From Actinomycetota bacterium (lineage in GTDB: Bacteria; Actinomycetota; Acidimicrobiia; Acidimicrobiales; Microtrichaceae), in assembly GCA_005777415.1 (NCBI GenBank), contig SXMI01000160.1, positions 1-37,495 of the forward strand: DNA of 37,495 nt, in the 5' to 3' direction. Below are positions 1 to 37,495 of this stretch, in pieces. The position numbers were made by a program, and so were the translations under genes. A model generated the notes under the pieces. The model was not told the origin of the DNA and ran no database searches. It was given only the letters and a program-made list of their open reading frames with translations. Positions within the stretch are counted from its first letter, which is position 1; each line of letters starts with the position of its first letter.

Positions 1-46
1 ATGAATATTCATGTCGCTCGCACCACAAAGCCGGCAAGCGGGTGGG

Positions 47-1081
47 TCAGGGGGTGAGGACCCGCGCCAAGGCCTCGGGGACCGAGCTCGGGCCGTCCAG
101 CGTGGTCCACCTGGCACCGACGGCGTCGGCCAGGGCCTCGGCATCCGCCGAGTCGCCCTCGGGTGCCACGACGACCAGTTCGGCGACGGCGGCGGCCTCG
201 GGCAGCGGGTCGCCGCCGGTCGTCGCCCGGCAGTCGGACAGGACGATCGCGATCCGCCGTCCCGCCTGCGACCGGTCGAGCTGTTCGCGGGCGGCCCGCA
301 TGGCCAGCGCCAGGTTCGTGACACCGAACCCCCGCAGGCGGAGCAGATCGCCGACCACCTCGTCGGCCGATCGGGACACACCCTGCGACTGCACGACCAC
401 GGCGTCCTCGGCGAACGCGACCACGGAGCAGTCGGTCGGTGCCCGGAACATCACGCTCGCCGCAGCGACGGCCGCTGCCGCCAGCCGATCGCCGGCCATG
501 GAGCCCGATCGGTCGACGAGCAGGCACAGGGCGGTGTCCGGGCGGTCCCAGGCCCGCACGGCCAGCTCGTCGGCCCGGACGCCCTGACCGGCGGCGACCG
601 CCGTCACGGCGTCGATCGAGGCGTCGAGGTCCAGGTCGCCCTCGGCCCGGTCCGCCCGGTGGGTGCGGAGCCGGCCCGTGCCCCGCCGTGCCGGTCCGCC
701 GGTCCGGGCGATCTCCACGAGCACCCGTCCGGCCAACCGACGGGCGAGCCCCCGGAGCCGCTCGTCGGTGGCTCCGGTCATGTCGGCGAGGAGTGCCAGC
801 GCCTGGTCCGGGTCCTCGGCGAGGGCGTCGTCGAAGGCCTGCTCGTCGAGGACACCCACCTCGGGCGAGACGTCCTCGAAGTGCTCACGGCGCTCCAGGT
901 GCCGCCGTGCCGTCGTCCGCCGGCCGGCCTCGGCGATCGCCTCCCGGGCCGCATCACCCTCGAGGACCTCGTCGTCGCTCGCCCCACCCCGAGGCGGGGT
1001 CAGGCTTTTCCCGAGTTCCCCGGCTCGGCGGGCACGCCGGGGTCGGCCGCTGCCACCGGTGGCCCGAGGAACCGCTCCCAC
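47..1081 (-). CDS. VWA-domain protein (CoxE/MoxR-partner type)
   Basis: ORF with MIDAS-like motif LLVDRSGSM (DxSxS) in the C-terminal half. Directly follows the AAA gene on the same strand. Start uncertain: GTG at 1081 overlaps the AAA gene by about 80 nt, and a CTG near 1003 is an alternative. Confidence 0.8.
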   Translation of the reverse strand: MGAVPRATGGSGRPRRARRAGELGKSLTPPRGGASDDEVLEGDAAREAIAEAGRRTTARRHLERREHFEDVSPEVGVLDEQAFDDALAEDPDQALALLADMTGATDERLRGLARRLAGRVLVEIARTGGPARRGTGRLRTHRADRAEGDLDLDASIDAVTAVAAGQGVRADELAVRAWDRPDTALCLLVDRSGSMAGDRLAAAAVAAASVMFRAPTDCSVVAFAEDAVVVQSQGVSRSADEVVGDLLRLRGFGVTNLALAMRAAREQLDRSQAGRRIAIVLSDCRATTGGDPLPEAAAVAELVVVAPEGDSADAEALADAVGARWTTLDGPSSVPEALARVLTP

Positions 1082-1977
1082 AGCTCCCGGACGACGTCCT
1101 CGGCCGACCGGCTGGATCCCTCACGGACCCGGATGCGGCCCGAGAGCGCCAGGAGCGCCGCGTCCAGCGTGACGCCGGGGTCGGAGGGCTCCTGCTCGCG
1201 GAGCGACCCGAGCTCAGCCGCGACGAGCGCCAGGTCGATGGCGCCGCGCACCGACGACCCGGTCCGCAGGTCCGGGTGGTCGCGGGTGGCCCGGACCAGG
1301 TCGACGACCGATCGGAGCGTCCCGGATCCGAGCGACCCGGCCGCCAGGGGTGCCGCGACGTCGACGATCCGCACCTCGTCGTCGGAGTCCTGGTAGCCGA
1401 CCGCCAGTCGGCAGCACCGGTCGTAGACGGCGGCGGCGATCCGGGCGGTCCCGACGGCGTCGAACGGGTTCATGGCGGCGACGAGCCGGAAGCCCGACGA
1501 CGAGCGGACCGGGCCCAGTCGGGGGACGTGCACCTCACCCTCGCTCATCACGGTGATGAGCACGTTCAGGGTCTCCTCGGGGATCCGGTTGATCTCCTCG
1601 ACGTAGAGCAGTGAGCCGTTGCGGAGCGCCCGGAGGAGCGGCCCGTCGACGAAGACCTCGGGGGAGTACCCCTCGGCGAGCACGGCGGCGGGGTCGAACG
1701 CCCCGATGAGTCGCGCCGGCGTCAGCTCGGCGTTGCCCTCGACGAACTCGAATCCGATCCCCGCCTCCTCGGCGACGGACCGGAGGATCGTGGACTTGCC
1801 GGTGCCGGGCGGACCCTCCAGCAGGAGGTGTCGGCGGGCGGCGAGCGCCGCCACGACGGCCTCCAGCTCGCGGTCCCGACCGACGACCCTCGTCTGGATC
1901 CGGGCGAGCAGGCCGGCGTCGAAGGCGCCGTCGGTGCCCGGTGCGGCGTTGTCCTGATCAGAACTCGATGACGCCAC
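1000..1977 (-). CDS. MoxR/NorQ/CbbQ-type AAA+ ATPase
   Basis: Walker A LLLEGPPGTGKST, Walker B LLYVEEINRIPEETLN, AMNPFD sensor-like motif. ATG at 1977 lies inside the 3' end of the upstream alcohol dehydrogenase gene. Confidence 0.88.
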   Translation of the reverse strand: MASSSSDQDNAAPGTDGAFDAGLLARIQTRVVGRDRELEAVVAALAARRHLLLEGPPGTGKSTILRSVAEEAGIGFEFVEGNAELTPARLIGAFDPAAVLAEGYSPEVFVDGPLLRALRNGSLLYVEEINRIPEETLNVLITVMSEGEVHVPRLGPVRSSSGFRLVAAMNPFDAVGTARIAAAVYDRCCRLAVGYQDSDDEVRIVDVAAPLAAGSLGSGTLRSVVDLVRATRDHPDLRTGSSVRGAIDLALVAAELGSLREQEPSDPGVTLDAALLALSGRIRVREGSSRSAEDVVRELWERFLGPPVAAADPGVPAEPGNSGKA

Positions 1978-3082
1978 GGATGTTCACGCCGTCGCGCATG
2001 TCCTGGTAGCCCTGGTTGACCTCGCCGAGCGCGTAGCGGTTCGTGATCAGCTCGTCGAGCTTGAGCTCACCCTCGCGGTACATGGAGAGGAGGGCCGGGA
2101 TGTCGGCGCGGGGGTTGCCCGAGCCGAACACGGTGCCCTTCACCTCCTTGTTCATCATCGACAGCATGAACAGGTTCATGGTGACGTCGGACTCGAACAT
2201 GTTCCCGATCGCGGTGACCACGAGCGACCCGCCCTTGGACACCAGGCTCAACGACGGCTCGATCATGTCCCCGGTGACCACGCCGGGAACGAGGATCACC
2301 GAGTCGCACATGTCGCCCCAGGTCAGCTCCGGGACGGCGAGCAGCGCCTCCTCGATCGACGAGTAGGTGTGGGTGGCGCCCATCTCCATGGCCTTCTCGC
2401 GCTTGAACTCGACCGGGTCGATGGCGATGACCCGCTTGGCCCCGGCCATGCGGGCGCCCTGGACCGCGTTGATGCCGACGCCGCCGATGCCGATCACGGC
2501 GACGTTGTCGCCGGGCTGCACGTTCGCCCGGTGCACCGCGGAACCCCAGCCGGTGGCGACACCGCAGGACACGAGTGCGGCCACGTCGAAGGGGAGGTCC
2601 GGCTCGATCCTCACGACGGAGTTCTCGCTGAGGAGCAGCTGCTCGGAGAAGGTGCCGAGCTGGGCGAAGCGCGCCACGTCGGTCTCGCCGATCGTGTGCG
2701 AGTGGGTGCCCTCGGTCCGCGTCATCATGTGGGTGTCGAAGAGCTTGGCGCCCTCGTCGCACAGGTTCTGCCGGCCGGTCGAGCACCACTTGCAGCGTCC
2801 GCAGGACGGGATGAACGACATGGCCACGTGGTCGCCCGGCTGCACCGAGGTCACGCCGGGTCCGACCTCGACCACCTCGCCGGCGCCCTCGTGGCCGCCC
2901 ACGAACGGGAAGTGGGGGATCATCATGTCGCCCTGGACGACGTGCTCGTCGCTGTGGCACATGCCGGCCACGGCGGTCCGGACCCGGATCTCGCCCGGGC
3001 CGGGGTCGTCGAGGACGATCTCCTCGATGGTCCAGTCCTGGTTCGGACCCCACAGCACGGCGGCGTTCGTCTTGGTCGGCAT
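1958..3082 (-). CDS. Zn-dependent MDR alcohol dehydrogenase, NDMA-dependent (mycofactocin-associated) type
   Basis: MPTKTNAAVLWGPNQDWTIEEI...GMCHSDEH...GGHEGAGEVVEVGPGV...CGRCKWCSTGRQNLCDEG...IGIGGVGINAVQGA. AGGGGG-type RBS upstream of ATG 3082. Divergent from mftA. Confidence 0.9.
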   Translation of the reverse strand: MPTKTNAAVLWGPNQDWTIEEIVLDDPGPGEIRVRTAVAGMCHSDEHVVQGDMMIPHFPFVGGHEGAGEVVEVGPGVTSVQPGDHVAMSFIPSCGRCKWCSTGRQNLCDEGAKLFDTHMMTRTEGTHSHTIGETDVARFAQLGTFSEQLLLSENSVVRIEPDLPFDVAALVSCGVATGWGSAVHRANVQPGDNVAVIGIGGVGINAVQGARMAGAKRVIAIDPVEFKREKAMEMGATHTYSSIEEALLAVPELTWGDMCDSVILVPGVVTGDMIEPSLSLVSKGGSLVVTAIGNMFESDVTMNLFMLSMMNKEVKGTVFGSGNPRADIPALLSMYREGELKLDELITNRYALGEVNQGYQDMRDGVNIRGVIEF

Positions 3083-3285
3083 CGTGTCCCCCTGTGTCCT
3101 CGAGGCGCGTCCCGTTCCGTGCGCGACGCGCCCCGGTTCTACACCACCCACGGGTGCCGAGGTAGCCGGAGTCCGGGCCGCGCGGCGCATCACCGGGTCG
3201 GCGATCGGCCGCCGGTCGACGGGCGCGGTACGCTCGCCACTCGACGCCGCAGGTGCGGCGGACCACGGACCAGGAGACGGCGACC

Positions 3286-3447
3286 ATGGAGACGACGACC
3301 GACATCCACCCGGAGACCCGGTCGGACGAGACCGTCAACGGCGTCGCCCCGGCGGCGGGATCGGCGGCGGGATCGGCGGAGGAACTCGTCGTGGAGGAGC
3401 TCCTCGTCGAAGAGGTCTCGATCGACGGGATGTGCGGCGTCTACTGA
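3286..3447 (+). CDS. mftA: Mycofactocin precursor peptide MftA (53 aa)
   Basis: METTTDIHPETRSDETVNGVAPAAGSAAGSAEELVVEELLVEEVSIDGMCGVY. C-terminal IDGMCGVY with terminal Val-Tyr is diagnostic. Followed by mftB and mftC. ATG at 3286 preferred over the ORF-track start at 3253. Confidence 0.96.
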   Translation: METTTDIHPETRSDETVNGVAPAAGSAAGSAEELVVEELLVEEVSIDGMCGVY

Positions 3448-3472
3448 CGCCGCACCGAGCGCGTCGGCCGTC

Positions 3473-3739
3473 GTGGTCGTCCGAACCGAGGACCGGCTCG
3501 TCCTCCACCCCGACGTCGCGCTGCGACCCGAGCGGTTCGGCGCGCTGGCCTACCACTTCGGCAACCGTCGGCTGTCGTTCCTGAAGCACCCGGACCTGGT
3601 GGCCGTGGTCGAGGCGCTCGACGGTGAGCGCACCGTCGGCGAGGCGTTCGATCGGGTGGGCGTGGCGGAATCACGGAGGCCGGCCTTCCTGACGGCCCTG
3701 GGCACGCTGAGCGCATCGGAGATGGTCCGTGCCGCCTGA
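3473..3739 (+). CDS. mftB: Mycofactocin precursor-binding chaperone MftB
   Basis: Tail of the 2369..3739 frame: VRTEDRLVLHPDVALRPERFGALAYHFGNRRLSFLKHPDLVAVVEALDGERTVGEAFDRVG. PqqD-like, between mftA and mftC. GTG start inferred. Confidence 0.9.
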   Translation: MVVRTEDRLVLHPDVALRPERFGALAYHFGNRRLSFLKHPDLVAVVEALDGERTVGEAFDRVGVAESRRPAFLTALGTLSASEMVRAA

Positions 3740-4922
3740 GGTCGTCCATCAGCCCCCGGCCGCGACCCGGCCGCTCGTCGACGAGTTCCGGCTCGGCCTC
3801 GACGCTCCGATCTGTCTGACCTGGGAGCTCACCTACGCCTGCAACCTGAGTTGTTCGCACTGCCTGTCGAGCTCCGGCCGCCGGGACCCCCGGGAGCTGA
3901 GCACCGAGGAGTGCTTCGCCGTCGTCGACGAGCTCCAGCGGCTCCAGGTCTTCTACGTCAACCTCGGCGGCGGCGAACCCATGCTCCGCCCGGACTTCTT
4001 CCCGATCGTCGAGTACGCCATCGACCATCAGGTCGGTGTGAAGTTCTCGACCAACGGCACGTTCCTCGACCGTGACGCCGCCCGGCGGTTGGCGGCGATG
4101 GACTACCTCGACGTACAGATCTCGCTCGACGGAGCCACTGCTGCGGTCAACGACGCGGTGCGCGGCGCCGGCGCGCACCGGGCCTCGCTCCAGGCCATGG
4201 AGCACCTGGCGGATGCGGGGTTCGGGGCGTTCAAGGTGAGCGTGGTCGTGACCCGCGAGAACGTCGACGAGCTCGACGACCTGCGAGCCCTCGCCGAGTC
4301 GTTCGGGGCCCAGCTCCGGGTGACCCGACTGCGCCCGTCGGGTCGCGGGGCCGACACCTGGGACCGTCTCCGGCCGACCCAGGCCCAGCAGCGCCAGCTC
4401 TACGCCTGGCTGCTCGGACGGGACGACGTGCTGACCGGCGACTCGTTCTTCCACCTGTCGGCGTTCGGTGAGGCGCTCCCCGGGCTCAACCTGTGCGGGG
4501 CCGGCCGGGTCGTCTTCCTGATCGACACGGTGGGCGAAGTCTACGCCTGCCCGTTCGTCATCCACGACGAGTTCCTCGCCGGCAACGTCCGGGACCCGGG
4601 TGGCTTCACCGACGTCTGGCGGAGCTCCGAGCTGTTCGCATCGCTCCGGGAACCGGGGAGCGAGGGTGCCTGCACCTCGTGCGGCAGCTACGACGCCTGC
4701 CAGGGCGGGTGCATGGCCTCGAAGTTCTTCGTGGGACTCGACCTCGACGACCCGGACCCCGAGTGCGTGCTCGGCAACGCCGAGGAACTGCTGGACCGGG
4801 TGGGCGCCGGGGTGGGGGCCCACGGCGCACCGGTGCCGCGGCCGACGGCGGACCACTCCCGTCCCGGCGTGGCCGTGCCGTCGCCGGTCACCCTCCGGCC
4901 GACCCGCCGCACCCGTCCCTGA
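3729..4922 (+). CDS. mftC: Mycofactocin radical SAM maturase MftC
   Basis: CNLSCSHC radical SAM cluster motif, LGGGEPMLRPDFF, SPASM C-terminus (CTSCGSYDACQGGC...DPDPECVLGN). Overlaps mftB. Confidence 0.95.
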   Translation: MPPEVVHQPPAATRPLVDEFRLGLDAPICLTWELTYACNLSCSHCLSSSGRRDPRELSTEECFAVVDELQRLQVFYVNLGGGEPMLRPDFFPIVEYAIDHQVGVKFSTNGTFLDRDAARRLAAMDYLDVQISLDGATAAVNDAVRGAGAHRASLQAMEHLADAGFGAFKVSVVVTRENVDELDDLRALAESFGAQLRVTRLRPSGRGADTWDRLRPTQAQQRQLYAWLLGRDDVLTGDSFFHLSAFGEALPGLNLCGAGRVVFLIDTVGEVYACPFVIHDEFLAGNVRDPGGFTDVWRSSELFASLREPGSEGACTSCGSYDACQGGCMASKFFVGLDLDDPDPECVLGNAEELLDRVGAGVGAHGAPVPRPTADHSRPGVAVPSPVTLRPTRRTRP

Positions 4923-4968
4923 GCATCGGGGTTCGCCCTCCGGCGTCGCGCCGCGGCAGCATGTCGCC

Positions 4969-6948
4969 GTGACGTCGCTGCTCGAAGCGCTGGTCGTGGG
5001 CTCGCGTACGGCCCGGAACCGTGTGGTGTTCGGACCCCACGAGACGAACCTGGGGCGGGACCGCTCCATCTCGGACCGGCACGTCGCGTACTACCGGCGT
5101 CGGGCCGCCGGTGGCGCCGGGATCATCGTGACGGAGGAGGCGTCGGTCCACCCCTCGGACTGGCCGCTGGAACGTGCGCCGCTGGCCGAGGACTGCGGAC
5201 CCGGATGGGCCGAGGTCGCGACGGCCTGCCACGACGAGGGTGCGCTCGTCCTGGCGGCGATCGGTCACAGCGGCGGGCAGGGCACCTCGCACTGGAGCCA
5301 GCGGGAGCTGTGGGCCCCCTCGCCGGTCCCGGAGGTCAACACCCGCGAGGTCCCCAAGGAGATGGAGGAGTCCGACATCGAGGCGGTGATCGACGGGTTC
5401 GCCCGGGCGGCTGCCCTCGCCGTCGATTCGGGATGCGACGGGGTCGAGGTCAACGCCGGCCAGCACTCGCTGGTCCGACAGTTCCTGTCGGGTCTCACGA
5501 ACACCCGCGGCGACGCCTGGGGTGAGGACCGCACCCGCTTTGCGACCCGGGTCCTGGAGTCGGTCCGCTCGGCGGTCGGACCGGATGCGGTGGTGGCGCT
5601 GCGACTGTCCTGCGACGAACTCGCACCGTGGGCGGGGATCACCCCGGAACAGGCGCCCGGACTGGCGGTCGAACTGGTCACGGGTGCGGGGCGGGTCGAC
5701 CTGCTCACGGTGGTGCGCGGGTCGATCTACTCGGTCGGGTCCACGCGGCCCGACGGACACACCCCGCCCGGGTTCAACCTGGACCTGTGCCGGTCGGTGC
5801 GCAAGGCCGTGCACCCGGCGACCGACGGTCGAGTCCCCGTGGTGGCCCAGGGGTCGATCGTGGACGTCGGCCAGGCGACGTGGGCCGTCGACGACGGGGT
5901 GGCGGACGCGGTCGAGATGACCCGGGCCCAGCTCGCCGACGCCCGTCTCGTCGACAAGCTGCGCTCGGGGACCCCGGAGCGGATCCGGCCCTGTGTGCTC
6001 TGCAACCAGCAGTGCGCGGTGCGGGACAACCGCAACCCCATCGTGAGCTGCACGGTGGACCCGTCGACGGGCCACGAGCTCGACGAGCCGGAACTGGTCG
6101 AACTCGACGTCCGGGAGCGAGACGGTGGATCGTCGTCCGGGGGAGGCCCCGCCCTCGTGGTCGTCGGCGGCGGGCCCGCCGGGTTGGAGCTGGCGAGGGT
6201 GGCGGCCGGAGGGGGCCGCGCCGTCCGCGTGGTCGAGCAGTCCGACGAGCCCGGTGGCCTGCTCGCCACGATCGCCCGACTGCCCGGCCGGGAGCGGTTC
6301 GCCGACCTGGCGTCGTGGTTCCGTGACGAGTGCGTCCGCGCCGGGGTCGAGGTGACCACCGGCGTCGCGGCCACCACCGAGCTGATCGAGGAGTGGATCG
6401 GCGACGGACTCGAGGTGGTGTTCGCCGTCGGCGGGTCCGACGGATCGACCGGCGTCCCGGTGGACCGGGCGACGAGGTGCTGGACCCCGACCGAGGTCTT
6501 GGCCGACGGCGGCGCGTCGCTCCCGGACGGTGCCGTCCTCGTCTGGGACCCGATCGGTGGACCGATCGGTGTCGGCGTCGCCGAGGTGCTCGCCCCGACC
6601 GGGCGGGTCGTCCACCTGGCGACGCAGGACTTCATCGTGGGCAACGAACTGGCCCGGGCCGGAGATCTGGCGCCGGCGAACGCCCGGCTGGCCCAGGCCG
6701 GCGTGGTGCTCCACCGCCGCAGCCTGCTGCGTGAGGTCACCCCGCTCGGGGCGACGCTCGAGGACCGGTTCACGGCGCGTCGCTCGTCGATCGAGGTCGT
6801 CGCCGTCGTCGACGCGGGCCACCGGCTCCCGGCGTCGCTCGAGCCGCGGGCGGACGGTCGGGACGTCGTCGTCATCGGTGACGCCGTGGCGCCGCGCACC
6901 GTCCACGAGGCGGTCCTCGAGGGCCGTCGGGCCGCCCTCGGCCGCTGA
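4969..6948 (+). CDS. Mycofactocin-system FadH/OYE family oxidoreductase (copy 1)
   Basis: OYE barrel start (VVFGPHETNLGRDR), Fe-S motif CVLCNQQCAVRDNRNPIVSC (CX2CX3CX11C), FAD motif VVVGGGPAGLELA. GTG start at 4969. Confidence 0.85.
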   Translation: MTSLLEALVVGSRTARNRVVFGPHETNLGRDRSISDRHVAYYRRRAAGGAGIIVTEEASVHPSDWPLERAPLAEDCGPGWAEVATACHDEGALVLAAIGHSGGQGTSHWSQRELWAPSPVPEVNTREVPKEMEESDIEAVIDGFARAAALAVDSGCDGVEVNAGQHSLVRQFLSGLTNTRGDAWGEDRTRFATRVLESVRSAVGPDAVVALRLSCDELAPWAGITPEQAPGLAVELVTGAGRVDLLTVVRGSIYSVGSTRPDGHTPPGFNLDLCRSVRKAVHPATDGRVPVVAQGSIVDVGQATWAVDDGVADAVEMTRAQLADARLVDKLRSGTPERIRPCVLCNQQCAVRDNRNPIVSCTVDPSTGHELDEPELVELDVRERDGGSSSGGGPALVVVGGGPAGLELARVAAGGGRAVRVVEQSDEPGGLLATIARLPGRERFADLASWFRDECVRAGVEVTTGVAATTELIEEWIGDGLEVVFAVGGSDGSTGVPVDRATRCWTPTEVLADGGASLPDGAVLVWDPIGGPIGVGVAEVLAPTGRVVHLATQDFIVGNELARAGDLAPANARLAQAGVVLHRRSLLREVTPLGATLEDRFTARRSSIEVVAVVDAGHRLPASLEPRADGRDVVVIGDAVAPRTVHEAVLEGRRAALGR

Positions 6949-6968
6949 CCCCGCCGACGCGAGCGGGG
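6949..6968 (+). terminator. Candidate hairpin after OYE copy 1
   Basis: ccccgc-cgacgcga-gcgggg, perfect 6-bp stem immediately after the stop codon. No U-tract. Confidence 0.35.
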
Positions 6969-7080
6969 CGGCCGGACCGGTGTGTGGGGGTCTATCGCTC
7001 GCACCGTGACCCGGGTACCCTGAGGGGAGTTCAGCGTGCCGTGGCAGGAACGGCACACGGGCCGGGCGCGGAGGCGACGA

Positions 7081-7424
7081 TGTTGAACACCACCAAAGAG
7101 GTGCTGGAGCGGACCATCGCCCAGGCCGTCGACCTGGCCAAGGCGGCGGACTCGGCGTTCCGGACCCACGAGGACGTCGCCGTCGCGCTCCCGGGCGGTC
7201 TCTACGGACACGTCCGCAACGGACGGTTCGTCGGGTTCGGGCTCGAGCCCGTCGGCGACGTCTACGTCGACAGCGACCGGACCGTCATGGACCTGCCGGA
7301 CGGCGGTCCCGGGCACTTCCTCTGGGGTCGTGTCGTGGCGGTGGCCGGTGGAGCGGCGGCGGCGGCGTCGACCGTCGCCGGGGTCGCCACGGCCCTGCTC
7401 CGCGGGCGTCGTCGCCCCGCCTGA
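7081..7424 (+). CDS. Hypothetical small protein with C-terminal TM segment inside the mft locus
   Basis: 114 aa: MLNTTKEVLERTIAQAVDLAKAADSAFRTHEDVAVALPGG...VVAVAGGAAAAASTVAGVATALLRGRRRPA. Between the two OYE genes, same strand, with a TACCCT hexamer about 60 nt upstream. Confidence 0.65.
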
Positions 7425-7474
7425 TCCGTCGGTCGACCGACGGGATCGGCTTTCCGGTCCGCGCGCTCGGGTCG

Positions 7475-7480
7475 TAGCCT
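7475..7480 (+). promoter_or_regulatory. Candidate -10 (TAGCCT), leaderless promoter for OYE copy 2
   Basis: TAGCCT followed by 6 nt and then ATG at 7487. Confidence 0.45.
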
Positions 7481-7486
7481 GCCCCC

Positions 7487-9466
7487 ATGCCCGAGCAGCT
7501 CATCTGGTCGCCGCTGCAACTGGGTCCCGTCACGGTCCGCAACCGGATCGTCTTCTCGGCCCACCTCACCAACTACGCCCGGGACGGCCTGCCGACCGAG
7601 CAGCACGCCGCGTACTACGCGGCCCGGGCCGCCGGCGGGGCGGGGCTCATCATCACCGAGGAGCACTCGACCCACCCGACCGACTGGCCCTACGAGAAGC
7701 TGATCCACGGGTTCCACCCGGAGGTGATCCCCGGGTACCGGCGCATCACCGAGGCCGTCCACCGGCACCGCGTGCCGATCCTCGCCCAGATCAACCACAA
7801 CGGCGGTCAGGCGAGCTCCATGTACTCGCGGTTGCCCGTCTGGGCGCCGTCCCCGGTGGCCGACCCGCTGTTCCGTGAGGTCCCCAAGGCGGTGTCGCAC
7901 GCCGAGATCAGCGAGATCGTCGCCTCGTACGGGCTGGTCGCCGGGCACTGCGCCGAGGGCGGCTTCGACGGCGTCGAGCTCCAGTGCTCACACAGCTCGA
8001 TCGTGCGGGGGTTCCTGTCCCCGGCCACGAACCACCGCACCGACGAGTACGGCGGTCCACTCGAGCACCGGGCCCGGATCCTCCTCGAGATCGTCGCCGA
8101 GGTCCGTCGGGTGATCGGGCCGGACCTGGCGCTGGGCGTCCGGCTGTGCGGGGACGAGTTGATCGAGGGAGGCACCACGATCGACGAGGCCGTGCAGGTC
8201 GCCCGGATGGTCGAGGCCACCGGTCAGGTGGACTACATCAACACCTCGATCGGGGTGGCGACGGCGTCGCTGTTCATGATCGAGGCCTCCATGCACATCC
8301 CGCCGGGGTACTCCATGTTCATCCCCTCCGCGATCCGGGAGGCGGTCGACCTGCCGGTGGTCGGCGTCGGCCGGTTCAAGGATCCGCTCCAGGCCGAACG
8401 GGCGCTCGCCGAGGGCCAGTGCGACCTGGTCGGCGTGGTCCGCGGGCAGATCGCGGACCCGGAGTTCGTCGCCAAGGCCCGGGCCGGGTACACCGACGAC
8501 ACCCGGCTCTGCCTGTCCTGCAACCAGGAGTGCGTGGGCCGCATGGGGCTCAACCGCTGGCTCGGCTGCATCGAGAACCCGGCCGCCGGTCGGGAGTCCC
8601 TCGGCGTCGGCCGCGCCCGGCCGGTCCGGCTGGGCCGGCGGGTGCTGGTGATCGGCGCCGGTCCGGCGGGCCTCCAGACCGCGATCGCCGCCGCCCGCAA
8701 CGGGCACCGGGTGACCGTCCTCGAGCGGTCGTCCGCCGCGGGCGGGCAGGTCCGGCTGGCGGCCACGGTCCCGAACCGGGCCGAGTTCGGCGACCTGGTC
8801 CGCAACCAGCTCCACGAGTGCGGCCGGCTCGGCGTGCAGATCGAGTACGGCGTCGAGGCCACCGCCGACGAGGTCGAGTCCCGCGGCGCCGACACCGTCG
8901 TCGTCGCCACGGGGTCGGTGCCGTCCCGTCCGTGGTGGGCGCCGGGCGACGCCGAGTGGATCGTCGACGTCCGCGACGTGCTGGAGGGGACGGTGCAGCC
9001 GACCGGCAACGTCGTGGTGCTCGACGAGCTCGGGTTCCACCACGCCACGTCGGTGGCCGAACTGCTGGCCGACCGCGGCTGCCACGTCGAGGTGGTCAGC
9101 CCGGGCATGGTGGTGGGCCAGGACCTGGGCATCACCCTCGACCTGGAGAACTGGTGGATCCGGGCCGAGTCGAAGGGCATCCGGCAGTCCACCGAGCTGG
9201 TGCCGATGTCGGTGGACGGCCGGACCGTCACCTTCCAGCACCACCCGACCGGGAGCTCCGAGGAACGGACCGTCGACTGGTTGGTCCTGGCGGTGCCCTC
9301 CACCCCGGCCGACGCGCTCTACCACGAGCTCCGTGCCCGGGGGCTGCCCGTCGAGCGGGTGGGTGACGCCGTGGCCGCACGACGGGCGCACGCCGCCGTC
9401 ATCGACGGCGAGCGGGTCGGCGCCGCGGTCCCGGCCGCTGAGCGCGAACCGGTCAGGGTCCCGTGA
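7487..9466 (+). CDS. Mycofactocin-system FadH/OYE family oxidoreductase (copy 2)
   Basis: RIVFSAHLTNYARDGLPTEQHAAYYAARAAGGAGLIITEE; Fe-S motif CLSCNQECVGRMGLNRWLGC (CX2CX3CX11C); FAD motif VLVIGAGPAGLQTA. Confidence 0.88.
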   Translation: MPEQLIWSPLQLGPVTVRNRIVFSAHLTNYARDGLPTEQHAAYYAARAAGGAGLIITEEHSTHPTDWPYEKLIHGFHPEVIPGYRRITEAVHRHRVPILAQINHNGGQASSMYSRLPVWAPSPVADPLFREVPKAVSHAEISEIVASYGLVAGHCAEGGFDGVELQCSHSSIVRGFLSPATNHRTDEYGGPLEHRARILLEIVAEVRRVIGPDLALGVRLCGDELIEGGTTIDEAVQVARMVEATGQVDYINTSIGVATASLFMIEASMHIPPGYSMFIPSAIREAVDLPVVGVGRFKDPLQAERALAEGQCDLVGVVRGQIADPEFVAKARAGYTDDTRLCLSCNQECVGRMGLNRWLGCIENPAAGRESLGVGRARPVRLGRRVLVIGAGPAGLQTAIAAARNGHRVTVLERSSAAGGQVRLAATVPNRAEFGDLVRNQLHECGRLGVQIEYGVEATADEVESRGADTVVVATGSVPSRPWWAPGDAEWIVDVRDVLEGTVQPTGNVVVLDELGFHHATSVAELLADRGCHVEVVSPGMVVGQDLGITLDLENWWIRAESKGIRQSTELVPMSVDGRTVTFQHHPTGSSEERTVDWLVLAVPSTPADALYHELRARGLPVERVGDAVAARRAHAAVIDGERVGAAVPAAEREPVRVP

Positions 9467-10389
9467 CGTCCACCGTGGCCGTGCTGCCCGTCCGCGACGG
9501 CACGCTCCCGGCGGGGTCGCTCGATGCGGTCGCCGCCGCCGGTGGTGAGGTCCTGGTCGTCGGCGCCGGTGCCGACCGGGCGGCCGAACAGCTCGGGTCG
9601 CTGGCCGCCCGGGTCCGGGCCTGGGACACGCCCGGGTTCGCACCGGGACGCTGGGCGCCGGTTGTCGCCGAGCTCGTCGGGGACGGGCGCATCGTCGTCC
9701 TGCCCGGTTCACCCGACGGCCGCGACCTGGCTCCGCGGGTGGCCGCGTCGCTCGGTCTCCCGCTCGTGGCCGGGGTCGTGGAGGTTCGTGACGACCGGCT
9801 CGTCGCCGCCCGGTGGGGTGGATCCGTCATGGTCGAGGTTGCGTTGAGCGGCCCCGTCGTGGTGACGGTGCAACCGGGACTGTCGGCACCCGAGTCGCAC
9901 GAGCACGGCTCGGGACCCGCGGCCGAGGCCGTCGAGGCCGCCCCGGCGGGACACCGGGACGCCGAGGTGGTCGAACTGCTCGGACCCGACGTCGCCACGA
10001 TGGACCTGGCCGAGGCGCCCCGGCTGGTGGGTGGAGGAGCCGGACTGGATTCGCCCGAGCGGTTCGGGGAGCTGGCCGATCTGGCCGAGCTGATCGGCGC
10101 CGCCATGGGGGCGACGCGAGTGGTGACCGACCGGGGCTGGGTCGGTCACGAACGACAGATCGGGACGACGGGCGTGGTCGTGGACCCGTCGCTGTACCTG
10201 GCGTTCGGCATCTCCGGGGCGGTCCAGCACACCGCCGGACTGGGGGACCCGGACCACATCGTCAGCGTCAACACCGAGCCGCACTGCCCGATGATGTCGA
10301 TGGCGGACCTGGCGATCGTCTCGGATGCGAACGCGACCGTCGTGGAGCTCCTCCGCCTGCTCCGGTCCGAGGGGGCGGCGGCATCGTGA
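9463..10389 (+). CDS. Electron transfer flavoprotein alpha subunit (FixB-like), mft-associated
   Basis: C-terminal FAD-domain motif LYLAFGISGAVQHTAGLGDPDHIVSVNTEPHCPMMSMADLAIVSD. 4-bp overlap with the upstream gene. Confidence 0.88.
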   Translation: MTSTVAVLPVRDGTLPAGSLDAVAAAGGEVLVVGAGADRAAEQLGSLAARVRAWDTPGFAPGRWAPVVAELVGDGRIVVLPGSPDGRDLAPRVAASLGLPLVAGVVEVRDDRLVAARWGGSVMVEVALSGPVVVTVQPGLSAPESHEHGSGPAAEAVEAAPAGHRDAEVVELLGPDVATMDLAEAPRLVGGGAGLDSPERFGELADLAELIGAAMGATRVVTDRGWVGHERQIGTTGVVVDPSLYLAFGISGAVQHTAGLGDPDHIVSVNTEPHCPMMSMADLAIVSDANATVVELLRLLRSEGAAAS

Positions 10390-11684
10390 GCGACTTCGAC
10401 GCGATCGTCGTCGGCGCCGGCCCGGCGGGTTCGGCCGCCGCGCTCGAGCTGGCCCGCGCCGGCCGGTCGGTGTGCCTGCTGGAGCGGGGACCCACGCCGG
10501 GCTCCAAGAACATGTACGGCGGGGTGGTCTACGGGCGGATCCTGGACACGCTCGTCCCCGGGTGGTGGGAGCAGATGCCCGTCCAGCGGTGGGTCACCCG
10601 GCGCAGCACCATGCTGATCCACGACGACCGGGCGCTGACGGTCGACTTCCGCCATCCCGGGTGGGGCGCGGCTCCGTTCAACGGTGCGACCACGTTCCGA
10701 CCCGACTTCGACGCCTGGCTCGCCGGACTGGCGGTCGATGCTGGGGCGTCGCTGGTGTGCTCGACCACGGCCACCGGCCTGATCCGCGAGGGTGGCCGCG
10801 TCGTCGGCGTCCGCACCGACCGGCCCGACGGCGACCTCCGGGCACCGGTGGTCATCGCCTGCGACGGGGTGAACTCGTTCCTGGCCAAGGAGGCGGGGAT
10901 GTACCCGCACACCGACGCCGCGAACTTCACCGTGGGGGTGAAGGAGACCATCTCGTTGCCCCGTGAGGTGATCGACGAGCGGTTCGGCGTCCGCGGTGAG
11001 GAGGGCGTGGACATCGAGATCCTGGGCTGCACCGGCGACGTGCCGGGGGGAGGGTTCGTCTACACGAACGCCACGTCGGTCGCCGTGGGACTGGTGCTGT
11101 CGCTCCCGGCGCTGGCGGCGGGCGGCGACCGTCCCGAGGAGCTGCTCCGCCGCCTGAAGGCGCACCCGGCGATCGCCCCGCTCGTGGAGGGCGGCGAGGT
11201 GCTCGAGTACTCGGCCCACGTGATCCCGGAGGCGGGCTACGAGATGATGCCCGAGCTCGTCGGCGACGGGATCCTGGTCGCCGGTGACGCCGCCGCCATG
11301 TGCCTGGCCGCCGGCATCTGGCTGGAGGGTGTGAACTTCGCGATCGGCTCCGGCGCGGCCGCCGGGCGGGCGGCGGCGCAGTGCATCGCCCGCAACGACA
11401 CGTCGGCCGCTGCGCTGGCGGCCTACCGGCGGGCGCTCGAGTCGTCGTTCGTCCTGGCCGATCACCGCAAGCTGCGGGCGGCACCCCACCTGGTCATGGG
11501 CGACCTGGCCCAGCGTGGCCTGCCGGCGGTCGCGTGCGGGGTGATGGAGGACCTGTTCACCGTCCGGAACCCCGAGCCCAAGCCGGGTGTCCGGCGGATC
11601 GTGCGGACGCAGATGCGGCGGCACGGGGTGCGGGCCCGGGACGCCGTCCGGGAGGGCCTGCGTGCGCTCCGGGCGTTCGGGTGA
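10386..11684 (+). CDS. FixC-like ETF:quinone oxidoreductase-family flavoprotein
   Basis: DAIVVGAGPAGSAAALELARAGRSVCLLERGPTPGSKNMYGGVVYG...GDGILVAGDAAAMCLAAGIWLEGVNFAIGSG. GTG start overlapping the ETF-alpha stop. Confidence 0.9.
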   Translation: MSDFDAIVVGAGPAGSAAALELARAGRSVCLLERGPTPGSKNMYGGVVYGRILDTLVPGWWEQMPVQRWVTRRSTMLIHDDRALTVDFRHPGWGAAPFNGATTFRPDFDAWLAGLAVDAGASLVCSTTATGLIREGGRVVGVRTDRPDGDLRAPVVIACDGVNSFLAKEAGMYPHTDAANFTVGVKETISLPREVIDERFGVRGEEGVDIEILGCTGDVPGGGFVYTNATSVAVGLVLSLPALAAGGDRPEELLRRLKAHPAIAPLVEGGEVLEYSAHVIPEAGYEMMPELVGDGILVAGDAAAMCLAAGIWLEGVNFAIGSGAAAGRAAAQCIARNDTSAAALAAYRRALESSFVLADHRKLRAAPHLVMGDLAQRGLPAVACGVMEDLFTVRNPEPKPGVRRIVRTQMRRHGVRARDAVREGLRALRAFG

Positions 11685-12004
11685 GCGATGCTGGAGCGAC
11701 CGTGACCGACTCGACCTACCCCGAGATCAGCTTCGAGGCCCGGATGGCCACTGTCGAGTTCCGCGTCGACGCGGACCGGGCCCACATCACCGTGGACGAC
11801 ACGGTCTGTCGTGACTGCACGACCCGGGGGTGCATCACGGCGTGCCCGGCGAACCTGTTCGTGCCCACGGCGGCCGGCGGGATCCTGTTCAACTACGAGC
11901 AGTGCTTCGAGTGCGGGACCTGCTACCTCGTGTGCAACGAGGAGGGCGCGATCTCCTGGACCTACCCCGAGGGTGGGCACGGGGTCGTGTTCCACCGGAG
12001 CTGA
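11681..12004 (+). CDS. FixX-like ferredoxin
   Basis: CRDCTTRGCITACPANLF...NYEQCFECGTCYLVCNEEGAISWTYPEGGHGVVF. Start GTG 11681 or 11702. Confidence 0.88.
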   Translation: MSDAGATVTDSTYPEISFEARMATVEFRVDADRAHITVDDTVCRDCTTRGCITACPANLFVPTAAGGILFNYEQCFECGTCYLVCNEEGAISWTYPEGGHGVVFHRS

Positions 12005-12010
12005 GCGGTC

Positions 12011-12859
12011 GTGATCGTCGCCGCGTGCGTGAAGCTGGTCGACCTGCGCCCCGGGGTGGATCGACTCACCGGTGCCGTCACGCCGTCGACGACCCTCGGG
12101 TGCTCGGCGGCCGACCGGGCGGCGGTGGAGCTGGCGCTGCAGTTGGCGGACTCGTGGTCCGCCGAGAGCGTGGTCGTCTGCTGCGGCCCGGACCGGGCGG
12201 ACCCGGTGCTGCGGGAGTTCGCTGCGGCCGGGGTCGATCGACTCGTCCGCATCGACGCCACGGGTGCGCCGGACAGCGCCGACGTGGCCGGTCTGCTCGC
12301 CACCACCCTGGCCGGGCTCGGTGCCGACGTGGTCGTCTGCGGGGACCACTCCCTCGACCGCGGGTCGGGCTCGGTCCCGGCCTTCGTGGCCGGAGCGCTC
12401 GGTGCCGCCCAGGCCCTCGGACTCGTCGAGGTCGGCACCGAGGGGCCCGGAACGCTGCGGGCCACCCGGCGCCTCGACGGCGGTCGTCGCGAACGGCTCG
12501 TCGTGGATGCCCCGAGCGTGGTCTCGGTGGAGGGCTCGGTGGCGGAGCTGCGCCGGGCCTCGCTCGCCGCGACCCTGCGGGCGGGTGACGTCCCGGTGGA
12601 GGTCGTGGCCGCTCCCGGCCTGGTCGTCCCGCCAACGGTGACGACGCGGCCGTGGGTGCCTCCCACCCGGGTCCAACCGCCCCCGCAGGGGACCGCCGCC
12701 CTGGAGCGGGTGGTGGAACTGACCGGGGCGATGGTCGAGCGGACGCCGCCGCGCACCGTCGAGCTCCCCCCGGACCGGGCGGCGGCGCTGATCGTCGAGC
12801 AGCTCCGGGCCTGGGGCTACCTGGAGGCCGTACCGTCGGAACCGGCGACCGACGGGTGA
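12011..12859 (+). CDS. Electron transfer flavoprotein beta subunit (FixA-like), mft-associated
   Basis: VIVAACVKLVDLRPGVDRLTG...ADVVVCGDHSLDRGSGSVPAFVAGALGAAQALGLVEV. In operon with ETF-alpha, FixC and FixX. Confidence 0.87.
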   Translation: MIVAACVKLVDLRPGVDRLTGAVTPSTTLGCSAADRAAVELALQLADSWSAESVVVCCGPDRADPVLREFAAAGVDRLVRIDATGAPDSADVAGLLATTLAGLGADVVVCGDHSLDRGSGSVPAFVAGALGAAQALGLVEVGTEGPGTLRATRRLDGGRRERLVVDAPSVVSVEGSVAELRRASLAATLRAGDVPVEVVAAPGLVVPPTVTTRPWVPPTRVQPPPQGTAALERVVELTGAMVERTPPRTVELPPDRAAALIVEQLRAWGYLEAVPSEPATDG

Positions 12860-13611
12860 ACGACCTGGCGGCCATGACCTGGCCGGAGGTGCCGACGGGT
12901 GCGGTGCTGGTGGTCCCGCTGGGCAGCTGCGAGCAGCACGGGCCGCACCTCCCGCTCGACACCGACACCCGGATCGCCGTGGCGCTCGCCGCCGGACTCG
13001 CCGAGCGGGAGCCGGACCTGGTCGTGTCGCCGGCGGTGACGATCGGTGCATCCGGCGAGCACCAGGGGTTCCCGGGCACGCTGTCGATCGGCACCGCGGC
13101 GCTGGAGTCGGTCCTGGTCGAACTGGTCCGGTCCGCGTTGCCGCCTCCCGGGGCGGCGCGACCGCGGCCGTTCTCGGGGGTGGTCCTGGTGAACGGCCAC
13201 GGTGGCAACGTCGAGGCCACGACCCGGGCGGCGGCGCGACTTCGCCGCGAGGGTCGCGACGTCCTGGTCTGGCATCCCCGTGTGCCCGATGGCGACTCGC
13301 ACGCCGGTCGCACCGAGACCTCGGTGCTGTTGCACCTGCACCCCGAGGTGGTCCGGGTCGACCGTGCCGTCCCGGGGTCCACGGCCCGGTGGCGCGAGAT
13401 CCGCGAGGTCGTCGAGGCCGATGGGCTGGCCGAGGTCAGCCCGACGGGTGTGCTCGGTGATCCGACGCCGGCCTCGGCGGAGGAGGGCGAGCGGATCGTC
13501 GCCATGCTCGTCGATGACCTGGCGGGCGCAGTGCAGGCCTGGCGTGCGACGCTGTCGGACGTGGAATCGCCTGCCGACCCGTCGGCGTCTCGTTCGGGAG
13601 CGCCGACGTGA
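12856..13611 (+). CDS. mftE: Mycofactocin precursor peptide peptidase MftE (creatininase family)
   Basis: LVVPLGSCEQHGPHLPLDTDTRIA...GASGEHQGFPGTLSIG...VLVNGHGGNV...DSHAGRTETS. GTG start with 4-bp overlap. Confidence 0.94.
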   Translation: MNDLAAMTWPEVPTGAVLVVPLGSCEQHGPHLPLDTDTRIAVALAAGLAEREPDLVVSPAVTIGASGEHQGFPGTLSIGTAALESVLVELVRSALPPPGAARPRPFSGVVLVNGHGGNVEATTRAAARLRREGRDVLVWHPRVPDGDSHAGRTETSVLLHLHPEVVRVDRAVPGSTARWREIREVVEADGLAEVSPTGVLGDPTPASAEEGERIVAMLVDDLAGAVQAWRATLSDVESPADPSASRSGAPT

Positions 13612-14384
13612 CCGCCCCCGTCGCCCTGGTCACCGGCGGCGCCCGAGGCATCGGCGCCGCAGTGTGCCGTCGGCTGTCGGCGAGCGGTCACCGGGTCGTC
13701 GTCGTGGACTGCTGCGAGGACCTGGCGCGGCTCGACTACCCACTCGCCACGCTCGCCGACCTCGAGGCGACGGTCGACGCGTGCGGCCCGGACGCCGAGG
13801 GCGTGGTCTGCGACGTGCGGGACGGCGAGGCGCTGGCGCAGGTCGTGGCCGACCTGGACCGCCTCGACGTCGTGGTCGCCGCCGCCGGGGTGGTGTGGGG
13901 CGGGGTGCCGCTCTGGGAGACGCCGGACGCCGTCTGGGACGTGCTGGTGGACGTCAACGCCCGGGGCGTGTTCAACACGGTGCGGGCCGCCGTGCCGGCC
14001 CTGTTGGAGCGTCCGGTACCCCGGTCGGGTCGCATCGTCGCCGTCGCTTCGGCGGCGTCGAGCCGTGGGCTCCTGCACCTGGGCGCCTACAGCGCGGCCA
14101 AGCATGCCGTCGTCGGGCTGGTCCGGAGCCTGGCGGCGGACCTGGCCGACAGCGGCGTGACGGTCAACGCGGTCGCCCCCGGATCGACCGACACCGAGAT
14201 CCTGGCGGCGTCGGCCGCCGTCTACGACCTGGACGCACCGTCCGACTTCGCTTCGCACCACCCGATCGGCCGACTGATCGACCCCGATGAGGTCGCCGCG
14301 GCGGTGGCGTGGCTGTGCGATCCGTCGGCCTCGGGCGTCACCGGCGCCGTGCTCGCCGTCGACGGCGGCATGACCGCGGTCTGA
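13608..14384 (+). CDS. SDR family oxidoreductase of mycofactocin-coupled type
   Basis: TGGARGIG nucleotide motif, YSAAK active site, and an insertion CCEDLARLDYPLATLADLEATVDACG after beta-2, typical of MFT-linked SDRs. Lies between mftE and mftF. Confidence 0.88.
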   Translation: MTAPVALVTGGARGIGAAVCRRLSASGHRVVVVDCCEDLARLDYPLATLADLEATVDACGPDAEGVVCDVRDGEALAQVVADLDRLDVVVAAAGVVWGGVPLWETPDAVWDVLVDVNARGVFNTVRAAVPALLERPVPRSGRIVAVASAASSRGLLHLGAYSAAKHAVVGLVRSLAADLADSGVTVNAVAPGSTDTEILAASAAVYDLDAPSDFASHHPIGRLIDPDEVAAAVAWLCDPSASGVTGAVLAVDGGMTAV

Positions 14385-14396
14385 ACCGCCGTCGCC

Positions 14397-15815
14397 GTGC
14401 GCTACCGGCCCGATCCGTCGACCCGGCTCCTCCCGGACGGACGGACGTTGATCGGCGGGTCCCCGCTGCGTCTCTTCCGCCTGACCGCCGGCGGTGGCCG
14501 GTGGTTCCAGTCCCTGGTCGGGGGCGAGGACCTCGATGTCCCCGGGCCGCGTGGTCCCGAGGGGTCCGCCGGGGTCGGCGGCGCGCTGCTCCGACGGTTG
14601 CTCGACGCCGGTGTCGTCCACCCCGATCCCCGCAGCGGACCGGTTGACCAGGTAGCCGGTGGGGCCCCACCGGCCTGCACCGTCGTCGTGCCCGTCCGTG
14701 ACCGCCCGGAGCAGTTGGCGTCACTGCTGGAGTCGATCGACCGGGCCGGCGGCGTGGCCGAGGTGGTGGTGGTGGACGACGGCTCGCTCGACGCTGCGGC
14801 GCACGAGCAGGTCGCCGAACGGTTCGGGGCCTCGTACCTGCGTCTGGAACGCTCCCGGGGGCCGGCGGCCGCGCGCGACGCCGGGATCCGGCTCGCCGGT
14901 CACGAGGTGGTGGTCCTCGTTGACTCCGACGTCGTGGTGACGGTCGGCTGGCTCGAACCGCTGCTCGCGCACCTCGCCGACCCGGTGGTCGCAGCGGTGG
15001 CCGCACGGGTCCGCACCGCAGCCGACCCGGCCGGTTCGGGGCGCCTCGCCGGGTACGAGTCCCGGCGCTCACCGCTCGATCTGGGTGATGTCCCGGCCCC
15101 GGTGGCAGCCGGCACCCGGGTCGCATACGTCCCGGCGGCGGCCCTCCTGTTGCGGCGGGCGGCCTACCTGGACGTCGGCGGCTTCGATGTGGAGCTCCGC
15201 TTCGGGGAGGACGTCGACCTGGAGTGGCGACTCGCCGATCGTGGCTGGACCGTCCGGTACGAGCCGGCGTCGGTCGTGTTCCACCCGCCCCGGCCCGACG
15301 TGGGGAAGTGGCTCCGCCAGCGGTTCGAGTACGGCACGGCCGCCGCGGCCCTGGACCGCCGGCACCCCGGTTCGGTCGCGCCCTGGCGGGCCTCCCGCTG
15401 GAGCCTCCTGGTGTGGCTCCTCGTCCTGGCGGGGCACCCGGGCGCAGCCCTGCTGGTGGCCGGAGGGACCGGGGCCGCGCTGGCGCGTCGACTGGACGAC
15501 CTTCCGGCGTCGGAGGCGGTCGCCATGGTGGGCCGCGGGCACCTGGCCGCCGGCCGCTCCCTCGCCGGGGCGCTGGTCCGGACCTGGTGGCCCCTGGTGC
15601 TGGTCGGCTCCTGCTGCTCGCGACGGATCCGGAGGGCCGGGGCCCTGGCGCTGGTCGTGGCGGTGCTCGATCGCTCCCGATCCGCCGGAGCGGGAGGTTC
15701 CCCGACCGACCTCCCGCTCGGGGTGCTGGACGACGTGGCGTACGGTGCCGGTGTGTGGTGGGGCTGTGTTCGGCACCGACGCTGGGGTCCGCTGGTCCCG
15801 ACGCTCGACCCGTGA
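14397..15815 (+). CDS. mftF: Mycofactocin glycosyltransferase MftF
   Basis: MRYRPDPSTRLLPDGRTLIGGSPLRLFRLT...GT2 motifs CTVVVPVRDRPEQL, VVVDDGS, VLVDSDVVV, FGEDVDLEWRL. Follows mftE and the SDR. Confidence 0.93.
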   Translation: MRYRPDPSTRLLPDGRTLIGGSPLRLFRLTAGGGRWFQSLVGGEDLDVPGPRGPEGSAGVGGALLRRLLDAGVVHPDPRSGPVDQVAGGAPPACTVVVPVRDRPEQLASLLESIDRAGGVAEVVVVDDGSLDAAAHEQVAERFGASYLRLERSRGPAAARDAGIRLAGHEVVVLVDSDVVVTVGWLEPLLAHLADPVVAAVAARVRTAADPAGSGRLAGYESRRSPLDLGDVPAPVAAGTRVAYVPAAALLLRRAAYLDVGGFDVELRFGEDVDLEWRLADRGWTVRYEPASVVFHPPRPDVGKWLRQRFEYGTAAAALDRRHPGSVAPWRASRWSLLVWLLVLAGHPGAALLVAGGTGAALARRLDDLPASEAVAMVGRGHLAAGRSLAGALVRTWWPLVLVGSCCSRRIRRAGALALVVAVLDRSRSAGAGGSPTDLPLGVLDDVAYGAGVWWGCVRHRRWGPLVPTLDP

Positions 15816-15931
15816 CCGGAACCGGGCGGGGCCCGGGCCGGACGTCACACCGGAGGGAACTCAGGTCCCGGGCCGGGGATGTCGATGAACCCTCGGCAGG
15901 TCCGGACGGTCCGGGCAGGCCGAGGACCGAG

Positions 15932-18109
15932 ATGCACCAACGACTCGCCGCCGCAGTCCTCCTCATCGCCGGGTTCGCGGTCGTCGCCCCGCACGGCATC
16001 GTCGACGAGGCCGGCGCCGACGCACCGGCGGAGGTCCCGCCGATGGCCTCCGCCGTCCAGCCCCGGTTCACCCAGTCCTGGTCGCAGCAGATCACGGCCG
16101 GTCAGGCCGTCAGCACCTCGTCGCCGGTCCTGGTCGACAACGGGGGTGACCCGTTCGTCGTCGCCGCCGAGGTGACCGGCCGGCTCCGGGCCTTCGACCT
16201 GGACAACGGCGCTCCACGGTCGGGCTGGTCGTCGGCGTCCACGGGGTTCGAACCGACCCGTGCCCCCCTGTCCTCGGACGGCTCGAACGTGTACGTGCCG
16301 GTCGCCCAGGACGGTCACACCCGCTACCCCCGCTACCTGAAGTTCGACGCCGCCGGCCGAAGGGTGTGGGACTCCAACCCGACGACCAACCTGCAGGGTG
16401 CGGGCTTCATGCTCTCGGGCATGACGCTCGCCCGGGTGGGCGGCCAGTGGCAGGGCTTCGCGGGGTCGTCCTCCATGCAGGTCCACTCGGTCAACGCCGC
16501 GACCGGGGCCCAGAACTGGGGCTTCTTCAACGCCGACTCGACGATGGCCACACCGGCGGTGGCCGACCTCTACGGCATCGGCACGCCGCAGGTGGTGTTC
16601 TCCTCCGACACGAGCGCTTCCGGTGTGCCCGGTGATCGCAACGGCGGGATCCTCCGGGTTCTGACCGCCGACGGCAAGCAGGTGTGCAGCGCGACGCAGT
16701 TCGCGAACGGCGACACCTACCGGGTGTCGGGGTACAACAACTCGACCCCGGCGATCGCCCAGGTCGACGGTCGGCCGGTGATCGCGTTCGGTTCCACCGG
16801 GCCGGTGCAGTTCGGCGGGGGAGCCAACCAGGTGCTCGGCTACGACGCCGCGTGCCGGCCGCTCTGGGCGTCGCCGGCACTGGCCGGCCACGTCGACACG
16901 GCGGTGTCGTTCGCCGACCTGACCGGTGGCGGCCGTCCCAGTGTGCTGGCCGTCGTCGGGGTCGCCGACGGTGGGACCACCTACCCGAGGGTCTATGCAC
17001 TGGACCCGTCGACCGGCGCGATCCAGCGGGACTCGGGGACGTCGTTGCGTTCCTACGGTGCGCTCATCGCCTTCACGACCGGCACGTCGATCACGACGGC
17101 CGACGTCGACGGCGACGGTGGTCAGGACCTGTTCGTCCCCGCCCGTCAAGGGGGCCTGGTGGTGCTCGACGGCTCCACCTTCGGCGTGATCACGACGATC
17201 CCCACCGACGTCGTGCTCCAGAACACCCCGATCGTGACGGCCACGCCGACCGGTGTGCGCGTCACCGTCGCCGGGTACAACGGGCTGGGTTCCCGGGTCA
17301 GCTCCTACGTGTCCAACACGGGGTCGCTCGGCCAGCGCGGCTGGCACCACTTCGGGTCGAACCCGCAGTTGACCGGAGTGCTGGGGTCGGTGAGCGGCCC
17401 GCAACGGGACCTGCTCGAGGGCCAGACGCTCGCCGGCGGCGGCTCGCTCGCCCATGCGGGTGCGACGCTGGTCATGCAGACCGACGGCAACCTGGTCGCA
17501 CGGGCTCCCGGCGGGGCCGTCCGCTGGGCCAGCGGGACCAACGTGCCGGGATCCCGCATGGTGCTGGGCGTCGACGGCGACATCGAGATCTGGTCCCCGG
17601 GGAACGTCAGGCTCTGGCGGTCCGGTGTGGGTCTGGGCGGCGTGGAACGGCTGGTGCTGGACGCCGATGGTTCGTTCCGGGTGGTCTCCGGCTACTGGGG
17701 GCCCGGACGGCAGCTGTCGCAGTACACGACGATCTGGGTCTCGAACGGTGCGCAGCCGATCGTCGACGGGCTCTGGTACGGCCAGGTGCTCCCGGCGGGC
17801 CGCGCCCTGTTCTCGGCCGACCGCAGCCACGAGCTGCTCATGCAGACCGACGGCAACCTGGTGCTGTACCGGCGCCGCGACTCCCGCGTGGTGTGGACCT
17901 CCGGGACACTGCATCCGTCGGGCCGGGCCGAACTGGCGATGGGTCAGTTCGGCGAGCTCGTCGTCCGGGTACCGGGCGGGCCGATGCTCCGGGACTTCGG
18001 CACCGGGTTCAAGGGGGCGGATCGTCTGACGGTCCGCAACGACGGCCGGTTGACGGTCACCTCGCCGTACGGTCCGACCCTGTGGGAGTCGGCGCCGCGG
18101 GTGAAGTGA
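15932..18109 (+). CDS. Secreted PQQ/FG-GAP-like beta-propeller protein with C-terminal bulb-type (B-)lectin domain
   Basis: Signal peptide MHQRLAAAVLLIAGFAVVAPHG; propeller-like repeats (ADVDGDGGQDLFVPARQGGLVVLDG); two lectin QxDGNLV motifs (LVMQTDGNLVARAPGGAVRWASGT, LLMQTDGNLVLYRRRDSRVVWTSGT). Confidence 0.85.
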   Translation: MHQRLAAAVLLIAGFAVVAPHGIVDEAGADAPAEVPPMASAVQPRFTQSWSQQITAGQAVSTSSPVLVDNGGDPFVVAAEVTGRLRAFDLDNGAPRSGWSSASTGFEPTRAPLSSDGSNVYVPVAQDGHTRYPRYLKFDAAGRRVWDSNPTTNLQGAGFMLSGMTLARVGGQWQGFAGSSSMQVHSVNAATGAQNWGFFNADSTMATPAVADLYGIGTPQVVFSSDTSASGVPGDRNGGILRVLTADGKQVCSATQFANGDTYRVSGYNNSTPAIAQVDGRPVIAFGSTGPVQFGGGANQVLGYDAACRPLWASPALAGHVDTAVSFADLTGGGRPSVLAVVGVADGGTTYPRVYALDPSTGAIQRDSGTSLRSYGALIAFTTGTSITTADVDGDGGQDLFVPARQGGLVVLDGSTFGVITTIPTDVVLQNTPIVTATPTGVRVTVAGYNGLGSRVSSYVSNTGSLGQRGWHHFGSNPQLTGVLGSVSGPQRDLLEGQTLAGGGSLAHAGATLVMQTDGNLVARAPGGAVRWASGTNVPGSRMVLGVDGDIEIWSPGNVRLWRSGVGLGGVERLVLDADGSFRVVSGYWGPGRQLSQYTTIWVSNGAQPIVDGLWYGQVLPAGRALFSADRSHELLMQTDGNLVLYRRRDSRVVWTSGTLHPSGRAELAMGQFGELVVRVPGGPMLRDFGTGFKGADRLTVRNDGRLTVTSPYGPTLWESAPRVK

Positions 18110-18131
18110 CCGGCACCCGCCGCTGCACGTC

Positions 18132-18770
18132 TCAGCAGTCGGGGTCCTGCAGGAATCGGTCCTCGTCGCAGAACCCGTCGGGCGGATCCGAGTTCAGGTC
18201 GTCGGGGTCGAAGCTGCCGGAGCAGTCGGGGTCCTGGAGGTACCGACCCTGATCGCAGAACCCGTCGGAGGGGTCCGAGTTGATCTCCGAGAGGTCGCCC
18301 GAGGAGTCGGCCAGGACGAACACCGCCAGCACGAAGGCGATCGAGGCCAGGATCGCCAGGGCGCCGGTGACGATGCCGCCGATGGCGAGTCCGCGACCGC
18401 CCCGGTCGGGCTGCTTGGCGGCCGTGCTGAGGCCCACGAGACCGAGTACGACGGCTGCGATCCCGACCAGGGCTCCCAGTCCGCACAACCAGAAGGTCGC
18501 CAGACCGACGATCCCGCAGACCAGCGAGCCGATCGCGAGGCCGTTCGACCCGGCCGACGGGCTCGGAGGAGCGGGTGGCGGCGCGTACCCACCGGGCGGG
18601 GGAGCGAAGGACCCGGGCGGGCCGGGTGGGGGTGGCGTGAAGCCGCCGGGTGGGGGTGTGGTCGGTGGGCCGGGTGGGGGTGTGGTCGGCGGGCCGGGTG
18701 GGGGTGCGGTCGGTGGGCCGGCGGGAAGGGTCGGGTCGTCGCGGCCGGGGATGGGTGGCAGGTCGGTCAC
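18132..18770 (-). CDS. DUF4190-type membrane protein with Pro-rich N-terminus and duplicated Cys motif at C-terminus
   Basis: PPPGPPTTPPPGPPTTPPPG N-terminus; two TM segments (GLAIGSLVCGIVGLATFWL..., LAIGGIVTGALAILASIAFVLAV); C-terminal 20-aa repeat ending LQDPDC twice. Confidence 0.82.
   Translation of the reverse strand: MTDLPPIPGRDDPTLPAGPPTAPPPGPPTTPPPGPPTTPPPGGFTPPPPGPPGSFAPPPGGYAPPPAPPSPSAGSNGLAIGSLVCGIVGLATFWLCGLGALVGIAAVVLGLVGLSTAAKQPDRGGRGLAIGGIVTGALAILASIAFVLAVFVLADSSGDLSEINSDPSDGFCDQGRYLQDPDCSGSFDPDDLNSDPPDGFCDEDRFLQDPDC
18135..18281 (-). repeat. Two 60-bp coding repeats (20 aa, NSDPxDGFCDxxRxLQDPDC) separated by 27 bp
   Basis: Copy 1 at 18135-18194 (NSDPPDGFCDEDRFLQDPDC), copy 2 at 18222-18281 (NSDPSDGFCDQGRYLQDPDC). 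Confidence 0.9.
18646..18717. repeat. Three tandem 24-bp units (ccgggtgggggtgTggtcggYggg) encoding Pro-rich repeats
   Basis: Units at 18646-18669, 18670-18693 and 18694-18717, near identical. Confidence 0.9.
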
Positions 18771-18922
18771 GTCATCACCTCTGGATCCCGGGCCGCCCGG
18801 CCCGATGGCCTGAGCGTAGGCCCGCTGTCGGGGGTGCTGCGGTAGTCGGGCGCGTCGACCGTGGTCGCCTGTCTAGGGTGGCCACGCCGCTGCAGCGCGC
18901 AGTCGGGATCAGGAGGTCCGTC

Positions 18923-19489
18923 GTGCCGTTCGACGAGTTCGACAAGCTGGGGCCGCTCCGGGGCCTCGTGGGGACCTGGGAGGGCGAGGGTGGAGTGGAC
19001 TTCTCGTTCCACCACGCCGAGCAGGAATCAGCCGAGACCGTGTACCGGGAGCGCCTGACGTTCAGCCCGTTCGGCCCGGTGGACAACGGCGACCAGCACC
19101 TCTACGGATTGGACTACCGCATGGCGGCCTGGCGTGGCGACGAGGAGGACCCGTTCCACACCGAGATCGGCTACTGGCTCTGGTGTGCGGACTCCGGCAC
19201 GGTCATGCGGGGGTTCATGGTGCCCCGGGGGACGGTGGTCCTGGCGGCCGCGACCACGTCGGCCGACAGTCGGGAGTTCACGCTGCGGGCCGAGGCCGGC
19301 GATCCGGTCTACGGGATCATCGAGAACCGGTACCTGTCGCAGCGCGCGTCGACGGTCTCGTACGAGTGCACGGTGCGCATCGGTGACGACGAGTTCTCCT
19401 ACGACGAGGACACCGTCCTCCGGATGGCCGAGTTCGACGACCTGTTCCACCACACCGACCGCAACGTCCTGCGTCGAGTGGATGCCTGA
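18923..19489 (+). CDS. FABP/nitrobindin-like (THAP4-type heme-binding) beta-barrel protein
   Basis: LGPLRGLVGTWEGEGGVDF...Y.E...F.PFGPVDNGDQHLYGLDY...FHTEIGYWLW. GGAGG-like RBS upstream of GTG 18923. Confidence 0.8.
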   Translation: MPFDEFDKLGPLRGLVGTWEGEGGVDFSFHHAEQESAETVYRERLTFSPFGPVDNGDQHLYGLDYRMAAWRGDEEDPFHTEIGYWLWCADSGTVMRGFMVPRGTVVLAAATTSADSREFTLRAEAGDPVYGIIENRYLSQRASTVSYECTVRIGDDEFSYDEDTVLRMAEFDDLFHHTDRNVLRRVDA

Positions 19490-19543
19490 TCGCTCCGTCC
19501 CGCCGCTCCAGCCGGTCCCAGTCGGGGTGACTTCGCCAGAAAC

Positions 19544-19557
19544 TGGAACCTGTTCTA
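19544..19557 (+). promoter_or_regulatory. KstR-type operator TGGAACCTGTTCTA
   Basis: Matches TNNAACNNGTTNNA. Overlaps a putative -10 (TAGTCT 19556-19561) upstream of the DUF35/thiolase operon. Confidence 0.72.
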
Positions 19558-19561
19558 GTCT

Positions 19562-20068
19562 GTGCCCGCAGGCCGGACCTCGGGGGTGACAGTGGCTGCA
19601 GACGAGATGGACGGCGCCGACAGCAGCGAGTTGCTGCGGGCGCCACTGGTGATCGAGTACCCGTTCAACCGCACGACGGGGCCGGTCGTGGGCGCGTTCG
19701 TCACGGCGCTGCGCAACCGCACGGTGCTGGGGATCCGCGACACCAGCGGGCGGGTGGTGTGTCCGCCGGTCGAGTACGACCCCCGAACCGGGGCGCCGCT
19801 CGAGGAGCTCGTCGAGGTGGGCGACGCCGGCGAGATCACCTCGTGGAGCTGGGTGCCCGAGGTGCGCGAGGGCCAGCCGCTGCAGACGCCGCACGCGCTC
19901 GCGCTGATCCGGCTCGATGGGGCGGACACCTCGCTGCTCCACGTGGTGGATGCTCCCGGCCCGGATTCGGTCGCCACCGGGGCGAGGGTGCGGATCCGGT
20001 GGGCCGATGAGCCCACGGGGGCGATCACCGACATCGAGTGCTTCGAACTGGACGGAGGAGCATCGTGA
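19562..20068 (+). CDS. OB-fold DUF35-type protein (first of pair)
   Basis: EYPFNRTTGPVVGAFVTALRNRTVLGIRDTSGRVVCPPVEYDPRTG...GEITSWSWV...LALIRLDGADTSLLHVV. Start may be 19586, 19592 or 19607. Confidence 0.78.
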   Translation: MPAGRTSGVTVAADEMDGADSSELLRAPLVIEYPFNRTTGPVVGAFVTALRNRTVLGIRDTSGRVVCPPVEYDPRTGAPLEELVEVGDAGEITSWSWVPEVREGQPLQTPHALALIRLDGADTSLLHVVDAPGPDSVATGARVRIRWADEPTGAITDIECFELDGGAS

Positions 20069-20643
20069 GCATCGATCCGAGCGAGGACCGCAGCGTCTCG
20101 ACGCTGCCCGAGGGTCTCTGGACCCAGCCGGTGCCGAGCGTGCCGGTCGACCTGGGCGACGATCCCGTCCAGCGTCAGGTCGTCCCGGCCTCCATGCGTT
20201 ACGACTACTCGCCCGGGCTCGCCACCTCGCGGTTCCTGCGGGGGCTCGCCGAGAAGCGGATCCTGGGCGAGCGCTGCCCGGAGACGGGTGAGGTGTACGT
20301 GCCACCACGGGGTGTCTCACCGGTGTCGGGCCTGCGGACCACCGAGCAGGTCGAGGTGGGACCGAAGGCGACGATCACCTCGTTCTGCGTGGTCCACATC
20401 GGTTTCGGTGTGAATGCGCCCCCCACGCCGTTCGTCTCGGCGCTCTTCCTCCCCGACGGTGCGGCGGTGTCCCTCTACGGGACCATGGGCGAGATCGCCC
20501 ACGACGAGGTCCGCATCGGGATGCGTGTCGAGCCGGTCTGGGTCGACGATGCGGACCTGACCACGAGCATGGAGAACATCCGCTACTGGCGGCCGATCGA
20601 CGAGCCGGACGTGCCCGCCGAGCAGCTGAAGGGACACATGTGA
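20065..20643 (+). CDS. OB-fold DUF35-type protein (second of pair)
   Basis: FLRGLAEKRILGERCPETGEVYVPPRGVSPVSGLRTTEQVEVGPKATITSFCVVHI...FVSALFLPDGA. 4-bp overlap with upstream gene. Confidence 0.8.
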   Translation: MSIDPSEDRSVSTLPEGLWTQPVPSVPVDLGDDPVQRQVVPASMRYDYSPGLATSRFLRGLAEKRILGERCPETGEVYVPPRGVSPVSGLRTTEQVEVGPKATITSFCVVHIGFGVNAPPTPFVSALFLPDGAAVSLYGTMGEIAHDEVRIGMRVEPVWVDDADLTTSMENIRYWRPIDEPDVPAEQLKGHM

Positions 20644-21698
20644 TGCGGGACGTCGCCATCGTCAGCGTGGCCCAGAGCCGGCACCGCCGGGCGGCCACCG
20701 AGCTCAACGAGGTCGAGATGATCCAGCCGGTGATCCGGCAGGCCCTCGACCAGATCGGTGCGTCCATCGCGGACATCGGCTTCACCTGCTCGGGCAGCTC
20801 GGACTACCTCGCCGGACAGGCGTTCAGCTTCGTGATGACGCTGGACGCGGTCGGCGCCTGGCCACCGATCATGGAGAGCCACGTCGAGATGGACGGCGCC
20901 TGGGCGCTGTACGAGGCCTGGCTGAAGATCCAGACGGGTGCTGCCGACACGGCGCTGGTCTACAGCTACTCCAAGGCGTCGCCGGGCGACCTGCCCCGGG
21001 TGATGAGCCGGATGCTCGACCCGTACTACGTGGGGCCGCTGTGGCCGGACTCGGTGGCGTACGCCGGCCTGCAGGCCCGGGCGATGCTCGACGCCGGTGC
21101 GATCACCGAACGGCAGATGGCCGAGGTCGCCCACCGCAACCGTGAGGCCGCCCGTTCCAACCCCCACGCCCAGGTCGTCGGCTCGGCGTCGGTGGACGAG
21201 CTGCTCGCGGCGCCGATGCTGTCGGACCCCTTGCGGGTCCACGACTGCCCGCCCATCTCGGACGGCGGGGTGGCCGTCGTGCTGGCCGCAGGCGACCGGG
21301 CCCGGGCCTGGGTGGACCGCCCGGCCTGGATCCGCGGCATCGACCACCGGATCGACGGTCACCAGATCGGGGCGCGCGACCTGACGACGGCTCCGTCGGT
21401 GGCCATCGCCGCACAGCACGCCGGTGTGGAGGGCACCTTCGACGTCGCCGAGGTCCACGCCCCGTTCACCCACCAGGAGCAACTCGTGCTCGACGGACTC
21501 GGCCTGGATGACGGAGTGCAACTCAACCCGTCCGGTGGTGCGCTCGCCGCCAACCCGATGATGGCCGCCGGGCTGATCCGGCTCGGCGAGGTGGCCACGC
21601 GGATCCTGGATGGCTCGGTCGGGCGGGGCGTGGCCCATGCGACCGCCGGACACCTGCTCCAGCAGAACCTGGTGTGCGTCCTCGAGGGAGGAGACTGA
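20643..21698 (+). CDS. SCP2-thiolase/lipid-transfer-protein family protein (Ltp4-like)
   Basis: MRDVAIVSVAQSRHRR...FTCSGSSDYLAGQAFSF...NPSGGALAANPMMAAGL. Thiolase-fold motifs. A GTG at 20640 is an alternative start. Confidence 0.85.
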   Translation: MRDVAIVSVAQSRHRRAATELNEVEMIQPVIRQALDQIGASIADIGFTCSGSSDYLAGQAFSFVMTLDAVGAWPPIMESHVEMDGAWALYEAWLKIQTGAADTALVYSYSKASPGDLPRVMSRMLDPYYVGPLWPDSVAYAGLQARAMLDAGAITERQMAEVAHRNREAARSNPHAQVVGSASVDELLAAPMLSDPLRVHDCPPISDGGVAVVLAAGDRARAWVDRPAWIRGIDHRIDGHQIGARDLTTAPSVAIAAQHAGVEGTFDVAEVHAPFTHQEQLVLDGLGLDDGVQLNPSGGALAANPMMAAGLIRLGEVATRILDGSVGRGVAHATAGHLLQQNLVCVLEGGD

Positions 21699-22870
21699 TG
21701 GCAGGCAATCGTGTGGCCGTGGTCGGCGTCGGCCAGACCAAGTACGCAGCCGTCCGCGGAGATGTGTCCCTGCCCGGACTGCTCCGCGAGGCGGTGTTCC
21801 GGGCGCTCGACGACGCCCACCTGACGATGGCCGACATCGATGCGATCGTCGTCGGCAAGGCCCCGGACTTCTTCGAGGGCATGATGATGCCCGAGACGTA
21901 CCTGGCCGAGGCGCTCGGCGCGGTCGGCAAGCCGCTGTTCCGCGTCCACACCGCCGGGTCCGTCGGCGGGTCCACGGCGATCGTGGCGGCGTCGCACGTC
22001 CAGTCGGGGGTGCACGACCGTGTGCTCACGATCGCGTGGCAGCAGCAGTCCGTGTCCGAAGCCATGTGGGCGCTGTCCTTCCCCATCCCGTTCCAGCAAC
22101 AGCTGGTGGCTGGCGCAGGTGGTTACTTCGCCCCGTTCATCCGCGAGTACATCCGGCGCTCCAACGCCCCCGACGAGATCGGCATCCTGGTCGCACTCAA
22201 GGACCGGCTGAACGCGCTCAAGAACCCCTATGCCCACCTGCACGAACCAGACATCACCTTCGACTCCATCCGGGAGTCGTTCATGCTGTGGGAGCCGATC
22301 CGCTACTCCGAGACCTGCCCGGGTTCGGACGGAGCGATCGCCCTGGTGCTCGCGTCGGAGGACGCCGCCGAGGCCTCGGCGGCCTCGTCCGGGGTCCCGC
22401 CGGCGTGGATCCACGGCACGGCCATGCGCTCGGAGCCGGCTACGGCGTCGGGTCGCGACCAGGTGAATCCGGATGCCGGCAAGGAGTGCGCCGCCGACGT
22501 CTACGCGCAGGCTGGGATCACCGACCCGCGTCGTCAGGTCGACGTCGTCGAGATGTACGTGCCGTTCTCCTGGTACGAGCCCATGTGGCTCGAGAACCTC
22601 GGCTTCGCCCCCGAGGGTGAGGGCTGGCGGCTCACCGAGGACGGCACCACCCAGATGACCGGCGACCTGCCGGTGAACTGCTCCGGCGGTGTGCTGTCGA
22701 CCAACCCCATCGGTGCGTCCGGGATGATCCGCTTCGGCGAGGCGGCGCTGCAGGTCCGGGGCCAGGCCGGCGACCACCAGATCGATGGTGCCCGGGTGGC
22801 GGTCGGCCACGCCTACGGCGGCGCGGCGCAGTTCTACGCCATGTGGGTGGTGGGGAGCGAGAAGCCCTGA
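21698..22870 (+). CDS. SCP2-thiolase/lipid-transfer-protein family protein (Ltp3-like)
   Basis: MAGNRVAVVGVGQTKYAAVRGDVSLPGLLREAVFRALDDAHLT...HTAGSVGGST...NCSGGVLSTNPIGASGM...GHAYGGAAQFYAMWV. TGATG overlap with upstream gene. Confidence 0.88.
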   Translation: MAGNRVAVVGVGQTKYAAVRGDVSLPGLLREAVFRALDDAHLTMADIDAIVVGKAPDFFEGMMMPETYLAEALGAVGKPLFRVHTAGSVGGSTAIVAASHVQSGVHDRVLTIAWQQQSVSEAMWALSFPIPFQQQLVAGAGGYFAPFIREYIRRSNAPDEIGILVALKDRLNALKNPYAHLHEPDITFDSIRESFMLWEPIRYSETCPGSDGAIALVLASEDAAEASAASSGVPPAWIHGTAMRSEPATASGRDQVNPDAGKECAADVYAQAGITDPRRQVDVVEMYVPFSWYEPMWLENLGFAPEGEGWRLTEDGTTQMTGDLPVNCSGGVLSTNPIGASGMIRFGEAALQVRGQAGDHQIDGARVAVGHAYGGAAQFYAMWVVGSEKP

Positions 22871-23613
22871 GCTCGCTGCCCCCCGGTCCTCCGTCCGGGC
22901 CACCCGCTGGGCCGCCCGCCGGGCCGCCGACGGGACCCGGTCCGAACCAGTGGGGCGCGCCGATCCCTCAGGCGGTGCCACCGTCCCGCCCCGGTCGGGG
23001 CTTCGTCATCGCGGGTTCCGTGCTGGTGGCGCTGTCCGTGATCGTCGGTGTCGCCGGGACGGCGCTCACGGTCGGCCGGTTCGACGCCGGTCAGTTCCAG
23101 CGGGATGTGGTGGTCGACGGACCGGACTCGGCACTGCTGCCCGGCGAGCTGACCTTCACGGTCGCTGCGCCCCTCGACCGGGATCGTGATGCGTCCATGA
23201 CCGTCGGTGTGGCGATCTCCCCGACGACGGCGAGCGACCCCGATTGCTCGTTGCGCAACGACGAAGGGGACCAGGTCCCTCTCGAGGCGCCGCTCGCCGG
23301 GACCGAGTTCCTCCGGCAGGGACCGGAGGAGGTCCGAATGGTGCGTCAGGTCGACCTGGGGCCCGGGACCTACACGTTGGAGTGCACCGTGTCCGGAGAG
23401 CCCGGAGCCGGTCGCGGTGGCAGCGTCCGGGTCGGCCGGGTGTTCGGCACCGACGACGCGCTGGGCCTGATCGGACCGGCGCTGGGGTTCCTGGCGGCGG
23501 TCGGCGTCTCGGTGGTGTCGTTCCTGGTCGGCGTGGTCCTGCTCGTGGTGGGCCTGGTCCGGGGGCGACGCTCCAGTGCCTCGGTGCCGCCGCAGTCGTG
23601 GACGCAGCGCTGA
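22843..23613 (+). CDS. Membrane protein, Pro-rich N-terminus, two TM segments, unknown function
   Basis: Two hydrophobic helices (FVIAGSVLVALSVIVGVAGTAL; LIGPALGFLAAVGVSVVSFLVGVVLLVVGLV) flanking an approximately 110-aa predicted extracytoplasmic domain. Overlaps the 3' end of the thiolase gene. Confidence 0.7.
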   Translation: MGGGEREALSSLPPGPPSGPPAGPPAGPPTGPGPNQWGAPIPQAVPPSRPGRGFVIAGSVLVALSVIVGVAGTALTVGRFDAGQFQRDVVVDGPDSALLPGELTFTVAAPLDRDRDASMTVGVAISPTTASDPDCSLRNDEGDQVPLEAPLAGTEFLRQGPEEVRMVRQVDLGPGTYTLECTVSGEPGAGRGGSVRVGRVFGTDDALGLIGPALGFLAAVGVSVVSFLVGVVLLVVGLVRGRRSSASVPPQSWTQR

Positions 23614-23624
23614 GGTCGACGGGT

Positions 23625-24695
23625 TCAGTCGGCGAAGGGGTCGGTACCGAACCGGCGTGACGCCGTCTCGATGGCCTCGAACTCCCGGGTCTCCGCCGGG
23701 ACGTAGACGAGTTGGGAGTCGTCGACGGGCTCGGCGTAGAACTGGGCGGCCCACCGACGGAAGGGTGTGAACGGGCCGTCGGTGTCGGCCAGCGCCGGTC
23801 GGGCGAGGAACGCCTTGTTCTGCCAGATGGGTGTGTCCTCCTGGACCTGCTTGTCGATCTCGTCGACGAATGCCTGACCGACGGTCGAGTTGACCGCGGC
23901 GTCGTCGCCGAGTTTCTTCACGGTGAACGTGAAGCGCATGTGGCAACGGTTGCGGGTGAGCGGCGTGTTGCAACCCATGAGGACGGTGTCGACGATCCCG
24001 GAGAATCGGATGACGCTGAAGCCGGGGCCGAAGGAGTCGGCGTCGATCCGTCCGTCGACGATCCCGCGGGGGGTGGGGAACTTCTGGATCGAACGCATCT
24101 TCGTCCGGGGGCCGTCGGTCTCGTAGCTCTCCAACTCGGGCACCATCTCGGTGTGGTGGACGTAGCGGAAGTGGGCCGAGTCGACCCCGTTCTCGGCCAG
24201 GTCCTGCCACGGGGCATCGATCACGTACTCGCGGGTCTCCACCGGTGTGTAGTGCTCGGGGTCGTTGAACTCGGGGACGTCCGGGATCTCCCAAGCGGGG
24301 GCGTCGCCATGCGGGTGGTACCAGGCCAGGATGATTCCGTTGCGTTCGGTCACCGGGTAGGAGGTGACGCAGGCCTTCTTGTTGGTCCGCTCCGAGTAGG
24401 GGATCAGCGTGTTGCGGCCGTCGCCGTCGAACCGCCATCCGTGGAAGGGGCAGGCGATGTCGGTGCCGTGGACGCTCCCGCCGTAGGCGAAGTGGGCGCC
24501 GAGGTGCGGGCAGAAGGCGTCGTTGACGTGGGCGCCGCCCTCCTCGTCCCGCCAGACGACGAGCTTCCGGTCGAAGTAGTCGAGGGGGGTGATGTCCCCG
24601 GGCTTCAGGTCGGCGGACCAGCAGACCTGGAACCAGCCGAAGGGGATGGGGAACGGTGAGCGGACGATCCTGCCGGCGTCATCGGTCGTGGGCAT
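23625..24695 (-). CDS. Rieske non-heme iron oxygenase alpha subunit, KshA-like
   Basis: Rieske motif CPHLGAHFAYGG...CPFHGWRFDGDG; iron-binding region NGVDSAHFRYVHH. GGAGG RBS upstream of ATG 24695. Confidence 0.85.
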   Translation of the reverse strand: MPTTDDAGRIVRSPFPIPFGWFQVCWSADLKPGDITPLDYFDRKLVVWRDEEGGAHVNDAFCPHLGAHFAYGGSVHGTDIACPFHGWRFDGDGRNTLIPYSERTNKKACVTSYPVTERNGIILAWYHPHGDAPAWEIPDVPEFNDPEHYTPVETREYVIDAPWQDLAENGVDSAHFRYVHHTEMVPELESYETDGPRTKMRSIQKFPTPRGIVDGRIDADSFGPGFSVIRFSGIVDTVLMGCNTPLTRNRCHMRFTFTVKKLGDDAAVNSTVGQAFVDEIDKQVQEDTPIWQNKAFLARPALADTDGPFTPFRRWAAQFYAEPVDDSQLVYVPAETREFEAIETASRRFGTDPFAD

Positions 24696-24743
24696 GCGAA
24701 CCTCCGGGCGGCTGGCGGCGGCTGCCGGCCAGACCAATCGAAC

Positions 24744-24757
24744 TAGAACACGTTCCA
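24744..24757 (-). promoter_or_regulatory. KstR-type operator (minus strand TGGAACGTGTTCTA) upstream of Rieske gene
   Basis: Matches TNNAACNNGTTNNA. Identical to the 19544 site except one central base, located about 50 bp upstream of the start codon. Confidence 0.75.
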
Positions 24758-24885
24758 GTCTAGCTGAGGGTCGCTGCGGCGGCGAGGGGTGGGCGCCCCT
24801 GTCGTCCGGAGTTTCCCCGATGCGGCGCAGCGGGGCCGCCGGCAGAGGGTTCCGGACAGCGGGCGGCGCGTGGCGGTCGGAGCGG

Positions 24886-24891
24886 TAGGGT
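24886..24891 (+). promoter_or_regulatory. Candidate -10 (TAGGGT), leaderless promoter
   Basis: TAGGGT, 7 nt, then GTG 24899. Confidence 0.4.
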
Positions 24892-24898
24892 CCGCGTC

Positions 24899-25471
24899 GT
24901 GTCCTTCCCAGCCACGACCCCCGGACGGAGGTCCGAATCCGTCTGTGCCAGACCGTCCCGTTTTTCGGGACGCAACGGGCCGACTGGTTGGGTGGAACTT
25001 GCCAGACCGTCCCGTTTTTCGGGACGGGGCGGTCTGGTGGTGGTGGCGGTGGCAGTGGTCCTCCTGCTCGTCGGGTGCTCGTCCACCGATGATCCGGCTC
25101 CCTCAGCGGCCCCGGACTCGTCATCCACTGTTCTTCCGGCGGCGACCCCCGGTGCGGAGCCCTCGGGGACCAGCGAGTTCTGCCAGCGGGCCGAGTCCTT
25201 CAACCAGGTCCTCGCCAGCGTCGACGCCAACTCGATTGAGTCCTTCGACGTCATCGCTTCGGAGGTCGCCGGCCTGTCGGCGGCCGCCCCCGCCGAGATC
25301 GCCGGCGATCTGGCCACGATGAGCGGGTACTGGAACGAGCTGGCCGCCGTCGACACCGACGACCCCGCGCAGGTCGGTCAGCTGACCCAGCGGAACGACG
25401 ACGTGGTCACCGCCGGCCAGCGCGTCACGGCCTATCTGGTCGACGAGTGTGGGATCACCCCGGTCGAGTGA
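24899..25471 (+). CDS. Putative lipoprotein
   Basis: Lipobox-like LLLVGCSS after a hydrophobic stretch (VVVAVAVVLLLVGC), then Ser/Pro/Thr-rich linker and a helical domain. The N-region is encoded by duplicated hairpin repeats. Confidence 0.72.
   Translation: MSFPATTPGRRSESVCARPSRFSGRNGPTGWVELARPSRFSGRGGLVVVAVAVVLLLVGCSSTDDPAPSAAPDSSSTVLPAATPGAEPSGTSEFCQRAESFNQVLASVDANSIESFDVIASEVAGLSAAAPAEIAGDLATMSGYWNELAAVDTDDPAQVGQLTQRNDDVVTAGQRVTAYLVDECGITPVE
24946..25026. repeat. Direct repeat (27 bp x2, 54-bp period) of palindromic element TGCCAGACCGTCCCGTTTTTCGGGACG
   Basis: Copies at 24946-24972 and 25000-25026, identical over 27 nt. Each holds the hairpin CGTCCCG-TTTTT-CGGGACG. Copy 2 extends to an imperfect 36-nt palindrome ending GGTCTGG. 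Confidence 0.95.
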
Positions 25472-26166
25472 GCGGCGCACCCGAGGCCGAGGATCACCCG
25501 GAGGGCATCCCCCAGCGGCCGTGGGCGCCGCCCGCCGATGCGACGACGATCCTGTTGGTCCGCCACGGGGCGACCATGCCCGAGCATCCCGATCGGCCCC
25601 ACCCGTTCCTCGACGGTCAGGGTGACCCCGACCTGGCGCCCGAGGGACGGGATCAGGCCGAGGCGGTCGGCCGCCGGCTCGCCGCCGAGCACGCTGCGGG
25701 CATCGGGTTCTCCGGCGTGACGGTCACCAACCTCCGTCGGACCCACCAGACCGCGGCCCCGCTGCTCCGGGCGACCGGCTTGCCCGTGACCGAGATCGCC
25801 GAGCTGCGCGAGGTCCACCTGGGGGAGTGGGAGGGCCGGTTCCGCCAGCGGGTGGCCGATGGCGACCCGCTGTTCGCCGAAGCGCTCCGGGCCCAGCGGT
25901 GGGACGTCATCCCGGGCGCGGAGCCGGCCGCGGCCTTCGAGGCCCGGGTCCGGGCCGGGATCGGCCGGATCGTGGCCGCTCACCCCGGTGGTCGGGTCGT
26001 CGCCGTGGTGCACGGCGGGGTGATCGGCCAGGTGATGTCCACCGCCACCGGCGCAGGTGTCTTCGAGTTCTCGGCCGCGGACAACGGATCGATCAGCGAA
26101 CTCGTCGTCGTCGCCGACGGTGGCTGGCGGGTCCGGCGGTTCAACGACACGGCCCATCTGAGCTGA
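25468..26166 (+). CDS. Histidine phosphatase (phosphoglycerate mutase-like) family protein
   Basis: LLVRHGATMPEHP (RHG motif), LREVHLGEWEG, VVAVVHGGVIGQ. 4-bp overlap with the lipoprotein gene. Confidence 0.9.
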   Translation: MSGAPEAEDHPEGIPQRPWAPPADATTILLVRHGATMPEHPDRPHPFLDGQGDPDLAPEGRDQAEAVGRRLAAEHAAGIGFSGVTVTNLRRTHQTAAPLLRATGLPVTEIAELREVHLGEWEGRFRQRVADGDPLFAEALRAQRWDVIPGAEPAAAFEARVRAGIGRIVAAHPGGRVVAVVHGGVIGQVMSTATGAGVFEFSAADNGSISELVVVADGGWRVRRFNDTAHLS

Positions 26167-26263
26167 ACCCGCGTCGTCCGGTTCTCCGGCTCCAGCGCGC
26201 GACACGTAGGCCGCGCGCGACCCCTATATCGGTGCTGGGTGCGGTCGGGGGTGCCGGGTGCGG

Positions 26264-27409
26264 TCAGGCGCTGGCAGTCTCGGCAGCACGGGATGCGATC
26301 CCGGCGGTCCGCCGGGCCTCCCGCAGGAAGTTCCGGTCCACGCCCGAGATCGTGAACCCGAACGACAGCCCGGACCCCGGGTCCGCCCAGGCGATCTGAC
26401 CGGCGGCGCCGTTGTGGCCGAACGCCCGGGCCGACACGCCATGTCCCATGCCCCGCAACGACGACATGCCGTCGTCCCCGGCCACCACCAGCCCCAGTGT
26501 GCGGTTGCTCGGGATCCCCGTCAGCGGCACCGGGTGGGTGCAGCGCACGTGCTGGGTCCCGTCGTCCAGGACCTGCGGGTCCCACATCCCGTCGGGGTTG
26601 TGGAGCAGGGCCTGGTAGAGCAGCGCCAGGTCGGCGGCAGTCCCCAGTCCACCACCACCCGGAACGCCCACCGTCCGGTGCCTCGGGTCGTTGAAGGCGA
26701 GCAGTACATCGGGAGTGATCTCGCCCAGCGGCAGGTCGGCGGTCCCGAACAGTTCCACGAGCTCGGCCTCGGTCGGCAGCTCACCCACCGACACCAGCTC
26801 GGCCACGTCGTCGGCCTCCTCGGCACCCAGCCCGAGCAGGAACGTCGGCAGCGCCAGCGGTTCGGTGATCCGCTCGCGCACCACGGCCCGGAAGTCGCGC
26901 CCCGTGACCGTCTCGATCATCTCGGCGGCCACCCAGTGGGCCGAGGTTGCGTGGTACTCGAACTGCTCGCCGGGCTCCCAGCTGAGCCGCCAGCGCTCCA
27001 TGGCCCGGAGCCGCTCACTGCGGTCCGACCACGTGGGCGGGCCCAGGGGCGCGTACGGGAACCCGCCGGTGTGGGTCAGCACGTGCTCGAGCGTGAGCCG
27101 CTGGACCGCATCGGCCGACCTGCCCGCCGAGCCGAACGATGGCAGCAACTCCACGACCCGGGTGTCGGGGCCCAGCAGCCCCTCTCCGATCAGCTGCCAC
27201 ACCGTGGCCGCGATCCAGGCCTTCGTGCACGAGAAGAGCGAGAACCTCGTCGAGTCCGTGGCGGTCCCGAACGCCTCGAACGCCAGGAGCTCACCGTCGC
27301 GGGCGAGCGCGAACTGCGCTGCGGGGGCCAGACCGTCGTCGACCTCGCGGCGGATCCGGTCCCGAAGTTCCTGCAGGGCGGTCGGGTCGAGTCCACTGCC
27401 GGTGCTCAC
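26264..27409 (-). CDS. Serine hydrolase, beta-lactamase/class C (esterase) fold
   Basis: FSLFSCTKAW (SxxK), ...EYHATSAHWV (YxT/S-like), GHNGAAGQIAWADP (HxG). GTG start 27409. Confidence 0.88.
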   Translation of the reverse strand: MSTGSGLDPTALQELRDRIRREVDDGLAPAAQFALARDGELLAFEAFGTATDSTRFSLFSCTKAWIAATVWQLIGEGLLGPDTRVVELLPSFGSAGRSADAVQRLTLEHVLTHTGGFPYAPLGPPTWSDRSERLRAMERWRLSWEPGEQFEYHATSAHWVAAEMIETVTGRDFRAVVRERITEPLALPTFLLGLGAEEADDVAELVSVGELPTEAELVELFGTADLPLGEITPDVLLAFNDPRHRTVGVPGGGGLGTAADLALLYQALLHNPDGMWDPQVLDDGTQHVRCTHPVPLTGIPSNRTLGLVVAGDDGMSSLRGMGHGVSARAFGHNGAAGQIAWADPGSGLSFGFTISGVDRNFLREARRTAGIASRAAETASA

Positions 27410-27416
27410 CTCGGGG

Positions 27417-27422
27417 ACGGTA
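27417..27422 (-). promoter_or_regulatory. Candidate -10 (TACCGT on minus), leaderless promoter for the hydrolase
   Basis: TACCGT, 7 nt, then GTG 27409 on the minus strand. Confidence 0.35.
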
Positions 27423-27492
27423 GTCGCGACCACTACGCTGCGGCCCCGTCGTCGCCCGGGTGGCCGGGCCGCACGTCCCCCGGGAGGCACCC

Positions 27493-28248
27493 GTGTTCGA
27501 CCTGACCGATCGCGTCGTCGTGGTCACCGGCGGCAACGCCGGGATCGGCCTGGGCATGTCCCGGGCGCTCGTCGGCGCCGGGGCGACGGTGGTGGTGTGG
27601 GGTCGTCGGGCCGACCGCAACGCCTCGGCGGTCGACGAACTGCGGGCGCTGGGTGGGCTCGCCGGGTCGGTCGAGGTCGACGTGGCCGACGAGGAGCAGG
27701 TCGACGCCGCGACGGCGGTGACCCTGGAGCGGTTCGGTCGCATCGACACGATGATTGCGAACGCCGGAATCGGAGGCGCCGCACCGTTCACCGAGCAGAC
27801 GCTCGAGGGCTGGCGCCGGATCCTGTCGGTCAACCTCGACGGCGCCTTCCTGTGCTTCCGGGCGGCGGCCCGGCACATGGTCGAGCGAGGCGACGGGGGC
27901 GCGTTGATCGGTGTGTCGTCGACCAGCGCCATCCACGGCGCCCCGGCCAACCAGGCGTACTCGGTGTCCAAGACCGGGGTGCTGTCGCTCGTCAGGGGCC
28001 TGGCGGTCGAGCTGGCCCGTCACGGGATCCGGGCCAACTCGCTCGTGCCGGGATGGACCGAGACCGACCTGACCGCGCCGTTGCTGGGCTGGGAGAAGTT
28101 CGTGGACGCCACGACCGCCCGCACGCCCGTGCGCCGCTGGGGGACCCCCGACGACTTCGGCGCGGCCGCCGTGTTCCTGTCCGACCCGACGCTGACCTTC
28201 CACACCGGCGACTGCGTCGTGGTCGACGGCGGCTACACCGTCTTCTGA
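27493..28248 (+). CDS. Classical SDR family oxidoreductase
   Basis: VVVVTGGNAGIGLGMSRAL, NAGIGG, YSVSKTG, VDGGYTVF. No YPLAT-type insertion. GGGAGG RBS before GTG 27493. Confidence 0.9.
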   Translation: MFDLTDRVVVVTGGNAGIGLGMSRALVGAGATVVVWGRRADRNASAVDELRALGGLAGSVEVDVADEEQVDAATAVTLERFGRIDTMIANAGIGGAAPFTEQTLEGWRRILSVNLDGAFLCFRAAARHMVERGDGGALIGVSSTSAIHGAPANQAYSVSKTGVLSLVRGLAVELARHGIRANSLVPGWTETDLTAPLLGWEKFVDATTARTPVRRWGTPDDFGAAAVFLSDPTLTFHTGDCVVVDGGYTVF

Positions 28249-28351
28249 TCCGGAGGTGTTCGGACCCGCAGGAACTGCACGCGTTGCTGACGTTCAGATC
28301 CGGCTCGACCGCCCGTCACCCACCGAACAACTGCTGGACACGGGCCGCACG

Positions 28352-28357
28352 TAGGGT
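28352..28357 (+). promoter_or_regulatory. Candidate -10 (TAGGGT), leaderless promoter for MFS gene
   Basis: TAGGGT, 8 nt, then GTG 28366. Confidence 0.4.
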
Positions 28358-28365
28358 CACCCGTC

Positions 28366-29754
28366 GTGAGTCGGCTCGACACGATGCTCGACGAGGCAAC
28401 CATGTCCCGCCTCCACTGGCGGGTGTGGCTGCTGTCGGCGACCGGCATCATGCTCGACGGGTTCGACTTCTTCATCATCGGCGTGGCCACGCCGCTGATC
28501 GCCGAGGACCTGGGTGCGTCGCCCACCGAGATCGGTCTCGTCTCCTCGGCCGCCGTGGTTGGAGCGATCTTCGGTGCATTCGGGCTCGGTCGGCTCACCG
28601 ACCGCATCGGTCGCAAGCTGGCGTTCCGACTGGATCTGGGATTGTTCGTCGTGTTTGCGCTGCTGTCGGGTGTGGCGTGGAGCATCCCCGTGCTCGTCGC
28701 ATTCAGGTTCATCCTCGGGGTCGGGGTGGGTGCCGACTACCCGATCAGCGCGTCGTACGTCTCCGAGATCGCGCCTGCTCGGCTCCGTGTCCGACTGCTC
28801 GTGGGTGCGTTCGCGTTCCAGGCCGTGGGCCAGGTGCTCGGAGCGCTCGTCGGGCTGCTCATCCTGGTGACCACCGAGTCGGTGGGTTCCTGGCGCTTGA
28901 TGCTCGCCTTCGGTGCGGTGCCGGCGCTCCTGATCGTGGTCCTGCGGCGTGGCGTACCCGAGAGCCCTCGCTGGTTGGCCAGCCAAGGACAGCACGAGGA
29001 GGCGGCGCTCGTCGTCGGGTCGTTCCTCGGTCACCCTGTCGACGTCGCCGTGCTGGAGGAGGCCGAGGCCGAGGGCTCTGCGCCGGCGGCGTCGATCCGT
29101 GAGCTGTTCCGGAGCGGCCTCCGAAGGTTGACGGCCCTCACCACCATTCCGTGGTTCCTGATGGACGTCGCCACCTACGGGGTGGGGGTGTTCACCCCGA
29201 CGATCCTCGCTGCGCTCGCGATCAAGGGGAACGGGACGTTCCTGTCCGATGACATCGCCTCGACGCAGGGTGCCGTGGTCATCGACCTCTTCCTGATCGT
29301 CGGGTTCGCTCTGGCGATCGTCCTCGTCACCCGGTTCCGCCACACGAGCATGCAGATCGTCGGCTTCGGTCTGATGGCCGTCGGGTTGGCGGCGCTCGCC
29401 GTCTCGACCGGACTGCCCGGCGGTGGCGACCAGCACCTGCTCCTGGTCTTCGGTGGATTCATCCTGTTCAACGTGGCCATGAACGCCGGACCGAACTCCA
29501 CGACGTTCCTGCTCCCGGCCGAGGTGTTCCCGACACGGGTCCGGGCCACCGGCCACGGCGTCGCCACGGCCGCCGGGAAGTTCGGTGCGGCGGTCGGGGT
29601 GTTCCTCTTCCCGATCGTGCAGGCCGACCTGGGCCTGCCGGTGCTGCTGCTCGTCGTCGCCGGGGGGTGCGTGGTCGCTGCCGTTGTCACCGCCGTGGCC
29701 CGGGTCGGCGTCGGTGCTGCCGACGGGGTCTTCGCCGGCCAGTCCCCACCCTGA
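28366..29754 (+). CDS. MFS transporter (sugar/organic acid porter-like)
   Basis: DGFDFFIIGVATPLIAEDLG, GRLTDRIGRK, PESPRWLASQGQ, multiple TM helices. Confidence 0.92.
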   Translation: MSRLDTMLDEATMSRLHWRVWLLSATGIMLDGFDFFIIGVATPLIAEDLGASPTEIGLVSSAAVVGAIFGAFGLGRLTDRIGRKLAFRLDLGLFVVFALLSGVAWSIPVLVAFRFILGVGVGADYPISASYVSEIAPARLRVRLLVGAFAFQAVGQVLGALVGLLILVTTESVGSWRLMLAFGAVPALLIVVLRRGVPESPRWLASQGQHEEAALVVGSFLGHPVDVAVLEEAEAEGSAPAASIRELFRSGLRRLTALTTIPWFLMDVATYGVGVFTPTILAALAIKGNGTFLSDDIASTQGAVVIDLFLIVGFALAIVLVTRFRHTSMQIVGFGLMAVGLAALAVSTGLPGGGDQHLLLVFGGFILFNVAMNAGPNSTTFLLPAEVFPTRVRATGHGVATAAGKFGAAVGVFLFPIVQADLGLPVLLLVVAGGCVVAAVVTAVARVGVGAADGVFAGQSPP

Positions 29755-29882
29755 GGGGCCGGACCGGGACGGCGTCGTCGGGGTCGACCCGGACGAGGGT
29801 CGGGCCTTCGGCTCGGGTAGGGTCTGGCGAGTGGCGACACCTGCCGTCGCCGAGTCCGACCGAACCTCCGAGGGGAGTCGAC

Positions 29883-30074
29883 ATGAAGGTGGTCGTGAAC
29901 TTCGACCTGTGCGAGTCCAACGCCGTGTGCATGGGGATCGCACCCGAGGTCTTCGAGGTGCGGGACGACGACTTCCTCTACGTGCTCCAGGAGGAGCCGG
30001 CCGAGGAGCTGCGCGGGAAGGTCGAGGAGGCCGCCCGCCGCTGCCCCAAGCAGGCCATCACGGTCGAGGACTGA
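29883..30074 (+). CDS. Small ferredoxin, 3Fe-4S (P450-partner/FdxD-like) type
   Basis: MKVVVNFDLCESNAVCMGIAPEVFEV...CPKQAI: CX5C...CP pattern. GAGGGGAG RBS. Confidence 0.87.
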   Translation: MKVVVNFDLCESNAVCMGIAPEVFEVRDDDFLYVLQEEPAEELRGKVEEAARRCPKQAITVED

Positions 30075-30122
30075 GTCCGGGCCCCGGTTCGGACCGGCGT
30101 CATCGAGGGCAGGGGGGTCACG

Positions 30123-31319
30123 GTGCCACCGATCGTCGTGGTCGGCGCGTCGCTGGCCGGGTTGAGTGCCGTCGATGCCGTCCGGAGTGGCGGCCACGAC
30201 GGTGACGTCGTCGTCCTCGAGGCCGCAGCGGCGCTCCCGAGCGATCGGCCGCCCCTGTCCAAGCAGGTGCTCGCCGGCACGATGGAACCGTCGGCGGCCC
30301 ACCAGCCGCTCGCCGGGCGGCTCGACGAGCTCGCCGTCGACCTGCGCCTCGGCCTCCGGGTGGATCACGTCGACGTCGCCGGGCTCCGCCTCGACCTGTC
30401 CGACGGTTCGTCGCTCTCGGCGTCCGGGCTGGTCGTGGCCACGGGCGCCAGTCCGCGGACCCTTCCCGGCCCGCCGCTCGCCGGGGTCCACGTGGTCCGC
30501 ACCCTGGACGACTCGCTCGCGCTCCGCCGCGACCTGGATGCCGGTCCCGATCGGGTCGCCGTGATCGGCGCCGGGTTCATCGGCGCCGAGGTGGCGGCGA
30601 CCTGCCGGGGCCTGGGCCTCGAGGTCACGCTCATCGAGGCGGCACCCGCTCCCATGGTCCGGGTCCTCCCCGAGGCCGTGGGCGCGTTCGTCGCCGACCT
30701 CCACCGGGCCCACGGGGTCGACGTCCGGCTGGGGGTGGGCGTGGAGGGGCTCGTCGCCGACGGCGACCGGGTCCGGGGCGTGGCGCTGGCCGACGGCACC
30801 ACCGTCGACGCCTCGGTCGTCGTCGTCGGGATCGGCGTGGCGCCCGACGTGGCCTGGCTGGAGGGCTCGGGTGTCCCGGTCGGCAACGGGGTGACCTGTG
30901 ACGAGACCTGCCTGGCGGCGCCGGGCGTGGTCGCGGCCGGTGACGTCGCCGAGTGGTTCAACCCCCACTTCGGCGAGCGCATGCGGGTCGAGCAGTGGGA
31001 GCACGCCATCGAACACGGTGCCGCCGCCGGTCGCCGTCTGCTCGCCGGCGACGGGCCGGGCGAGCCCTTCGGAAGCGTCCCGTGGTTCTGGTCCGACCAG
31101 TACGACCGCAAGCTGCAGCTGGCCGGCCGACCGGCGGCGACCGATGAGGTCCACGTGCTCGAGGGTTCGCTCGAGGAGCAGCGGTTCGTGGCCGCCTTCC
31201 GGCGGGGCGAACGCTGCACGGGCGTGCTGGGGGTCAACCGGCCGCGTCACGTCGTGCAGGCCCGGATGCGCCTGACCGAGTCGCTGGACTGGGCGCCGAT
31301 CGAGGAACTGCTGTCGTGA
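30123..31319 (+). CDS. FAD-dependent ferredoxin reductase
   Basis: IVVVGASLAGLSAVDAVRSGG...RPPLSKQVLAG...VAVIGAGFIGAEVAATCRGLGLEVTLIE...GVVAAGDVAEWFNPHFGERMRVEQWEHAIEHG. Confidence 0.92.
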   Translation: MPPIVVVGASLAGLSAVDAVRSGGHDGDVVVLEAAAALPSDRPPLSKQVLAGTMEPSAAHQPLAGRLDELAVDLRLGLRVDHVDVAGLRLDLSDGSSLSASGLVVATGASPRTLPGPPLAGVHVVRTLDDSLALRRDLDAGPDRVAVIGAGFIGAEVAATCRGLGLEVTLIEAAPAPMVRVLPEAVGAFVADLHRAHGVDVRLGVGVEGLVADGDRVRGVALADGTTVDASVVVVGIGVAPDVAWLEGSGVPVGNGVTCDETCLAAPGVVAAGDVAEWFNPHFGERMRVEQWEHAIEHGAAAGRRLLAGDGPGEPFGSVPWFWSDQYDRKLQLAGRPAATDEVHVLEGSLEEQRFVAAFRRGERCTGVLGVNRPRHVVQARMRLTESLDWAPIEELLS

Positions 31320-31954
31320 CGGTGTTCTGGGCACTGATCGCGGTGACGCTCGTCGTGGCGGTCGCCGACTGGTGGGCGGTGTACGCCGCACGTCGACCGG
31401 TGGAGTACGTGTTCAAGCCCCTCACCATGGTGGTGTTGATCGGGGCCGTCCTCGCACTGGGTGACCCGGCCTCGGAGGCGGCCCGGTGGTGGCTGGCGGC
31501 CGGGCTGGTCTGCTCGCTCGCCGGCGACGTGTTCCTGATGCTGGACGATCTGTTCGTCCCCGGGCTGGCGTCGTTCCTGGTCGGCCACCTCTGCTACATC
31601 GCTGCGCTCGTCAACCTGGGCCTCGACCGCAACGCGCTCCTGGTGGGGGTCGCCGTGGTGCTGGTCGCCTCGCTCCTCGTCGGCCGGATCGTGGTGCTCG
31701 GGGCCCGCCGCACGGACCGTCGCCTGACGGTGCCGGTCGCCGCGTACATCACGGCGATCTCGGTCATGGTGGCCTGCGCGATCGGGACGACCATCCCCGT
31801 CGCCATCGCCGGCGCGCTGTTGTTCTACCTGTCCGATGCGTGCATCGGCTGGAGCCGGTTCGTGGGGGACTTCCCGCAGAGTCGCATGGCGATCATCACC
31901 ACGTACCACCTGGGCCAGATCGGCCTGGTCCTGGGACTGGCGGCGGCTGCGTGA
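31316..31954 (+). CDS. YhhN/TMEM86 family membrane protein (lysoplasmalogenase-like)
   Basis: VFKPLTMVVLI, GLVCSLAGDVFLML...FLVGHLCYIAAL, YLSDACIGWSRF. 4-bp overlap with upstream gene. Confidence 0.83.
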   Translation: MTVFWALIAVTLVVAVADWWAVYAARRPVEYVFKPLTMVVLIGAVLALGDPASEAARWWLAAGLVCSLAGDVFLMLDDLFVPGLASFLVGHLCYIAALVNLGLDRNALLVGVAVVLVASLLVGRIVVLGARRTDRRLTVPVAAYITAISVMVACAIGTTIPVAIAGALLFYLSDACIGWSRFVGDFPQSRMAIITTYHLGQIGLVLGLAAAA

Positions 31955-33147
31955 GCGCCGTGACCGGCCTCTCCGTCGACGACGTCGTCGGCGACGTGGT
32001 GGCGCTGCGCCGCCGCATCCACGAGCACCCCGAGTTGGGCCTCGACCTGCCCCGCACCCAGGCCGAGGTGCTCGAGTCCCTCGACGGCCTCGGGTTCACG
32101 GTCAGCACGGGGACCACCAGCTCCTCGGTGGTGGCCGACCTGGACGGCGGTGACGGGCCGACCGTCCTGTTGCGGGCCGACATGGACGCGCTCCCGCTCG
32201 AGGAGCACTCGGGCGAGGCGTTCTCGAGCCGTGAGGCCGGTCGCATGCACGCGTGCGGCCACGACGCCCACACGGCGATGCTCGTCGGCGCCGCACGCGT
32301 GCTCGCCTCCCGCCGGGCCTCCCTCGGGGGCCGGGTCCGGTTCCTGTTCCAGCCGGGCGAGGAGGGTCACGCCGGGGCGCGTCACGCCATCGAGGACGGC
32401 GCGCTCGACGGCGTGGACGCCGCCTTCGCGCTGCACGTCGGCCCGAACCTCCGCTCGGGGTGGGTGGCCTGGCGACGAGGCCCGGTCATGGCGTCGGCCG
32501 ACGAATTCGAGATCGATGTGCTGGGCCGGGGCGGCCACGCGTCGACCCCGCACTGGGCGGCCGACCCGGTGCCCGTGGCCTGCGAGATCGTGGTGGCGCT
32601 GCAGACCATGGTCACCCGGACCGTGGACGCGTTCGACCCGGCGGTCGTGGGGGTGAGCCGGATCCGGGCCGGTACCACCCACAACGTGATCCCCGAGCGT
32701 GCGTCCATGCTCGGGACGATCCGCACGGTGAGCGAGTCGACCCGACGGAACGTGTTCGATCACATCAACCGGGTGGCCGAGGGGGTCGCCGCGGCTCACG
32801 GGTGCACCGCCGAGGTGCGCCGACACGACGGCTACCCGGTCACCGTCAACGACCACCGGGCGGCGACGTTCCAGGCCGGAGTGGCCCGGACGGTCGTGGG
32901 GGACCGTGCGGTGGTCGAGCTGCCGAACCCGCTCATGGGGGCCGAGGACTTCTCCTACGTGTTGCAGGTGGTTCCCGGTGCCATGGCCTTCCTGGGTGTC
33001 TGCCCGCCCGAGGTCCGGGATCCGTCCACGGCGGCCGCGTGCCACTCGGACCGGATGCGGCTCGACGAGGGCGCTCTCGGCACCGGGGTGGCGCTCCACG
33101 TCGAGCTCGCCACGACGTTCCTGGACCGGGGCGGCTCCCTCGACTGA
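31951..33147 (+). CDS. M20-family amidohydrolase
   Basis: RRRIHEHPELGLDLPRT...LLRADMDALPL...MHACGHDAHTAMLVGAA...FLFQPGEEGHAGA...MGAEDFSYVL. Confidence 0.93.
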   Translation: MSAVTGLSVDDVVGDVVALRRRIHEHPELGLDLPRTQAEVLESLDGLGFTVSTGTTSSSVVADLDGGDGPTVLLRADMDALPLEEHSGEAFSSREAGRMHACGHDAHTAMLVGAARVLASRRASLGGRVRFLFQPGEEGHAGARHAIEDGALDGVDAAFALHVGPNLRSGWVAWRRGPVMASADEFEIDVLGRGGHASTPHWAADPVPVACEIVVALQTMVTRTVDAFDPAVVGVSRIRAGTTHNVIPERASMLGTIRTVSESTRRNVFDHINRVAEGVAAAHGCTAEVRRHDGYPVTVNDHRAATFQAGVARTVVGDRAVVELPNPLMGAEDFSYVLQVVPGAMAFLGVCPPEVRDPSTAAACHSDRMRLDEGALGTGVALHVELATTFLDRGGSLD

Positions 33148-33182
33148 TCGGGCCGCCGGAGCATCGGTGGGGGACGGTCCGA

Positions 33183-35777
33183 TCAGCCGGCGCGCAGTCG
33201 TTCCGCGACCATCACCGACACCCACATCCGCTCGAGGTGCTGGTCGACGGTGCGGGCCGTCGCCTCGGGGCGGTGCTCGACCAGGAAGGCCCCGATCCGC
33301 CCGGCCAGCGCCCGGTCCGTGCACCGGGTGACCCCCTCGAGCATCCGGGCGAGTCCGCTCGCCGAGCACCCGGCTGTGACCTCGGGCCACCTCGACTCGA
33401 CCTGGTCCCAGACGAGGGACCCCAGGGTCGGGTGCTGCAACGCGCGGCGCAGCAGGTAGGGCCGGTCCTGGGCCCGGACCTCGGCGAGCGCCAGGTCCAG
33501 CGTCCGCCGGAGATCGTCAGGTTCGGGCGTGTCGGCCAGGTGGTGCAGGTACCGGATCTGGTCCTGCGGGTTGTCGGCGGTCCGCCACCGCCGTTCGATC
33601 TCCCGGTGCTCGGTGGGCGTGGCCATCCGGGCGACCACGGCGAGGGTCGCCGACCGCAGCGCCGCGTCGCCGACACCGAGCTCGAACCTCCGCCGGGCGT
33701 CGGCCCGGATCTCCGGGTCGGCCCCGGTCCCACCCGCCAGGGCGACGGCGACGGCACGAACGGTCCGCACCCGTTCCTCGTCGGGCTCGGTGCCCTCCGG
33801 TGTGGCCCGGGCGATCGCCTCGAGCCGATCCCGGGACAGGCGTCCGGCCAGGTCGGCGGTCCGCCGGGCCAGTTCCGGCCCCGCCAGCCGGTCCAGGTCC
33901 TCCAGGATGCCCGCCACCCGTCGCCAGACGGACGGGTCGTCGGAGCGCGGCGCAACCTCCGCCACCAGGTCGAGCAGATGGTCCGCGGAGGTGTGCCCGG
34001 CGAGCAGGCCGGCCCAGGCGTCGTCGAGCAGCACGAAGCGTTCGAGCGCAGGTCGGTCCGCACTCGCCAGACGCAGCGCCGCGTCCGGTTCCATCCGGGT
34101 CCGGAGGAAGCCGTCGCCACCGGTGTTCGGCTGCACCCACTCGGGCCGGCCGCCGAGGTCGAGCTCGGCCGGTTCCTCGAGCAGGACCCGGTCGGTTCGC
34201 ACGACGCCCCCGACCGAGCTGGTCACCACCAGCGGTACGGGCCAGGGCGGGTCGTCGGCGGTGCTCGTCGGCCCGGCCGTGGCCCGCCGCTGGTCCAGCC
34301 GGACGCCCCGGTCGGTGGGCTCGACGAGCACCTCGGGGTGCCCGCCCCGGAACACCCAGGCGTCCATGGTGCGCCGGACCGGCTCGCCGGTCGCGGTCTC
34401 GAGTGCGTCCCACAGGTCCGTGGTCTCGGTCGTGGCGAACGCGTGCTGTGCCAGGTACGAGCGGATGCCGTCACGGAACCGCTCAGGGCCCAGGTACCGC
34501 TCGAGCATCCTGACGACCGAGGCACCCTTCTCGTAGGTGAGGACGTCGAACATGGCCTCGGCGTCGGCGGGTGTGAGCACCGGGTACTCGATCGGGCGGG
34601 TGCTCGGCAGCGAGTCGGTGTCGAACGCCGCGGCGCGCAGCAGGCCGAACCCGGTCCAGCAGTCCCAGTCGGGGCGGAACGAGTCGCTGGCGGTCACCTC
34701 CATGAACGGGGCGACCGCCTCGTTGAGCCACAGCCCGTTCCACCACCGCATCGTGACCAGATCGCCGAACCACATGTGGGCCAGCTCGTGGTTGATCACG
34801 TCGGCCACCCGCTGCAGGTCGGCCGGTGTGGCCTCGTCCGGGTCGACGAGCAACAGCACCTCCCGGAACGTCACGCACCCCAGGTTCTCCATGGCGCCGA
34901 AGGCGAAGTCCGGTACCGCGACGAGGTCCAGCTTGTCGCCCGGGTACGCGAGCCCGTAGTAGTCCTCGAGGAAGTCGATCGCCGCGGCCGCGACCCGGAA
35001 GGCGAACCCGCAGAGGTGGCCCTGGCCCGGCCGGTGCACGAGCCGGATCGGCACCCGGCTGCGGCGCCGGACGTCAGGGGGCAGCTCGGTGACCTCGAGC
35101 GGCCCGACGACGATCGCCACCAGGTAGGTCGACAGCACCATGGTCCGGGCGAAGTCCACCCGCACCCGGCCGTCGGTCAGTGCGGTCCGGCCGGTCTCGG
35201 CGGCGTTCGACACGACGAGGTGGGACGCGTCGGCGACGACCGAGACGGAGAAGGTGGCCTTCAGCGCCGGCTCGTCGAAGCAGGGGAACGCCCGGCGGGC
35301 GTGGGTGGACTCGAACTGGGTGACCGCCAGGGAGCGGACGCGCTCCTCACCGTGGTCGTCCACCTCGGTGTAGGTCGAGCGGTACAGGCCCACGAGCTCG
35401 TTCGACAGCGTGCCGCGCCACTCGAGCTGGAGGGTGACCGGACCGGCCCCGATCGGCGACCCGGTGCCGACGACGATCTGCTCGTCGTCGGGGTGGGCCG
35501 TCACCGTGGCGGCCGTCGGACCCTCCAGGGGCGAACGGACCGTGGCCGAGACGACCTCCAGGTCGATGGCGTGCAGCCGCAGCGCGTCGACCGCGGTGCC
35601 GAGGACCAGGGTGATCTCGACCGTTCCGCCGGTGGTGCCCCGCTCCACGTCGATGTCGAGCAGCAGGTCGTAGTGGACCGGCCGGACCGCCGGGTCGAGA
35701 CGCAGGGGGAGCTGGTCGGGTCCCGCTCCGGAGGAGGTGTCGGCCTGCTCGGGCGGTGCGGTGTCCTCGGGCTCCAC
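33183..35777 (-). CDS. pepN: M1-family aminopeptidase N
   Basis: GAMENLGCVTFRE, HELAHMWFGDLVTMRWWNGLWLNEAVAPFME (HEXXH-X18-E), ERAP1-like C-terminus. GTG start at 35777 preferred over the ORF-track start at 36038. Confidence 0.93.
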   Translation of the reverse strand: MEPEDTAPPEQADTSSGAGPDQLPLRLDPAVRPVHYDLLLDIDVERGTTGGTVEITLVLGTAVDALRLHAIDLEVVSATVRSPLEGPTAATVTAHPDDEQIVVGTGSPIGAGPVTLQLEWRGTLSNELVGLYRSTYTEVDDHGEERVRSLAVTQFESTHARRAFPCFDEPALKATFSVSVVADASHLVVSNAAETGRTALTDGRVRVDFARTMVLSTYLVAIVVGPLEVTELPPDVRRRSRVPIRLVHRPGQGHLCGFAFRVAAAAIDFLEDYYGLAYPGDKLDLVAVPDFAFGAMENLGCVTFREVLLLVDPDEATPADLQRVADVINHELAHMWFGDLVTMRWWNGLWLNEAVAPFMEVTASDSFRPDWDCWTGFGLLRAAAFDTDSLPSTRPIEYPVLTPADAEAMFDVLTYEKGASVVRMLERYLGPERFRDGIRSYLAQHAFATTETTDLWDALETATGEPVRRTMDAWVFRGGHPEVLVEPTDRGVRLDQRRATAGPTSTADDPPWPVPLVVTSSVGGVVRTDRVLLEEPAELDLGGRPEWVQPNTGGDGFLRTRMEPDAALRLASADRPALERFVLLDDAWAGLLAGHTSADHLLDLVAEVAPRSDDPSVWRRVAGILEDLDRLAGPELARRTADLAGRLSRDRLEAIARATPEGTEPDEERVRTVRAVAVALAGGTGADPEIRADARRRFELGVGDAALRSATLAVVARMATPTEHREIERRWRTADNPQDQIRYLHHLADTPEPDDLRRTLDLALAEVRAQDRPYLLRRALQHPTLGSLVWDQVESRWPEVTAGCSASGLARMLEGVTRCTDRALAGRIGAFLVEHRPEATARTVDQHLERMWVSVMVAERLRAG

Positions 35778-35868
35778 GTCGGCCGGTTCCTCTCGGTGGT
35801 GGTCGCCCGGCAGCGTAGCGACGCCGCGCGACCTGTCGGCTCCGTCCGGTTCGCTCCGTCCGGTCCGG

Positions 35869-35874
35869 TACCCT
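35869..35874 (+). promoter_or_regulatory. Candidate -10 (TACCCT), leaderless promoter for enoyl-CoA hydratase
   Basis: TACCCT, 6 nt, then GTG 35881. Confidence 0.45.
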
Positions 35875-35880
35875 GCCGGC

Positions 35881-36723
35881 GTGTCCGACTGCTTCGACCT
35901 CACCGTCTCCGACCACGTCGCCCACCTGCGGCTGAACCGACCCGACGAGCTCAACACGATGGTCCCCGAGTTCTGGGGTGAGCTCCCGCGGATCGTCCGG
36001 GACCTCGACGCCCGGGCCGCGGCCAGGGTGCTCGTCATCTCGTCGACCGGTCGTCACTTCAGCGCCGGTATGGACCTGTCGGTGTTCACCGGTGGGTCGG
36101 GGATCGGCGGCGGCAGCGGGGTCCAGGAGGCCGGCCGCCAGCGCGCGCACGTCTGGATGCTGGTCCAGCACCTCCAGGACTCCTTCACGGCGCTCGAGGC
36201 CTCCCGCATGCCGGTGCTCGCCGCCGTCCAGGGCGGCTGCATCGGCGGGGCGGTCGACATGGTCACCGCCGCCGACGCCCGCTACTGCACCGAGGACGCG
36301 TTCTTCTGCGTCCAGGAGATCAACATCGGGATGACCGCCGACGTGGGCACCCTCCAGCGGCTCCCCAAGCTCATCCCCGAGGGCATCGCCCGTGAGCTCG
36401 CCTACACCGGCGACCGGATGCCCGCCGACCGGGCGCTCGCCTGCGGGTTGGTCAACCGGGTCTACCCCGACCACGCAGCGATGCTCGACGACGTGCTGGC
36501 GATCGCCGATCGGATCGCCCGGCACTCGCCGCTGGCGATCTGGGGCACGAAGGAGATGCTCAACTACACCCGCGACCACTCGGTCGCCGACTCGCTGCGC
36601 TACATGGCCGGCTGGCAGTCCGGCATGTTCCAGCCCGGCGACATGGTCGAGGAGTTCTCGGCGAAGGCCGAGGGGCGGGACCCGGTCTTCGAGGAGCTCC
36701 CCGCCCGTCCCGACGACCTCTGA
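35881..36723 (+). CDS. Enoyl-CoA hydratase/isomerase family protein
   Basis: VAHLRLNRPDELNTM...GRHFSAGMDLSVF...AVQGGCIGGAVDMVTAADARYCTEDAFFCVQEINIGMTADVG. Confidence 0.92.
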   Translation: MSDCFDLTVSDHVAHLRLNRPDELNTMVPEFWGELPRIVRDLDARAAARVLVISSTGRHFSAGMDLSVFTGGSGIGGGSGVQEAGRQRAHVWMLVQHLQDSFTALEASRMPVLAAVQGGCIGGAVDMVTAADARYCTEDAFFCVQEINIGMTADVGTLQRLPKLIPEGIARELAYTGDRMPADRALACGLVNRVYPDHAAMLDDVLAIADRIARHSPLAIWGTKEMLNYTRDHSVADSLRYMAGWQSGMFQPGDMVEEFSAKAEGRDPVFEELPARPDDL

Positions 36724-36768
36724 GCGGCCGGCGGTCCGATCGACGGTCCGGCGCCCCCGGCCGGGTGG

Positions 36769-37495
36769 TCAGGCCTGGGACCGACCCCGCTCGACCACGG
36801 CCCGCCGACGGTCGTCGAAGTCGCCGGTGTCGCGGGCGCTGAGCCACTCGGCGCTGCGCTGCTGCTCGAGGTCCAGGGCCTCGCCGGCGGTGAGCAGCGC
36901 CCCCTCCCGGTAGGTGGCCACGAGCTGGGCGACCCCGGCGGGGTCGTTGCTCGCCACGTCCTCGGCCAGACCCCGTGCCCTGGCCAGCAGGTCGTCGTGG
37001 GCGACCACGTGGTTGACCAGCCCCCACTCGAGCGCGGTGGCGGCGTCCAGGAAGTTGCCGGTGGTCGACATCTCCAGGGCCCGGCGGAGCCCGACCGCCT
37101 GGGGGAGCAGCACCGTCATGCCCCAGCCGGGCATGATCCCGACCCGGGCGTGGGTGTCGGCGAACCGGGCCCGCTCCGAGGCGACGAGGAAGTCGCAGGC
37201 CAGGGCCAGGTCCAGCCCACCGGTCACGGCGACGCCGTTGACGGCGCCGATCACGGGCGTGCGCATCCGCGGGAACGGTCGGCGGAAGTCGCTCGACCCG
37301 CCGAAGCCGGCACCGAGCGAGTCCGGTGCGGCCGAGAGCTCGACCAGGTCCAACCCGGCGCAGAACGCCGGATCCGAACCCGTCAGCACCACCGCCCGGA
37401 CCGACTCGTCCGCGTCGAGCTCCGACATCGTGCGGTGGAGCGCCTCACGCAGGGCGGCGTTCAGGGCGTTGCGGGCCTGCGGTCGGTCCAGCGTG
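36769..37495 (-). CDS. Enoyl-CoA hydratase family protein (5' end beyond window)
   Basis: Frame stays open to the window edge: TLDRPQARNALNAALREALHRTMSELDADESVRAVVLTGSDPAFCAGLDLVEL...AVNGVAVTGGLDLALACDFLVAS. Confidence 0.92.
   Translation of the reverse strand, partial: TLDRPQARNALNAALREALHRTMSELDADESVRAVVLTGSDPAFCAGLDLVELSAAPDSLGAGFGGSSDFRRPFPRMRTPVIGAVNGVAVTGGLDLALACDFLVASERARFADTHARVGIMPGWGMTVLLPQAVGLRRALEMSTTGNFLDAATALEWGLVNHVVAHDDLLARARGLAEDVASNDPAGVAQLVATYREGALLTAGEALDLEQQRSAEWLSARDTGDFDDRRRAVVERGRSQA

Follow-up and report, generated by a model that had tools for sequence, protein, structure and literature searches.

Two identical 27-nt palindromic repeats lie in frame near the 5' end of a predicted lipoprotein gene, and further copies occur at unrelated loci of the same draft genome and once in a sibling species. 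We think it likely that they belong to a small, low-copy, untagged REP-like palindromic repeat that has multiplied in this lineage, and that two copies entered the lipoprotein n-region in frame. The gene would thus be a clean small example of a protein that has incorporated a dispersed palindromic repeat, with the start codon fixed by sibling comparison, in a clade where such repeat families seem little described. It also bears on the mobility of REP-like repeats that have no RAYT; the effect on the cell is probably slight.

The repeat pair and its fold

The window, that is, the whole stretch of 37,495 nucleotides that was analysed, contains the following features around the repeat pair.

23625 to 24695, reverse strand: divergent neighbour, Rieske oxygenase of the 3-ketosteroid 9alpha-hydroxylase (KshA) type; the neighbourhood is the same in sibling species G003
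24886 to 24891, forward strand: TAGGGT, a putative -10 box separated from the GTG start by exactly 7 nt
24899 to 25471, forward strand: lipoprotein gene, 190 aa, with both repeats in the n-region and the lipobox LVGC, its Cys at codon 60
24946 to 24972, forward strand: repeat copy 1 (C135a), TGCCAGACCGTCCCGTTTTTCGGGACG; its first T completes the codon of Cys16, after which the lipoprotein frame reads ARPSRFSGR
24973 to 24999, forward strand: 27-bp spacer between both copies, no more similar than chance to the spacer of the pair on contig C143
25000 to 25026, forward strand: repeat copy 2 (C135b), TGCCAGACCGTCCCGTTTTTCGGGACG, same as copy 1 and in the same frame
25002 to 25037, forward strand: 36-nt imperfect palindrome enclosing copy 2, with the outer arm CCAGACCG/CGGTCTGG found only there
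25468 to 26166, forward strand: downstream neighbour, histidine phosphatase branch 1 (phosphoglycerate-mutase-like), with a tentative start codon

The pair had been noticed in a sequence-only reading of the window, and its description is accurate: the copies are identical at 27/27 positions, are offset by 54 bp and share the frame of the ORF at 24899-25471. The 7-bp stem and T5 loop proposed for each copy were confirmed by folding (RNA -12.6 kcal/mol, z -3.3; DNA -8.7, z -4.3); across the repeat copies the stem reaches 8 bp where a G follows, and the loop is 5 nt. The longer palindrome claimed for the second copy is present as well, and a 45-nt segment containing it folds strongly (RNA -32.4 kcal/mol, z -6.7; DNA -16.5, z -7.4). 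An outer-arm complement as good as that of copy 2 arises in 0.3% of random 20-nt flanks, or about 2% allowing for the six copies examined. We rejected a longer palindrome, formed through a 3' outer arm, as common to all copies, since it is above chance at copy 2 only. The 27-mer is free of stop codons in all six reading frames. No Rfam family matched within the window at the gathering score.

Distribution of the repeat and extent of the unit

The same reading had found no other copy, and this stands for the window, where the core GTCCCGTTTTTCGGGAC matched only the two known sites (100 dinucleotide shuffles gave a mean of 0.15 matches, even allowing 3 mismatches), but not for the genome. The genome-wide search for the 27-mer that it had suggested returned three more copies on two other contigs of the 2.58-Mb draft (334 contigs, 67% complete, the sole genome of its species compared), giving five copies at three loci: two in the window, two on contig C143 (at 1041 and 1126) and one on contig C127 (at 5270, with one mismatch). 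A reversed-pattern control search of this genome gave no matches. The refuting case named beforehand in that reading, a genome with these two copies only, did not arise. On C143 an SDR gene and a thiolase gene converge on the 215-bp gap that holds both copies; in the five siblings this gap measures 7, 57, 60, 61, and 73 bp. The C127 copy has an ABC transporter gene on one side and a small gene on the other and is antisense to both. The gap orthologous to that of C143 holds short direct-repeat pairs of other sequence in G005 (C20) and G001 (C58), namely CGCTGACCGGATCG twice and TCCTCCCGCTCGTC twice.

Sibling species G003 has a single copy with three mismatches in the intergenic region orthologous to that of C127; the flanks can be aligned, and the C127 copy therefore predates the split of the two species. 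G003 is the only one among 60 listed relatives with a recognisable copy, and four of the six genus genomes lack the repeat. Among 397 genomes of the order, the 27-mer with up to two mismatches was found in its own genome only. A structure-aware covariance-model search of 33 family genomes (E<=0.02) recovered the own genome and G003 only; within the genus, G003 scored 45.6 bits and the next match 23.5 bits, and the weak matches that were inspected proved to be coding or unrelated sequence. No exact 25-mer was found across GTDB, where records near the own genome may be absent, and searches of viral contigs (with a 20-nt core) and of phages and plasmids (with 147 bp) gave no match. A 19-nt core gave 15 single matches across GTDB in unrelated phyla; we do not regard these as family members because none of the 15 has the TGCCAGAC arm and several have terminator-like A/T-tract flanks. 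Judged from these searches, the repeat appears to be common to this species and sibling G003 only.

Alignment of six copies, the five from the own genome and that of G003, revealed 17 invariant 5' nucleotides, TGCCAGACCGTCCCGTT, and an identity that stops at 27-28 nt. Between non-orthologous copies, flanks and spacers show no more similarity than random segments do; hence the repeated unit is about 27-28 nt. These mismatching flanks and spacers also led us to reject the two pairs as copies of one longer unit, and they lend no support to the copying of a pair as a block. Pairs are found at two of the three loci, both head-to-tail, with spacers of 27 nt in the window and 58 nt on C143. REPs do not usually pair in the same direction, a hint that some factor promotes pairing. 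Simple local duplication within one gene, with no dispersal, would account for two identical copies 54 bp apart, but three further copies on two other contigs, in unrelated flanks, leave it hardly credible and refute it as a complete account; duplication of copy 1 into copy 2 could be the source of the local pair only, if the 27-mer alone was copied.

The distribution also bears on two functional readings. The reading of the window had offered a structured regulatory element, two stem-loops just after a leaderless start, as an alternative. In such a role, the stem-loops might tune translation or stability of the lipoprotein message, or the repeats might be protein- or sRNA-binding sites in several mRNAs. 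The strong folds, above all that of the second hairpin, and the invariance of TGCCAGACCGTCCCGTT in all six copies including that of G003 are in keeping with such a role. Nevertheless, we hold it to be unlikely: the copies have no consistent strand or position relative to genes (sense and intragenic, between convergent genes, antisense to both neighbours at C127), no such element is found upstream in any ortholog, the hairpin of the G003 copy is weakened (z -0.6), and no Rfam family corresponds to it. In a second reading, a dimeric protein would be recruited to several places by the repeat, which would act at the DNA level as an operator or as a binding site for a nucleoid protein. Although the palindromic core and the near-identity of the copies would suit this, several features make it distinctly improbable: conservation extends to an 8-nt 5' arm that is asymmetric, two of the copies are located within a coding region and another two in a gap between convergent genes, and the repeat occupies only three loci in 2.58 Mb and is missing from four of six genus genomes. 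Mixed orientations and sites between convergent genes weaken the mRNA-element and operator roles alike.

Two sets of similar sequences were seen apart from these copies. On its antisense strand, an mscS-like gene of G001 agrees with TGCCAGACCGTCCCGTT at 17/17 positions, over the codons for NGTVWH, and its counterpart in the own genome agrees at 15/15; the match sites are L062 (G001 C34), L073 (G003 C247), and G000 C132 at about 11660-11686. The match is possibly chance, given GC-rich codons, or it could reflect the origin of the repeat by capture and snap-back. A distant T-loop hairpin, CCGTCCCGTTTTTTCGGACA, with 3 mismatches to the core, is found at G000 C197 (about 8637-8656, reverse strand) and L009 (1501-1520), directly upstream of a gene whose start resembles a RelA/SpoT-type protein.

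Gene start, orthologs and n-region

The lipoprotein, which has no Pfam match, has orthologs in all five siblings (G001-G005), and the comparison with relatives that had been proposed for the gene found the repeat missing from all five genes and their upstream regions. The leaderless start claimed upstream of the repeats is backed by conservation: TANNNT-N7-GTG is present in four sibling orthologs, and in these and the gene itself it occurs exactly once per searched region, directly before the n-region; in the fifth sibling, G002, the GTG start is preceded by GGAGG. Two later starts were considered and rejected. A GTG at 25037, after the repeats, would put the Cys after just 13 residues, none of them positively charged, in contrast to the orthologs, whereas one at 24992, between the repeats, would give a plausible length, but neither a Shine-Dalgarno sequence nor a -10 box was seen for it.

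With the upstream start, the distance from start to lipobox Cys is 60 codons, compared with 26, 28, 34, 35, and 38 codons in the siblings, and the change to the signal-peptide n-region that had been suggested thus consists of a lengthening. Subtraction of the 81-bp repeat-spacer-repeat segment leaves 60-27=33 codons, within the sibling range of 26-38. On the strength of this length comparison and the absence from orthologs, in-frame entry of the repeats into the n-region is the most likely course, and we infer by parsimony that they were inserted in this gene and not lost from the five siblings. The C143 pair presents a similar picture, its gap being longer than that of every sibling. The earlier proposal of a dispersed REP-like hairpin that entered the gene is supported by the five copies at three loci and none in five orthologs.

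The events may be pictured as follows. A repeat multiplying in this lineage, with a tendency toward double landing at one place in the same orientation, would have placed two copies early in the coding sequence of the lipoprotein gene with its leaderless start, adding to the n-region about 27 residues, of which the two ARPSRFSGR stretches are rich in Arg. The frame survived because each 27-nt copy lacks stop codons in all six frames and repeat, spacer and repeat together add 81 bp; the same properties, a length that is a multiple of three and the lack of stops, would explain why the repeat was tolerated. Since the hydrophobic stretch downstream of the repeats and the LVGC lipobox are intact, predicted export of the lipoprotein probably continues. 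The second, longer hairpin may somewhat alter mRNA stability or translation, and the repeat is probably near-neutral, or close to harmless, at this site. Against insertion of a mobile REP-like repeat we count the small number of copies in comparison with REP families and the negative results for a transposase or other mover, a target-site duplication and a clean empty site. Around the copies, terminal repeats and target-site duplications are not visible, and the DNA about these sites is too diverged to present a clean empty site.

Comparison with known repeat classes and other repeats of the genus

The broad description of a REP-like sequence, a palindrome of 20-40 nt dispersed over unrelated loci, applies to this repeat with its 27-28 nt and three loci. 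Five copies per 2.58 Mb in a 67% complete genome is low for a REP family; many copies are usual, yet families of 20-100 units "or even less" have been included and no lower limit has been set (PMC3733652). GTAG REPs with a RAYT are likewise hairpins of 20-40 nt, chiefly intergenic and often paired, but the present repeat has few copies and lacks their tag, the GTAG tetranucleotide being missing from the hairpin foot of the aligned copies. Furthermore, Y1_Tnp (PF01797) was found in none of the six genus genomes, of which the own is 67% and G003 86% complete, although controls were positive. It is therefore very unlikely that an IS200/IS605-like Y1 transposase moves this repeat as a classical REP, even though its size, hairpin, intergenic and intragenic sites, and pairing would match the description of REPs (PMC3733652). 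The derivation from a RAYT or transposon advanced in the sequence-only reading found no support in the search for this domain, for GTAG, or for terminal repeats and target-site duplications.

The nearest described class is that of the CGTC-tagged repeats, which include Rickettsia RPE-4 and RPE-6, have stems of 8-9 bp and loops of 4-5 nt, and have no dedicated transposase (PMC3733652). They lie between convergent genes and also in frame within ORFs, at times two per ORF, and are known from five phyla, Actinobacteria not among them (PMC3733652). The present repeat agrees in stem and loop size (7 bp, or 8 with the G, and 5 nt). CGTC-tagged repeats carry an unpaired CGTC at one end and a CCA tail at the other and form mostly head-to-head dimers (PMC3733652), whereas the present repeat has CGTC inside the stem, TGCCAGAC as its unpaired arm and head-to-tail pairs, and lacks the combination of unpaired CGTC and CCA. 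Because GTAG is missing and the tag, tail and dimer orientation of the CGTC class differ, we classify it, from its sequence, as REP-like in the broad sense and in neither tagged class.

Other classes are more distant. Rickettsia palindromic elements of the RPE-1 type also insert in frame and leave the host ORF open, and the present repeat shares with them its absence from orthologs, but they are described as longer palindromic insertions (PMC3733652) than the 27 nt seen here. MITEs are similarly short, non-coding and dispersed, but measure 70-300 bp with terminal inverted repeats of 15-30 bp (PMC3733652), whereas our copies have nothing in common beyond 27-28 nt and no visible target-site duplication. 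CRISPR repeats can be palindromic with 27-28 nt, but two repeats per site, spacers of 27 and 58 nt and one solitary copy do not make an array.

A repeat survey of about 0.88 Mb of the own contigs revealed two more dispersed short repeat families, and short repeats are thus a feature of this lineage. We regard as quite doubtful the broader idea that the genus has several unrelated families of short paired hairpins made by an undescribed, Y1-free process and adoptable as new n-region coding sequence. The second family has the core CGCGCTGGAGCCGGAGAACCGGAC, often preceded by GCGCGGGGTACATGT, with a member in the window at 26175-26204 (reverse strand) and further copies on G000 contigs C98, C109, C107, C75, C183, and C305 and on G003 contigs C227, C207, C206, and C261; among the six genus genomes it is confined to these two, and one G003 copy, like the member in the window, is close to the phosphatase gene. 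The third family is a near-perfect palindrome of about 50 nt, GCTTTGTGGTGCGAGC and GCTCGCACCACAAAGC enclosing an inner stem around ATAT that varies with pairing kept, and is often flanked by G-rich tandem repeats. Its sites are the window at 1-32, L110 at 1689-1740, L053 at about 1835-1880, and the starts of L124, L149, and L150; four copies are at contig ends, and the left edge of the window accordingly falls inside one.
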